A stretch of 64,000 nt of DNA from Nitzschia sp. DOCU1 (lineage: Eukaryota; Bacillariophyta; Bacillariophyceae; Bacillariales; Bacillariaceae): the NCBI GenBank assembly GCA_951394045.1, contig OX595990.1, positions 1,302,001 through 1,366,000 on the forward strand, given 5' to 3'. The notes below the pieces were generated by a model. That model did not search any database. It had not been told where the DNA came from and worked only from the letters and a program-made list of their open reading frames with translations. A program made the translations under genes and the position numbers. Each line of letters opens with the position of its first letter. Position 1 is the first letter of the stretch. Shown here piece by piece: positions 1-64,000 of this stretch.

Positions 1-31
1 TTAAGGGTACAACGAACCACCATGTACTCAC

Positions 32-186
32 CGCCAAAGAACGGAAGCCTTCAGCATGGATAGCTGTTTGATGCACAAAAATGTCTTCAGTACCGTCGTC
101 TGGAACAATAAAGCCAAAGCCCTTCTTGGTGTCAAACCACTTGACAGTGCCAGTGGAAATTACATTCGAGAAACACCGGATCGCGC
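32..186 (-). CDS. Cold-shock domain protein, internal exon (partial)
   Basis: Read on the minus strand, this stretch encodes the first half of a cold-shock (Y-box) domain. It has the RNP1-like segment [15 protein letters not shown] followed by the RNP2-like segment [10 protein letters not shown]. The family binds single-stranded RNA or DNA and acts as an RNA chaperone or translation/transcription regulator. The exon ends at 32 with GTGAGT immediately after FRSLA, a good splice donor, so the rest of the domain lies beyond the window edge. A possible acceptor is the ATAG ending at 187. The 5' exon(s), probably somewhere in 190-580, could not be resolved because all three frames there are open for long stretches. 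The domain call is firm; the exon start is a guess. Confidence 0.72.
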
Positions 187-668
187 CTATATTGCTCAAT
201 CGAGCAATAGGGGTGGCACGGAAGACCAACGATGATGCAAAACAACGAAACATGATGTCGAACGAGAAAAGTATGGATTGCAATAGCAACAATAGCCACA
301 GCCATCCAATATCCATCGAAGAGGAAGGAACAGCTGCCACGGACCGGTTGGAGGTTTGACGAAGATTTCATTTTCGACTAATGCGACCGGGACGATGGGG
401 ATGGGGTCCTCTGTCCGGCGCGCTTCCTCCACGTGTCGGAACAAGCTGAAGCAAAAGGATCGCGGCGCGCGCTCCGAGTTTGGCGGTATTCTTGTTGGCA
501 GATCCTCCAAAATCGGACGGCTCTCGTTGTTGTCGGCGGCACATAAACATCGGATGTCATCGTCCTGATCTATTAGCAATACTTCACGCAGATATTTGTG
601 AGAGTTGCTACTACATAGAAGTAGAGATTACGACCTTGACTACAATTTGAAGGTCGATTGTTATAACC

Positions 669-3203
669 ATGAAATTCTCTCATTTTGCCTTATTGGCTGC
701 CATCTTGAATTCGTCGGATGCATTTGTGGTACCAACCCCAAAGATCTACAATGCAGTTGCCACCGCCCCAAAATTTGAAAACAACTTGCCTTCTACTGCT
801 TGTTTCGGCAAAGCCAACGATGAAGTCAGTCATGGAAATGAGGAGCGTCGCCCAGGAAAGCTGCGACGCCTTATCCGAAGAACGAAACGTTCCCTGGCGT
901 TTGTGGCTTTGGCTTCATCAGCGGTCATGGGGGCAATGCCCCAAGTAGCCCAGGCATCTGCCCCAGTAATGGCAATGCCCAAGGCGGATGCTCGGGATCC
1001 ACTCACAGACGCCTTAGAGAACCATCAAAGGGCTATGCAGGTCCAAGCGCAGAACGAGTTGCTACGAGTCAATGCAGAAGCCAGAAAGGTGGAGGCTGAA
1101 CAGGGACCGGCTGCCCGTGAAAAGTTTGAAGCGGACTACAAGGCAAACCAGGAAAAGATGGCTCAAGAACGTTTGGATGGCATTAAGAAGCTCAAGAATG
1201 ACTTGCTGGATCAGGGAATCTGTCCCTTTACGGATATGGAGGGCCAAAGACAGGTGTTCAAGGCCGAGAAGGGATTGGATCCTGCCGAAGTCGCTGGTAC
1301 GCGCTTTTATGTCGAAAAGGAGTACGCAGCGAAAGGGTCCAAGCAAAGCTATGCATACCAAAAGCAAGCGCACAGGGAAATGATCAAGGCTATGGTCGAG
1401 GACATGAAAAATCGTGGCATGGATCCATTGGACTACTTTGAAAAACATCAGGATAAGATTGCTGGCATCCTAGAGTTGCCTACGGCTCAGGCGGTAACGT
1501 TGGCAAACAAGTATAAAGCCAACCTTGAGGAGTATGGTCAGATTTCACCCCCAAAGGAAGGCGAAATGAGCGTCAAAGAGCAGCTGGCAAAGAGTGGAGG
1601 CAAGAAGGACTCCACTCAGAAGGCGGAGGCACAACGCCTGAAGGCAGAAGCAAAGGCGAAGGCGGCTGCTGAGAAGGCCGCCACCAAAGAAAAGGCAAGA
1701 GCAGAAAAAGAGAAAGCAAAGGCCGAGGCTAAAGCTGAGAAAGAAGCCGCAAAGCAAGAAAAGGAGGCGGCGAAAGCAGCTGCTGCGGCCGCTGCCTCTG
1801 CTGCTGCAGCTGCGGTAGCCCCAGGCGAAGTAGCCGCATCCGCGGTCTCTGAGTCCATCGACGGTGCAACATCTACGTCCGAAACGGAGACAGTTATAGA
1901 TGAATCATCGATCGAGGGTGAAGGGGTTGGCCTCGAGGAATCCGCCAAGGAAGAGATTTCTGTTCCGTCCAAGAAATCGTCGAAAGGCCTCCCGATCTTG
2001 CCAGTATCCGGCGTTGTAGTGGCCGTCGGGGGCGGTGGCTACGCCTTGAAGTTGATGCGAGACAAAGCAGCCGCGGATGAGGAGGAGAGGCAACGGCAGC
2101 TCAAGCTTCTCATGGGTGGCCTTGGTTCAGATGGGTCTTCAGCAGCTGAGCTGGATGAGGTTGATGCCGACGTGTCCGATTTTAACTTCGAGGAAGAGAA
2201 ATCCAAGCCCATCGAAAAGTCAGAAGAGCAAGAAATTGTACCGAAAAAGAAGCGCCGAGGTATGAATGTCTTTGGAAAGAAGAAAAACAATCGAGAGATC
2301 GACATCAGTGCATTGGTATCGGGGGATGCGCAAGCACCAGAATTTGCCAAGCTTCTTGCAAAGCTACTTACTTTCGGCGCTCCGGGTCGTTTCCCTGGCA
2401 TTATCGCACTACCTGGCGCTATGCCGATTTCGGAATTTGACGTTGACACAGCTTGCAACATGCTGACAGAAGCGCAAGAAACGGCAAGACTTTCAAAGGA
2501 GGAAGCGGCAGAAGTGTTCGCCAACGTTGTAAACTGTATGTTGATCGACATTGTTGATCTAGCGTCCGCGTCGCTGAAAGAAAAGGATGAGAAGGTGACG
2601 TCGGAGGCCATTGGTATTGTGGTCGACTTCATGTCTCATGCGTCGTCTCTGTACAATTCAATTGCTGAGGGCGTCGTCATCAAACCAGTAACTTATGGTG
2701 GTGATCTTCCTAAGGGAAAACTAGAGCAGATGTACACAGCGTATGCGGCGTCCGGCGTGCAAAACATGATGTCAATGGACGAGGACTTTGAGAACCGCGT
2801 TGCCCTTTTGCAAGATGTTTTCGAGATCAGCGACAAGAAGGCCGATGGGCTGATGATGAAGGCCATGCAAAAGCAACTGATGGAAGCGATGAAATCTGGA
2901 AAGGGACTGGAAGGCATGGAAGAAATGATGAAAGGTATGGATTTGGAGGGACTGGCTGGCATGCCAGGTATGGAAGGCGAAGACATGAACCCCGAGCAAC
3001 TGAAAGAGATGTTGAGGGAAATGAAGAAGTTGAAAGATTCTGGGCAAATCCCCGAGGAGCAAATGCGGGAAGTAAAAACTCAGTTCAAAGAAGCATTCGG
3101 CTCTACCATCGACGATGTTCTGAAGGAGGCCGACAGCGAAGGTGGGCTTGGCTCCGACGACAAGGAGCTCTTGGACTTGGTTAAGTCTGTATTATATGAT
3201 TAA
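669..3203 (+). CDS. Putative plastid/thylakoid membrane coiled-coil protein, 844 aa
   Basis: Single-exon gene of unrecognised function. The N-terminus is a hydrophobic leader (residues 1-19) ending in SSDAF-VVP, like the Phe-containing cleavage site of diatom plastid precursors. After a short transit-like stretch comes a second signal: a basic run RRLIRRTKR, then a hydrophobic segment ending VAQA-SAP (about 74-98), which resembles a thylakoid-lumen or membrane signal. Then follow a long charged helical region, a Lys/Ala/Glu-rich coiled coil (about 310-375) ending in a poly-alanine run, a single hydrophobic Gly/Val-rich segment (about 440-460) that may span the membrane, and a Met/Glu-rich acidic C-terminus. 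Plastid location is inferred from the leader; no catalytic motif is visible. Confidence 0.8.
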   Translation: MKFSHFALLAAILNSSDAFVVPTPKIYNAVATAPKFENNLPSTACFGKANDEVSHGNEERRPGKLRRLIRRTKRSLAFVALASSAVMGAMPQVAQASAPVMAMPKADARDPLTDALENHQRAMQVQAQNELLRVNAEARKVEAEQGPAAREKFEADYKANQEKMAQERLDGIKKLKNDLLDQGICPFTDMEGQRQVFKAEKGLDPAEVAGTRFYVEKEYAAKGSKQSYAYQKQAHREMIKAMVEDMKNRGMDPLDYFEKHQDKIAGILELPTAQAVTLANKYKANLEEYGQISPPKEGEMSVKEQLAKSGGKKDSTQKAEAQRLKAEAKAKAAAEKAATKEKARAEKEKAKAEAKAEKEAAKQEKEAAKAAAAAAASAAAAAVAPGEVAASAVSESIDGATSTSETETVIDESSIEGEGVGLEESAKEEISVPSKKSSKGLPILPVSGVVVAVGGGGYALKLMRDKAAADEEERQRQLKLLMGGLGSDGSSAAELDEVDADVSDFNFEEEKSKPIEKSEEQEIVPKKKRRGMNVFGKKKNNREIDISALVSGDAQAPEFAKLLAKLLTFGAPGRFPGIIALPGAMPISEFDVDTACNMLTEAQETARLSKEEAAEVFANVVNCMLIDIVDLASASLKEKDEKVTSEAIGIVVDFMSHASSLYNSIAEGVVIKPVTYGGDLPKGKLEQMYTAYAASGVQNMMSMDEDFENRVALLQDVFEISDKKADGLMMKAMQKQLMEAMKSGKGLEGMEEMMKGMDLEGLAGMPGMEGEDMNPEQLKEMLREMKKLKDSGQIPEEQMREVKTQFKEAFGSTIDDVLKEADSEGGLGSDDKELLDLVKSVLYD

Positions 3204-3744
3204 AAGCTAAGACATTGACCAAAGCCATGTGCACGTACTACTAACAATTACTCCGAAGAGCATGGAAGAATGTTGTCCGGTCCAGTTGTTTCGTCCTATG
3301 TAATACCTAGCTAGTTCTAACAAAACTGTGTGCGCTTCAAATACGATGACGTCAAGGAGGTCTACGCTTGGCAAGATTGCGTCCCTCTATGCAAGTTTTG
3401 GTCGACGAACTTTGTGACGCCTGCCCCCCAAAAGACTTTTCCCCGTCCGGCAAGACTTGGTGATTCAAACCGTGAATCGACCTTGGTATCAACAAGTATG
3501 GGTTAGCAACGAGCATTCCCACCCAAGTGGCAAGTTCCGCCTCCTTTCAAGCTTCGGATGATGCTTTCGACGGCAAGAAAAATATGTTTAATCCGATAAA
3601 GTCGTTGAGCCTCAGGCAATGGTGGCAACAGCACTCTGGCACCAACAACTGACCAAACTTTCAATCAAAATCACTGACTAAAATGAAGTATTGTTCGATT
3701 CTCGAATAACGTCAGGGGACGCCACCACCCAAGTCAATGAGACC
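3204..3744. other. Intergenic, no gene seen
   Basis: This 540-bp spacer lies between two genes that end towards each other. It should hold both 3' UTRs. I see no conserved ORF, tRNA or repeat in it. Confidence 0.6.
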
Positions 3745-5038
3745 TTATTCCTTATCCATGTCAATAATGTCCTCAAATTTCGTCATGTCAACGGGGCTGC
3801 TCTCTTCGATCATTCCCAGATCCAATAATATTTGAAACGCTCGCTCCGATACCGAAGGTATCTGCGCATACTTTGCTGCCACAGCATCCTCTTCCTCTTT
3901 TGGTTTAGGCTGCATTCGAGCTTGAATATGTTTGGCGTCCCACAAAGGATACTCTGTGGTAGCAGCTTTCTCTTTCAGTGACATCCATTCCTTGGTAATA
4001 CCAGTGACACGGCCAAGTTCCTGTTGGATGCTGCCGTCGTACTCCAGAACGCCCATGGAAGTCTCGTCCTTTTTCGTCGACGTGTTTTCATTTTGGCCCA
4101 CGATTTCGTTGTGAAGATTTTTGAATCCAATAAACTGATTGTCGGCTGAAAAGCCAACCGATCGTTTTTCTGCATCGAGTTTTAGCCAACGACAGCGACA
4201 GATGAGATATCAGCTTGTAATGCACAGTATTTGTGAGCAATCCCGGCACCATACGGATCTTACCTCGGATAAAATCCGACATTGGTTGAAATTCTGGAAT
4301 GATTTCATACTCGTCCCCATCGCCGTCGTCATCACCACCACTACCACCAGCATCAGCTATTATTATATCGTTCGGCTGTTCCAAAGGCGGCGACAGGACA
4401 GCCTTCGTTTCCTTGTCCACGAATTCTTGCGTTTTTTCCAATTTGTCGGCTCGATCTGTCTCAAGTTTTTCCGACTTTGCAATATCTTTGTCTTTGGATT
4501 TCTTTCGTTTCACCAAATGAAAAATCACACTCCCCGTGCCCGTGGCTATGGCAAGCGATTGGAGTGGAATCCCTGGTCGAGTCATGTTGCGAGTAGGTGT
4601 TGGTTCGAGGATGGTCCGATCGACGGTCGATTGGTACGAAAACTTTTCGGAAGCCAGTGCCCGAGTCGGAAACAGCAAGGCTACTGCCACCGTCAAGGCT
4701 GCCATGAATCGAAATGCTTTTCTGCGGGCAGAGGAAAGCAATTTTTTTGGAATGGAGGACTTGGAGGGTAGAAAACGTCGCCACCACCATCCACGTCGTC
4801 GTTGTGGTGGTTGTTTCGACAAAGCAGCAGCCGCCACCATGGGAGGATCCTCCTGCTTGTTGGTACTAGTAGTAGCACGACAAGCAATCGTGCTGGTTCT
4901 TGCGAATGTTAAAGTCGGGCATGGTTGTGTGGGAACAACAGCAATGACCGCTCCCTGGCGTGGCGTCACAAATGCCTTGGTGACGGTAACCGTGAGAGTC
5001 CACAAGACGTAATAAAACCGGATCTTTGGAACAATCAT
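3745..5038 (-). CDS. Putative plastid membrane protein, two exons, 391 aa
   Basis: Exon 1 is 5038-4264 and exon 2 is 4145-3745. The intron (4263-4146, 118 nt) has donor GTAAGA and acceptor TTCAG, and splicing joins the two open frames exactly (split codon G/CC). I chose the start that gives a hydrophobic leader MIVPKIRFYYVLWTLT ending in TKAF-VTP, the diatom plastid-type site; an upstream in-frame ATG would add 26 residues. A second targeting-like segment follows: ARRKAFRF, then a hydrophobic run ending in RALA-SEK, reminiscent of a twin-arginine thylakoid signal. A second hydrophobic segment (near SLAIATGTGSVIFHLV) precedes a Lys-rich and acidic region. The C-terminus contains AAKYAQI...ERAFQILLDLGMI, which is shared with the divergent neighbour starting at 5443. 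Function is unknown. Confidence 0.8.
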
Positions 5039-5442
5039 GCTGACGGAACGCAATCTGGAGCAACAAAAGAGAGAGATTCCTTGCTTGTGACAGCAAAATG
5101 ATACACTCAAAAGCAATGATGACGAGAGTATTCTTATAGCCTTCCAAAAGTTCTTTTGGAGTTTCGTATCTTCGAGTTGCCGCCATGTGGCGTTTTTCTC
5201 GAAAAGATTCTGCCCGCTTCAACAGCAGGTAGCCGTTATTTGGAGGTTTCGGCGCAACAGCGCGGCTTGCGCGCGCCTGCCGACCAAAGATTTGTTGGGA
5301 CACACGACCAGACGACGACGAATGAGATCCCCAGCCGCAAGATCGCGTCATCCAAGAAAATCCACCGCAACAACACTAATCGACGCCATGGTGCAGTTCT
5401 CATCTCACAATCATTAACTGCATCTTTCACGAACCAAACACC
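5039..5442. promoter_or_regulatory. Shared divergent promoter region of two related plastid-protein genes
   Basis: About 400 bp separates the start codons of two head-to-head genes whose C-termini are related. Both promoters must lie here, so co-regulation is plausible. I recognised no specific binding site or TATA element, so this is inferred from gene layout only. Confidence 0.4.
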
Positions 5443-7162
5443 ATGACGATGACGAAGTTTAAGAGTAGTATTGGGGTCCTAGTTTCCTCTTGGTTGGTAA
5501 TCAGTCACGTACCTGCCTCCGATGCATTTCGTGTATCCACGGTGCAATACCCGCCATTCCCCAGGTCGAGGACTGGCGTCCACCAACCATCGAGATTGCC
5601 GTCGCCACGACTGCTGCCAGTAGAACAATGTCTGTATGCCAAACAGCAAGAACAAGAGACAATGACAACAAAGCAAGCCAAAATTCGGAGCATGGCTTCC
5701 TTTTTAGTGACGCAAATGCTGGAGAAGGTCATGCTGGAAGCCACTTCCGATCAATCCAAACTGACAGAAGCAGATGCCATGTCCTTGTTGGAAACGCTCC
5801 AAAATGTGAGTGAAGCCAAGAAAGCCCAAGATAAAATGTCCACGACATGGCAAGCCGCCGAAGATGCAGTCGAAGAAACATTTACAAAAGACGAAGAAGT
5901 ATCGGTGGCGGCACCATTTTCTGATGCATCGGAAACCGTCGAAAAAGTCACTGCTGCTGCTGCCGTGGCAGTCGATCCCAAGCAAGTAGAAAAGGAAGCA
6001 TCTCCCACTGAAAGTATTGTAAAGGAAGCACCCAATGTCGTCGAGGCATCATCCCCCCAAAGTGCACCGCTGACGCCACCCCCCAAATCGATCTCGGATC
6101 CTGTAGCATCCGCCCCAAAAGAGCAATTTCAACGATCACTCTTGGCAGCTCGGCTCCAAAATGAACGTGTATCCAAGGTAGCAGTACCTGAACCTGTGGC
6201 GGCGACTGCCCCAATCATTGCCGACGCAGCAATTGATTCCGGCTCTACTACTCTGCAGCCTCGATTCCCCGAAATTATTTCCAAAGAGTTTGGCAAGCCC
6301 TTGGAAGTCGCCGCTTCAGATGTTCCTGCTCTGAGAGAAACTTCCATACCTCACCGATCGACGAATGAGACGGAGGATTGTAAGTAATGAATGGCATTGT
6401 AGCGGCTGCTTGTGGTTATTCTATTTTGGTGCTCACGGCAAGTTGTTTTTGGTCAAAGAAGTATCTGCAGGCGAAAACAGTGCATTGAAAGATGTAGTCA
6501 CAACAGCAACTACTATCCAACCGATAGCTAGTCTCCAATCCGAGATTGAAACGGCACTGAATCCCGAAAAAAGCCCAACGGCATTGGTGGATGAAATGTC
6601 CTACGATAATGAAGTGAAGCAGGACATCGCAGCCGACACGATGGAAGCAGTGATCAATGACAATGACACGGCAGGTGAAGAGGATGTTAGCGTGGAGGTG
6701 TCCACGTTGAAGAGCGAGAATGCATCGGCGGCACTAGTAGAACAAGCAACCGTGGTCGAGGAAAAGGATACGGAGCTGGTGACGAAAGCGGCGGACACTG
6801 TCGTGGCAGCATCTGTGGATAAGGAGGAAACAAAGAATGATATGCTCACGGACGACATGGACGAGGGAAAATCCGCAGATGGCCTGGGAAGCCGCATCAA
6901 ATCCTTTTGGAATCAACGTCGCAGTGAACCCATGTTTCCAGCGAACAATGAATCAACAACAGCAACAACTACAATGACGACTCTAGGAGACGACGACACT
7001 CCTAGCGACGAAATCGCCCCAACAACAGCCGCCGCCATTCAACAAGCCCGCAAGCAACCGAGATCTCCCGAGGAAGAAGCTAGACTGGCGGCCAAATATG
7101 GTCAAATTCAAGACTTGGGCGAGCGAGCGTATACGATTCTCAAAGACTTGGGCATGATTTGA
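5443..7162 (+). CDS. Putative plastid protein, two exons, 542 aa, Ala/Glu/Val-rich
   Basis: Exon 1 is 5443-6379 and exon 2 is 6471-7162. The 91-nt intron has donor GTAAGT and acceptor CTGCAG, and splicing restores one frame (split codon T/GC). The N-terminus is a hydrophobic leader ending in ASDAF-RVS, resembling a diatom plastid precursor. The body is low-complexity: Ala, Val, Glu and Ser rich, acidic and probably disordered or helical. The last 25 residues contain AAKYGQI...ERAYTILKDLGMI, which closely matches the end of the divergent neighbour at 3745-5038. That shared tail is the only recognisable conserved piece and may be a docking or assembly motif. The function is not recognised. Confidence 0.8.
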
Positions 7163-7288
7163 GATAAATGCCAACGACTAGCTACTAGAATACTAATTGC
7201 TATCCCTCAAAGGATGCTATAATGCCATAGTTATTCTGCTGCTATTGTGCAATGTTCCGATTGGATTGATTGCCCCATGACATACTTT

Positions 7289-8734
7289 TTAAAATCCCCC
7301 ATCGTACATTGCAGCGCCAGTAGTAGTATCCACGGACAGCCCACCCTTTCGGGCTGGAAATCGTGGCGTCTTGAGGTCGACCCATCCAGGTGCACTTTGC
7401 ATCTTTTGGAGTTCTTCTTGGACAAATTGCACCATGATCATAGGTGTCACTTTGGACCCATGCAATAATACGTCACAATCGTCTTGGGGCAATTCTTTCT
7501 CAATGCGCAAAGTCACATTGGTATGCAACTGGGACGTGATGGCGTCGTCCCAGCCTCCCACGCCAACAATTTGTTCCAGTTTGAGAAACTTTTCATAGAT
7601 GCGCATGACAATAATGATGCCATCATTCAGAGAGCACACCACTTGATTGCCACTGTGGACCTTGGTCAGTACGTGTCGTCGAAGGAGAGCTAACTCTTCG
7701 ACGCGATCTTGGGCCATGCGGATGCGTGCCAGTGTCTCGCGAACGACAAAGCGCAAATCGTGGGGAGGTCCGAGTGTAGTCTTGGCGACTTGGACGAGAT
7801 CCTCCAAGGGATCCATGGACAGAAAGAAGTCATCCTTGGTTGAATCAGTGTCCAAAGAAGCAGCCGTGGATCGAACCACAGGCTCCGAGATCCACGTGGC
7901 AGAGACTAGCTTCAAAAAGACCTTGCGATAGACTGCGAGTTCGACTTGCACCTGGTAGTCATCATAAAAGGCCAGAGTCAAAACGAGATGGCGCTGGACG
8001 GGATTTTCTTCCACCTTGAGGATCTTGACTCCCCCCAGTTCCTCGAGAACTTCTCGAAGACTATCATAAAAGACCTTCATTTCGATAAGTTCCTCAATCT
8101 TCTTTTGGAACTCTTCGGCTCCTTCTGGCTTTTGTTCCTGCAAAGCTTGCACTTGTTCCTGCTTGACCTGGGCCCGCTTCTGGGCCTGTTCTGTGTCGGC
8201 TTGTAGCTTGGCAAGCTTTTCTTGTAGCTGAATCTTGCGTTGTTGCAATTCTTCCATGCGAGCTTGTTCTGCCTGAATTGCTGATTCGTCCACCTCTTCT
8301 TCATCATTGTCCATCATGGAATCATCATCATCATCATCGCCTTGCATATCTTGCAACATTCGTTCCAGTTCTTCCCTTCGACTCTTGACTTTTTCTTGCG
8401 TCAGTTGCCATTCTTGGACTCGCGATTGAATCGTTTCCATGCTTGCTTCTAGTTGCGCCACGGCTTGAGCATGACGTTCTCGTAGAGCTTCATCTTCCGT
8501 TTCATCCAATTCTGGCATTTCAAATTCTCCATCTTGATAAGTCGAAATGTGATCCACCAACAAATTCTCGAGACGACGTTGCAAATAGAGATCCCGAGCT
8601 TGTTCGTATCGTTGAATCAAGAGTGTATTGTCATTGTCATTATCGACGAGGCCTCGAGGAGAATTCCATGCCTTGGACGAGAGTTGCGTCTCAATTTCCT
8701 TCAAGCGTTCCAGTTCCGATCGAATGGCTTCCAT
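7289..8734 (-). CDS. Coiled-coil protein, possibly RWD-type kinetochore subunit, 481 aa
   Basis: Single-exon ORF starting at an ATG followed by heptad-rich sequence. The first half is largely coiled coil with an acidic patch (a run of aspartates around residues 135-142). A Gln/Glu-rich coil follows to about residue 225. The second half looks globular, with an alternating hydrophobic pattern starting at GGVKILKVEE and including LVLTLAFYDDYQVQVELA. A long coiled coil followed by a compact alpha/beta domain recalls KNL1/Spc105-type or other RWD kinetochore proteins, but this is only an architectural resemblance. I see no enzyme motif. It ends tail to tail with the plastid gene at 5443-7162, about 125 bp away. 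Confidence 0.72.
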   Translation of the reverse strand: MEAIRSELERLKEIETQLSSKAWNSPRGLVDNDNDNTLLIQRYEQARDLYLQRRLENLLVDHISTYQDGEFEMPELDETEDEALRERHAQAVAQLEASMETIQSRVQEWQLTQEKVKSRREELERMLQDMQGDDDDDDSMMDNDEEEVDESAIQAEQARMEELQQRKIQLQEKLAKLQADTEQAQKRAQVKQEQVQALQEQKPEGAEEFQKKIEELIEMKVFYDSLREVLEELGGVKILKVEENPVQRHLVLTLAFYDDYQVQVELAVYRKVFLKLVSATWISEPVVRSTAASLDTDSTKDDFFLSMDPLEDLVQVAKTTLGPPHDLRFVVRETLARIRMAQDRVEELALLRRHVLTKVHSGNQVVCSLNDGIIIVMRIYEKFLKLEQIVGVGGWDDAITSQLHTNVTLRIEKELPQDDCDVLLHGSKVTPMIMVQFVQEELQKMQSAPGWVDLKTPRFPARKGGLSVDTTTGAAMYDGGF

Positions 8735-9077
8735 GATTTGATGTTGTTGTCGTTGTCGGTTTCGTCGTGGTATACAAGAGCCAGCAATGAATGAACTACG
8801 TAGGAAGAGAGAAAGGGATTCGTTGGAGACGAGGCATCATCATCGTGCACCCCATATTTTCGTTGGCGTTCTTCCTTGAAGAAGAAGGACAAAGCTAAAT
8901 AATTCGAATCGAAGCGCCGACCGGGTGGCTGTTGCTTGGCCCTCGCACAACAGCACATACACCAAATGGTGATAGACGGACAGACTTCTGTCGCGACGGG
9001 TCGGTGGCCAAGTTTGGCTGTATGGCTCATAACCTATTTACTGCGCAGGATCCTCTGAACCAGATTCACTATCACTT
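8735..9077. other. Intergenic upstream of the 481-aa gene
   Basis: This should contain the promoter and 5' UTR of the minus-strand gene ending at 8734. A stretch near 8968-9000 (starting GGTGATAGACGGACAGACTT) recurs almost unchanged at 26282-26315, about 200 bp upstream of the HA-repeat gene. Confidence 0.4.
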
Positions 9078-9301
9078 CACCGTATAAACGAAAACATGGA
9101 AAAACCAGCCACTTTCCATTCCGCAGTCCGGTCTTCCAGGTCGTTTTCCATGCCCCATTTTCCCTGGTTTTTCCGAGTGCTTCCGCGCGCGATCGAGCAC
9201 ACTTTCCAGGTCATTTTCCAAATTTGACCCCCACTTTCCACCTCTCCGACATGGAAAAGAACTGACACTATCCAGTTCCTTTTCCATGTGGTAGACGTCA
9301 C
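9078..9301 (+). repeat. Small interspersed repeat, copy 1 (224 bp)
   Basis: Begins CACCGTATAAACGAAAAC and ends near GACGTCAC. It is packed with TTTCCA/TGGAAA motifs in both orientations. The first 26 bases are the exact reverse complement of 22891-22916, and an inner block (TTTTCCATGCCC) is also shared, so both belong to one family in opposite orientation. It has no coding capacity and is probably a non-autonomous, MITE-like element. Confidence 0.7.
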
Positions 9302-10348
9302 AAAATGGGGTGGGGGACAGGAGACGGTTCATCATTAAAATCACTTCCCTCCACCCCTTTTTGCTTACGATTCGAATGCAGCTTGCTGTTTTCAGGCAAA
9401 CACATACAAACTACGAAGTAGCCTACACCCGATCTCCTCCCGTGACCATGGTCCTGGCTATATGGACGATACCTGCTAAAAGAACAAATGCATCGCGATC
9501 CTAATTTACTACTGTGTCTGACAATTGGCCTTATCGATCACTCGACGATCCCAAGAGAGGCATATCCGGGCGACGCGCAGCTCCGTGACTTCGAATGGCG
9601 ACATGAGCGGCTAATACGGCACTGGCGGCACATGATGCCATTACCAATCCTCTTTGTCATTCCTTCCCCGACATTGAGACTCTTCTAGATGCAATAGAAA
9701 TGAATATATCTGTGAGTTCTCAATAGTTTTCACCACAATTTGTCCGCGAAATCGCTCGACTCACCTCTGGCATAATGTATCCTCCACGGTGGAAGAACCG
9801 GCGAGTCGTTTCCATCTACACAACTGTTCACGAACGCTCTGTGCCCAAGCCCCACTGTCAATTCAATTCGTGGATAGCTTCCAATGCCGTGTCCTCCTTG
9901 AAGGCAATGGACCCTGCCCCCAATCCTGGGGGAATACAGAGGGTAGCTCTTGAATTGTCTGCGTTTCCCTCGTCACCAACCGGCGCCGTATTTCCCTTGT
10001 CAAGGCCGCAAGCACCTGCCCCAAACTCAACTCCATTCTCGGAATACAACGATCGGAACAGAACATGTGAGATCAGCATAGCAACATCCGAACCACATCC
10101 GGACACGGGCGCAGTATCTCACCACAAAGCACCGAATCCAATCCCAACAACTCCGGCTGCGTACTCTCTACAATACATTATACAACAAGCAAACTGAACA
10201 ATGACAACTTTCGGATGATCTGTGTCGAGACGTAAAGGTGTAATTATGTTTATACGAGGGTCATCTGATGGACGTGATGAGGATGACACAGGATGTGGTG
10301 CCTCCATTTTGCTTTTTGAATTTGAACAGAGGTGCACAAATATATTTT
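9302..10348. other. Intergenic between repeat and LTR element; one weak 140-aa ORF
   Basis: There is no recognisable gene. A plus-strand ORF at 9775-10197 begins with ATG but has low-complexity Pro/Ser-rich content and long overlapping minus-strand frames, so I do not call it as a gene. The stretch may be decayed element sequence. Confidence 0.4.
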
Positions 10349-10352
10349 CATG

Positions 10353-10769
10353 TGCAGTACACTAGAATACCCCTCTAGACCTAACAAGCAGTTAGCGTAA
10401 AGAGTACACACAATGGCCTACGTGTAGTACCTACATACCTTAGATACATACCTGGCTGACGTCGACTTGGTCGAACGTCTGTGGACGCACGGACGGATGG
10501 GCAAGGCCGGCGCGGCTGACGAACAATGACGACGACAACGGCGAGCGCGGCGAGCCGTCGACGTCTACTACTGGACTAGAACTTCCAACGGTATCTAGCT
10601 ATGGACCTTGAAGAGATTCGAGAAGCTAGATCGGTGGGAGTTGTATCCAACGCATGCAGGATGCGTTGAGGAAAGACCCTGGTGGTCTAGCAGCGATAGA
10701 ATCAGCGATAACTTAGATCTCACAATTATTTCCACTACAACTTTTTCATCGTACTTTCAGCGTAGTGCA
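10353..10769 (+). repeat. 5' LTR (417 bp)
   Basis: Starts TGCAGTAC and ends GTAGTGCA, a short imperfect terminal inversion with the usual TG...CA ends. It differs from the 3' LTR at four sites: a G/A, two C/T changes and a C/G near CTAGCAGCG. Confidence 0.95.
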
Positions 10770-10806
10770 CAGTGTTAACACTCCACGTTACACGCGTGAG
10801 CTAAAG

Positions 10807-12086
10807 ATGAAGATTGCAAACAGCATCCTGAAGAAGACCGCTGCCGAGAAGCAGGGCTTCAAATCAGCACCGGTCAGTATCGAAAGACCCGAGCCCAAGG
10901 AGCTCAAAGATGGGGCGTACAGTCAATACGACTTGCGCATTGACCCAAAAGATAAAAAGTCGTTGACGTGACGCGTCAAACAACCGCATTTTACTGACGG
11001 AACGCCCGAAGAGTGGTTCCTTTTCCTTATCGGACTTAAGGATGTGATCGCAGGTCAGGACTTGACCACGGGACCTCAGAAATTTGCGTTAACACGCAAT
11101 TTGCTGAAAGGCCAGGTATTGGCCGCGTTCAACGCGAAGGCCTCGGAACTCGAAGCCGAAACTCCTGAGAGTTTTGAGAAAAGTTTGCACGCGGTTACGG
11201 CGTATGTTCTTCCAAAACGCGCAGTGCAACTTCAAAAGCGCTATATGCGTCGGATCTGCCGAAAGCCCCCGACGATGACAATGAAGGCGTATGTGGCTCG
11301 GCTCCGCGAGCTAAACGATTACCTCGCGCTATTCGACGAGAAAGGCGAGAAAAACAAAATTCCCGACGACGAGCTCATGGAGAATTGCGAGTTTGGGATC
11401 CCCGCCAAGTGGCGCAAGGAGATGATCCTACAAGGATTCGAGCCGGTGGAACACACGGTTCAAGACTTCGTAGACTTCTGCGAACGGCTGGAAGCTACTG
11501 AGGAAATCAACGAAGCCCTTAGCAAGAAGGCGGATAAGCATGGCAAGTCGAATGACGAAAATCCCTCGAAGAGGAAGCGCGGAGGCCCGAGAGCGGGAAC
11601 CGACGGTAAGGCCGCAAAGTATGAATGCTTGTATCATGGAGCTAACAACACGCACGCTTCCCATGATTGTCTTATTTTAAAGGACCAGGCGAAGAAGATG
11701 GCAAGGCCGCAAAGTATGAATGCTTGTATCATGGAGCTAACAACACGCACGCTTCCCATGATTGTCTTATTTTAAAGGACCAGGCGAAGAAGATGGCATC
11801 TGCCCATTCCAACGTCGGAGGTCGTTTCAAAAAGACCCGCTTTGAAAACAAAACTTGGCGCCGCAGCGACAACGATGGCGACGGCGAGAAGAAGAAGAAA
11901 ACAGGCGAGCTTCATGCCTACATTAAGTCTATGGTGGACAACGCGGTCAAGCAATCTGCCAAGAAGCGCAAGGCCGAAGATCCTCCGTCGATGGACAACT
12001 TCAACTATGACATGGATGATCTCAATGATCTCCCGGATTTCGATAAGCTTAGCGTCAGTAGCGACAGCGATGTCGAAATGGATTGA
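10807..12086 (+). pseudogene. gag: gag, interrupted by an in-frame TGA and a 95-bp frameshifting duplication
   Basis: The first real ATG is at 10807 (MKIANSILKKTAAEK). The frame meets TGA at 10969-10971, then continues open with capsid-like sequence (GTPEEWFLFLIGLKDVI) up to 11702. A 95-bp tandem duplication (11608-11702 repeated at 11703-11797) then shifts the frame. The original frame resumes after the second copy and ends at 12086. The duplicated block encodes a knuckle-like CLYHGANNTHASHDC (Cys/His/His/Cys) that probably binds RNA. The C-terminus is Lys-rich, then acidic. Gag would form the particle and package element RNA; this copy cannot make a full-length product without readthrough plus repair of the shift. 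Confidence 0.9.
11608..11797 (+). repeat. 95-bp perfect tandem duplication inside gag
   Basis: Two adjacent identical 95-bp copies starting AAGGCCGCAAAGTATGAATG. Because 95 is not a multiple of three, the duplication breaks the gag frame. Both copies still agree, so the event is recent. Confidence 0.92.
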
Positions 12087-15000
12087 CGATGTGAGCCGGT
12101 GACTACGTGTGAAAATAATAATAATAGTGGTAAATTGAACGATTACACTAGCTTTACCCAGAGGGACGACGTCCAACAGATGGAAGCATTTTACAATAGC
12201 AATAGCGTTACAAGCGCAACACAAAATTTGCAAAAATCACACGCAAGTCGAAATTTCGTTAAACTAACGAAATCTCGAAGTTTCAGCTCTCTCGACGCAT
12301 GTCTGGCGGAAGCACAGCGCGAGCGCGAGCTTTACTTATTGAACACGATTCGAGGTAGTCGAACTGTAGGCTCAAACAAACGACAAAAATCCAGTCATCT
12401 AGTACCGATCACGTTTGCACGTGTTAACCAACGCGGCGGACGTCGGCAACAAGTAGTAACCGTCAAAGCACTTCTTGACTCTGGCGGTAGTGGCTGTCTC
12501 TGGAAGAAGAGCAGTGCTAGCAAACTAAAAATAAAGACCCAAAAAGCGACTACTGTATTCACGACTATGAGCGGTAGTTATAAGTGTACTGAACGCGTGA
12601 CCACGCAACTCAGTCTACCGGAACTACACGACGATCGATTGATCGAGTGGGACTTTCACCTAGCAGATGATCTAGGTAACTACGACATGATTATAGGCAG
12701 AGACCTCATGCAAGAGCTAGGTCTAGTGATCGACTTCAAGGCTATGGAAGTAGAATGGGACGATGCACGTATGCCAATGAAAGAAATAGATGCGACGACG
12801 GCGACGTCGTATCATGTACATGAACGCGGACACGTCGACGAGATGTCGGACCGCGTCAAGGAAATTCTCGACGCCAAGTACGAGAAAGCCGATGCACGTA
12901 GCATTGCTAGAGAGCAAGCTCACCTTAGTAAGGATGAGCAGAGTAAGCTAGAACAGCTACTAGCGAAATACCAGACTCTATTCGACGGTACCCTCGGCCG
13001 ATGGCGTGGGGCCCCCTATGACATTGAACTAGTAGAAGGTGCCAAGCCGTACCATGCTAGAGCGTACCCTGTACCGAAAGCGTACGAGCGTACCCTGCGC
13101 GATGAAGTCGAACGACTCTGTCAAGTCGGAGTACTCAAAAAGGTGAACCGCTCCGAATGGGGTGCGCCCACCTTTATCATCCCCAAAAAGGATGGAACAG
13201 TTCGATTCATCAACGACTTCAGAGAGTTGAACAAACGGATTAAACGCAAGCCGTATCCAATCCCGAAGATTCAGGACTTACTGATGAAGCTAGAAGGCTT
13301 TCAGTACGCGACGAGTCTCGACCTCAACATGGGTTACTACCACATAGAGTTAAGCCCAGACAGTAAGAAGCTATGTACTATCGTACTCCCTTGGGGTAAG
13401 TACGAAATGCAACGCTTGCCGATGGGGCTCTCGAATAGTCCCGACATTTTCCAAGAGAAAATGGGCACCCTCTTTGAGGATCTAGAGTACGTACGAGTGT
13501 ACATCGACGATCTACTAGAACTAACTAAAGGCGATTTTGATGACCACCTAGAGAAACTAGAAGTCATTTTCAAACGTCTAAAAGACACCGGTCTTAAGGT
13601 GAACGCCCGAAAGTCGTTCTTCGCCCGTGGCGAACTAGAATACCTTGGGTACTGGATAACGCGAGACGGAATCCAACCAGTCGCAAAGAAAGTAGAGGCT
13701 ATTCACGCTATGAAAGCACCTACCAATAAACGCGAGCTACGTAAGTTCATAGGCGTAGTTAACTACTACCGCGACATGTGGATTCGTCGCTCTGAAGTTT
13801 TAGCCCCTCTGAGTGCGCTAACTTCTAAAGAAGCCAAATGGCAATGGGGTCCGGTCGAGCAGAATGCCTTCGACACGATGAAACGAATTATAAGTAAGCA
13901 GACACTACTAACATACCCGATTTCAACATACCATTCGAAATACACACCGATGCTAGTCATACTCAGCTAGGTGCAGTGTTATCGCAACGCGGAAAACCGA
14001 TTGCGTTCTATAGTCGAAAGCTGAACCCAGCGCAAACGCGCTATACTACGACGGAACGAGAGCTTTTAGCTATCGTCGAAACACTTAAAGAATTTCGCAA
14101 TATCCTTTTGGGACAGCGAATCAGAGTCTTCACAGACCATAAAAATCTTACGTATAAAGAATTTAACACGGAGCGCGTCATGCGTTGGCGCCTCTTAATC
14201 GAGGAGTTTGGCCCCGAACTCGTCTATATCAAGGGCGAACACAACATCGTTGCGGACGCGCTTAGTCGACTCGATCTCGACGATAGAGCTTTCCCCGAAT
14301 CTCACTTAAATGAGTTTTTGGCGGGCGACGAATTACCGCACGACGCATTCCCCCTCACTTACAAGAACATAGCGCGCATGCAGAATGCCGACCGCGCCTT
14401 ATTATCTAAAGTACGTACAAACCCGCGATATTCAGTCAAAGTCTATCGTGGGGGCGGAAAGAAGCGAGAACTAATAGTACGCGAGGACAAGATTGTTCTC
14501 CCAACGAGTCTCCAGAAGCGGTGCGTCAAGTGGTATCACGAGATGCTCTGTCACCCAGGAGAAATGCGTACCGAACAAACGATTCGACAACACTTCTACT
14601 GGAAGAACATCCGCGGCGATGTCGAGCGGATCTGCAAGTCCTGTCCGACCTGTCAGCTGACAAAGCGAAAGACAATCAAGTACGGGCATCTTCCACCCAA
14701 GGCGGCAGAAATAGACCCTTGGGATACGCTATGTGTCGACCTGATAGGTCCATATAAGATAAAACAACTAGGTAGTAAAAAGACACTACAACTATGGTGT
14801 CTCACTATGATAGATCCCGCGACCGGATGGTTCGAGATGGTACGTATAGCAAATAAAGAAGCCTTCTCGATAGCCAGTGCGGCCGAAATGGCGTGGTTTA
14901 CGAGATACCCGTGGCCACAAAAGATTATTTATGACCGCGGAACTGAATTCATGGGAGAATTCCGAAGAATGGTGCGCGAAGACTACGGCGTAATGACCAA

Positions 15001-15514
15001 GCCAATTACAGCGCGAAACCCGCAGGCTAATTCAATTATCGAGCGAGTTCACCAAACCATAGGGAACATGATTCGCACTTTCGAGTTGCAAAACTCCGAA
15101 GACACGGAGTCACTGGACGGAGTCCTTGCAGCCACCATGTTCGCAGTACGCGCAACGTATCACACAACGATGCAAGCGACGCCAACACAGCTAGTGTTTG
15201 GCCGCGACGCTATCTTAAATACCCGGTTCGAAGCTAACTGGAAATTAATTAAGGAACGAAAACAATCTCGTATTATCCAAAATAACGAAGCAGAAAACAA
15301 GACGCGAAGAGTTTACCGGTATCGCGTAGGACAGAAGGTAATGGTCCGTAATGAACAATCCCGCAAGTATGGGACAAATCCTTATAGCGGTCCGTATGAG
15401 ATCGTGCACATTAATGACAATGGCTCTATTCGCATCAGAAAGGGAGCAGTGCAACAAACATATAATATCCGGAATCTGCATCCGTACGAGGAACGCGATG
15501 CTGCTGACGAGTGA
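12087..15514 (+). pseudogene. pol: pol polyprotein (protease-RT-RNase H-integrase) with a one-base frameshift
   Basis: Pol is in the same frame as the end of gag, separated only by the TGA at 12084-12086, and has no ATG at its start. Visible domains: aspartic protease (LLDSGGSG, near 12475); reverse transcriptase with the YIDD catalytic box near 13500; RNase H with DAS and later FTDHKN; integrase with an H-H-C-C zinc motif (HPGE...H...CKSCPTC, near 14550-14660) and a D, D, E core (CVDLIGPY; IIYDRGTEF; ANSIIERVHQ); and a C-terminal SGPYEIV box typical of gypsy integrases. Between 13918 and 13925 one base appears to be missing: the RNase H reading moves to another frame at YP(D)FNIPFEIHTDAS, so the first part stops at 13970. 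Otherwise the motifs are intact. Confidence 0.93.
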
Positions 15515-15544
15515 GCTCTTAGAAGCCCTTGTCATGGGGGCGCA

Positions 15545-15961
15545 TGCAGTACACTAGAATACCCCTCTAGACCTAACAAGCGGTTAGCGTAAAGAGTACA
15601 CACAATGGCCTACGTGTAGTACCTACATACCTTAGATACATACCTGGCTGATGTCGACTTGGTCGAACGTCTGTGGACGCACGGACGGACGGGCAAGGCC
15701 GGCGCGGCTGACGAACAATGACGACGACAACGGCGAGCGCGGCGAGCCGTCGACGTCTACTACTGGACTAGAACTTCCAACGGTATCTAGCTATGGACCT
15801 TGAAGAGATTCGAGAAGCTAGATCGGTGGGAGTTGTATCCAACGCATGCAGGATGCGTTGAGGAAAGACCCTGGTGGTCTAGGAGCGATAGAATCAGCGA
15901 TAACTTAGATCTCACAATTATTTCCACTACAACTTTTTCATCGTACTTTCAGCGTAGTGCA
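15545..15961 (+). repeat. 3' LTR (417 bp)
   Basis: Same length and termini as the 5' LTR, about 99% identical by eye. It is preceded by a short GGGGG-containing stretch (15534-15543) that could be a weak polypurine tract. Confidence 0.95.
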
Positions 15962-15965
15962 CATG

Positions 15966-16365
15966 CACCCGCCCATCTTTGTTATTGACGCCGTCGCCGA
16001 TTTGCACGGCCAACCTCTATACACATGGTGAAAAGTTCTAAACACAGCATGCATATATGATAAGCACGTCCGGCTAGCCTCATGAATAATAGTATGTACC
16101 AAGTAATGACACACACATACATATCATATCCGACAATTCCCTCCGCTTGCAAAAACTTCACACCAATGATGATAGATTCATCACCCGCCACAAGATATTC
16201 TTGACGCAACGGACGGTCGTTGGATCCCTTTCGTTCGACCATCAATAACACCCGGGGGTGCCGCTGGGAAGTTCTTTCGTCCTGAAACACCATATACCCC
16301 ACACCACAAAGGATATTGCGAATAATATAGTAAAGCAAGTGTAACTTAGCTTTACCATCCTGACA
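15966..16365. other. Intergenic between LTR element and Cys-rich ORF
   Basis: This flanks the LTR insertion and probably contains the promoter of the ORF starting at 16366. I see no gene and no clear terminal inverted repeat. Confidence 0.4.
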
Positions 16366-18936
16366 ATGGCAGATCAACAGTCGGCCTATGCAAAATTGCT
16401 GCAATTGCAGCAGGAGGTACAGCACCAAATCGCATTGATGGATCAACACCGGGATGGCCAAGCATCTACGGCGGTCAGTGCATTGTATCCACCCTATCAA
16501 CCACCGCAAATGTCTGATAGTTTGCCCAGGAACAGTCCACCACCGCAGATGTTTGCTAGTCTGCCCACCATGAACACTCACCCCGGGATATCCAACCAGC
16601 ACGGTCGCTTTCATGATGCATCCCCAGTAGTCGGAGCACTGTATCGGTCCCCTCAGGTCGCAGCTAGCTTGCCCTTGGACTACACTCACGGATGTCATCA
16701 GCCAATCATTCCTGGCTCAACATCAACTGTCCACCATTTCAACGAACTCGGGTTACCATGGCGATCTCAACAGAGTTCAGTTGCTTATTACAGGTCCAAA
16801 CTTGACCGCAATCTTGAGATTGGCCGGCAGTTGCACCGACTTGGTTTCAACAGGGAAAGGAAGGCAAAGGCCCACGATGCTGATTGTAGCCAGTTTGTCG
16901 CCCTTTGTCCAGCTGACCTGGTATGTACTCATGCACGTAAGCAGGAAGTTATAAAACTGCAGAAAGAAGTAGTCCACGGGCACTGCAACATTCGTCACCT
17001 GGATTCCGAACAAATATTTCCTCTTGTGGACAAACTTCCGGTCGAGTTTCTTTTACCCCACGCTGGCGAAATCCTGGCAGAGCAGTACGTAATGAACTGG
17101 ATCAAAGTGCTCGCAAACGTCGAAGGCTGGATTCCCAATGCCCAGCTCAAACCAAGCTGGATCAAGGGCAGGGATCAGACGTTCAATCAGCTGAGGAAAA
17201 TTGGGAACTGCCTTACAACCTGCTTGCAAAATCCTTCTGATCATTATCTTGGTGTATCGATAGCGTTGTATGCCTTGCAAAACACGCACTGCACGATGGA
17301 CGATCGTGAGTATCTCGGCGATGCACTTTGCCGAATCCATGCACTCGAGATTGATGTCAACTCCACCCTTCATGATGGCCAGACCCGGAAAGCAAACTTC
17401 CAGTCATTCCCAAAGAAGCTTGTTTCTCATAAGTTCGAAGAGCTGAAGAAACGTCTGATTGCGTATGCTGGTATAAAAATCGACGGGCTTGTTTACCGTG
17501 TTGACAGCAAGAAGACTCCACTAAACGAGAACAACAAGGATCTTTCATGGCCTCAGCTTTCAACGACCGGGCCAAGCACCGCCTACCCCCCACTCGACTC
17601 GGGACAAAAGCCTTCCTTTGTTGACACATGGTTACAAAAGATGGGTCATACTAATGGTCGCACTCAATCTCCATCTAGTGGAATGTACACAGGTGCCGTG
17701 GGTGTCTTTGGTACTCGTGCTCAAGAAGAGGAGGCCACCATGGTAGCAGTGAACGGCAGCATCAGTGGGGGCGGCAGTTCGTTGTTGATGTTTATACCCC
17801 AAGCACCACATGACAGCAGCAGCAGGGTCAGTTTAGCAGGGCATAGTTCCAACCATCTTGACGTCAATGTTGAAGTTTCTTTTGATTCGTCCCAAAGGAA
17901 CCGGGCATCTGGCACCACCGGGGCCGCAGATGGTCTCCCTACTGATGACCACAAACAGGACAACGATGAGGATTTGTCAGATGATGAACAGCTCTGTGCC
18001 TCTAATCGCAGAAATAATGCTGCTTCGACTCTGCCACCTGCAAACGATCCTCTGGATTGTAACCCAAATGCGGCAACACCAGAGGGCTATCCGCCAAGTC
18101 CTGCATTGTGTGATGATGTAATAAATCTTCCTAATGGCAGCACTAATGCCGGGTCAATCACACCTGCAAATGATCACGGGAATTGTGCCCGTGATGTAGC
18201 CTCGCCGCAGCCTGCTGAAAGCACTCTGACTACATCAGAGGATGATCCACCAAGCTCCGGCGCTGCCACTACTGGCACCATCACCAACAACGACTTTGAC
18301 AAATTGGTCGACCAATTGGCCACTACCGCCACGCCAGCCGTCAACTTACCTGCCGCTACTGTCATGAATAGTGAATTTCACGATGATGACAATAGAGTTG
18401 ACGATGTCGATGTCGCTGCTGCCTATGAAAACAATGATGATCACGGCAATCCCTCCAGTACTAATACATGTTATGAAGCTATGATGACCGGGAATCATTT
18501 GGCCTGTAGTCGGGCCTTCTGGTGCAACACAGAGGGTCAACCTTCTCGCAAGAACATCTTTTGGAAGATGGCCGCCAAGGTCGAGCACCAGATATGCGAC
18601 CCATGTTATCAGAAACACGGGGTGCTGTGTCGACACAATGAACTTGGTGATCCTTCTTTCTTCGCTTCCTTCACGTCTATTCAAGAATGGATGAGTCAAG
18701 GACGGAAGAAGAAGTGTTCTGCATGTGGCAAGGATAGTGTGATGGGGGCGAGGCAGCCCTTGTACTACTGTGTTTCCTGCTGTCTCTACAGGGTTTGCAG
18801 TAATTGCTGGGGGAGCAACGATCCTAGAAGACCGACTCTTATTAGTGCCGACAAGGAGTGTGGCAAGAGCAGGGCTGGGTGCAAGAGAAAGTTGACGGAT
18901 AAGGGGCTCGCATATGCAGAACACTACACCAAGTAG
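16366..18936 (+). CDS. Cys-rich C-terminal zinc-finger protein, probable second ORF of a DNA transposon, 856 aa
   Basis: Unrecognised protein with an ATG start. The N-terminus is Gln/Pro-rich and low-complexity. Residues about 130-380 look globular (SQFVALCPADLVCTHARKQE onward, with conserved-looking Trp and Cys). About 420-710 is a disordered Ser/Asn/Asp-rich linker. The last 150 residues are Cys-rich: pairs such as CDPC, CSAC, CVSC and CSNC suggest two or three zinc-binding knuckles. It is convergent with the transposase-like gene ending at 19040, about 100 bp away. The pairing of a transposase with a separate Cys-rich DNA-binding ORF is common in CACTA-like elements, so I infer it belongs to the same element. 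It could instead be a host gene. Confidence 0.65.
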   Translation: MADQQSAYAKLLQLQQEVQHQIALMDQHRDGQASTAVSALYPPYQPPQMSDSLPRNSPPPQMFASLPTMNTHPGISNQHGRFHDASPVVGALYRSPQVAASLPLDYTHGCHQPIIPGSTSTVHHFNELGLPWRSQQSSVAYYRSKLDRNLEIGRQLHRLGFNRERKAKAHDADCSQFVALCPADLVCTHARKQEVIKLQKEVVHGHCNIRHLDSEQIFPLVDKLPVEFLLPHAGEILAEQYVMNWIKVLANVEGWIPNAQLKPSWIKGRDQTFNQLRKIGNCLTTCLQNPSDHYLGVSIALYALQNTHCTMDDREYLGDALCRIHALEIDVNSTLHDGQTRKANFQSFPKKLVSHKFEELKKRLIAYAGIKIDGLVYRVDSKKTPLNENNKDLSWPQLSTTGPSTAYPPLDSGQKPSFVDTWLQKMGHTNGRTQSPSSGMYTGAVGVFGTRAQEEEATMVAVNGSISGGGSSLLMFIPQAPHDSSSRVSLAGHSSNHLDVNVEVSFDSSQRNRASGTTGAADGLPTDDHKQDNDEDLSDDEQLCASNRRNNAASTLPPANDPLDCNPNAATPEGYPPSPALCDDVINLPNGSTNAGSITPANDHGNCARDVASPQPAESTLTTSEDDPPSSGAATTGTITNNDFDKLVDQLATTATPAVNLPAATVMNSEFHDDDNRVDDVDVAAAYENNDDHGNPSSTNTCYEAMMTGNHLACSRAFWCNTEGQPSRKNIFWKMAAKVEHQICDPCYQKHGVLCRHNELGDPSFFASFTSIQEWMSQGRKKKCSACGKDSVMGARQPLYYCVSCCLYRVCSNCWGSNDPRRPTLISADKECGKSRAGCKRKLTDKGLAYAEHYTK

Positions 18937-19039
18937 GGGAGACCATGTCTTATCCCACCGGGCTCGGAACTCGAATGGTCTACCCAACCATCACTATAGT
19001 AACTTTCTTATGGTATACGTGATATCACATTACACAATA

Positions 19040-22000
19040 TTAGCAGTAGGAGCACCCCCTGGCCTGTGGTAGGCCAATGGTGCCATCCTCGAGCATCTCC
19101 TCCCAGTCAGAGGTAATTAGATAGAACATTGGATGTCCTACATTGTTGGCAGGCCTGTTGTGACGTGGTAGCAGGACACAGTACTTCACAATCGAGCGGC
19201 CACCTTGGAACAAATGGATTGTTTCATTTTCTTTTGCCGTCCATGAGAAGTATGTGGCACCGCATGACGATTCCCCAATTGGCATTCCATTGTTGTCGCT
19301 GATAACCTCCAACGGGATGAATATTTCCTCTCGAAATGTGCCACCTCCATTCCGTTGTTGTTTGTTTCCCTTGGCCACCATTCCAAAAGAACCATCTGTC
19401 ATATAGACAACCGAGACGATTTTGTTGCAAGCAGCTAACGCATCCAACGCATCCTTTTTTTTCTTGTAGACGTGGTAGTTCTTCTGGTAGATCTTGGCAG
19501 TGCTTGTGCTTGACTCGTTCCAGTCCTTGTCGGTCCCGTTCTCTAAATTCATTCGTGCCATTGCTACGTCCAGTAAGTTGTGCTTGATACCCATGTTGTT
19601 CATATCTAACACCAGGGACTCTGTGACACGGGCAAGTTGTCGTTGGCGGTACCACCGCTCTGCCGCATTCTTCGCCCAGTCACCTTTGAGTGAGACTATC
19701 GAAGCCTTGACCTCTGGGAGCGACCCTTCTCCCTTGCCATCACCCTCCCAAAGTAGACGTAAGGAACCATGGTGAAGCATACAATCGGGTATGCTTAGAA
19801 GGGAAATAAAGTTGAACTTGGAGATGTAGATGGGAGTCACAGAAGTGTTGGTGGAGGTAGTATTCCTGCGACTATTGTCAAATTTGTCGACCAAACTCAA
19901 GAAAAGCTTGACGTGCCGGCAAAAGAGCGGCAACTAGGTCCTCTGCCAGCTCGAATGAGGCATCAAGACAATCTTCAGGGATGATTGTCGGCCATTGGCC
20001 TCCATGCGCTTCCACCACTTGGTAAGCCAATGTCAAGAGCTCATCCTTTCGCATGGTAGAGGCAAACTGAATCTTGCGAGCCTTCAACCAAGCTGTCAAT
20101 TGTGTTCGTGAGTATTGGGGAAGTTCCTTGTTGATGGGATCATTATATTCCTCGTCTTGCTGGGTGACTTGTCCCAGGTCGGAATAGAGCCATTTGGACA
20201 CTCGTTGGTAGGCGAGGTAATTCTCTGACACGAACCTACCAGTTTTCCCGTCCTTGGATAGGGGCTCAAGTTTCAGCCATGTCAATTCTAGGTAGCCCCC
20301 ACGCCTTATAGAAATATTTGTTCGGTGCACAAAGCTAGACGCCTTCTTATTGCTAGTCAACCACAACTTGACTAGGTCTTCACCAAATGTCGCCTTTACT
20401 ATGCCCAAGAATAGTTGGTGCATGATGGTTGTTACCGAATCACGAACTTCAACCATTGGGTGGGACCAGGGAGCAGGCGGAATGAACTTTTCATCATAGA
20501 AAGCTTGATTTTTTGCCGTATGCTCTTGGAGGAATGCTTGCTTGTCTTGAGCCTTCCAGTACGGCGCACGTTCTTTTGCGTGCTCGTACAATTTGTCAGA
20601 AAGCGATCCTGGTAGCCCCTCCGTCTTCAGGTAAGTACGACATTGCTGTTTTTTCCAATCGCCAAATAAAACCTTGCCGTATGCATTTTCAACAGCATTG
20701 CCCATCGATTGAAAAGTAAGCTGCTTTACACTCAGGCGACCACTAGGGGGAGGATCCGGATAATTTCTTGGGCAGTCATATTCTGCCCCCACAGGTACCC
20801 AATCAAAGCAATCTGAGCATGGTTCCCTACATGAGGCGGCTGTTTGGCGACACTGGAAGCACTGTTCGCAGGAAGGCAGGTTGCTGGGTAATATACCGGA
20901 CAGTCCGAAACAAGCATGGGAGGGCAATGTTCCGGATAGTGTGTAGGTGCTTTGAGCCTTCGCAGGCCTATCAGCCATGTGTGCGTAAACGTAACAATAG
21001 CAGCGAACTAGGCATTTCAACCCACCGTGGTATACATCCACACCAGCTGCTAGTTGAGCCAAATCTTTCTGTAGTTTGGTCTCGATGACCCCATGTTCCT
21101 TGTCGCCAGACCCCATGGAGATGAGGTACGTGTTATCGGATTTGTGAATCCGAGCCTCGGGTGGGGCGAAGGTAATCATCTGCACCCAGACTTTGTGCCT
21201 GTTACCCTTGACGTTGTTAGGGTCGATGTCGTCGTTCCATGGATATAGGGGAATGAGGAAACATTGTTTAGAATCAGCAGAGTCAACAATGAACTTGTCC
21301 ATGAGTTCCTGGCCACGTGGGGAACGGGCATGGACAGAGGCTCCCGGGAACATGGGATCTACGTGCCGTCCATGGCCCAGTAGATCTCGTAGACAGTCGA
21401 GGGGTGATATGTAGACATGTGACTTGTTCCTGTAGTAGTGAATTGGTGGTATCGGGAGGTTCGTCTTTATCGAATCCTTACCAGTAGTGAAGAATTGCCT
21501 CATCTCACGTGGGGAGGTGGGTATTGGCGCTGGTGGATAATGATCAGCCTCAGGTCCAGTAAGGGGGTTCTGCATGAAGTGTAGGATGGATGCCAGTGCC
21601 TCAAACTGTTCAGCGCTTAGTTTGTCGCTAAGCTGACAAAATTGGAGGCCGTATAAGGCCGTGCATGGGTGGACTTGGCTGGTTTGACCACCATGAAAAG
21701 CTCGACCGACAAGGTGTTGAGCACCCAAACAGGGCTGTCTGTGCGTTAGCTCAAAGTAGCTATTCACATCGTTGGGAAAGCAATTCTGGAAGTTAATTTC
21801 TCTTCTAGAGTTATTTTCCGTCAGCTCTTGAAGCCAAGCGAGCTTCCTCTGTTCCACAGACATTTCTATCAAAGATGCCTCCTCCTGCATTTCTTCCTCA
21901 TTCCCGGATGATCTATCATCATACAAAAAGTTGTTGTCGGGCTCATCTTCCTCATTGGACTCGTCTCTGTTTAGTAGTTCTGAATGCACAGGATGTGATG

Positions 22001-22397
22001 CTACTGCAGAGACGTCTTCTTGGTCCAGCTCTTGATGCAATTGGGATGATGGTGATGTCTCCACTTGCCCTTTCATCGCCATGAATTCAACCATTGCCTT
22101 AGCATGGGTCTTCAACTTTGAGTGCTTTGTCAAAAATTTAATGCAACGGATATGCAACTTCTGTTTGCGATTTTGAAACAGACCATGTTGTGGGCAGATA
22201 CGACAGATCATGAAGGGGGCGATATTGCATTCGGGGCACTCCAACTTTGCTGCCCAGAGCTGGAATTCACCCTGGAGCCGGGAGGCGGTGGGTGGCACCT
22301 GACCGCACTTGTTACACTGCAGTAAGGAGAGATCGCATTCAAAATATTCCTGCGTAGTGGGAAAGCTGCTATCAGGGGGATCGACCACACCTGCCAT
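19040..22397 (-). pseudogene. CACTA/Plavaka-like transposase, frameshifted near its C-terminal third
   Basis: Two overlapping minus-strand frames form one protein. The first (22397-19878, 839 aa) starts with zinc-binding Cys clusters (CNKCGQ, CPECN, CRICPQHG). It contains the DDE-like region FLIPLYPWNDDIDPN followed by WVQMITF, a second Cys cluster, and VTTIMHQLFLGIVK, which resembles the conserved MH..L.G.VK box of Transposase_21/Plavaka families. The second (19933-19040) continues with FLSLVDKFDNSRRNTTS and about 290 further residues. The frames overlap between 19878 and 19933, where one base change in length restores a single product; the only GT-AG pair there is 28 nt apart, too short for an intron. 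Family assignment rests on motif resemblance and could be a related KDZ-type enzyme. Confidence 0.65.
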
Positions 22398-22740
22398 GTT
22401 CGCTGCAAGAGATGCTGGCTTCCGTGGTTAAAGGATCCCACCAGCAGAGTAGATTGTGGGCAGAAAAGAGATTGTGTTGAAGCAAATCTGAATGCAGGTA
22501 AAGCATGAAAATGCATCAATCGAGAGAGAGCATCGCAGAGAATGGTATTTTGCTAAATTCTCCCTCGTCTCTCGTCGGCGGGTGAGAAGGGGCGTTGGCG
22601 GCAGATTTTGTATGTGTTTTGCCAACACAAACGACTGATTATAAAGAATAATAGGTCATGATTATAATAATTATCGTTCGATGTCATTCCAATTTGGGGG
22701 TGTCTGGATGAGGAGACATTCGAATAGGACGACCAATCCG

Positions 22741-22916
22741 GTGACGTCATTTTCCATGGGAGGACCGGGAAATGGATTGGTTTTCCAGGCAGTTCCTGGA
22801 ATCGCCAGTTCGGATTTTCGTGAGGAATTGGGCATGGAAAACGGCCTGGAAAACGGCAACACTATCCAGTCCGGGGCATGGAAGGTCCGGTTTTCCATGT
22901 TTTCGTTTATACGGTG
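22741..22916 (-). repeat. Small interspersed repeat, copy 2 (176 bp), inverted relative to copy 1
   Basis: Begins GTGACGTC (22741) and ends with the reverse complement of the start of copy 1 (22891-22916, 26 of 26 bases). It is full of TTTCCA/TGGAAA motifs. Together with copy 1 at 9078-9301 it brackets the 13-kb transposon island. Confidence 0.7.
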
Positions 22917-22919
22917 TTC

Positions 22920-23253
22920 GCTTTTCACTGTTGAAACAAAAAAAGTCCCCCGAAGGGCTCGTTCAAAAAACCAGACACAGTTGCCTGACGCCAGGGCATT
23001 TCTTCCATCAGGAATCGATTATGGCGGGAGTTCTCGACGATCCATCAAGGGGGCCACGGGAAACGTCATTCATTCGACGGACGGTGTTGGCGCACGCCGT
23101 CCGACGTGAGCAGAGCTCAAGTTGTAATGGATTCAGTAAGTCGCATAGGTCAAGTGTTGTGACGGTTCTTCGCGCACGCTTCACATATTGTTGAATACAT
23201 AAGCCCAGCCGTTTCCTTTACTTTGGAGGATCTAAAGGAATCCCCCAAAGTTA
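22920..23253. other. Intergenic, nothing recognised
   Basis: No ORF with recognisable content and no repeat found. Confidence 0.4.
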
Positions 23254-23636
23254 CGACACAAAATTGACACATTATGGCATATAAATGACACAAAATGGCA
23301 TTTAATTGACATAAAAATATGTCCAAACGGCATATTCCAACGACATAAAAAACAGCTGCTAATAAGTCATAAGAGCTTTTGACTTAAGCGAATTCGACAT
23401 AAGACTTAAGTCAAAAGTGCTTATGACATAAATTTGCGAGCTTATGACTGGAATTTATGTCAATTCGACATAAATACATGGTCTTTTCGCTTAAGTGCTT
23501 AAGCACTTTTGACATAAGGCTGTCATAATTTTGCGTGCTTTTGACTTAAGCGATTCTGAAAATTATGTCGTATCGACATAAAATCATGTCGACGACTTAA
23601 GTGAAAAGCACGCAAAATTATGTCAAAATTGTGTCG
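23254..23636. repeat. AT-rich foldback element with nested inverted repeats (383 bp)
   Basis: The ends are imperfect terminal inverted repeats: it starts CGACACAAAATTGACA and ends with the reverse complement of CGACACAATTTTGACA. The interior is built almost entirely from GACATAA/TTATGTC and GACTTAAG/CTTAAGTC in both orientations. The strongest hairpin has 29-nt arms at 23522-23550 and 23596-23624, with one or two mismatches; its 45-nt loop contains a further inverted repeat (TATGTCG-TAT-CGACATA). A 12-bp palindrome GTGCTTAAGCAC is also present. It has no coding capacity. No clear target-site duplication was found. Confidence 0.75.
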
Positions 23637-24143
23637 AAAATAAGCCACTATATGTAACTCTCGTTCCCCAAAAACAGATTTTTGTAATGCCCCCTTTTTG
23701 CTAGCTTCGCACTCGCTGTATGAAAGAAGTCGGCCGTGCTTCGAAATATATGCCTTCTTCGTAGCAGTTCACCAACCACGAGGTCCCAAAACCTTTAAGT
23801 TTTGTGTTCGGCCAGGGAGCTCGTGCCATTGGCGTATTTTTGCGATCTCGGCCTTTTCCCGTGGCCCCAAGGACCAACAGTGAGTCTCATTCTTGCCGCA
23901 GGAGTGCTTTTTTGCTGCGACGCTTTTTCGGAGATGGGGATTCATTCCCGTGGGCTGGCTGCAGTCACCAGGCAACAACAAGCCACGACGACAATCAGCA
24001 ATAAAATTTTGAGGACTCGGTATGCCCTGACTTTATTCCTACAATGGTTTTTTTGAAACCTCTCATCGTCGACACTATTGGAGTTGAGAAACTCAGTAAA
24101 TTTGTTCCATGTAATAAGAAATTCGAAGAATACAAAAAGAACA

Positions 24144-24545
24144 ATGATGGTACACATTGCTCTTCAGTTACCACGTGGTAATGATCGCATCAAGGGTGAA
24201 GGAAAGGAAACCCACCACCATATCTCTGAAAAGCTGGGTGGTAGCAACACGACAGAGAACTTGGTCGTGTTAACGGCAAGGCAACATGCCGTCTTACATT
24301 TCGCATTGTTTTTACTCTTTGGTGACATCATTCTGGCAATGTCACTTGCATTTATAACTAGCGGCAGTGGATCTCATAAATACATGAGAAGAAAGTGGAC
24401 CAGGCGGACTTTTATCAATGAAGTCCTCAAGAAAGATGGTAGGTCACCAGCTGTATTGTATCGTATTGCATTGTTGATTGTTGATTTACTCCGGATTCCT
24501 GGATTCCTGTATCCTTCAAGAAATCTTTGGCGAGGCTATGAATGA
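24144..24545 (+). CDS. HNH-endonuclease-like protein, 133 aa
   Basis: The core reads ETHHHISEKLGGSNTTENLV, then VLTARQHAVLHF. This matches the HNH pattern of paired histidines, Gly-Gly, Asn-Leu-Val and a following H...H that is typical of small free-standing endonucleases of large DNA viruses, phages and group I introns. The family cleaves DNA using one metal ion held by the HNH residues. All of these residues are present. The C-terminal third is basic and hydrophobic. I chose the first ATG of the frame; the frame is open about 65 nt further upstream without ATG. It is surrounded by repeats and broken genes, so a mobile or viral origin is likely. Expression in the host is unproven. Confidence 0.55.
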   Translation: MMVHIALQLPRGNDRIKGEGKETHHHISEKLGGSNTTENLVVLTARQHAVLHFALFLLFGDIILAMSLAFITSGSGSHKYMRRKWTRRTFINEVLKKDGRSPAVLYRIALLIVDLLRIPGFLYPSRNLWRGYE

Positions 24546-24696
24546 CGAGGGTGAGTAAAGTTATGCTATTACGGCTTTGTTTGTTGTCTTGTGCAATTAC
24601 TTATCTATATTTGTTGCATTAATAGCAATCGTCTTGGCTGCTTATGCAAGACTGGCAAAAGCATGGGAGATTCAAAGTGAGTATTTACGTTTGAAT

Positions 24697-25410
24697 ATGT
24701 CGGGCTCTACAGAGTTGAATGCAGAATTACGACATTCCACTGAAATCGACTGGGGTTCCCTTACTACAATAGGCCCAATGCTGCTCGAAAACTTCAAACA
24801 ATATTGCGAGGACCGCCTGCGGTTGCTGAACATGGCGCAGGAAGGTTCCGTTGGGGAAAAACGGAAACGAGGAAGGCCGGGGGCTACGGCTTTAGTGTAT
24901 CCATCCACTGGGGAACAGTCAGAAGTAGCCATGCGGGGGGATATGGGTTCCTTCATGCCTCAACCTCAACCAATTAGGGAAGAGGTGGAACGAGTGATGC
25001 AGGGGGAAACGGGTTCTTTTGTGTCTCCGACTGAGGGGGTACCAAAACGAGCAACCCCAGAGGCTACTGGGGAAGAGTTGGTAGGAGCAATACTGGGGGG
25101 TAGTACTGGTTCTGCTGTGCGTGAATTGACTAGAGAAGAGCAAGAACGGGTCCAGCAAGCGGTGTATGGTAGGCAACCACCCACTACAATTTTGGTGCGG
25201 AGTGGTACGTTAAGGGTACAACAGTCGTCAATGAGCACACTTCAGCCAGGTCAGTGGGTCAACGACGAAGTGATCAACTACTTCATGTCGGGGATCCTGT
25301 CCAATTGCGATGAAGCGAAGTGCATGAATGATCCAAGTAAGAAGCGTTCGTACTTTTTCAGTTCATTCTTCCTTACAAAACTACTCAATGTAACTACGTT
25401 AGCTGCATGA
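24697..25410 (+). pseudogene. Ulp1-like (C48) cysteine protease, truncated after its first motif
   Basis: The last part of the ORF contains STLQPGQWVNDEVINYFMS followed by FFSSFFLTKLLN, the hallmark start of the Ulp1/SENP peptidase domain (L..G.WLNDEVIN). These enzymes cut ubiquitin-like proteins and are often carried by DNA transposons. The His, Asp and Cys catalytic residues should lie further on but are missing, because at about 25388 the sequence switches to a duplicated piece of the HA-repeat gene intron and exon. The upstream part is Glu/Gly-rich with repeated GSF/GS motifs and a basic KRKRGRPG AT-hook-like stretch. The start is uncertain; the frame is open upstream without ATG. Confidence 0.65.
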
Positions 25411-26290
25411 CACAGGAACGTATTCAAATGTTGGATGAGCTTGGATTTTCCTGGGAAGTCCGAGCCTCCTTGGAGCGGCCCTGAGCGGCGTGGCATCAAC
25501 GATTTGAGGAACTCCAAGAGTTTCACAAACGAAATGGAAACTTTTTAATCGATCCTGCTACCATGCCAGCATTACATGTTTGGTGTTATGAACAACGACA
25601 GCGACTCCAATTGTTGGATAAGAACAACGGCAAGGATGTTAGTAAGCGAATGAGTCCTGATCGAGTAAAAGAGTTGGAAAAACTCGGATTCACCAAGGAC
25701 ACACAACTTTCGATGGATCATCAGGGGGGAGAAATGACTGGGTTGTTGCAAGAACAGCAAATGACTGGAGTTCCAAATCTGGGGGGGGGACGGCTGGTGC
25801 TGGTGCTGGTGCTGTTATCGCGGCAGGTGTAGCCATGGATCCTACTTCCTTTTCACACATGGATGACCAGGCTCTGGGTGCTGCCATGGTCGATGCTGCA
25901 CTAGATACGGGTACTTCTCATGAGGATGGCGATGCACCTCCACTGCCAGCAGAAGATCCCGACAGCATCGAGATATGACCGAGTTGTAGTATTCTTAGGA
26001 AAGTGGTGTTTGTTGATGGACATGGAATCAAGGGGAAGGGACCGTCGGAAAAACTCCTTTGTAACAGCCTCTTGTCGTGCTGGAGAATGAACCACATATA
26101 TTGTGCTCTGTGTGACATAGTTTGTTGAAGAACCCGCGGGGGACAGTTGACCTGCTTGGGCAACCAATACTGGAGTTAAACCATGGTAGTTTAACGCTGC
26201 TACGAGGCTACGATTGCTGACTTCAGCATCGTAGGAGCTGGTGTTTGATGCATGCACACATAGTTGATGAAGAAAAGTTGTGGTGATAGA
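25388..26290 (+). pseudogene. Segmental duplication of the 3' part of the HA-repeat gene (broken)
   Basis: The copy runs from the intron acceptor of the neighbouring HA gene (TGTAACTACGTTAG) through its last exon and 3' flank, paralleling 28084-28990 at roughly 90% identity by eye. It encodes a fourth HA repeat (MTQERIQMLDELGF...) but has TGA at 25482-25484 where the intact copy has CGA, plus later small indels. It cannot produce a protein on its own and truncates the Ulp1-like ORF at its left edge. Confidence 0.85.
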
Positions 26291-26485
26291 CGGACAGACT
26301 TCTTTCGCGACGGTCGGTATCGACCATGGCGGGCGTCGAGAAAAGCACACACGCCAACTTTTCTCTCTTGGCCTATTTTCGCGTGCTCTGTCGTAGTGTC
26401 ACCACAACGCCAAGACCCCAAGCCGTCCTTTCTCCTTCCTCCCAAAGAATTTATTCCACAGTCCATTCCTAATAGTTTTACAACG

Positions 26486-28615
26486 ATGACAGAACCATCA
26501 CAACAGCCGCCAGCAGGAGCTGCTACGTACTTCATGGAAACAGCAGCAAATAATAATACAAACGGGGGCAACAACAACAGTGCTGAAAGGACGACGACAG
26601 GGGCAGCACTTGTCAATGCTGGCAGCAACCGACGTCCAGTGTATCCTCCTATTATACAAGACCAGCAGCCATTTGCCGCTGTTCTCTATCCTCCGACAAA
26701 TGAAGCCGAGTTAATGTTGCAAACGGCTGCGAATGCCGCCGCTGCCGCTGTTCAACAGACACCACCAGCACCATTGCAGAACGTTACCACCAATCCCCCT
26801 GTCGATGCCGTGGCGTTGGCGGCCATGCAAGAAGCAGCTAGCATTGTCATTGAGCAACAACAACGCAGCTTGCAAACCGACCAGTATTCGCCGGCGTTTC
26901 AGGCGTATCCTACGAGCCGTTCGACACGCAGCACGTTTAGTCGATTGCAGCAGCAGCATCCTCCTCCATTGGACACTACTACGACGGCTAGGAACGTGGA
27001 TACTACTACTGCAACAGCTGGCGATATCAAGCTCCACAAGAACAACAACAACAACAACAAACGACCTAGTCCCATGACTTCTCCTCCTGTACTAGACGCT
27101 GTTCATGCCAGTGTTCTGACAGGGGGCAATGGTGGTGTCATGCTGGCAACTGGTGCCACCGCTCCGGATCCACCCACTGACGACCAGCCGTCGTCTCCCA
27201 ACAACAAGAAAGTACGCACAGCAACAGCTTCCAACAATCGCGTCCCCTGGGACGAACGAATTCGGCAATTACAAGAATACAAGGATCAATTCGGAAACTT
27301 GCTCATTCCCATTCGATACAAACCGAATAGTCTTGGCAAATTTGTACACAATACGCGAGAACAATACAAACTCTTTCACAAACAAACGCCGGAAGGCTAT
27401 AAAAAGAAGTGTAGTCTCACGGCGGCTCGTATTGAACAATTAAATGCCATGGGATTTGCTTGGACGACGGAACGTACCAAACGTCAAAACGATGATTGGC
27501 AACGACGATTGGATCAACTACGAGCTTTCAAGGAAAAACATGGGCATTGTTTGGTGCCACATGGGTACTTGGAGGATCCCAGTTTTGCGGAATGGATTCA
27601 TCGACAACGAACGTCGTATAATAGTTTATTGTCAAAAGAAGAAGAAGAGGAAGAAGCGGGTGGGGGCAACGGACAAGACGAATCCTCTCCGACAAAGGAG
27701 GCGGCAGATGCAGATGCAGGTGGTACTACTCCTGCACCGGCTACACCTACGGTCGTCAATCCCATGATGAAGGCCCGCTTTGAACAACTCAAGGCATTGG
27801 GATTCAACTTTACCGTGCATTCCGACAAGTGGTTGGATCATTGGAAACAGCTTCAAGACTACAAGGAAAAACATGGGGATTGTCAAGTGCCGACGCATTA
27901 TGCGGAAAATCCAAAATTGGGGCGGTGGGTACATACGCAACGGCATCAACGTCGATTGCAACAAAAGGGCAAGAAATCGTAAGTACAAAAAGTACGGCAC
28001 TACTACTTGGGGAGAGCACAGGGAAAGTTGATGGAATGTCAATGGAATTCAATGTCATTCATTCTCATTTCTCGTTTGCTTTGTAACTACGTTAGCTGCA
28101 TGACACAGGAACGTATTCAAATGTTGGATGAGCTTGGATTTTCCTGGGAAGTCCGAGCCTCCTTGGAGCGGCCCCGAGCGACGTGGCATCAACGATTGGA
28201 GGAACTCCAAGAGTTTCACAAACGAAATGGAAACTTTTTAATCGATCCTGCTACCATGCCAGCATTACACGTTTGGTGTTATGAACAACGACAGCGACTC
28301 CGATTGGTGGATAAGAACGACGGCAAGGATGTTAGTAAGCGCATGAGTCCTGATCGAGTAAAAGAGTTGGAAAAGCTTGGATTCACCAAGGACACACAAC
28401 TTTCCATGGATCATCAGGGGGAAGAAATGACTGGGGTTCCAACAAATCTGGGGGCAACGGCTGGTGCTGTAATCGCGGAAGCCATGGATCCTGCGTCCTT
28501 TTCACATATGGATGACCAGGCTCTGGGCGCTGCCATGGTGGATGCTGCACTGGATACGAATGGCGATGCGCCTGTACTACCGGCGGAAGATCACGAAAAC
28601 GTCGAGGAGATATGA
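26486..28615 (+). CDS. Helicase-associated (HA) repeat protein, two exons, 670 aa
   Basis: Exon 1 is 26486-27978 and exon 2 is 28096-28615. The intron starts GTAAGT and ends TTAG; splicing joins TC to C and continues KKS-CMTQERIQML in frame. The N-terminal 250 residues are low-complexity Ala/Thr/Asn/Gln-rich. Four HA repeats follow, each with the pattern W..RL..L..(Y/F)K..(H/F)G...VP, a mid (W/F)...QR, and closing RI..L..(L/M)GF: near WDERIRQLQEYKDQFGN, WQRRLDQLRAFKEKHGH, WLDHWKQLQDYKEKHGD and WHQRLEELQEFHKRNGN. HA repeats are abundant in diatoms and are thought to bind nucleic acid; no helicase core is present here. An upstream in-frame extension exists, but the chosen ATG (MTEPSQQPP) is the best start. 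Confidence 0.85.
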
Positions 28616-29052
28616 CCGCACCACATCCGAGATGTAGTATTCTGAGGAAGGTGGTGTGTGTTGGTTGACATGAATCAAGGAGAAGGGATCGCCTGCGAAA
28701 CACCACTTCGAACAGCTTCTTTTTGCGCGGGAGAATGAACCACGTAGTAGATTGTGCTCTGTGCGACATTGTTGGATTGGCAGAGTTGGTTGAACAACTA
28801 CATAGCTGGGGACTTTTTATCTCGCTGGGGACTTTTTATCTTGGCACCCAATACTGGAGTTAAACCATGGTAGTGCGCTGCTACGAGGCTACGCTTGCTG
28901 ATCTCAACATCATAGAAGGAGCTGATGTAGACGCATACACCCAAGCAGTTAATGAAAGAACAGTTGGCGACGATAGATGTGGAACAAAAAGAATTGCTAT
29001 GGTTAATGGGATAGAACAACTTGATCTTAAAAAGGGGCCACAAACGCCGGAT
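28616..29052. other. 3' flank of the HA gene, source of the segmental duplication
   Basis: This sequence is paralleled upstream at about 25975-26290. It includes a tandemly repeated GGGGACTTTTTATC (28806-28840) that the upstream copy lacks. There is no gene. Confidence 0.5.
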
Positions 29053-30012
29053 CTATGCAGCAGCTGCGGGTTGCGATATTGGGAAGGCAAAACGGACAAC
29101 GTTTTTCCAAAAGCCTTCGGAATTCGCGATGAAGTCTTCAGAACAACCTGAGTCCACAACGAATAACAAAATGGACAATAGATGTCGAAAGATGTTATCC
29201 GACTCTTCCGTGTATCCGAGCATACTGTATGCTTGGGCCAAGTTGTTGATGCTAGCGACAAACTGGAGCATGTTTGGCCCCATATCCATTACGTCATCAG
29301 TGTTAAACAGGTCAATAGTGCATCGGTAGAGCCTCGATGCCTTCTCAAGGAGTGCCCGCGCCCTTGCGTTGGCGCGAAGAATGTCGGCACCAGTGGAATT
29401 GTGCGTTTTGCATCGGTAGATCTCTTCAAGCGCCATTAGGTGGTTAGCCAGTGCTAGGTTGAAAATAATCACTGATGATACTACCGTTTGGGTTTCTTCG
29501 CTGATGAGATTCATCGGTGGTGGCGGGGAGTGCTGGTGCGTTGCGTTGAGTTCCGGCGGTTCCACAAGGAGACTGGAACAAGACTGCCTCCTGTCGCACT
29601 CGAATTGCAGTGGTTGCTTAAAGATAAACAGGTGAAGTGGGCAATTGGGCTGAGTTTGAGCTCCCTCTGCTCGTACCACGTGAGGAGCGGTTACGTCGTT
29701 TTCACTTTCTTCTTCCACCAGGTGGTGATTCTTCATGTCCCTCATGTTCTTCGGCGTACCAGGCCGGGCCAGGGGAAAGATTTTGAGATCCGCGGAACGG
29801 CCAGCTTCAAGAGCTCTTGGCGGGTCGTCTATTTTCATCCGATCGTGCACTTGTTTACCTCGTCTTTCCTCCCACCTGAGACTCTCCCTGGACAACTGGA
29901 GAGCCTCGCCGAGAGCTCGGATCGCAGCCGCCCGCAGGTTGCCATCGAGCATCCATTCTGCTCCACGGTTGTTCAGAGAGATCACGTCTTGAGATTTTGA
30001 TGGTATTGACAT
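29053..30012 (-). CDS. Diatom TPR-like repeat family protein, 319 aa
   Basis: Single exon with ATG start. The N-terminus has a TPR-like helix (LNNRGAEWMLDGNLRAAAI...EALQLSRE), followed by a variable charged linker and then helical pairs (VIIFNLALANHLMALEE; LLEKASRLYRCTIDLF; FVASINNLAQAYSMLGYTEES...HLLSILLFVVD). It ends in a short Pro/Ala tail (PISQPAAAA). I recognise this as the layout of a large multicopy family in diatom genomes whose function is unknown. TPR helices usually mediate protein-protein contacts. There are no membrane or signal segments. Confidence 0.7.
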   Translation of the reverse strand: MSIPSKSQDVISLNNRGAEWMLDGNLRAAAIRALGEALQLSRESLRWEERRGKQVHDRMKIDDPPRALEAGRSADLKIFPLARPGTPKNMRDMKNHHLVEEESENDVTAPHVVRAEGAQTQPNCPLHLFIFKQPLQFECDRRQSCSSLLVEPPELNATHQHSPPPPMNLISEETQTVVSSVIIFNLALANHLMALEEIYRCKTHNSTGADILRANARARALLEKASRLYRCTIDLFNTDDVMDMGPNMLQFVASINNLAQAYSMLGYTEESDNIFRHLLSILLFVVDSGCSEDFIANSEGFWKNVVRFAFPISQPAAAA

Positions 30013-30904
30013 GGTGGTAGAAAGGCGTTTGGAAAAATTGTGAGTGGCAAACAGTTGACACTCGTATCATTTTATGTTTGTTTCTCGATGGGAACAACAA
30101 GTTCGTGGCGCTTTGGGATTGCGAATCCCCGTTCGTTCCAGCCCTTTTGCTTCTTGTTCTTCTTCAACAACGACCAATGATTCCATTTCTCTAACTGAAT
30201 TGGTTGCAGTTCGATCAAGAGCTGACTTTTGGGTAACGTTGTCCTTCAGTGTTCACACCGTCCGGGCGGGCACATTCGACGTAGTTTGTCATTTTGAACC
30301 GAACTCGACCACAAGAGCACAAACGTTCTCTAATTCGTAGAAAGAAGCTATAAGTCGTTAAAGCGCTTTGTGCTGTCTTCTGTTCGTCGTGTCAACAAAT
30401 TATATTACGCCACATTACGTTCTTTCGAATGACAGTGACACGCATGATAAAGAGAAGGGTTAAAGCTCCCCGCGGATACTATTTAGAAATTTGGGTTCTA
30501 TTGTTCCTCGTTGGCGTATCGGTACCCGCGTTGCTTATGCAGAAAGTTCTGCCAGCAACTGACTGACTGTACAGTTCACTACGGGTAGTGAGATGTTAGG
30601 CACCTACCGGTATGCCATGCTGGTACTGGCGGAGGCAAAAAATAGGTAATTCCCCGACGAGCGAAGGGCAGGTGGCTTACAGGTGTGGAGTAACGCACAT
30701 AGGAGATTTGATGGCGTCTAGGGACATTAGAGTTCTTTTTCGAGAAGAAGTAGTAGTGAAGTGTACATTTTCCGCCTATGTGCGGTACTCGGCGAGTACC
30801 GCACATGACTGTTTGTGTCGGAACGAGACATGTATTTGTCGCATTGTGACAAAATAGGCAATAATATTGCTTACTACTTGATGGCTTCCTCTATCCACCA
30901 CTAA
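30013..30904. other. Intergenic with one strong hairpin
   Basis: Upstream region of the TPR-like gene, then unassigned sequence. The notable item is the perfect hairpin at 30778-30806. There is no supported gene. Confidence 0.4.
30778..30806. repeat. Perfect 13-bp-arm hairpin
   Basis: The arms ATGTGCGGTACTC and GAGTACCGCACAT are exact complements, separated by GGC. No gene end is nearby on either strand, so it is not obviously a terminator. Confidence 0.75.
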
Positions 30905-31272
30905 TTCATCGATATCTCGCCAACCACTGGTCAGAATCCAACCATTCTTTCACCAACCTACCGTCACTAAAGTCAAATACATCTATCGGCACCTAGCTTA
31001 GTGACCAACTTCTCTAGTACCAACAAAGTGAGCACAACAAGATCTTGACAGTTGGGGCGCTGGTTATAGAAAGGCAGGTAGACAGAGAGAAGGTGGAATT
31101 CGGATAGGTTCCCGGTGAGTTATAGACAAACTACTTTCTAGTTTGAAACTTCCCAGTAGTAAGGCCAATGACAGTGATCCAAATAGTCATTCCGACAAAT
31201 CAAAGGAGTCACACTGGTATAATTGATATAGCCTCAGTTGTCACATTCATCGCCATTGTTGCCTTTTCGCAT
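30905..31272 (+). repeat. Direct repeat, copy 1 (left part; interrupted by a solo LTR)
   Basis: Starts TTCATCGATATCTCGCC and parallels 32084-32515 at roughly 90% identity, including the block GACAGTTGGGGCGCTGG. The copy continues for a few tens of bases after the solo LTR inserted at 31273. Confidence 0.8.
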
Positions 31273-31741
31273 TGCACTACGCTGAAAGTACGATGAAAAA
31301 GTTGTAGTGGAAATAATTGTGAGATCTAAAGTTATCGCTGATTCTATCGCTGATTCTATCGCTCCTAGACCACCGGAGTCTTTCCTCAATGCATCCCATA
31401 TGCGTTGGATGCAACTCCCACCGATCTAGCTTCTCGGATCTCTTCAAGGTCTATAGCTAGCTACCGTTGGAACTCCTATTCCAGTAGTAGACATCGACGG
31501 CTCGCCGCGCTCGCCGTTGTCGTCGTCATTGCTCGTCAGCCGCGCCGGCCTTGCCCGTCCGTCCATGCATCCACGGACGATCGACCAAGTCGACGTCAGC
31601 AGGTACCTATCTAAGGTATGTTGGTACTACACGTAGGCCATTGTGTGTACTCATCGTTCGAACATTCTAACGTTGCAATGTTACAACGTTCTAACGTTCT
31701 AACTACTTGTTAGATCTAGAGGGGTATTCTAGTGTACTGCA
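31273..31741 (-). mobile_element. Solo LTR of the same gypsy family (469 bp), reverse orientation
   Basis: Read on the minus strand it matches the 417-bp LTRs of the element at 10353-15961 over most of its length, with scattered substitutions and an extra AACGTTCTAACG-rich segment near the end. It has TGCACTAC/GTACTGCA ends and a 4-bp GCAT duplication on both sides (31269-31272, 31742-31745), so a full element inserted and later recombined out. It is older than the 10.4-kb copy. Confidence 0.9.
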
Positions 31742-31745
31742 GCAT

Positions 31746-32083
31746 CTCATTGTTTGTGTTGAGGCATCCATTGCCTTTGTTGACTTCTCACATTCGTTGT
31801 TGTTTGTGTACTGGCATTCATTGCCGTTGTTGAATTCTCGTATTTCGTATTCTCTCATTGTCGTGTTGTTGCATTCTTGCATTTCCCCATTCTCGCATTC
31901 TCGTGTTTTCGTGTTGTCGCATTTGTAACCCATTGTTGTTGCATTCATTGCCATTGTCAACTTCTTGCATTTCGAATTCTCATGTCCCATTCTTGCATTC
32001 TCGTTTTTCCGATCCACATTCATTGCTGTTGTCGACTTCTCACAATTGTTGTCGCATTCATTGCCATTGTTGACTTCTCGCAT
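31746..32083. repeat. Degenerate CATTCATTGCCATTGTTG minisatellite
   Basis: Imperfect tandem units of TTGCATTCATTGCCATTGTTG and TTCTCGCATT fill the space between the two direct-repeat copies. Open frames on both strands here are by-products of the low complexity. Confidence 0.7.
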
Positions 32084-32515
32084 TTCATCGATATCTCGCC
32101 AACCACTAGTCAGAATTCAACCATTCTTTCACCAACCTAGCCACTAAAGTGAAATACATCTATCGACGCTTTCGGATATTTCTATTTGGTAATAAATCTG
32201 TAGTTATAGCTTAAGCGACCAACTTCTCTAGTACCAAAGTGAGTACAACAAGATCTTGACAGTTGGGGCGCTGGTTATAGAAAGGCAGGTAGACAGAGAG
32301 AGGGTGGAATTCGGACAGGTTCCCGGTGAGTTATAGACAAACTACTTTCTAGTTTGAAACTTCCCAGTAGTAAGGCGAATGACAGTGATCCAAAGAGTCA
32401 TTCTGACAAATCAAAGGAGTCACACTGGTATCGTTGATATAGCCTCAGTTGTCACATTCATTGCCATTGTGGCCTTCTTGCATTTCATTGTTTGTGTTGT
32501 GGCATTGTTTCCTTC
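32084..32515 (+). repeat. Direct repeat, copy 2
   Basis: Second, uninterrupted copy of the 30905 repeat. It carries a short extra segment near 32163-32205 (GACGCTTTCGGATATTTC...) that the first copy lacks. Confidence 0.8.
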
Positions 32516-33860
32516 ATCTCGTCAATCATTTTGTTCATGGGTCATTTGTTTCCCTGTCAACGAATGCTACAATCAACTTTTGATTGTTGTGAATTAGTTT
32601 GCAAGCTGCCGCCGCCACTACAACTACAATACAAGAATAAACTTCATTATTTGTGGCTACCTCTACGAAGTTGCCGCCGCACTGTCACTGTTTCATTGAA
32701 CTCATTGGTCGTTTGTTCTTTTGAGAGGATACAACGAATGCGGCAATCAACTTCTGTGTGAGTTCTTTCACAAAGCATGGTGCTGGTGAACAACAACTAC
32801 ACTACAATACACTTCATTATTTGTTGCCACATCTAGTATGAAGTCGCCACCATGCTGCAACTGTTTTGTCAAACTCATACTTTGCTTTTCAGGTTATGAA
32901 ATGCTCTGGCTGGTACTAGCTCCTGATCAGCAGCAAGCTTTTGCCATCCTCCTCCTCTTCCTTTTGCTGTTTCCTCTCGTGCCAACAGCCATCAGCAACG
33001 GATGCAAGGATGTTGCTAGAGTAGTACGGTCAGAACTCGTCACCATACGTCATGATCTCGTGACCAACTATCTACCGCTGGTGGTGGTACTAGATAGTAG
33101 GAACAATAGTGATGATCATCGCTCTACTAGCAGGTATATGGCTAGTTGTGCTGGTCACTCTTAGTATCACTAGTAGCTATGATAAATGAGTATAACTACC
33201 GGTAGCCGTCCTTCTGTACCTGGTACGGACTCGAGCGCTATGATAGCTACTGGTGGCCTTCGGCGCACCTGCGGTGCACCGTGACCCTCGCTGCGCTCGG
33301 GTTAATCAAATTTTTTTGGCCACATACGTAAAAAAATTGCCAAGCGAAGCGGAGGAGGCCACGCGATACATCCGGGTTACTCTGGCCCGTGTTGTTGCAT
33401 TCATCACATCATCAGAATCCGAGGCCTCGCTCTTTCCCACCCTTTTCCACGTTTTCCGGGTCCTTTTCAAAAATCAAATATGCCCTATTTAGACCGGTTT
33501 TTGACCGGCCAGCGCGAATTGGAATTCAATCATAGAAAGTTACAGAACACCACAAAACGGTATTTTCGTCAATATTAGTGCCCTTTTTGACGGTTAATTT
33601 TGATGAATAGAGAAATTGGTGTCTTCAGTGTGACATTGGACGTCTTTTCGAAACGGTTGCGACACAATTTAACGCATATTCTTAAAACATCTGCGTAAAC
33701 TGCCATTTGGTTTTACGCATCCATGATCTGGAAAAATGAAACCTCGAATGCGTAAAATGTCTATATTTACTTTTACAAACGTGTGATCGGCAAATTTATA
33801 AACGAAGAAGGTTAAAGGCACCTTACATTTGGAGTGAATATAACAAATGCTTAACTTTGT
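32516..33860. other. Gene-free stretch left of the Helitron-like unit
   Basis: It holds a weak direct repeat (about 32620-32705 and 32800-32880, sharing CTTCATTATTTGT) and a GC-rich patch near 33260-33300 with the small hairpin GCACC-TGC-GGTGC. AT-rich sequence follows, in which the TTTACGCA octamer first appears (33692, 33712, 33749). No gene is supported. Confidence 0.45.
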
Positions 33861-33866
33861 CATTAC

Positions 33867-36800
33867 TCAAGGATTCAATCTGTTTCTCAAACGCTCCATC
33901 ATTGCCAAGTAGTCAGGATCTGGGGTAAACGAAATATCTTCTGGCATAGGTTTCATCAGAAACAAACCGTGTCGAGTTCGTACACGTGAAAGAACCACAT
34001 AGGCCCAATTGCGGGTATGGCTCCAATCCATTATCACCAAGCTGTCCATTGATTTACCTTGGAGTTTATGCACAGTTGTTGTGTAGTTTAACACCGCTGG
34101 AACATGTTTTAAATCCATTTGCGCCTTCAGGAGGCGCCCTTCGAACGGCATTTGTACTGTCAACTTCTTGTTGGTAGGTAGCAGATCGAAAGTGTCATCT
34201 AGTCGGAGATCACGCTTCTCCTTGTATTTCAGTTTCATAAGATTCACATCATTGATGTCGACGGTATTGACCCAACGTTCATGTACTTTCATTGGTGTCA
34301 ATTGTGCATTCGGTTTCAAAACAATGTGGTCAAACGTGCAACATGTGCCATTGGCAATGCCTTTGGACACATCAATGTTGTCACTCACCATCAATTCGCA
34401 ACCTCGGAACAGCCCAAGGAACGGATCAACTTTGTAGGACTGTTGTTTAACGTGCGCATCGGAACAGTTTTCCCAAAGATAGTGTTGCGTTTTCCCATCA
34501 AGCTGGATCTTTGAATCACCCCAATTTCCTGAACTCCGAACGATGATTGCGCCATTTGGTATTGGCGTAGCTTCGTCTTCGTAATGAAACCTCTCCAAGT
34601 AGCATCGAAACACGTTTGCGTTTATTGCGGATCTTTTTCGATTAGTGTAAACTGCATATCGAGCAGTAAGATCTTGAGGGATTTCCAAGTCGTTATTTTC
34701 AATATCACGAGTTGCGAGAATTTCTCTTAGTTTGGTTGGGTCCCCATCCCGTGCTTGTGCCATTGCTTCTCCGAGTTCCGGATCATCCTTGTAGCGATGA
34801 GTACCATCCAGTTCGACCATCACATTCAATGCAAGTTCCCAGATGGGACTTGGCGGTCCTTTGTAAATTGGGGTACCTCCGAAACCTTCAAGTTGACAAA
34901 AATCCCCCAGAAAAAGAATCGGTATCCTCCCATAAGGATATTCTTGGCATTGAGATTCTCCTTTGCACCGTTCTGAAATGCGAGCCAAATTTCCCATATG
35001 AGCGAAAGAAATCTCGTCAATGATGTAAAGACGAGTATCCGCTGCTCTTTGAATATCCTCATTCGTAACGTCCCGATCTTTCCAAAGTCCAAACAATCGA
35101 TGTGTTGTGTCACCCATAATCTCACTTGCTGCTGCACCCGTCATTGCGCTAACACGAATTGTATCTGACGTGAATTGGTGATCAATATTGGCACTGAAAG
35201 CTTTTGCATATGCAATCAATGATTCCAGAATGCGCGCTATAGCAAACGTTTTAGCCAGTGAATCCAACCTTTTCGCAAATCAATCATTCCAGTCATACAA
35301 TACTTACATTTTCCTGCACCAGCTGGACCGGTGATGAACATTACCAAAGGTGCGTTGCTTCTATCGCGTCTAGCGATGAGTTGTTTCAGCCCTTCCAATG
35401 CAAGCAAATCACCAAAACTAGTCGCATCATCGTAAAACGTCTTGACATAGGTTGCTGCCAACACTTCAAATGCTCGTTGTTGCTTCTCGTCTAGTCTGTC
35501 GCGTCTGCCCCATGCAATAATGGAGTCTTTTGATCCCGTGGTGAATCTAGGTTGATTTACTGTTTCGTACGATGTACCATCTGTGGACGATACCAATGTG
35601 TTTAGGGTGGCAACAGAACAAACAAACCGTCGTTGCACATCATCCTCATCGGCAGTATTGCTGGTGAAGGGTTGGGGGGGCGGCGCGTAAGCGATCACTG
35701 TGCGTAAAGGTGTATATTGTGTCGCATCTGGTGAAATCATAATTGCACTTGATACTTCGTCAATGCTGACAAAACTGGGTGCAATTTCGCGATAAGCTCC
35801 ATTGATCAGTCCATACAATGTTCCGAAAAGATCACTTTCCGCTGCGATTGCATTACGCAGTTGGGCTTCGTTCGCCGCCGCATCAAAATCATCGTAACGC
35901 GCAATAATGGTAGGTTCTTCTTCTTCTTCCAAGGTTGTTTCATCTGTCAATGGGTTAGTAGGCAATCGAACTCGTAGCGAATTGTGAATGTCTTGAATGT
36001 GGTTCGCAATTCTTTTCACATCATCCGTGATGATAGATAAGTTAGCTCGAAATGCTTCTTGGTAGGATGCATGTTCTCCCAATAGTTCTTCAAATTTCCA
36101 AAATGGTTTGAACAACAGAAGAAACCGACGGCAGTATGTTTCTCTCTTTTCATAGTATTGCGAATCGGAGTTGACTGGTGTGGAATCCAACAACGACCCA
36201 CCGAGTTCATTCGTACTTGTGAGAAACGACCAGGGAATGACTCCCACCTTTGGCTTACGGTGCTCAACGATTGCATGCGTAATGCATAATGGATGTCCTT
36301 CATCAAATTCGTATACTTCGTCTGAAACATTTGTTGCGACACTTTGACACAAAACCTCCGTTCGTTGAAAGAACTGAAAGAATGACATGTAGTGAAACTT
36401 TTCCCCGCGATAAATGTAATGCATTGGTCGTAAATAGAATGCAAGTTTGCCATGTACAACTCGAAAAACTCCACCGGTCTTTTTCTTCAACATCCAAGAC
36501 TCTGCTGAATGAACAGGAATGTTTGCCGTGTCATGGGAGAAACGAAATCTTGATTCCCGCATTGACAAATAATGTGCCATTGGGGCTGCACATATATGTG
36601 CACGACAGTGGGAATTAATGCTTCCCAACATTCTTTTGAATCCCTCTTCATGTGGCGAAATGTCACTCTCCGTTTGTTGCAATCGCTGTTCGACCATCCT
36701 TGCCATTGTGTCAGAAACGTTTTTGAAGTCAGCGTTATCTTGTTTTTGCGTCGGCTTGGTGTTGTAGCCAGTAGTATAGAAGACTGCCGGTCCATTGATC

Positions 36801-39565
36801 CCTGCCCTGACATTTGTATTATAACCTAGTGACCTTGTCAACAATGGAGAATGAACATTCATGAATACATCTTGAATACGTCGAGCAGGTTCATAGATGA
36901 ATAAACAACGGGGATAGCGACGTCCATACAGATCACACCAATCATCGTTTGTTGCTTTTGTCACAAGACAGCTAGAATCGTTCGGTTGCTCAGGCAAGTT
37001 GAAGCAACATTCGCATCCTTTCAGAAAACATCGTCTGGCATGAAGGTATCGGTGAATGTTGGAAATGACATTATTCATGAAACCTCGTTTTGCGATCTCA
37101 TTGTCACTGCGCTCCCACCATTCAACGTCCATTTGATTGTTGAAGACGTAATGATCCAATCTTTTGTTGTCATCTTGATAACTGTAGCGATCCGATTGCA
37201 TGAGATATTGCACTGCTTTTGTCACGACATCATCCAACTTCAGCTTTGCTCCACATTTCTTACAAGTTGCAAGTTGACCTTCGATTTCTTGGCATTTGCG
37301 TTTGTGCCGCATGGCGTGTAATGTCGACTTGTCAACAGCATCAATTTTGTACTCATTCTGTCGACGCTGACGTACTATCATGTTTCCAGCTTCATCTCGG
37401 CGTCGCCGCTTGTACATTCGTTGCGAAGAACATTCATCATGAGCAAAAACTGGATGACTTTGGAAAATTCCATGCTCTAGATCTTCTTCCCGGAATAACT
37501 GAGCACTGCATATGTTGTCACAAAACTCCAAGATGATTTGTTTTGCTCTACTGCGTGTCGTTTTGTCAACACGCATGTCTTGAGCATTTTTCATAAGTTC
37601 AGGCCACCCCTCTATGAATAACAAGAAATGACCATGCAATGTTTTACGTCCTTGCTCTTCCGTTGCTAAACACCACGCTTCCAATTTTCCACATATGCCA
37701 GCACCTTTTGATTCGTTTTTCTCACAGTTCCACTGCAAAAGATGTTCGATAACGGCAGTAATAATACAGTCATATTCTTCAGCGCAAAACCCAGGATATT
37801 CTGTTCGTATTTGTTGGCGCATTCGAAATCTTTTGAGAATATGATCATCGGACATCGTTTCTGCTGCCGATGGTGGCTCGTATTGAAACCGCGAATCAGG
37901 CGGTAGTGCGTAAAGCGTGATGCGATAGTTGCGTTCGTCGTCAGGAGTAACGGTGAGGAAAATTGCCGGAAGCCCGAAATGGATTAGATAAGCAAAATAT
38001 TGACTTCGCGCTTCTCTTGCAGCTTCATTTGTATGCGGTAGTTTACTGCAAGTAGCATGAATTGAATTCAAAAACTGGGCATTCGTCCGTGTTGAATATT
38101 GGGAAGGATCACCTGCACGCACAGCTGCAATACCACGTTGCAACTCTTGCATTGTCATTCCTCCAACTGCATGTGCTAATGTGTTCCCAGATGAGTGCGT
38201 AAAGTTTGCCCGCAGACACACGTTCTTGTAAATTGTTTGTTTCATCAGAACGTTGAACACCACCAAGTTGAACAAAGCTGTTTGAAATGTTGGAATGCGT
38301 AATTGCAACCATTTACGCAGAACGGTTTGTAGCGTCCTTGTGAATGGTCGTCGAATTCGTTTAGTTGGCGAAAACGCTGTGATAACCTTGTCTACCGCCG
38401 GATCGCAGGGTAATCCGGAGTGCCCATAAGGGAATAACAGCGGGAATGCGCGAACAATGCCTTGTCCGTTATGATCTGCTAGGATGTTTGCACTCGGACG
38501 GGAATGTATGACAGCGTTGTACTTCCCATTGCAAAATCGTTCCATTACAAATTTGCGGAATTCTTCTTGCGATGCAAATCCACCATTCGTTTCCTTCAGT
38601 ACATGTGTGTTTGGTAAAACAATGGTCATGTGCAAACGATTTTCCAACGTTTCGTTTCCTCCAGCAACTGCTTCCTCCCTTTTGCATTTGTGAGAACCAA
38701 GTATAATATAAGCCTGTCAGCCATCATCCCTGTGAACTTACCAGTCTTGCGCGATGACCTGAGGTACTGGCAATTCTTCCATGGAAGGAATTTGTATACC
38801 ATGGTATAATCGATTGTTTTTCTTCAGCCATTTGAAAGCGCGTATAACCTTTCGTGGATTGATGGACGTTTGCCGCATGAGCTCAGCCTTTTGAGTGGTT
38901 GTAAACGGACCACAAAGTACCACCAGCAATTGTCCTTGCAATCCTGCGTTAGTTAAGTTGGCAATGTGTCCAACTATAGACCCTGGATCATTTTCATATA
39001 TAGTATGCCATCCCTGAATATGTTGATGGCAACCCCCAAAAAAGAACCAACTTTGACAAAACGTTCGTGCTGTACTTACGAGTGCCAATTCGATTGTGTT
39101 CAAACATGTTAACACTGCTGGCGGTTCGCCAATCATATAGGCCATTATGATTGCTGCTGGTGGGGGATAGCAGTGTGATGGTCGTTTGTCGCCGTTACTC
39201 TCAAAGTGCTTTTGGCAACTTCCACAGACAGCCACACTATCAGCTTCAACGTTGATCACCGTTCTTGGTGATAATACATAAGGTGCTAGTTCTGGACAGT
39301 TTTGCACTTTATAATGATTTACTAACGGAGAAGGATAAACGGATGCTATCCTCTCGCGTTGCATTCGACATTGTTCTGCGTACTTCGCTAATTGCTCTAT
39401 TGGGATAAATTTGCATTTCTTTTGCACTGTTGCCATTGCATCGCAAACGGAACAACATAAAGGGTGCCGATTGCCCATTATATCGACGAATACGCAGGAA
39501 TGGATTTCATTTTCAAAGTCTCGCACTAATGCTTTTTGTTGTTCAAACGACGGGTATTGCGCCAT
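33867..39565 (-). CDS. Helitron Rep/helicase transposase, three exons, 1,854 aa
   Basis: Exons: 39565-38742, 38678-35308, 35236-33867. The introns are 63 and 71 nt with GTAAGT donors and AAAAG and TATAG acceptors; splicing gives one continuous frame. Exon 1 resembles the DUF6570 N-terminal module of Helitrons (CSVCDAM...; CQSWFFFGGCHQHIQGWHTI). Exon 2 carries the Helitron-like Rep domain with the HUH box TLHGHFLLFIEG and the HRYLHARRCFLKGCECCFNLP motif, then the start of a PIF1/RecD-type helicase with Walker A GPAGAGK. Exon 3 completes it: S-RILESL, TGAAASEI, IIDEIS (Walker B), LFLGDFCQL, TTTVHKLQGKS and YVVLSRVRT. All core motifs are present, so the enzyme may be active. It nicks one strand and moves DNA by rolling circle. 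Its start lies 218 bp from the divergent histone H3 gene. I could not find the TC and CTRR ends. Confidence 0.93.
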
Positions 39566-39783
39566 TGCTTAAGACACCGCTTTAGTTAACCCTTGCTCTT
39601 TTCATGCCAAACAATGTTGTGTATTGGGTTACGCATTAGTTGGCGAATGTGGGTGAATGTTAGTTCGCTAAACGTTTGCGTAAACATAGCACTAGCGATT
39701 GTTTTACGCCGTCATTTACGCCACTACTATCGCCAAAACACAAGCCACAGCGTCAACGTTTTACGCTTATGCACATATTCATC
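39566..39783. promoter_or_regulatory. Shared promoter region of Helitron transposase and histone H3-like gene
   Basis: This 218-bp divergent spacer contains TGCGTAAA (39677-39684), GTTACGCA near 39629, and near-matches TTTACGCC and TTTACGCT. The same octamer recurs upstream of the other genes of this unit, so it is a candidate cis element. This is inferred from position and frequency. Confidence 0.5.
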
Positions 39784-40173
39784 ATGGCAAGGATCAAACC
39801 AATTCCATCTCGCAGACAAACCCAGCAACCTTTGCGTCGAACACTTTCACCAAGGAATCAAAACGTCCTGCAACGTCGTCGATTGAGACCAGGAACAATA
39901 GCACTTCGGGAAATTTGTCATTACCAACGATCAACGAACTTGATTATACCTAAATTAGCTTTCCAGAGGGTGGTTCGAGAAATTACTTGCAATCAACTTG
40001 GAAAGCAATTGCGTTTTCAAGCAAAAGCAATGTTAGCGCTTCAACATGCATCGGAAGATCATCTAACGGAGCTGTTTCATAACGCAAACAAATGTGCCAA
40101 CCATGCCAAACGCGTAACCTTAATGACTAAAGACATGCAGCTTGTCCGCCGCATCAGGGAAAAATGTGATTAA
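39784..40173 (+). CDS. Highly divergent histone H3 variant, 129 aa
   Basis: From [10 protein letters not shown] to QLVRRIREK the protein follows the whole H3 histone fold: alphaN ([19 protein letters not shown]), alpha1 ([10 protein letters not shown]), alpha2 ([19 protein letters not shown]...F) and alpha3 ([14 protein letters not shown]). I estimate 55-60% identity to canonical H3 in the fold. Oddities: loop 1 (TCNQLGKQ) is about one residue longer than in canonical H3, and the N-tail keeps only MAR.K at the start. The usual modifiable lysines are gone: the first 37 residues contain one Lys and many Arg, Gln and Pro. It is intronless, so it may descend from a processed or typically intronless copy. 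It lies head to head with the Helitron gene and shares its octamer-rich promoter. Whether it is a CENP-A-like or a novel packaging variant is open. Confidence 0.85.
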
Positions 40174-40245
40174 CATCATATACTCTAAACTAACCATCAT
40201 TATATTTTCTAGTTCTTCCTGCAATATGTTGCTGTTCCACAAGGT

Positions 40246-40777
40246 TTAGTCAATTGCGTAGTAGCAGGTGCTATCTCGTTCATCATAGTCATTCGAAACC
40301 TTTGCATTTTGCACAATCTCAAGCAGTCTATGCTTTGTCTCGCCAGAAATCTCAGTTGCGGCTGCACCTGTCGCCCCTTCAACTTTAACTTGGTGTGATG
40401 ACCATTCACGTTCAACATTTTCTACTAAAAATTGTGAACACACGATCAAGGATTGTAGAAGACGTGCTGTCGCAAATAAGTTAGTTAATGAACGCCTTTT
40501 CATCACAACCCAATAAAACACAACACTTACATTTTCCTCCACCAGCAGGTACATTCATGAACATTGTGTGACGTGAGTTCGTTGTATCACGTTTATTGAT
40601 GAGTTCTTTAAGACCTTTCAATGCACTGCACTCGTCAACACGATTGTCAACATTCGAGTACCGTTTGACATGCCTTGCAGCCAGCACTTCAATTGCTTCT
40701 TGGTACTTGTTGTCCATTCCAGCTGCTGCAAACCATATGTCAGGCAACACAGCCGTTTCGTTGTTGTTTTGATTCAT
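40246..40777 (-). CDS. Truncated second Helitron helicase copy, two exons, 155 aa
   Basis: Exon 1 is 40777-40531 and exon 2 is 40466-40246; the intron has donor GTAAGT and acceptor GACAG. The product starts at ATG, runs through the region before Walker A, VPAGGGK-S, then RLLQSLIVCS and GATGAAATEISGETKHRL, and stops at YYAID, just where the Walker B motif should come. It is clearly related to, but well diverged from, 35500-35000 of the full transposase, and it has the intron at the same place. It lacks Walker B and later motifs, so it cannot be an active helicase. It is either a decayed fragment or a retained short ORF that might bind a partner or ATP. Confidence 0.7.
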
Positions 40778-41135
40778 ATTTCGGTGCTCACTTCAATATG
40801 TAAAACAATCGACTCTAACAATGCATGCTACGACCATAAAATGATTCGCAATTTTGTCAAATTCATGTCTGCATTTGCTCTGCATTTGCTCGCTAATGGG
40901 CGAGCATAACGGTTGGGCACCCAACGCTCGAGGGACAAACATAATAACGTAAAACTTCATGGGTGTTTTTACGCACTACAAGAGTTCAATTAAGTCTCTA
41001 CTTTTCTGCCGCTCGATGTCCTTGGCTCTGACGCATCCCGCTGACAATCGTGAATTATGGTGGCTGTCATTATAAGAATCTAACTATGACACTATAACAA
41101 TTGTTTAATCTTCTACCGTGCATAAACGAAAAAGT
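40778..41135. other. Intergenic with hairpin and octamer
   Basis: Contains TTTACGCA at 40968-40975, upstream of the truncated helicase, and the hairpin at 40901-40930. No gene is seen. Confidence 0.45.
40901..40930. repeat. Hairpin with GTTGGG-CA-CCCAAC core
   Basis: The inner 6-bp arms (40912-40917 and 40920-40925) are flanked by CGAGC and GCTCG, which also pair, leaving a one-sided bulge. Helitrons end in a hairpin near CTRR, but no CTRR follows at the expected distance on either strand, so I do not call it an element end. Confidence 0.5.
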
Positions 41136-41765
41136 CTAAAGCAAATGCGAAATAGGGCTGACGGTACTGCACGACATATCATATTCCACTGTCTCGCCAC
41201 CCTCCATCTCTGTTTGCATTGCAACTTTGTAATGTCGAGACCTTTCAGCAAACTGCTGATACCACTGTTTTATAACGGGGTCTTGTGTGGATGTGGCTAA
41301 CTCATCCCAGCGTTGGGCATCACGATCCCAAATGAAATCCCAACAAGCACGATCGTTGAACCTGCACGTGCCATCTGGATTAACGTGGAGAAACTCGAAC
41401 TCCATCGAACGTTTGCGGAACCATTTCATAACAGAGCGCGTCACGGGCACTTCCATACTGTTCATCAAGATCCTCTCCAATCTGTTCACGACGTAATGGT
41501 GGCGGTCCCAATCGAATAAGGGTGCGTTATTCACGGATTCCCGATACTCCCAAAAATCATCCATATAAAATCCAATAAGTTCTTGACGATACCTTCGAAT
41601 TTTGTCATGCTCTGTTGCTTTCTCAATTTTGAACCCTATATCATTATAAAGTAAATCGTGTTCCAACAATTGGAACCTAATTAAACGAACGGGATGCGTA
41701 AAGCCATGCCAAAACAATTCCGCTTCTTCTTCCATCTGATTCTCCCAAAACCAGTATGGGTCCAT
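41136..41765 (-). CDS. Unrecognised protein in the Helitron-like unit, 209 aa
   Basis: ATG start (MDPYWFWENQ); the frame is open further upstream, but that part has a different, non-globular character. The protein is rich in Trp, Phe, Tyr, Arg, Glu and Asp, and looks like a compact soluble domain with helices (for example HDKIRRYRQELIGFYMDDFWEY and VMKWFRKRSMEFEFLHV). I see no signal, membrane segment or catalytic motif. The promoter side carries TGCGTAAA at 41959, and the gene itself contains one at 41695. Even composition and length without stops support a real gene. No family is recognised. Confidence 0.6.
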   Translation of the reverse strand: MDPYWFWENQMEEEAELFWHGFTHPVRLIRFQLLEHDLLYNDIGFKIEKATEHDKIRRYRQELIGFYMDDFWEYRESVNNAPLFDWDRHHYVVNRLERILMNSMEVPVTRSVMKWFRKRSMEFEFLHVNPDGTCRFNDRACWDFIWDRDAQRWDELATSTQDPVIKQWYQQFAERSRHYKVAMQTEMEGGETVEYDMSCSTVSPISHLL

Positions 41766-42011
41766 ACTTGTATGTGTGTGAAACAAGTACAACCTGTATG
41801 TGTACCCAAAAAGAACAACAAACTTTTGTGAAAATGATACATTCCCCAATCAACTAAGGGCGTCCCTGCCTTTAACCCATTCGTATTTTGGTTCGCCAAT
41901 AAGCGAAAAAAGGCATTTACGCTTTCTAGAAGAACATTGCGCTATTAGCGACTTACTGTGCGTAAATTAAAAATCAACTGCGAAAACCTTTGTGACGTAA
42001 AACGCATTACG

Positions 42012-42236
42012 TGCGTTACGCACAAATATCACACCAATCACATCTACGCCCGGTTGCACAATTCGTCAATACGGTATACTGCGTAAAGATATTCATTGAA
42101 TTTACTTAATAACCAATTGGCGACAAAAACCATCTTCAAATGCGTAATTTTCACATAGAGGATATATTATCGCTGCATATGTGTTGCGTGATACTGCAAA
42201 GATTCATTGGCAATAACCATATTTTTGCGTTACGCA
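42012..42236. promoter_or_regulatory. Two TGCGTTACGCA palindromes upstream of the 222-aa gene
   Basis: The 11-bp sequence TGCGTTACGCA occurs at 42012-42022 and 42226-42236. It fuses two inverted octamer halves (TGCGT and ACGCA). This is the arrangement expected for a dimeric DNA-binding protein. It lies in the divergent spacer between the 209-aa and 222-aa genes. Confidence 0.5.
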
Positions 42237-42308
42237 CGAACCTTTCATTCCTTTCCATTTGGAAAACAACACATCTTTTCCTTCGTCCTCAATCAAACTT
42301 TACGCAAT

Positions 42309-42977
42309 ATGTCAAAGCCTTCCCCCATGCGTAAAGCCAAAGACAAAGAGCTGGTGAAACGTGCAAGCCCGATGAAATCTAAGAAGCCTCTGTTGAGTCC
42401 TCAGAAAAAGCCTAACTTGCGTGTTGTTTGCTACAGCTTTGCGGAAGCCATTCCGTTCGAAATCTATTTGTACGAGAAAACGGAGACTGAAGACGGATAC
42501 ACTGCGGGATTGGCCAAGTATATTCGACAAGATTTCGAGGAAAGGCATTCCCTTATGGACGAATGCAACTTCATTCGAACCTTGAACCACCGTCGTCCTA
42601 ACACCAATGATCAAGAGATGACCAACCCAGGCGATGGGTATGCTCGGAGAGTTTTCCTCCGTCAGCCAACAAGCGGGGAAAGTACCGTCGAAACCAGGCA
42701 AGCTGGATTGAATGCTTTGCGCAGTTTCATCATGGATTCTCGATTCTCAAAATATCCGCCTAAAGAAGTCGACATGGTTGATAAAACCGATTACGCTGCT
42801 CAGCCTCCAATTTCAATGGACGATTTCCTCAAGAATGCCGACATTGACTTCATCGTTGAGCATTCTTTTGATGAATCAGAATGGAACGATGGATTCAAAG
42901 AACGCTATCCCAATCTTGCCAACACCATCTGGAAGCATGATCACGTCACTGCATTTGCGCGACGTTTGGGCTGGTAG
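42309..42977 (+). CDS. Unrecognised protein with basic SPxK-rich N-terminus, 222 aa
   Basis: The start is placed at MSKPSPMRKAKDKE because TTTACGCA ends three bases before this ATG and the upstream extension is of different character. The first 35 residues are basic with SP motifs (KPSPMRK, RASPMKSKK, LLSPQKK), a pattern seen in DNA-binding tails of linker-histone-like proteins. The rest looks globular: VVCYSFAEAIPFEIYLYEK, then a region with RRVFLRQP, and a C-terminal IWKHDHVTAFARRLGW. I recognise no family. It sits in the octamer-rich unit with copies at 42080, 42299 and 42328. Confidence 0.62.
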   Translation: MSKPSPMRKAKDKELVKRASPMKSKKPLLSPQKKPNLRVVCYSFAEAIPFEIYLYEKTETEDGYTAGLAKYIRQDFEERHSLMDECNFIRTLNHRRPNTNDQEMTNPGDGYARRVFLRQPTSGESTVETRQAGLNALRSFIMDSRFSKYPPKEVDMVDKTDYAAQPPISMDDFLKNADIDFIVEHSFDESEWNDGFKERYPNLANTIWKHDHVTAFARRLGW

Positions 42978-43125
42978 AAACGAAATTCGTCATTACTATC
43001 ACTTGATACATCCCTAGAAACGTTAATAACTATGTAAATTGTTTCATCATTTCTGTTACTAAAAATATGAACACTCTTTACATCTAATAGTCACCAATAT
43101 TATTTTTACGCATTTCGACTCTTCT

Positions 43126-45819
43126 TTACGCATTTCGACTCTTCTTGTTGCTCACACTAAGCCCTTTCTTTTCAACTATTTTGCGCTTGGGGCGACTTTT
43201 CTTCACTTCATCATCATCATTGATCTTGCCAAGATCGAGAAACGATGCTTCCTCTCCAGACACCGCCTTGTCCGTTCCTTTACCCACCCTAGTTCCGACA
43301 GCTACTGCTTTTTCATCATCAACACCACCTTCTTTCGCCTTGACTCCGACATTCAACGAAAAATTCTTCGCAGATAACTTTTGCTCATCATCTTCTCCTT
43401 TACCCTTGGACCCATCTGCCTTCCTTCCAACTCTAGGACTAATTGTATTGAAGTCCAACGTGAAACCCTCATCAGCAGAATTTTTGTCATCTTCACTTCC
43501 AACATGTGCCTTCGAGACATTACGCGCAACCGCCACCTTGGGGCTTCCTGTCGTATCTTCCTTTCCAACGTTTCTGCTGCCTACTGACAATTTACAATCA
43601 TTGTTAGTCACAATTACGCAGCAATTTACACTTCAAAACATATCAAAATTGCACTTACTCATCAAAACGTCGCCCCTCATATGATAGCCAACATCTAAGT
43701 CGATGGTCGTCGACTTATTGCCACCAACAGCCTTTCCTTTTTCATTCACATTTGCACTTCCAGCTAGTACAAAGGTTCCTTTCGAGTTTTGGATTTCGAA
43801 GGTTCCAGTGTCCTTCTCCTTTTTAACAACGCCCTCTGCAACTGTCAAACTTTGAGTGGAGGAATCCTCCATGAACGCTCCAACCTTATCTATCCTCTGC
43901 ATTACTTGTTTCGCCATAGTAACAGAAGTGGTCCGAACAACGGGGTTGTTTGACGCTTCTTCATTAATGTTCCAAAGAATTTCACTAAAAGCAATTTCAA
44001 AATGTTAGACGGATTCGACAGATGACGACTTCCACCATAATACTTACTTCTTCATGAGAAACTCCGCAATGAATATCAACTTCTCCATTTTTTCCTTAGA
44101 AATGCTCGAAAAGGCGGAAACTTGCGTTTCCAAGTTCGAACCTTGCTTATCGATCTTCTCAACAGTTTTTGTCAAACTGTCAATTTGGTTTGCCATCTCC
44201 CTTACGATTTTGCTCAACTCGACATGGTTTTTGCCCACATTGTGCATCAAACCGTTAAACTTCTCCTTCAGCTCCGAAATGCCCTTGCTCAACTCTCCAT
44301 GATTTTCGCCCGCATTTTGCATCCAACCGTTCATCTTCTCCTTCAGTTCCAAAATTTCCTTGTTCAATCCAGCAACTGATTCTTTTTCATTCGCCGTTAC
44401 GCCTCTTCCTTTCCCCCCACGTGCCGACGGTTTCAAGTCACCATCATTCTCCTTGACCGCCGTCCCGTCTCTTCGTTTCACCGCACGCGCCGACGGTTTC
44501 GAGTCACCACGCAAATGAAGAACTTTCTCCTTGTCGCACTCTATCAACCAATTACGCAACGCGATGTCGTAACCAATCTTCGACATGATCTCCTTGCTCT
44601 TGGTCAAATACTGCAAGTAAATCATCTTAACTTTTGGATTGGTGAAGAACGCAATATCCTCCTTGTTCTTTTCGATCCGGTCCATTAAGGGGAGCAAAGC
44701 ACAGTGCAACAACAAAATCGAGGATGTTTGGATCCCATGGCATTGTGCCGCTTTCGGAGCACTTCCTTGTTTGCGATGAATTGCTTGTTTAGCTTGCAAA
44801 TTCTGATTCATAAAATGCTCTTCGTTATTGCAGATTTTGTGCAGCTCCATGATTTCAACCACACCTTCATCGGTGCAAGCTGACGCCAGCACAAACCCAA
44901 ACTGTTTCAACATAGGCCAATAGTTCTGGTCACTAGAAAGAACTTTAAATGCCGGTTTACTTCAAGAAGGTTAGCAACCTTTCCACCTGTCAAAATACAT
45001 ATCCCTCATTTACTTACATCTGATTTTCGATTCCTCCAGTCGTATCCATAACGTTCGAAAGCGCCAAGTACCAAAGCAACAACATCACCTGTACCCCAGA
45101 CGTATCCTTCGGTCCGTTCTTGGGCAAAACCTTCTCAAACTGACTCCAAACTTCACACTTTTCAAACAATTCAGAATTGAATTTTAACAGCTCTCCAAAG
45201 ACTCCTTTGCACGACATGTCCGGATTTCCTTGAAGATTCTTGCTATCAGTCACAACAGACTTTACCAACCCTTCCATGACGCTTAAGTCCTGCGCAAAAT
45301 CAATTTGATCCTTCTTACCCTCGCTTAGAAGATATTCTTTGACGCCACATTAGTTTCTTTTCTTACGCTTTTCACATCAATCCTCTTTTGCTTACCTACA
45401 AAAACCGTAATAGCCGTCCAAAAGTTGTTGATTTCCCCCAAACTTTTATCAACCATGAAAAGAATATCCACCATCCAATGGTTAAGCATCTGAACAGCTT
45501 CCAGCATTTTCCGCTTATCCTGGGAATACTCGGGAAAAGCAATGGGAGCAATGCCCGAAACACTAGCTTCCTCACGCAGTTGCTTTACGTTCTCAACAAG
45601 CGCTTCGTACTTCATCGCTTTCGCCAAGTCATCCTCGTACAAACCCTTTACTCCTTCTTCCTCCCTCACATCGTCCAAAAAATTATATTTTTGAACCCTA
45701 TCGAACCCTTCATTCAACAACTTTGCCACATACTTCAACTTTGCCACCGCCTCCGACTGTGGGTTAGACTGTGGGTTATTCCAAGCGTACAACTTCTTCA
45801 ATTCTTCCTCAGGATCCAT
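43126..45819 (-). CDS. Five-exon coiled-coil protein of the Helitron-like unit, 797 aa
   Basis: Exons: 45819-45367, 45289-45018, 44932-44048, 43984-43659, 43583-43126. All four introns have GTAAG donors and AG acceptors (CGCAG, TCTAG, TTTAG, TCAG), and every junction keeps the frame. The first junction is the least certain because a second GTAAGC donor lies 28 nt earlier, but only the one used is in phase. The N-terminal half is helical and acidic (MDPEEELKKLYAWNNPQ). The middle has a regular coiled coil made of two near-repeats (GWMQNAGENHGELSKGISEL and GLMHNVGKNHVELSKIVREM). The C-terminus is low-complexity Lys/Asp/Gly/Val-rich and ends in a basic stretch (SRPKRKIVEKK) that may be a nuclear signal. 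No family is recognised. TTTACGCA copies lie at both ends (45880; 43125 and 43105). Confidence 0.72.
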
Positions 45820-45879
45820 ATGGTTTCTCTCGATTTCAAAGCTGCAACAAATCTTTGTCTTCCTGTTTCTATCGCAACC

Positions 45880-46344
45880 TTTACGCACTAAATCTCCCCA
45901 ATCCCGGATTTTCCTGCAAACAGCTGTTCAGGAAGCACGACGAATTCTCTTTACGCACTTCCATTTATATGTTATTCGTGCTGTATTATCTTATATCTTT
46001 CATCCTCCAATCACAATGCTTTCTGTTGCCCCTGCAGACGAAATCAACTTCCATGGACACAAGAAAATTTCGCCATCCCCAACACCTGGTACCAGCTGCA
46101 CGTGTCCACCTTTACGCGCTAAATCCCCCGAATCCCAGATTTTCCTGCAATCACCTGTTTAGGCGGCACAACCAATTCTTTTACGCACTTCCATTTCCAT
46201 TTATATATTATTCGTGCTGTAATATCTTAAATCTTTTATCCTCCAATCACAATGCTTTCTGTTGCACCTGCAGGCGGACTCAGCTTCCACGGACACAAGG
46301 AAACTTCGCCATCCCCAATACCTGGTACCAGTTACACGCTTCCA
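45880..46344 (+). repeat. 230-bp tandem duplication with twin small ORF starts
   Basis: Copy A is 45880-46109 and copy B is about 46110-46344, with a period of 230 bp. Each copy has TTTACGC(A/G) at its start, a second TTTACGCA 70 bp on, and about 65-70 bp later an ATG opening MLSVAPA..FHGHK..SPSP.PGTS. In copy A (ATG 46016) the frame stops about 50 codons later, inside copy B; in copy B it continues to 46461. Confidence 0.8.
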
Positions 46345-46461
46345 CGTGGCAAGGACATTATGCTCCAAGTCATGGTTCACCTCCAAGTGGTTCCTAAATT
46401 GCCCTCCGTGCTGTCCCCAACCATACATACATTGAAGGCCGAGCTCCCTACCAATGCATAA
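46252..46461 (+). CDS. Small protein from the duplicated unit, 69 aa
   Basis: ATG start with TTTACGCA 72 bp upstream. The sequence begins MLSVAPAGGLSFHGHKETSP and continues with a hydrophobic DIMLQVMVHLQVV segment. The same start is present in the preceding tandem copy at 46016, where the frame ends early. No family is recognised. The conserved start and promoter motif are the only support, so this may be non-coding. Confidence 0.4.
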   Translation: MLSVAPAGGLSFHGHKETSPSPIPGTSYTLPRGKDIMLQVMVHLQVVPKLPSVLSPTIHTLKAELPTNA

Positions 46462-47352
46462 TAGCCTAACCCCCCATAGTAATGAGATGCCCATCGCTCT
46501 CTCATATACAAGTAATGAGATAAGCACCAGTTAGTATCATCTCTAGCTAGCACCGCTTTGATTATGGCTATGAGTCTATTGTCGAGAACGGCACTTCCAT
46601 CCTCTCCCTGCTGTGTGGCCTCATATGGCGTGTAACCATTTGATTAGTTCTTGGCCCATGACCTAGCAGCTTACCAACACAGGCATAGTAGATGCTGGGT
46701 TAGTCGAAATGGTGGAATAAATGGCTGTTGTTTTGCCAGTGTTCAGTGACCATGTCTCAGACAATCTTTCTGAAAGATGCCTCCTCATTGCAAATGAGTC
46801 AGCAAGTCGTAGGAAGACAGAAATAAATCGGGGCCCAGGATGATGCCATTGCAAGCAACTGCACCCACATAGTTGTCCTTTGTAACCCTGTCATTTCTGG
46901 ACTTTTCCCATCTCATTCGCAGGAGCACCGAATGGGTCCCAGATGTTAAGGTGGTATTCCTGTTGCTGCGCACTGTCCGGTGGTTCGAAGTGTCTCCCCA
47001 TCAGCTGCCAACACTCTTACTACAGACGGCGCTACGCTGCAACAACACCCCGAAGTCACACTGAAGGTGATGCCTCTTCTTGGCTTCGAGCTACCGGTGA
47101 TAGTAATAGAATTAATTTATTTGAAGTTGCCTCCCCAGAAAATTTCTTGCGCTATTAGTAGCAATGACACACCGCGTTCTTGCTTTGCTTCGCAACAGCA
47201 GCTCGATCCGATCGATGATTCTACAAAATCACTTCAGAGATATCAAACTACTAGTCTATGATTTGATATCAACAATTGGTAGGTACAGCAATCACTACGT
47301 CTTCTATCATAACATTTTTCTGGTATCAAAACAGAAATCTGCGGCAAAAGTA
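46462..47352. other. Intergenic, nothing recognised
   Basis: About 890 bp between the octamer-rich unit and the CCDC124-like gene. Short frames on both strands (for example minus 46785-46973) show no recognisable domain. The octamer is absent here, which may mark the right edge of the unit. Confidence 0.45.
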
Positions 47353-48105
47353 CTATAGTGCTTGATTTGCAGGATTCTCTGGACTCTTCTTCCACATTTG
47401 GAAGACCTTTTCCTTGTACTGCGATAGTTTCAATCCAGGATAGTCAGCCTTGACCTCTGGGAGCTTTCTTTCTTCAAACGCTTTGAACAACGCTTTAGCG
47501 CTTGGTGCACTTTGAGGTCCAGCCGATATGTCCAAGCTTTGCAGAGCACCATCGATTCCACTGGCCTGATTGTCCGCCATGGAAGCTCGGTTCGCGGCTC
47601 GGCCCACCAAATCATCGTCTGTTCCTGCGATCATATTTTCAGTATTTGCTAATAGCGGATCGAGAGGCTTTTCCTCTTCTTTCCTCCTTGCTTCTTCTTC
47701 CTTTTGTTGTTGTTCCTTGAGTCGGTCAGCCTGTCGTTTCGCCTTGACCTTCTTTTCTGCGGCACCCACCAATGCACCCTCCAGCAACGAAAGATCATCC
47801 ATCTTCTTGTTCTTTCCCTTCTTTGATAATACCGGGGTCTTCTTTACCTTGCTCCCGCTCAAGTTTGCTTCCTCTTCTGCCAACATGGCTGCTTTCTCGG
47901 CCCGCTTCTTAGCAGCTTCGTCCGCCTTGGCAGCCGCGGCCTCTGCCTTGGTCATTCCCCTTAAATTGGCGCCCTCATTCCACTCCTTTTGTCGCTGGGC
48001 TTCTTCGGCAGCAGCAGTCTTGGCGTCCTTGACCGACTGCGCGGCAGCCTTCTTTTCGTTGGCCGCAACAACCTTTTGATTGGGTCCTCCTTTCACTTTC
48101 CCCAT
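47353..48105 (-). CDS. CCDC124-like ribosome-associated coiled-coil protein, 250 aa
   Basis: The N-terminal two-thirds is a Lys/Ala/Glu-rich helix (MGKVKGGPNQ, then long coiled coil). The C-terminus ALFKAFEERKLPEVKADYPG followed by LKLSQYKEKVFQMWKKSPENP matches the conserved tail of the CCDC124/Oxs1 family. In animals and yeast (Lso2) this family binds inactive 80S ribosomes near the decoding centre and helps ribosome recovery after starvation. Length fits the family (about 220-250 aa). It is single-exon with a good ATG, cytosolic, with no targeting signal. Confidence 0.85.
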   Translation of the reverse strand: MGKVKGGPNQKVVAANEKKAAAQSVKDAKTAAAEEAQRQKEWNEGANLRGMTKAEAAAAKADEAAKKRAEKAAMLAEEEANLSGSKVKKTPVLSKKGKNKKMDDLSLLEGALVGAAEKKVKAKRQADRLKEQQQKEEEARRKEEEKPLDPLLANTENMIAGTDDDLVGRAANRASMADNQASGIDGALQSLDISAGPQSAPSAKALFKAFEERKLPEVKADYPGLKLSQYKEKVFQMWKKSPENPANQAL

Positions 48106-49156
48106 GTTGGCTTTATTGATTATAAATTCTCACAGCAGATTGATAACTAAATAACCGATTTTATTCTCCTTGTGGTGACTGGCCACTATTTGTTTCTGGA
48201 GTATGGATGCTTGATGAATGAGAACTCGAGTAGTGTCGTCGTCCAGATAGGAGCAATGGCAGCCACACACGCCGACGACTCATCGTGCCTCTACCGTCGT
48301 CATCGTCGTCGCTTTGCTCGTTGTGGCGTTCTCATCGGCGCGAGCGCAGATCTTTTGCGGCGGCGGAGGCAGCGACTGTCTCCAACACGTACGAAGGATG
48401 GACGTGAATTTCTCAGTCGTACTACTAAAAATGGCACCGGGAGATTAGTAGTCCATGGAGTCAGTCAAAGGAAATGACTTGCATGCTTTCGCGGCCCGCC
48501 GCTCACGGGTGAAAAAGCCATCATCGGCACTTTGTTGAAATCTCTCGTAACTCGTAGCGTTCCTGCTCGACTAACTCGACTGTAGTTGACTAGCTCGGCT
48601 GTAGTCTTTTCGTAGCAGGTCTCTAGACAATACTCGTTGGTGGTGCACCAGAAGTTCCTCTCTCAAAGCTTCTCCTAAATATTGTGATTATCTACTAGTG
48701 CTAGACGTTCTTTCCGCTTGGTACTCGTAATGACCCGATTGATCGTGTTCGATGGTCCCACAGGACCGACTCTGATCGTCGTTCCTTCAGTCTATAGTAC
48801 TAGTTCTCGAAGTATCGGTCATCTACAATGTCCCACCGATCGTCTTGGATGTCGTCCTCTAGATCATCCCAGCCCTCGTCGTCTTGTCCAAGAGTCTCAG
48901 ATGAACATCTATGGGATGTCTCTTCATCTGGTCCCATGTCCGATCTTACCACTGACATGACCTTCTGGAGTTCCGTTGCCCCGACAGTCATGACATAGTG
49001 TGCAGTCGACACATTCGAATGGTCGGTCTTCAGTCCCGAGTTTCCAGTCCTGAGAAACCCCATTCCGACAGCACTTCACATCACATCACTTGTTGCTATC
49101 ATCTACGTTTTGCAAAACATTCGATTGCATTTGGCTCTTTTTCGTTTGGGCAAGAA
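48106..49156. other. Intergenic between CCDC124-like and TtcA-like genes
   Basis: This divergent spacer should contain promoters for both flanking genes. Short ORFs (for example 48172-48477) have no recognisable content. Confidence 0.45.
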
Positions 49157-50149
49157 ATGATGAAAACTCAAACTACTTTCAGAATGTGGCAGTTGCTGCT
49201 CTGGCTGGCACTGAACGCACAGTCCACTTTGTGCTTCGTTTCCACTGCGTTTTGGGCGCAACGACCGTCGTCGTTCGGGTTGAGTGCCTCGACGATTGAC
49301 AACGTGCAAGCGTCCAATTCTACCCTGATTGATAACAAGGAGCTCTTCAAGCTTCAAGGAAAATTGTTGAAACAAGTGCGACAAAATTGCAAGGACTATC
49401 AGATGCTACAAGATGGCGACCATATCATGGTTTGCGTTTCGGGGGGCAAAGATTCGGCAGTCATGCTGTACCTGCTGTTAATGCTCCAGCAACAACTTCC
49501 AATCCATTTTCAGTTGACGGCTGTACATGTCGATCAACATCAGCCGGGATACAATGGAGCGCCCCTTCTACAGTGGTTGGAGGAGTTAAATGTGCCATTT
49601 GAAATTGTCAGTGAAGATACGTATTCGATTGTGGTGGAAAAAACAGCCGAAAACAAGTCGTATTGCACGGTTTGTAGCCGATTGCGTCGGGGGATTCTTT
49701 ATTCCAAGGCAATAGAACTGGGTTGCAATAAGATTGCCTTGGGACACCATGCCGACGACGCCATGGAAACTTTGTTGCTCAATATGCTTCATGGTGGCAC
49801 AATGAAAGGGATGCCGGCTAGGTACACCAGTAAGCGAGGATCTCTGGCCGTGCTTCGACCCTTGATGCAATCCATGGAAGCCGATATCGCGGCCTATGCT
49901 ACTTTGCAAGGATTTCCGATTCTTCCTTGTAACCTTTGTTCGAATCAAGCAAATTTGCATCGACCTCAAGTCAAGCTGTTACTGGATACTCTGCAGGCTC
50001 TCAACCCAAACGCCAAACAAAACATGCTTCGCTCCATGAGTGACATTCGACCGAGTCATTTGTTAGATCAGAATCTCCGAGAATTGTGTGGAATGGATCC
50101 CATTACCGGAGAAGAAGACGAGGGTGATGAATCTGTAGAACTACGGTAA
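49157..50149 (+). CDS. ttcA: TtcA-type tRNA 2-thiocytidine synthetase with N-terminal targeting leader, 330 aa
   Basis: The PP-loop ATPase motif SGGKDS is at residues 95-100. CTVCSRLRRGILYSKA (Cys170, Cys173) and PCNLCSNQ (Cys258, Cys261) provide the cysteines that hold the iron-sulfur cluster in TtcA. IALGHHADDAMETLLLNML and GGTMKGMP are also characteristic. TtcA thiolates cytidine 32 of certain tRNAs. I start at the first of two adjacent ATGs (MMKTQTT), which gives a hydrophobic leader WQLLLWLALNAQSTLCFVS suggesting secretory/plastid import. The frame is open upstream to 48998, but that part looks untranslated. A bacterial-type enzyme with a leader fits function in the plastid. Confidence 0.88.
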   Translation: MMKTQTTFRMWQLLLWLALNAQSTLCFVSTAFWAQRPSSFGLSASTIDNVQASNSTLIDNKELFKLQGKLLKQVRQNCKDYQMLQDGDHIMVCVSGGKDSAVMLYLLLMLQQQLPIHFQLTAVHVDQHQPGYNGAPLLQWLEELNVPFEIVSEDTYSIVVEKTAENKSYCTVCSRLRRGILYSKAIELGCNKIALGHHADDAMETLLLNMLHGGTMKGMPARYTSKRGSLAVLRPLMQSMEADIAAYATLQGFPILPCNLCSNQANLHRPQVKLLLDTLQALNPNAKQNMLRSMSDIRPSHLLDQNLRELCGMDPITGEEDEGDESVELR

Positions 50150-50274
50150 CAAGAAATGATATCGGGAGCACAAACCTGAAGGGATAGCAATGGGGCAGTA
50201 ATGTCCATGTCCTATTTTTAAGTTGCACCTCGATTTGTCCCATCGGACCACTATCCGCACCCCCGACTCAAAAG

Positions 50275-51979
50275 CTATGCTGAAACTGGTTTGGTAGCGG
50301 TTGCTCCGTTGACTTTGGCTCCATTTATCGCCGGTTCCAATCGGAGGGCATTTCCCAGCTTGCCAAAGCCCAACCCAGCACGTATTAACGATGTGACTGC
50401 ATAGGAGCCCAAGCGAATGGTGAAGGTGGCGAAAATGGTAGACAGGCTTGTACACCAAGATGACGACAAGAGGAAAATTTGCAGCAACATGGTCAAAATA
50501 CCTTGACCCAACATAAAGCTAAAGTCGCGACTCGCCAACATGGCTCCATCCACCGTGACTGGGTAAGAGGTCAAATGAGTGAGGCGTGCGTTACACAGAG
50601 AACAAATATGCCAAAGACTTTGGGTGCAACGTACCTGCGAAAATAGCTGTGGCAACTGTAAGGAAGACAGAAGGCGCGGCATCTTTTGCCAGCGCTTGAA
50701 CGGCAAGATCCGACGAAAATATGGACGATCCAAAGGCCAAGCTCAAACCCGCAATGGATCCAATACCCAGAGCCGTGAATGCCCCGAGGATTAGAACAGA
50801 CTTTAGATTGGATCGAACAGCGTGGACGTCCTTCTTATCCACCAATGCCGGCAATTGTGTCTGTGAAAGTTGGCTTAATGGCTCTGCAAACAGTAGGAAA
50901 AATATCACCAAATTGATGCTCAGCTGGTAGGCAGCAAGCTCTTTGACTCCAAGTCTCATGGCTGTGCGTTGCATGTTGACAAATCCAATCAAACGGGTAA
51001 TAGTAATCGCTAGCAACGGTCCAGTGAACTCGCTAAGGCCCATGATTTCCTTCCGAGTCGGAAGGCGAATCTTGGGAAGAATGGCTTTCTTTTTGAGTGC
51101 CTTGATCATAAAGAAGGAGCTAAAGAGCGTGGCAAAGGAAGTGGCGGCGGCAGCCCCCGACACGCCCCATTGAAGGGGCCAAACACATAGCAAGAAATCG
51201 CCAATCACATTGACACCAGCAGCCAGCCCAACGATTTTGAGAGGAGTAATGGCATCTCGTGTCGCCATCATGACCGACAGAGAAACACTTTGCGCCAATG
51301 CCGCCCAGGCAATGGCACCCCTCCAATAAATGTACGAGGCGGCGGAACCTCGAAGAGCCGGGGTCACTTTGAGCATCTCTAGCATATTTGGCGTAAAGAA
51401 CGCATAAAATACCGATAGCAAAATGCCTGCAACCAATGAAACTGTCAACGGTGCGGAACCCGCCGCCACTGCGGCCTGTCTCTTTTCCGTCAAATCCGTC
51501 TCTGCGCCATAGGCTCTCGATACCAACCCAGTCGTCGCTCGAGATAGAAAGGAAAACAAATACAGCATTTGATCCGTACAAATGGTTGCCGGGGAAAGGG
51601 CGGCGAGGCCCGCCGTGCCGACAGTCTTTCCGACAAAGGAGTTGTCGATGTTGGACAACAAGGGATTTGCCAGGTAGATGCCAAGGGCAGGAATGGCAAA
51701 GCTCAGCATTTCGCGTTTTGAAGCCTTGGACCCTTCTGCAGGCTTTGGTGATTCTAGCACCTCCACAATTTCCTCATTGGTGTTACTCTGCTCATCGTTT
51801 TCGCTTCCTGAAGCCTCGAATAGATACGTTGGCTGTCTCGACAAATGCGTCGTTCTAGTGGGAATCTTGGGTGCTGCTCGAAAGAATTGCGCTGATGGTT
51901 GCTGTACCAAACCACTGGCTGCATAAAAGCTCAACAGCAGAACACCCATACGCAAGGAGGCTAAAGGCGACATCTTCAT
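50275..51979 (-). CDS. MATE/DinF-family transporter, plastid-type leader, two exons, 542 aa
   Basis: Exon 1 is 51979-50635 and exon 2 is 50558-50275. The 76-nt intron (donor GTACGT, acceptor CCCAG) joins AIFA-VTVDGAML in frame. The start MKMSPLASLRMGVLLLSFYAA is followed by a transit-like Ser/Thr/Arg-rich region and an acidic linker, and then about twelve hydrophobic segments beginning at MLSFAIPALGIYLANPLLS. IDNSFVGK..GTAGLAALSPA is the usual N-lobe signature of MATE antiporters; the second half repeats it weakly (LSEFTGPLLAITITRL). Plastid DinF-like MATE proteins export metabolites or drugs using a cation gradient; the substrate is unknown. Upstream in-frame sequence to 52195 contains no better start. 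Confidence 0.88.
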
Positions 51980-52490
51980 GATTTCTTCTTTAGTGGGATC
52001 ACGAGCCCCCCGAAAGACAACAGCTATAGTCGCAATGGCGTCAAAAAGAAAAAGTGAAAGGAAGTTGGCGTTTTCGATCGCGATGGCGAAAAACACATGA
52101 GTTCGATACTGTGCCGTATCTCGAACGTACGCAATAAGCAGTCTACGTCTGGCTACACTCTCGGTACGGTGCCGTACCAACTTTCCGCCACGCACGCACG
52201 TTGTCGAAGATCTTACCGTCGTGCGTCCGTCGAGTCCGCGATCGTTTCAAACGGGGACCCAACTCGTTTTCTTGGATGCTCCTGGAGTTTTCATAGTAGC
52301 CTTTCGCCATCACATGATACTTCTTAGCTAATAGATAGGTATTTCCTGTTTCAAGATCATACTATTCAATTACACTTTGTAACTAGTCCTCTCTGCCCTA
52401 ACAAGAAGTAGATTGTTCTTGATTCCTCGTCCAGGCGCTGCGGCCCGTCTAGAGCATGTAGGATAGCACTATAAGAGAATTGACTATATC

Positions 52491-54104
52491 TTAAACATCT
52501 TTTACTCGTTCCAACCCTCGATCGTAATCATAGTCGTAGTTGGGAAGCAAGGCTGCTGCTCCCATGCTAGTCAGCTCGGCCCGCAGCGCCGGATGCGGAA
52601 TCACCATCTTCTCCAAGCCAGCGGGTCCCATTAGGGCAGAGATTCCATCTTGAAAGGCTTGTTCAAAAAGCTTGAATTTAGATCCACCTCCAACAAGCAA
52701 AATGTGCTGAATGTTCATTGGAACTTCCCCACTCTCTTCCAGTACCTTGGTAATGGCGGAAGTTATGAGCGCCGCTGCACTTGTTGGTGGAGGGAGCGAG
52801 GACGACAATTCACCATTCTCCATTAGTTTGGGTATGACTGATTTTGTCCAGTAGTCTTGGACAGTTTGATCCATGACAGTTCGAGAAATGGTTAGGTCAA
52901 AGTGAGGATCATCGGCTTTGCGGCCCATGAACAAAAATGGAATGTGCACCTTGGCCGAAGTCTTTTGGACGAGTTCGACCGCACTACTTCGTGCACTACT
53001 ATGTATCAGCGCCAGACTAATGACATCCTTTCCAATATTGGACGAGGCATCATCTCCAGTCATTGTCTCTTGAAGTATCCGTTCACTCAATTGTTGCACG
53101 TAGGATTCTCCTCCCACATTGTCCAAACAGGATGTACCAATGACACGTTCGTTGCGGACCAGAGAGACAGACGTAGCTAGACCACCAACGTCGACTACCA
53201 AAGTGGTCGTCTTGGAACTTTCTTTTTTGGATGCCGGTGTCGGTAGCAAGTTGACAGACTGGGCCCCCCAAATGGCTGCCACTGGGTCGGGAACAGTGAG
53301 AGTATGGTGGGACTCGTCGTGATAATTTTGTCGAAAGATCTTTTCCTTGTGTTGATTGAAAAAGACAGGCGGTACCGTCAGAACCGTCCGCACCCTTCGT
53401 TTTGGATTGTTTTGTTGTTGCTCCAAGGTTGTGGCGGCTCGCTCCATGGCTTCTCCTACTGTCGGCAACACGATTTGTTGGACTATCTTGACAGCCTCGT
53501 CATGAGATGCCTTTTGCAATTCTCGATAGGGCAAGACAACTTTGGAGGCAGGAGAAGAAGGCAATGTGGGATAAAAGAATTTTTCCAATGCAGGCCGCCC
53601 CACCACCATGGTCTCTTCTCCCTCCATGGTTTGGTCCATTAAAATGCCTGTAAATCGATACCGATCTCCTTGCGCGGTCGGCACGAGATCCGCCTTGTCA
53701 CTAGCCATCATGGACGAGAGTTTCAAGTAAATGGTCCCCAAATCGACACCAATCGTCAGGGGAGCATCTGCCGCCGCTTGATCTTTGCGCCGCTGTCGTT
53801 CGTATTGTTGCAATGCCCACTGATAATCTTCCCACTCTTCGTCCATTCGATTCAAAGCTTTCCAGCTGTAACGACCAATCAACAAAACTGTACCCACAGC
53901 CAAGACGGGTAAGATTTCTTGTTTGGAAGTGGCATGGAACGAGCGAATCGTGGTAGTATTACGGTGTGGGGAGCGATCCAAAGTCAATGCTGCTCCCGCT
54001 GTCGGAAGGAGTCGACGAGGTGCGATGACGAGACTGCCGGATTTAGCGGCGGCATTCGCCCATTGACGACGGCAACTTTGGACCACAAGATTCCGACCGA
54101 TCAT
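52491..54104 (-). CDS. Hsp70-like ATPase without substrate-binding domain, mitochondrial-type N-terminus, 537 aa
   Basis: The N-terminus is Arg/Ser/Ala-rich without acids (residues 1-60), like a mitochondrial presequence. A hydrophobic segment follows (about 64-78), then a charged helix. The Hsp70/actin ATPase fold starts at LTIGVDLGT (117-124, phosphate-1 loop), with LVVDVGGLATSVSLV (phosphate-2) and ILLVGGGSKFKLFEQ (adenosine loop). The protein ends soon after the nucleotide-binding domain, so there is no peptide-binding domain. Single-domain, membrane-anchored Hsp70-like proteins such as STCH/HSPA13 show this plan, though in a different compartment. It probably acts as an ATP-driven scaffold or chaperone at an organelle membrane. 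Confidence 0.82.
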   Translation of the reverse strand: MIGRNLVVQSCRRQWANAAAKSGSLVIAPRRLLPTAGAALTLDRSPHRNTTTIRSFHATSKQEILPVLAVGTVLLIGRYSWKALNRMDEEWEDYQWALQQYERQRRKDQAAADAPLTIGVDLGTIYLKLSSMMASDKADLVPTAQGDRYRFTGILMDQTMEGEETMVVGRPALEKFFYPTLPSSPASKVVLPYRELQKASHDEAVKIVQQIVLPTVGEAMERAATTLEQQQNNPKRRVRTVLTVPPVFFNQHKEKIFRQNYHDESHHTLTVPDPVAAIWGAQSVNLLPTPASKKESSKTTTLVVDVGGLATSVSLVRNERVIGTSCLDNVGGESYVQQLSERILQETMTGDDASSNIGKDVISLALIHSSARSSAVELVQKTSAKVHIPFLFMGRKADDPHFDLTISRTVMDQTVQDYWTKSVIPKLMENGELSSSLPPPTSAAALITSAITKVLEESGEVPMNIQHILLVGGGSKFKLFEQAFQDGISALMGPAGLEKMVIPHPALRAELTSMGAAALLPNYDYDYDRGLERVKDV

Positions 54105-54456
54105 AGTGGCGACGAGAGCTATGGTGTAACACAGGGGAGAAATTGGAACTGCAAGGGTTGAATGTGTACGAGTTTACTTGCTTTGACGGCGCTTGTGAGG
54201 CCTTCATGTGTTTGGTGGCGGTGTGACGAAAAAGATGTGATGACGCGGCGCGCGTTTTCTTGGAGGGAGAAGTTTCCCGCCAGAATTTAAGTCGGAGAGG
54301 TCGTTTGTGATCGCTTTAGTCGTTCCCCTCCATACATCATGCGTCCACAACACCGAGGGAGTCGTCCTCATCTATCATCAGAGGTGAGACGATGGCCGAG
54401 GCGGCAGCGACGCTAACCTAGCATCTACCCCGTACAGAAGAGGCAGATTCTAAAGT
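54105..54456. promoter_or_regulatory. Divergent promoter region
   Basis: About 350 bp between the Hsp70-like gene and the glycosyltransferase gene on opposite strands. It contains GACGCGGCGCGCG near 54241. No specific site is recognised. Confidence 0.35.
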
Positions 54457-55902
54457 ATGGACAGTAGAGTGCAATATGGTGCTGTGGAATGTAACAACAC
54501 CATGGTCGAGGACGACGTAGACGAAAGTGGAACGCATGGCTCGACGACTGTGGTGATGATTCCTCGTCATCGACTTGGGCGTCGCCATTATTTGCTGCCG
54601 GTTGTGGTCGTGGTTGTGTTTGGGGTTATCTCCTGGATATACGATTTGAGGCTTCCAGGGTTTGGTTCTTCCGAGGTTTCACTAACAAGAGACACAGACG
54701 GATCACTCCACGATCAGGCGACGACTCTGACAACTAAAGGTAGCGTCTGCACAGGCTACGATGGAGTCCTTCATATTCGATCTGGTGATACCGAAGCCGA
54801 TGCAGGGACAGTGTTTTTCATGTACATTGTAAATCAGCTGATCTATGCCGAACAGAACAATTTGCTGCCATGGATCCATTTGACCAACGTGTCAGGAAAC
54901 ATTTACGATGTTCAAGTTCACGGAACCAACCATTCGGTCGGCTTTGAAATGTTGCAGGGTATGACGGTGGACTTTGTGAGCGATGACTATCACGGGTTTG
55001 GTTCTGGATCCTATCCAGGGCCGCCCAAGAAACTATTGGAAGATCAACCCCTAAAACCTCGCATGTACTCTGTATCGGGTACTGGAGTCTGGGATCGTTA
55101 TCTGGAGCCTGTTTCGGCCTTTGATCCTGCTTCTGCTACCAGCACTAGTGGTGAATGTCGAGACAAGCCCTTGATTCGAATGCACTATTTCCACTTGAAT
55201 CCTGGGCTCCTATTGTATTGTCCGTGGTCTGTCAGGAGCTGGCCCTACGATGCCTTGGCATCGCGACTGGCTCCCCAAACGACTTTGAAGGACTGGTACT
55301 GGCCCATGCGACAACGGGCAAGTGAAATTGTCCAAAAATATTCTCGATTTCGGCCTGATATTGTACAGCGGGTAGATGCCTTGTGGCAGGGCAAGGAGGA
55401 TGAGGATCGATCATCGTGTTTGGCCCTTCATATTCGTCACTCGGACAAGGGAGGGACGAATCAGAAGCCTATTCCATTGGAATCGTTCCTGCCGTACGTC
55501 GAAGCCTACCTTCAAGCGGGTGGGACTAGAATCGTTTTAGCTACCGACTCGGCGGAGGTGATTACAAGTATTTCTACTTGGTGGCCAAAAAATATTACTC
55601 GAACCATCCTTCGGCAACCCGACGATGTCGTCCCAAGCAGCAACCGTGAAGACGTCTTTGTTCTGGGAGACACCAACCATGATCGAACAAATCGACAAGT
55701 ACTGGTGGACATACTGGCCATGTCGCAGTGTGGATTTATGGTTCATGGCTTTTCGGCAGTTTCGGAAGCCGCCATTTACTTGAACTTGCACCTACACGAA
55801 AACAGCGTGGATCTGGAAGATCATCCCCTCAACATGCGTTTGACGCCTTCCGAGTTTCAAGCCATGGTGGAATCCAGACGGTCAAAAGAAGACAAACCAT
55901 GA
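54457..55902 (+). CDS. Type II membrane glycosyltransferase, GT23 fucosyltransferase-like, 481 aa
   Basis: A short N-terminal tail is followed by one membrane anchor (YLLPVVVVVVFGVISWIY, about 45-62), as in Golgi enzymes. The C-terminal half has CLALHIRHSDKGGTNQKPIP, IVLATDSAEVI and GFMVHGFSAVSEAAIYLNLH. These resemble the H-x-R-x-(S/T)-DK, Y-L-A-T-D and F-S-S motifs of alpha-1,6-fucosyltransferases (GT23), which transfer fucose from GDP-fucose. The N-terminal luminal half (CTGYDGVLHIRSGDTEADAG) is not recognised. Potential N-glycosylation sites (NVS, NHS) are present. Donor and acceptor are inferred. Confidence 0.75.
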   Translation: MDSRVQYGAVECNNTMVEDDVDESGTHGSTTVVMIPRHRLGRRHYLLPVVVVVVFGVISWIYDLRLPGFGSSEVSLTRDTDGSLHDQATTLTTKGSVCTGYDGVLHIRSGDTEADAGTVFFMYIVNQLIYAEQNNLLPWIHLTNVSGNIYDVQVHGTNHSVGFEMLQGMTVDFVSDDYHGFGSGSYPGPPKKLLEDQPLKPRMYSVSGTGVWDRYLEPVSAFDPASATSTSGECRDKPLIRMHYFHLNPGLLLYCPWSVRSWPYDALASRLAPQTTLKDWYWPMRQRASEIVQKYSRFRPDIVQRVDALWQGKEDEDRSSCLALHIRHSDKGGTNQKPIPLESFLPYVEAYLQAGGTRIVLATDSAEVITSISTWWPKNITRTILRQPDDVVPSSNREDVFVLGDTNHDRTNRQVLVDILAMSQCGFMVHGFSAVSEAAIYLNLHLHENSVDLEDHPLNMRLTPSEFQAMVESRRSKEDKP

Positions 55903-55935
55903 CAAGAGTTATACGTGTTAGCTCACTACTGGTAA

Positions 55936-57087
55936 TCAGTCGCTGTCGTAAAGATCGTCCCAATCGTCAGAGGATGAGCCGACCTTGAGTTGCTCCAACA
56001 AAACACGCACAGAAGATACCTCATCAGTGATGGCTCCCTCTGTTTGTTTTACCGGAGGAGTCACTTCGGGAGGCGACAAACTGTCCCACATGCCTACCCC
56101 AAACTCTGTTTCGTATGCGGCCTTGGCAAGTGCTAAAAAGTCGGCCCTATATTCAGGAATGTGGCACCAGACCTTGTCGACGGTGTCGCGCTTGAGGGAA
56201 ACCTCAGACGAAATTTGAACTTCTCTAGAGGAGTTGACGAACGATCTATCAACGAGTCTCGGTGAAACCTTCTCAATTTCACCAATGGATACTCGATGGG
56301 TCATGGCTCTAGCGTTGCGATTGAAGCTGGCCGCTCGGCAGACCACAACACAATAACGCTTACCATCCTCTTGAGACTGAAGATGAGGGTGATATTTGCA
56401 ATAGGTCTTGAACGAACCTCCGCGAAAGTTGTTGTTCTGAAAATCTTTGTCCACCTTCTCAATGTCGGCCTTTGACCTGATCTCGTACGTTGAATGGCAT
56501 TCGAGGCAGACAACGTCTGACCACGAGGAAAAGACCCCGAGACCACCATTCCATCGAAGGGTACGTCGACCTTTACAGTGCTTGCAAGCCATGTGGTACT
56601 CCATGTAATGGGCGACAATGGCCTCGAATATGGTGCCGTCGAGCGAGAAGTTCTTGCCATCATGCCAAATCTTGTGATAATAGTCCTTGGGGCCGAGCTC
56701 GTGACCAGTGAAGCGTTCGAACGGATCCAGCGCATGAAGACTGATTCGTTGATACGCCCGCTTTCGGTAATATTCTCCATCATCGCTCCGAAAGAATGGT
56801 TGGAAATTCATATCGAGCTTGTCTTTGGCAACAGTGAACGTCCCTCTTGCGCCTCCCAATTCCTTTTCCAATACCAGACTGACAGCATCACTCCTTGCCT
56901 CAGGAAGCCTGGACTGTTTCAAGGTCTGGTAGGCTTCGTTCCAGTCTTCCTGTACAAGAGAAGGTTGTTGTAGCGATTCAATCGCCAGGTCGACGACCTT
57001 CTTACAGAACGCATGGCATGGTTCGAGCCGCCATTCTCTGGCTGAGTGAGCTATTTCGTTCTCCACTTCTTTCCGGGATGGAAGCAT
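55936..57087 (-). CDS. Unrecognised CxxC zinc-binding protein, 383 aa
   Basis: Single exon with ATG start. The centre has CKHCKGRRTLRWNGG and, about 25 residues later, VCLECHSTYEIRSKADIEKV. The two CxxC pairs would form a treble-clef or ribbon zinc site, and the E-I-R-S-K that follows resembles the end of a PD-(D/E)xK nuclease core. The N-terminal region is helical with conserved-looking DPFERFTGHELGPKDYYHKIWHDGK. The C-terminus is acidic (DDWDDLYDSD). I cannot name the family. It ends tail to tail with the glycosyltransferase gene, 33 bp away. Confidence 0.7.
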   Translation of the reverse strand: MLPSRKEVENEIAHSAREWRLEPCHAFCKKVVDLAIESLQQPSLVQEDWNEAYQTLKQSRLPEARSDAVSLVLEKELGGARGTFTVAKDKLDMNFQPFFRSDDGEYYRKRAYQRISLHALDPFERFTGHELGPKDYYHKIWHDGKNFSLDGTIFEAIVAHYMEYHMACKHCKGRRTLRWNGGLGVFSSWSDVVCLECHSTYEIRSKADIEKVDKDFQNNNFRGGSFKTYCKYHPHLQSQEDGKRYCVVVCRAASFNRNARAMTHRVSIGEIEKVSPRLVDRSFVNSSREVQISSEVSLKRDTVDKVWCHIPEYRADFLALAKAAYETEFGVGMWDSLSPPEVTPPVKQTEGAITDEVSSVRVLLEQLKVGSSSDDWDDLYDSD

Positions 57088-57758
57088 GTTCCAAGCTGTT
57101 CGTAGTAGAGCAAGGACGGAACCTTACGCAACTTTTTAGTTGACTGTCTCCGACGAAATAATTTTCAGCAAACTCGATGGGATCTTGCCTATGTTTCAAT
57201 GCTTTGGTGGCGGTGGGGCACCAGCAGTCTTAAGAATGCCACCTCGAAAACAGCAGCAACGAAGAAATGTCCCTGCAAGAAACTGGAGCGATCTTTCAGT
57301 TCGGGGCATGGTTTTTTGTTTGGTGTTCTATGTATATTGTATTTTCATTGGCTCTTCCCTTTTTATGAAATTTTTATCCTGTGTAGTTTTCTCTCCCGCA
57401 CTCTAGAGTTGTGGAGTCCCGTGTGTTGAGTCGAGTCAGTCTCAGTTCGTAAAAATGCGCAGAGTGGCGCGGTTGGGGATCATCCCGAGATCGTTGCAAA
57501 CATCATCCCATCTCCATACACGTATATTTCTCATCGAACGGCCATGAGGGAGGCATATTTTTCCTTCGGTGATAGCGCGCACGCCGGCCTCGTCGTCTCA
57601 CCGATCACAACACAAAATCTGGACACCCCATATTCCTCCTTCTGCTGTTGGTCTACTCGTACCATCACCCGATACTTCAGGAGTGTTCATCATCGACATT
57701 GTTGTTTGTCATCAACTACATCACTGTGTAGCCCATTGATTTGTTGCGCTCCACCAAA
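57088..57758. promoter_or_regulatory. Divergent spacer upstream of the kinase gene
   Basis: About 670 bp. It contains short ORFs (57140-57406, 57544-57933) without recognisable content; the second overlaps the kinase start. It must contain promoters for the CxxC gene and the kinase. Confidence 0.4.
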
Positions 57759-60539
57759 ATGCCTCCTCGAACGCGTCGTGGTGTCGCAAAGAAGCAAAAC
57801 CAATACAGAATCTCGGATGACGACGAGGAAAATCGCTTGGCCACGCCACCAAGCCAAAGGAGAGTTGGGGGTGTTTTGGCATCGCTCAGTCGAAATGTTC
57901 CAGCCACGAAGAATCAAAAGGGTGATTTGGTAATCGCTGACGAAAAGAGCGAGGCTAAAAAGATTGAATCCGTAATGAAAACTCCCCCACCTCCAAGATC
58001 GGTCACGGTCGGGAAAAACCAGCAATGTTCGCCATTGACCCAGCCTCGCATTCCAAAGTCTCAGAAGAATACCAAACAGGTTGATAAAGCATCTGATGAC
58101 AGTGATAGTATGTTCAGTGCGGAGACGTCGTCACCTGTTCCCACAAAACGATTGCCAACAACGAAGAGGCGAGTGATTGACGACGATGAGTTTTCTGACG
58201 ACGATACTGTTGAGATCGATGAAGAAGTGAACAAAACCGAGGATGAGGACGATCAAAGCGCAACTCTCGGTGATTCAGAAGAAGAAGAAGATGAAAGCGA
58301 GGACGACGTCGAGTGTGATGTTGAATCCGCGGAAGATTCTCAGGATGACTACGACGAAGAAGAAGAAGACGATGAGGACGAAGAAGAAACAGAAGATGAT
58401 GCCTACGAGCCCGAGGACGATGAATATGTGCCAGACGATGAAGAAGAGAACGTATCCGATGAGGACCTTGATGATTTCGTTGAAGAGGAGAAGGAGGTTG
58501 TAAAGCCTCGCACTCGGACTCTTGAAAAGAAGGAGACCCAGGCCAAGGTCAACGCTCAGTCTTGCTCAGAAGAATCGACATCCACTGCTTCCGTTCATCT
58601 GGATGAAGGAAATGCAGACGATCAGAGCACTGGGACTGTTTTCGAAACCGAATCCATCCACTCGGTGAAGAATTTGGAATCAGATGACATCACCGAATCC
58701 GAACAAACGCCTTGTAAGCAGGACGCATCGATCGATTCCCCAGAACTTGAAGCCGTAATTGTCGATGACGACGACTTGGACGACGATGAAGATGTCCTTA
58801 TCGCTACCATCGTGGACGATGATGATGATGACGATGATGATCAGAAAACCACATTAACAGGAACAGAAAAGAATTTCGAGGCCGAAGATGCCGAACTCGA
58901 CGATGACGGGCCGTGTGTATTTGAATCTGATGAGAATGAGCATGCTGCGGTCGAAGCCGTGGATGATGACGTCGAAGAAAACGATAAACAAAAAACAATT
59001 TCCTCCACGTCGTACGACGTTGTCCAGGAGAATGGTAAATTGTCAAATATCCCGAATAGCGTTGTTGCGAGTGGGGAAAGTGGGAGCACTAAGCAAACCG
59101 TTACGCCGCAAACAAAGAAAAATAAGCCCCGCACAGCTATTTCGCGGGGCGAGGGGGCCGTGAAGCGCGGAAAGTGGAAGCTAGGGTCAAAAATTGGTGT
59201 CGGCTCGTTTGGACACGTCCATGTCGGTATGAATATTACAACTGGAAAGCTTATGGCCGTAAAGCAATTTGAGCTTGAAAAGGCTGAAATGGCAGACATT
59301 CGCAGGGAGGTCGAGCTCATGCGATCCTTGTCACACGTAAATATCGTGCGATATCTCGGTGCGCAGATGGACAAGTCACACCTTTACATATTTCAAGAGT
59401 GGGTTCCAGGTGGATCAGTTGCAACTCTGCTGTCGAAATTTGGTCCATTCAGTCTTCCAGTCATCCAGAGTTACCTGTCTCAGACGCTTGATGGACTAGC
59501 CTACTTGCATGAAAACGATATCATGCATCGCGATATCAAGGGGTCGAATATTCTCGTAAATGATGAAGGAGTTGTGAAGCTGGCCGATTTCGGGGCGAGC
59601 AAGAAGCTAAGCAACCTGAAATCAAACCTCATGATGAGTCTAACTGTCCGGGGAACTCCATACTTCATGGCACCAGAGGTCTTTGAAGAAAAGTACAGCG
59701 CTAAAGCCGACGTTTGGGGCATCGGTTGTGTGGCTTATCAAATGATAACTGGCACCCCTCCGTGGAAAGATAAGGGATTTTCCAACCCTATCTCGCTCTT
59801 CAACTACATCAAGAAACACACCGGTGCACCGCCAGTTGATGATGAACACGTCGAAAGACTTTGCAACGAGGAAAAACATTTTTATGCCCGGTTGTGCGAT
59901 CTGATGGATATTTGTTTCCATAAGGACCCTGCGGCAAGGCCTGATGTTCACAACCTCCTGGAGCACAATTTCTTCACAGAAATGCACCCGGACGATGAGT
60001 CGATATATTCTCGTGGGCTCTTTTCCCCGGTGAACAAAATGAGAACTTCAATTGAATCCATGCTGTCTCAAGAGGGCGACTCTCAAATCAATTCACCACC
60101 GCCCATGCGTATACCGGCCCCAACATCTGAGGCCCGAAGCCGCAGCAAAAGCGTCATTCAATGGAGAACCACTTTTGCATCCCCTCCACGGACAAAGAAT
60201 GGAGCAAAGAAGAAATCTCCCAGCCCTCTGAAATCAAGTCCATACCATTCTCCGCCGCCGGATACAAGCAACTGGCCAGATTGGGCTAGAGCCGAGATCG
60301 AGAAGCGCGATTTGTTCAACCAGAGTGCGGGCAAGCTGGGAAACGTTGCTGGCGATGACGCTAACCTGAGCGCAATGATGGGCAGTCTGGCACTAAGTGA
60401 GGACAGCGAAATGCACAGCGCAAACCCTAATCGACGAGATTCCCGAACCCGTATATCAACAGTCGGAACAACGGCCGACGAGTCCAGGCTTGCCGGGCTC
60501 AATTTTCTTGATGACAGCAACGTTACATATGAAATCTGA
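57759..60539 (+). CDS. STE11/MAPKKK-type protein kinase with long acidic N-terminus, 926 aa
   Basis: The first 470 residues are disordered and very acidic, with long Asp/Glu runs. The kinase domain spans about residues 470-745. It has glycine loop IGVGSFGHV, MAVKQF lysine, catalytic loop HRDIKGSNIL, DFGASK, activation segment GTPYFMAPEV and the subdomain IX motif ADVWGIGCV. GSFG, HRDIKGSN and GTPYWMAPE-like signatures are typical of STE11/MEKK kinases, which phosphorylate MAP kinase kinases; all catalytic residues are intact. The C-terminal 190 residues are Ser/Pro-rich, with SPSPLKSSPYHSPPP, and likely regulatory. Single exon; start at the first ATG (MPPRTRRGV). Confidence 0.9.
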   Translation: MPPRTRRGVAKKQNQYRISDDDEENRLATPPSQRRVGGVLASLSRNVPATKNQKGDLVIADEKSEAKKIESVMKTPPPPRSVTVGKNQQCSPLTQPRIPKSQKNTKQVDKASDDSDSMFSAETSSPVPTKRLPTTKRRVIDDDEFSDDDTVEIDEEVNKTEDEDDQSATLGDSEEEEDESEDDVECDVESAEDSQDDYDEEEEDDEDEEETEDDAYEPEDDEYVPDDEEENVSDEDLDDFVEEEKEVVKPRTRTLEKKETQAKVNAQSCSEESTSTASVHLDEGNADDQSTGTVFETESIHSVKNLESDDITESEQTPCKQDASIDSPELEAVIVDDDDLDDDEDVLIATIVDDDDDDDDDQKTTLTGTEKNFEAEDAELDDDGPCVFESDENEHAAVEAVDDDVEENDKQKTISSTSYDVVQENGKLSNIPNSVVASGESGSTKQTVTPQTKKNKPRTAISRGEGAVKRGKWKLGSKIGVGSFGHVHVGMNITTGKLMAVKQFELEKAEMADIRREVELMRSLSHVNIVRYLGAQMDKSHLYIFQEWVPGGSVATLLSKFGPFSLPVIQSYLSQTLDGLAYLHENDIMHRDIKGSNILVNDEGVVKLADFGASKKLSNLKSNLMMSLTVRGTPYFMAPEVFEEKYSAKADVWGIGCVAYQMITGTPPWKDKGFSNPISLFNYIKKHTGAPPVDDEHVERLCNEEKHFYARLCDLMDICFHKDPAARPDVHNLLEHNFFTEMHPDDESIYSRGLFSPVNKMRTSIESMLSQEGDSQINSPPPMRIPAPTSEARSRSKSVIQWRTTFASPPRTKNGAKKKSPSPLKSSPYHSPPPDTSNWPDWARAEIEKRDLFNQSAGKLGNVAGDDANLSAMMGSLALSEDSEMHSANPNRRDSRTRISTVGTTADESRLAGLNFLDDSNVTYEI

Positions 60540-60916
60540 AAGTACCATTCCAAGAATTAACTCACCTGATATCCAACTTTGACACTACATAATCTAGTAG
60601 CGTAACTTCCCCGCGGATGCATGAAAATACGATCGTTGATTTTTACCGCTGGATGACAAGAAGGACAGTGTCAGGGCACATAAATGATTCGTATCACCCA
60701 CTTTTCTAGCCTTTCGACGAGTCAGCTGCAAGCCGTTATTCACTAGCAAAAATATGCAAGCAAAAGACAATATTTGACTCCGATCATCTTCCGCAAGCGC
60801 TTCGTTCACCCAGGAAGCTCCGGCTTAATGGAGGCATGCCTGGTGCTCAGATTCAATCATTCTCGTCAATAAAAATGCTCGAACAGAAGTCAAAGCCATA
60901 ACTTACTCATCAATGT
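60540..60916. other. Intergenic between convergent genes
   Basis: About 380 bp, probably the 3' UTRs of the kinase and the rhodanese gene. There is no gene. Confidence 0.5.
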
Positions 60917-62455
60917 TTAGTGCCCAACGGGTGGGAATTCCCGGTCGACGAAATCCTTCGGTGGCCATATGTCGACATCTCGGACCACGACGGGTGAAAT
61001 TTTAATCTTCTTCTTTCCAAATTTGATTCCACCTGGTTTGGATGCCTCTTCCATAACCTTTGCAGCAGCTTCGCCGGATTGCATCTCTGCGATGCACGAC
61101 CCGTAAAACGCTCCTGTCTTGCGGTCTGTAAGCCAGTGGACGCGCTTTACCTTGCCCGCAAACAGCACCTCGTCGATCTTCGTCTTGCTGACGGCCAAAG
61201 GCAACTTGGAGACAAACAGGCGAGTAGGATCAGTCTCGCTTGGGTTTGCAGTTGTTGTCTTCTGCTTCTTGCTTTCGCCTTCTGCGTCAGTGGAGTCGGT
61301 CGTTGAGTGTACCGCGGATTCTGCTTTCCTCTTCAACCCAACCAAATCCGGTAGTGCATCAGGCGCCTTGTAGCCCTCTTTGCACAACTCACATGTCAAC
61401 CGTTCCGGTTCTCGCAATGCCTTGGCATCACACGCTGTGCATACAATCACCGGAACCCCGCACAACGATTGTGAGCATTTGAATTTGCCGCGGTAGTACG
61501 TCCATTTCTGTCGACATAGACAACACTTTGATTCCACTTCTTCTTCAACTTGATGGGAATCTTTGGTCCCAGGAACTTGCTCCATCCTTCGATCAAACAA
61601 GTAGTTCTTGCCCTTCCAAAATCCGCCATTCGGAAAGCTCTTGACGTATCGTTCAATTCCTCCCCGCATGTGATAGACACCCTTTGGTTGGAGATTCGGA
61701 TTGACGGTCGACATTTGATTGAGTAGTGCCGTCGCTCGCTCGCATCGAATACCTCCCGTGCAGTACATCAATACCTTCTTCCCGTTGAGCTTCTCCTGGG
61801 TAGCCGGATCGTTTAGCCATTTGGGAAATTCAATCGAGTTTCTCATTTTGGGGTCGATCAATTCAGCCCCACCCTCTGGCGGTCGAAAACTCCCAATGGA
61901 TGATTCATAAGCGTTACGGACATCAATAATCACAGTATCCTTATCTTTCATGGCGTCATGATATTCGTCAGCCTCCAAGTGCGTGCCTTTGAACAGTTTG
62001 AGTGACGGCGCCTTTTCCTCCCCCGCCAGTCCATAGGCAACCAGCTCTTCAGTCTTGCGAATCGACAAACTCTTGAACAGCTTGTTCTTGGGAATCCAGT
62101 CTGTCAGTTTAAAGTCCGTTTCTTGAAACAGAGGATCCCACTCGCGCAAACTATAGCAAAAGTCCCTCACATCTTGGGGCATGCCACTCAATGTAAAGTT
62201 AACTCCTTCTGGCGCCACCCTACCCCGGCCAGCCACCTGATGCTTTTGACCCAATTCAATGATTTTTTTCAGTGCCCTTTTGTGTTCCTGCTTGGTCCAC
62301 ATGGGCTCCTTGTACTGGTACATGAGCAAAATGGTTCCATGCTGGCCATCATCGGCGCCCTTGGGGACGGGCGGTAACTCGCGAAAGGCCACCGACCTGC
62401 AGTTCTCAACAATAATCTTCTCCTTATCTTGCTGCTGCTGCAATTGGGAAGTCAT
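60917..62455 (-). CDS. TrhO-family rhodanese (tRNA uridine hydroxylase-like) fused to an RRM, 512 aa
   Basis: Residues about 40-130 form the acylphosphatase-like N-domain (GRGRVAPEGVNFTLSG). A rhodanese domain follows (VIIDVRNAYESSIGSF; active loop MYCTGGIRCERA with Cys232 and Cys238), then a Cys-rich segment (CCLCRQ...CTACD...CELCKEGY), exactly the TrhO/TSTD2 layout. In bacteria TrhO hydroxylates uridine 34 of tRNA. The unusual part is an added C-terminal RNA-recognition motif: RNP2 RLFVSKLPL (412-420) and RNP1-like GAFYGSCIAEM (448-458), joined by a Lys/Thr-rich linker. This suggests extra RNA binding. There is no targeting signal. Confidence 0.88.
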   Translation of the reverse strand: MTSQLQQQQDKEKIIVENCRSVAFRELPPVPKGADDGQHGTILLMYQYKEPMWTKQEHKRALKKIIELGQKHQVAGRGRVAPEGVNFTLSGMPQDVRDFCYSLREWDPLFQETDFKLTDWIPKNKLFKSLSIRKTEELVAYGLAGEEKAPSLKLFKGTHLEADEYHDAMKDKDTVIIDVRNAYESSIGSFRPPEGGAELIDPKMRNSIEFPKWLNDPATQEKLNGKKVLMYCTGGIRCERATALLNQMSTVNPNLQPKGVYHMRGGIERYVKSFPNGGFWKGKNYLFDRRMEQVPGTKDSHQVEEEVESKCCLCRQKWTYYRGKFKCSQSLCGVPVIVCTACDAKALREPERLTCELCKEGYKAPDALPDLVGLKRKAESAVHSTTDSTDAEGESKKQKTTTANPSETDPTRLFVSKLPLAVSKTKIDEVLFAGKVKRVHWLTDRKTGAFYGSCIAEMQSGEAAAKVMEEASKPGGIKFGKKKIKISPVVVRDVDIWPPKDFVDREFPPVGH

Positions 62456-63142
62456 GGTATGTCATGGTAGCAGCGACGATGATGAGCCAAGTGAGATAGC
62501 TCATGTGGTGCATCTTTTCCTGAAAGAGGAACGGATGGATGACTGCGTTTTCTTGGATCTGGATATTCTTTTGGGTTATGAGCCATCCCACCAAAGAGAG
62601 CAAAAGATCGGAGAAGAGGTCGCGCGAGTCGAAGATATCAACTTTGTTTCTTCGCCTCACAAGATACGGTAGTACTGACTGTAGTAGCCGATGCATTGAG
62701 GTTCGATGCGAGGAATCAATCATTTGTCGTACACTGTACGACGACGAGAGCAATACGCCACCAAACCGGATAGCAGTAGGCAAATACAAAAGAAGAGGTC
62801 GCAAACATTTGTTGATCGTCATTGCTCCTCCAGAAAAATGATGTAACATGTAATGTGAGGCGAAGACAATGAAACTTCGTTCCAAGCCCTCGAATGAGCC
62901 TGGGTACCATCGAAAATCTGAGATGGGACAACCCAACGGACATGCTGTGTGGACGTGTTGTCCAAGTATCGTGGAGAGACCATTCGAAAATATTCTGTTT
63001 GAGATGGTCGGATAAAGGTTTGCAAGCGTGGAATTTCGGTCCGAAATCCCACGGACACTTGCTGCGCTTTGCTTCGACATGAGAAAGCATTCACATTCAA
63101 GAAAATCTTGAAAGATCTTTTGCATCACAAACAAAGTAAAAC
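62456..63142. promoter_or_regulatory. Divergent spacer, no gene supported
   Basis: About 690 bp between the rhodanese gene and the DExH helicase on opposite strands. Frames open on the minus strand (62424-63134) overlap both genes' starts and show no domain. Confidence 0.45.
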
Positions 63143-64000
63143 ATGGCGACCCCAGCGCCTCCTCTTCGAGGCTACCAAAGCCGCATCCTCGATACCTTGT
63201 TGCAATACAACACTATTGTTTTATTGCCGACTGGCGCTGGAAAGACGTTTATTGCTGCCGAGTGTGTGGCCAGAAGGGGCGGTCCTGCCGTCTTTTTCGT
63301 TCCCACGATACCTCTAGTCTCTCAACAAGCAGCAGCACTTCGAAGCCGCCCCGATATGCCCCTTGTCGGAGAGTACCATGGCGACATATCCTTGCCTGAC
63401 GAATTCCAAGTCTTCGTAACGACTCCCAAGGCATTTGAGACAGCACAAGCACGCGGGGACTTGGCGTCGTTACAATGGAATCAGTTCAACACTGTGATAT
63501 TTGATGAATGCCATCATGTAATCAAAGACCATCCATACCGAAACTTAGCATTCAAGTTGAAACTATCAGGCCATCGTCCACGGGTTGTTGGATTGACGGC
63601 ATCATTGACCTATTCGGTGGGAGCAGCACAAATTCGAAAAAGTATCCAGCGTATTTGCAACGAATTAGATATTGAGAAAATTGAGAATGCAACTGACGAG
63701 GAACTACGTGCGGATGGCTACCTGGGCGCTGGAAGGGCGTCAGTAGCAGAAGTGCGACTGCCGGAACCTACATTTGACCCGTACATCGTGCCACAGCGTC
63801 AACGAAAGCCCCATCTAATGCACGAAACTTTTTTCCAGAGAGTCGAAGGAGGCGGGGCTACGAAATTTGGTATTGCACTAGTGCGCCTGATTCGAGGGCT
63901 TGAGGAGGAAGCTGCTTATTGCACGACGAATTTCAAGTCCCCATTAGAGTCGGTTTCGCTAAAATCATGGGGCGCCTATGCAAGAAAAAAGGCAGACGAG
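63143..64000 (+). CDS. Dicer/RIG-I-type DExH helicase, N-terminal 286 codons (runs off window)
   Basis: Starts MATPAPPLRGYQSRILDTLL and is open to the last base. Helicase motifs in order: Q-like RGYQ, motif I LLPTGAGKTFIAAE, motif Ia FFVPTIPLVSQQ, motif Ib VTTPKAF, motif II FDECHH, and motif III LTASL. The DECH box with GAGKT and LTAS is typical of the helicases of Dicer, RIG-I and FANCM/Hef. Dicer-type helicases bind double-stranded RNA; FANCM types act on branched DNA. Deciding needs the C-terminal half. After motif III the alpha-helical insert region begins (HLMHETFFQRVEGG...). No intron is seen in this part. Confidence 0.85.
   Translation, partial: MATPAPPLRGYQSRILDTLLQYNTIVLLPTGAGKTFIAAECVARRGGPAVFFVPTIPLVSQQAAALRSRPDMPLVGEYHGDISLPDEFQVFVTTPKAFETAQARGDLASLQWNQFNTVIFDECHHVIKDHPYRNLAFKLKLSGHRPRVVGLTASLTYSVGAAQIRKSIQRICNELDIEKIENATDEELRADGYLGAGRASVAEVRLPEPTFDPYIVPQRQRKPHLMHETFFQRVEGGGATKFGIALVRLIRGLEEEAAYCTTNFKSPLESVSLKSWGAYARKKADE

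Follow-up and report, generated by a model that had tools for sequence, protein, structure and literature searches.

We found that a divergent histone H3 is encoded inside a Helitron in the window, the 64-kb stretch of diatom DNA analysed here, and that this gene is present in the same arrangement with the transposase gene at six loci of the genome. The protein is under purifying selection between the two subfamilies of the element, and H3 carriage extends beyond the window to about eight element lineages in the same genome. The features of the element in the window are as follows.

33418–46455, minus strand (transposase sense): mobile element (Helitron, 13,038 bp), delimited by a six-copy alignment
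33867–35236, minus strand: transposase exon 3 (PIF1-like helicase); AAA_30 at 3e-5, below the Pfam cut-off, and a profile of relatives
35308–38678, minus strand: transposase exon 2 (Helitron_like_N Rep with HGH motif); Pfam PF14214, 9e-14
38742–39565, minus strand: transposase exon 1 (DUF6570); Pfam PF20209, 3.5e-13, and splice reading
39566–39783, no strand: spacer of 218 bp separating the H3 start from the divergent transposase start; putative promoter
39784–40173, plus strand: element-encoded histone H3 variant, 129 aa; Pfam Histone, intact in six of six copies, dN/dS
40246–40777, minus strand: truncated piece of a second helicase (Walker A half), ~155 aa, interrupted by a 64-bp intron; DNA match to the element's own helicase
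41139–41849, minus strand: ORF237, conserved coding; longest frame, TTG start
42207–42977, plus strand: ORF256, conserved coding; longest frame, TTG start
44044–44913, minus strand: ORF289, conserved coding over the aligned part; weak coiled-coil-type Pfam match

The initial annotation had described the reading frame at 39784–40173 as a complete H3 fold with a tail almost free of lysines and an altered loop 1, and all three features were borne out. The Pfam Histone profile scored 123 bits on the longer frame 39676–40170, the top PDB match by sequence was a nucleosomal H3 (E 7e-32), and 56 of 94 core positions are identical to host H3; together with the fold matches, these results trace the H3-specific core over its full length. 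An AlphaFold model was modest (mean pLDDT 64.4) with the four expected helices present, and its Foldseek matches were H3 chains with a probability of 1.00, TM scores of ~0.43–0.45 and rmsd values of 13–21. Because these TM scores are low and the model is modest, the identification as H3 leans mainly on sequence. The tail contains one lysine in the first 37 residues, compared to eight in 45 in host H3, with K9, K27, K36 and most other tail lysines absent, and loop 1 exceeds that of host H3 by one residue. The core retains R83 and F84 as well as C110, H113, R116, D123 and L126, the last five of which we take to be H3–H3' and H4 contact positions, while K56 is replaced by R, R63 by P and T107 by A. 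Retention of these contact positions favours a functional H3 of the nucleosomal type. A histone-fold protein acting outside the nucleosome, for example as a DNA-binding partner of the transposase, would fit the Pfam matches to the histone folds of CENP-T and TAF, which were weak and below threshold, and the changes of the core surface brought about by T107A and the longer loop 1, but it accords poorly with a full-length H3 architecture that includes an N-terminal tail and these contact residues, and we regard it as improbable to a high degree. Other core histones nearby had been considered absent, and the genome-wide Pfam search indeed returned no further histone match within the 64-kb window.

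The reading frame facing the H3 gene turned out to be exon 1 of a Helitron transposase. Removing two introns with GT...AG borders (38679–38741 and 35237–35307) yielded a stop-free frame of 1,854 aa with the domain order DUF6570, Helitron Rep (HGH motif) and PIF1-like helicase, and long public relatives contain the same domain set within one protein. The fusion of an HUH Rep to an SF1/PIF1 helicase was evident from the HGH motif at residue 623 and from Walker A and B motifs, and a profile built from seven full-length relatives matched PIF1 helicases and Helraiser in the PDB. Elsewhere the transposase has suffered damage, with an in-frame stop in exon 1 of the copy on contig C10, another in the Rep part of the copy on C7, and a Rep split into several matches in the copy on C12, while the H3 frame is intact in all six copies. 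The H3 start lies 218 bp from the divergent transposase start, head to head as annotated, and this spacer is presumed to serve as a shared promoter of both genes. The spacer had also been called rich in an octamer. This was only partly correct. In the window, TTTTACGC occurs twice in the spacer and seven times overall, always within the element, and the heptamer TTTACGC has 24 of its 28 sites inside the element, four of them in the spacer; subfamily B has not conserved these TTTACGC sites in its spacer, with one at this position in C12 and C7 and none in C10.

The six copies fall into subfamily A, consisting of the window copy and those on C5 and C1, and subfamily B, consisting of those on C10, C12 and C7. 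Homology ends at common points, on the right side in six of six copies (position 46455 in the window) and on the left side in five of six (33415–33418, blurred by microhomology), the sequence of C12 not reaching that far. Because the copies stop at the same two ends, the H3 gene lies well within the 13-kb element, ~6 kb from its border. The flanks were unrelated among the three copies read, and the C5 and C1 copies are 99.6% identical across 12,970 bp. In three copies the element starts with ATTGGTAGGG and ends with GAGCGAGGCCTCGGA, and a terminal palindrome, CGAGGCCTCG, is present. These ends are not of the TC...CTRR type, and 5'-TC and 3'-CTRR ends are known only from the Helitron1 group. 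The ends of Helitron2 differ from those of Helitron1 (PMC3627910). No target-site duplication was visible by eye at three copies. The proposal of a transposon-borne H3 was thus substantiated, since the gene lies within a mobile unit with ends common to the copies and differing flanks, and is under purifying selection between subfamilies. Six copies in one arrangement and the selection on the protein together exclude a chance association.

The remainder of the element contains further coding regions. The truncated helicase piece next to the H3 gene shares ~40% protein identity with the helicase of the element itself, as measured in other copies, and appears weakly constrained or decaying, with no clear conservation as protein between the subfamilies. 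A truncated helicase piece resembling the respective element's own helicase type adjoins H3 in three elements, namely in the window (40246–40777), at L011:3866–4447 and at L020:5326–5763, in differing orientations. The three reading frames of 237, 256 and 289 codons in the right part of the element showed protein-level conservation between the subfamilies. For ORF237, 594–610 of 711 bp were alignable in other copies, and the comparison of the window with C10 gave a dS of 0.86 and a dN of 0.19 (p 3e-13 in frame). The ORF256 alignment contains a single in-frame stop each in C10 and C7, and the window–C5 pair of ORF289 was by itself not significant (p 0.16). Relatives of ORF256 and ORF289 also occur in a sister element without H3. 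Apart from the Helitron, the window contains a retrotransposon at 12099–15511 with reverse transcriptase, RNase H and integrase distributed across two reading frames (Pfam).

The initial annotation had proposed dN/dS values across copies as a check for mere neutral decay, and we found constraint between the subfamilies that was not visible among the youngest copies. In the nine A–B pairs, the H3 gene showed dN/dS values of 0.15–0.22 at dS values of 0.33–0.50. A repeat on three of these pairs, which share history and are not independent, gave 0.16–0.23 with Fisher p values of 3e-10 to 6e-6; in both wrong frames dN was about equal to or larger than dS. Purifying selection has thus acted on the H3 protein between subfamilies A and B. 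The transposase parts were under stronger constraint than H3, with values of 0.11–0.13 for the Rep, 0.11–0.15 for DUF6570 and ~0.05 for the helicase. No constraint was visible in the youngest pair, C12–C7, with two synonymous and eight non-synonymous changes (dN/dS 1.28), while C5 and C1 differ by one change and the window–C5 pair by five and five (p 0.054), a pattern that looks alike in one wrong frame of that pair. Such a weak signal in close pairs is expected if the transposing lineage is selected and resident copies then drift. Among class II H3 genes (defined below), the pairs L018–L019 (0.42, p 0.003) and L019–L021 (0.40, p 0.001) showed constraint, although L019 carries a stop, and the pairs L018–L021 (0.65, p 0.34) and L024–L026 (0.44, p 0.13) remained below significance. 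These values bear on the idea that the gene is a mere passenger, i.e., a captured host H3 with no role in the element. Gene capture is typical of Helitrons (PMC4778049), a host H3 is reported to have been captured and multiplied by a hAT transposon in fungi, its copies then being inactivated (PMC6710886), and the youngest copies indeed pair without visible constraint. However, six of six copies have remained intact over the A–B distances with the low dN/dS values given above, and H3 recurs in about eight element lineages with common derived residues, which leaves the passenger explanation very unlikely.

A divergent H3 with an altered loop 1 may also be an ordinary host variant such as CenH3 that happens to neighbour a Helitron. 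CenH3 (CENP-A) is characterised by W replacing F84 and by a longer loop 1, and the divergent tail and longer loop 1 of the window protein recall it in general terms. We identified a CenH3-like gene elsewhere, at C6:3437072 (L014:4770–5039, minus strand), with the loop 1 sequence SMTRTAYSWQ, the sole such Pfam match, and with an apparent upstream exon. Its neighbours include reading frames resembling aspartate-semialdehyde dehydrogenase by eye, and the nearest class I Rep found lies 796 kb away; it is probably the host CenH3. Because this separate CenH3-like host gene exists, the window H3 is not CenH3. We rejected CenH3 identity also because F84 is kept, loop 1 is longer by only one residue, and six mobile copies exist. 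At the F84 place, the nine aligned mobile H3 proteins contain F in eight cases, L in one (L016) and W in none. The possibility raised beforehand, that the gene would be found as the species' host variant at a Helitron-free locus, did not materialise, the CenH3-like gene being a different locus, and with six copies moving with the element we give a chance neighbourhood practically no credence.

To place the window element in its genomic context, we used the 52.1-Mb genome in 63 contigs, in which 38 Pfam histone matches were found; all counts are lower bounds. (The same genome gave 18 Pfam matches to silicon transporter genes, several of them exons of one gene, in good agreement with the diatom origin assumed in the initial annotation.) Host H3-type loci comprised five ordinary H3 genes and the CenH3-like gene, and divergent non-host loci numbered 19 (20 matches, one gene being split). 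Of the non-H3 histone matches, two were read: L040 is a host-type H2A and L041 is NF-YC-like by eye. Rep genes were sorted into class I, defined by Pfam Helitron_like_N (26 matches, 25 merged loci), and class II, defined by a very divergent protein first noticed next to other H3 genes, with PIF1 helicase and GIY-YIG parts (39 matches, of which 28 were entered, since the 11 others were fragments of these loci; 23 loci after merging). A Rep gene of either class lay no more than 15 kb from 17 of the 19 non-host H3 loci and from none of the six host loci, the closest of which was 88 kb away, while such Rep surroundings make up ~3.2% of the genome. The two exceptions were L028, 17 kb from a Rep, and the broken copy L023, which has no Rep near it and is accompanied by relatives of the cargo of the L016 element. 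Because elements copy themselves, these loci are not independent; by our count they represent about eight element lineages. Four of the 19 mobile loci are broken, by stops in L019, L020 and L023 and by the split in L028. At L028 (C1:3801716 and 3807653), an insertion of ~5.75 kb interrupts the H3 gene, and a 5-base overlap at its junctions resembles a target-site duplication.

We favour the reading that the window H3 is an accessory gene of the Helitron and acts as a replacement H3 variant that pairs with host H4 on the chromatin of the element, and we consider this function, as read from the sequence, rather probable. H3 and the divergent transposase would be co-expressed from the shared promoter, and the element H3 would then pair with host H4 to form variant tetramers or nucleosomes. 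These may be deposited on element DNA, either on the donor copy or on the new double-stranded rolling-circle product, a step that we infer. Because K9, K27, K36 and most tail lysines are missing, the usual lysine-based silencing marks would be impossible on this protein, and the element chromatin would stay usable for transcription and replication. Alternatively, the element H3 may supplement a low supply of host H3. The lost tail lysines are consistent with an escape from lysine marks in the window family. Because the H3 proteins of other elements keep two to six tail lysines, this loss is not a general rule. The main rival is an effect on host chromatin, in which the element H3 is incorporated there or sequesters chaperones or modifying enzymes, thereby disturbing silencing or the cell cycle to the benefit of the element. 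A histone diffuses and is by itself blind to element versus host DNA, both the core surface and the tail are changed with respect to host H3, and giant viruses encode histones as well. We rank deposition on element chromatin as most likely, and such a host-directed action appears unlikely, if less so than the other alternatives.

The statement that no Helitron with its own H3 had been described held up, as neither a Helitron nor any other transposon encoding a functional H3, and hence no precedent, appeared among the literature matches listed (open-licence PMC, preprints excluded; 20 of 803 and 20 of 712 matches in two cases). The nearest precedent is a fungal hAT transposon, which amplified a host H3 in Pseudocercospora fijiensis and its relatives with copies inactivated by RIP, and tens of potentially active H3 copies are reported from Pyrenophora tritici-repentis (PMC6710886). 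Like the window element, the fungal hAT is a DNA transposon carrying and amplifying a histone H3 sequence, but its H3 is a captured housekeeping gene inactivated by RIP, whereas the Helitron H3 is divergent, intact, selected and recurs across lineages. The nearest functional analogue may be the histones of giant viruses (Melbournevirus, Medusavirus and clandestinovirus), selfish elements with core histones of their own; Melbournevirus reportedly has H4–H3 and H2B–H2A doublets and Medusavirus all four core histones, while the window element has H3 alone. With Helitrons and Helentrons (Helitron2) of the DUF6570–Rep–helicase type, the element shares the transposase domains and the HUH and PIF1 motifs, and it differs by the added H3, at least three further conserved reading frames and ends other than TC...CTRR. 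Host CenH3 is likewise a divergent H3 with altered tail and loop 1, but the window H3 keeps F84, lacks the W and is mobile. Hosts silence transposons largely via histone H3 marks, and an element H3 maintained by selection, with few tail lysines left to be marked, would intervene directly in the contest between host and transposon and represent a new kind of transposon gene. If the proposed role is true, a selfish element supplies its own nucleosome component and sets its own chromatin state, and a Helitron-carried H3 suggests that jumping genes may shape DNA packaging. With six copies and about eight lineages, the idea can be tested in a diatom by protein location, silencing and transposition.

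The mobile H3 genes may have one origin or several. In the aligned mobile proteins, T107 is replaced by A and loop 1 surpasses that of host H3 by at least one residue. A loop 1 of such length is also present in some ordinary public H3 proteins (P0326, P0329, P0065, P0082, P0087 and P0092), while the A was present in two of 210 public proteins with a readable motif (333 proteins in total), P0001 and P0002, both close to the window H3. The public relatives of the window H3 number two, with 95% and 65% identity. In a first tree of 36 rows, the mobile H3 proteins were not united and the deeper forks stayed open; in a second tree of 29 rows, with other rows and columns, 13 mobile rows including P0002 lay on one side of a branch with 90/82 support. 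This grouping is not decisive, as it places them on one side of a branch and shows no clade. Constraining the window lineage and host H3 to one clade was not rejected (p 0.06). A profile of nine H3 proteins, eight from the genome and P0002, retrieved mostly ordinary or tandem-duplicated H3 proteins among the best 120 of a capped set of 7,996 candidates scored in a protein database, and this search has little bearing on the spread of the lineage; among 32 pattern matches in viral contigs, no relatives were confirmed. A transposon-specific H3 lineage marked by T107A and a long loop 1, which would have a single origin, have passed between the two highly dissimilar Helitron-like classes in diatoms and provide self-type chromatin on element DNA, is a conceivable scenario that we hold tentatively and with more doubt than belief.

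H3 carriage varies in both classes of elements. Among the class I Rep loci, six of 25 have an H3, and among those of class II, 12 of 23 (a tally including L028), whereas 19 of 25 and 11 of 23, respectively, have no Pfam histone match near them; because so many Rep loci are without H3, it is dispensable. In the sister class I element C10:688637, DUF6570 directly adjoins a relative of ORF256 (43%) with no H3 in between, so either the window lineage acquired the block of H3, truncated helicase and ORF237 or the sister element lost it. The class II protein at L017:5360–9901 (minus strand), with ~22 further loci, contains a PIF1 helicase and a C-terminal GIY-YIG nuclease in frames of up to ~2,500 codons and no Pfam Helitron_like_N match. 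Its helicase part matches known ones (hhalign 94.7%; PIF1 4e-7), a comparison of its Rep part with the Helitron Rep by a profile of two sequences only returned nothing, and the motifs FFTQSCN, SHIHAIL and YLAKY were read by eye against Helitron motifs; by helicase and by these motifs, the class II Rep appears Helitron-like. The class II element C12:1460640, whose Rep is 75% identical to that of L017, lacks an H3 in the 3 kb beyond the Rep where the L017 element has one, and a purpose-built H3 profile found none at the corresponding place in the sister elements L039 and L042. Because such sister Helitrons without H3 exist, H3 is to be seen as an accessory gene that was gained or lost. The reading frames L022:8767–9507 (minus strand) and L024:1015–1800 (plus strand), both in class II elements with an H3, weakly resemble SET domains (for L022, Pfam SET at E 0.034, which misses the cut-off; for L024, no match in the PDB), and if this resemblance is real, class II elements carry a histone methyltransferase-like protein beside H3.
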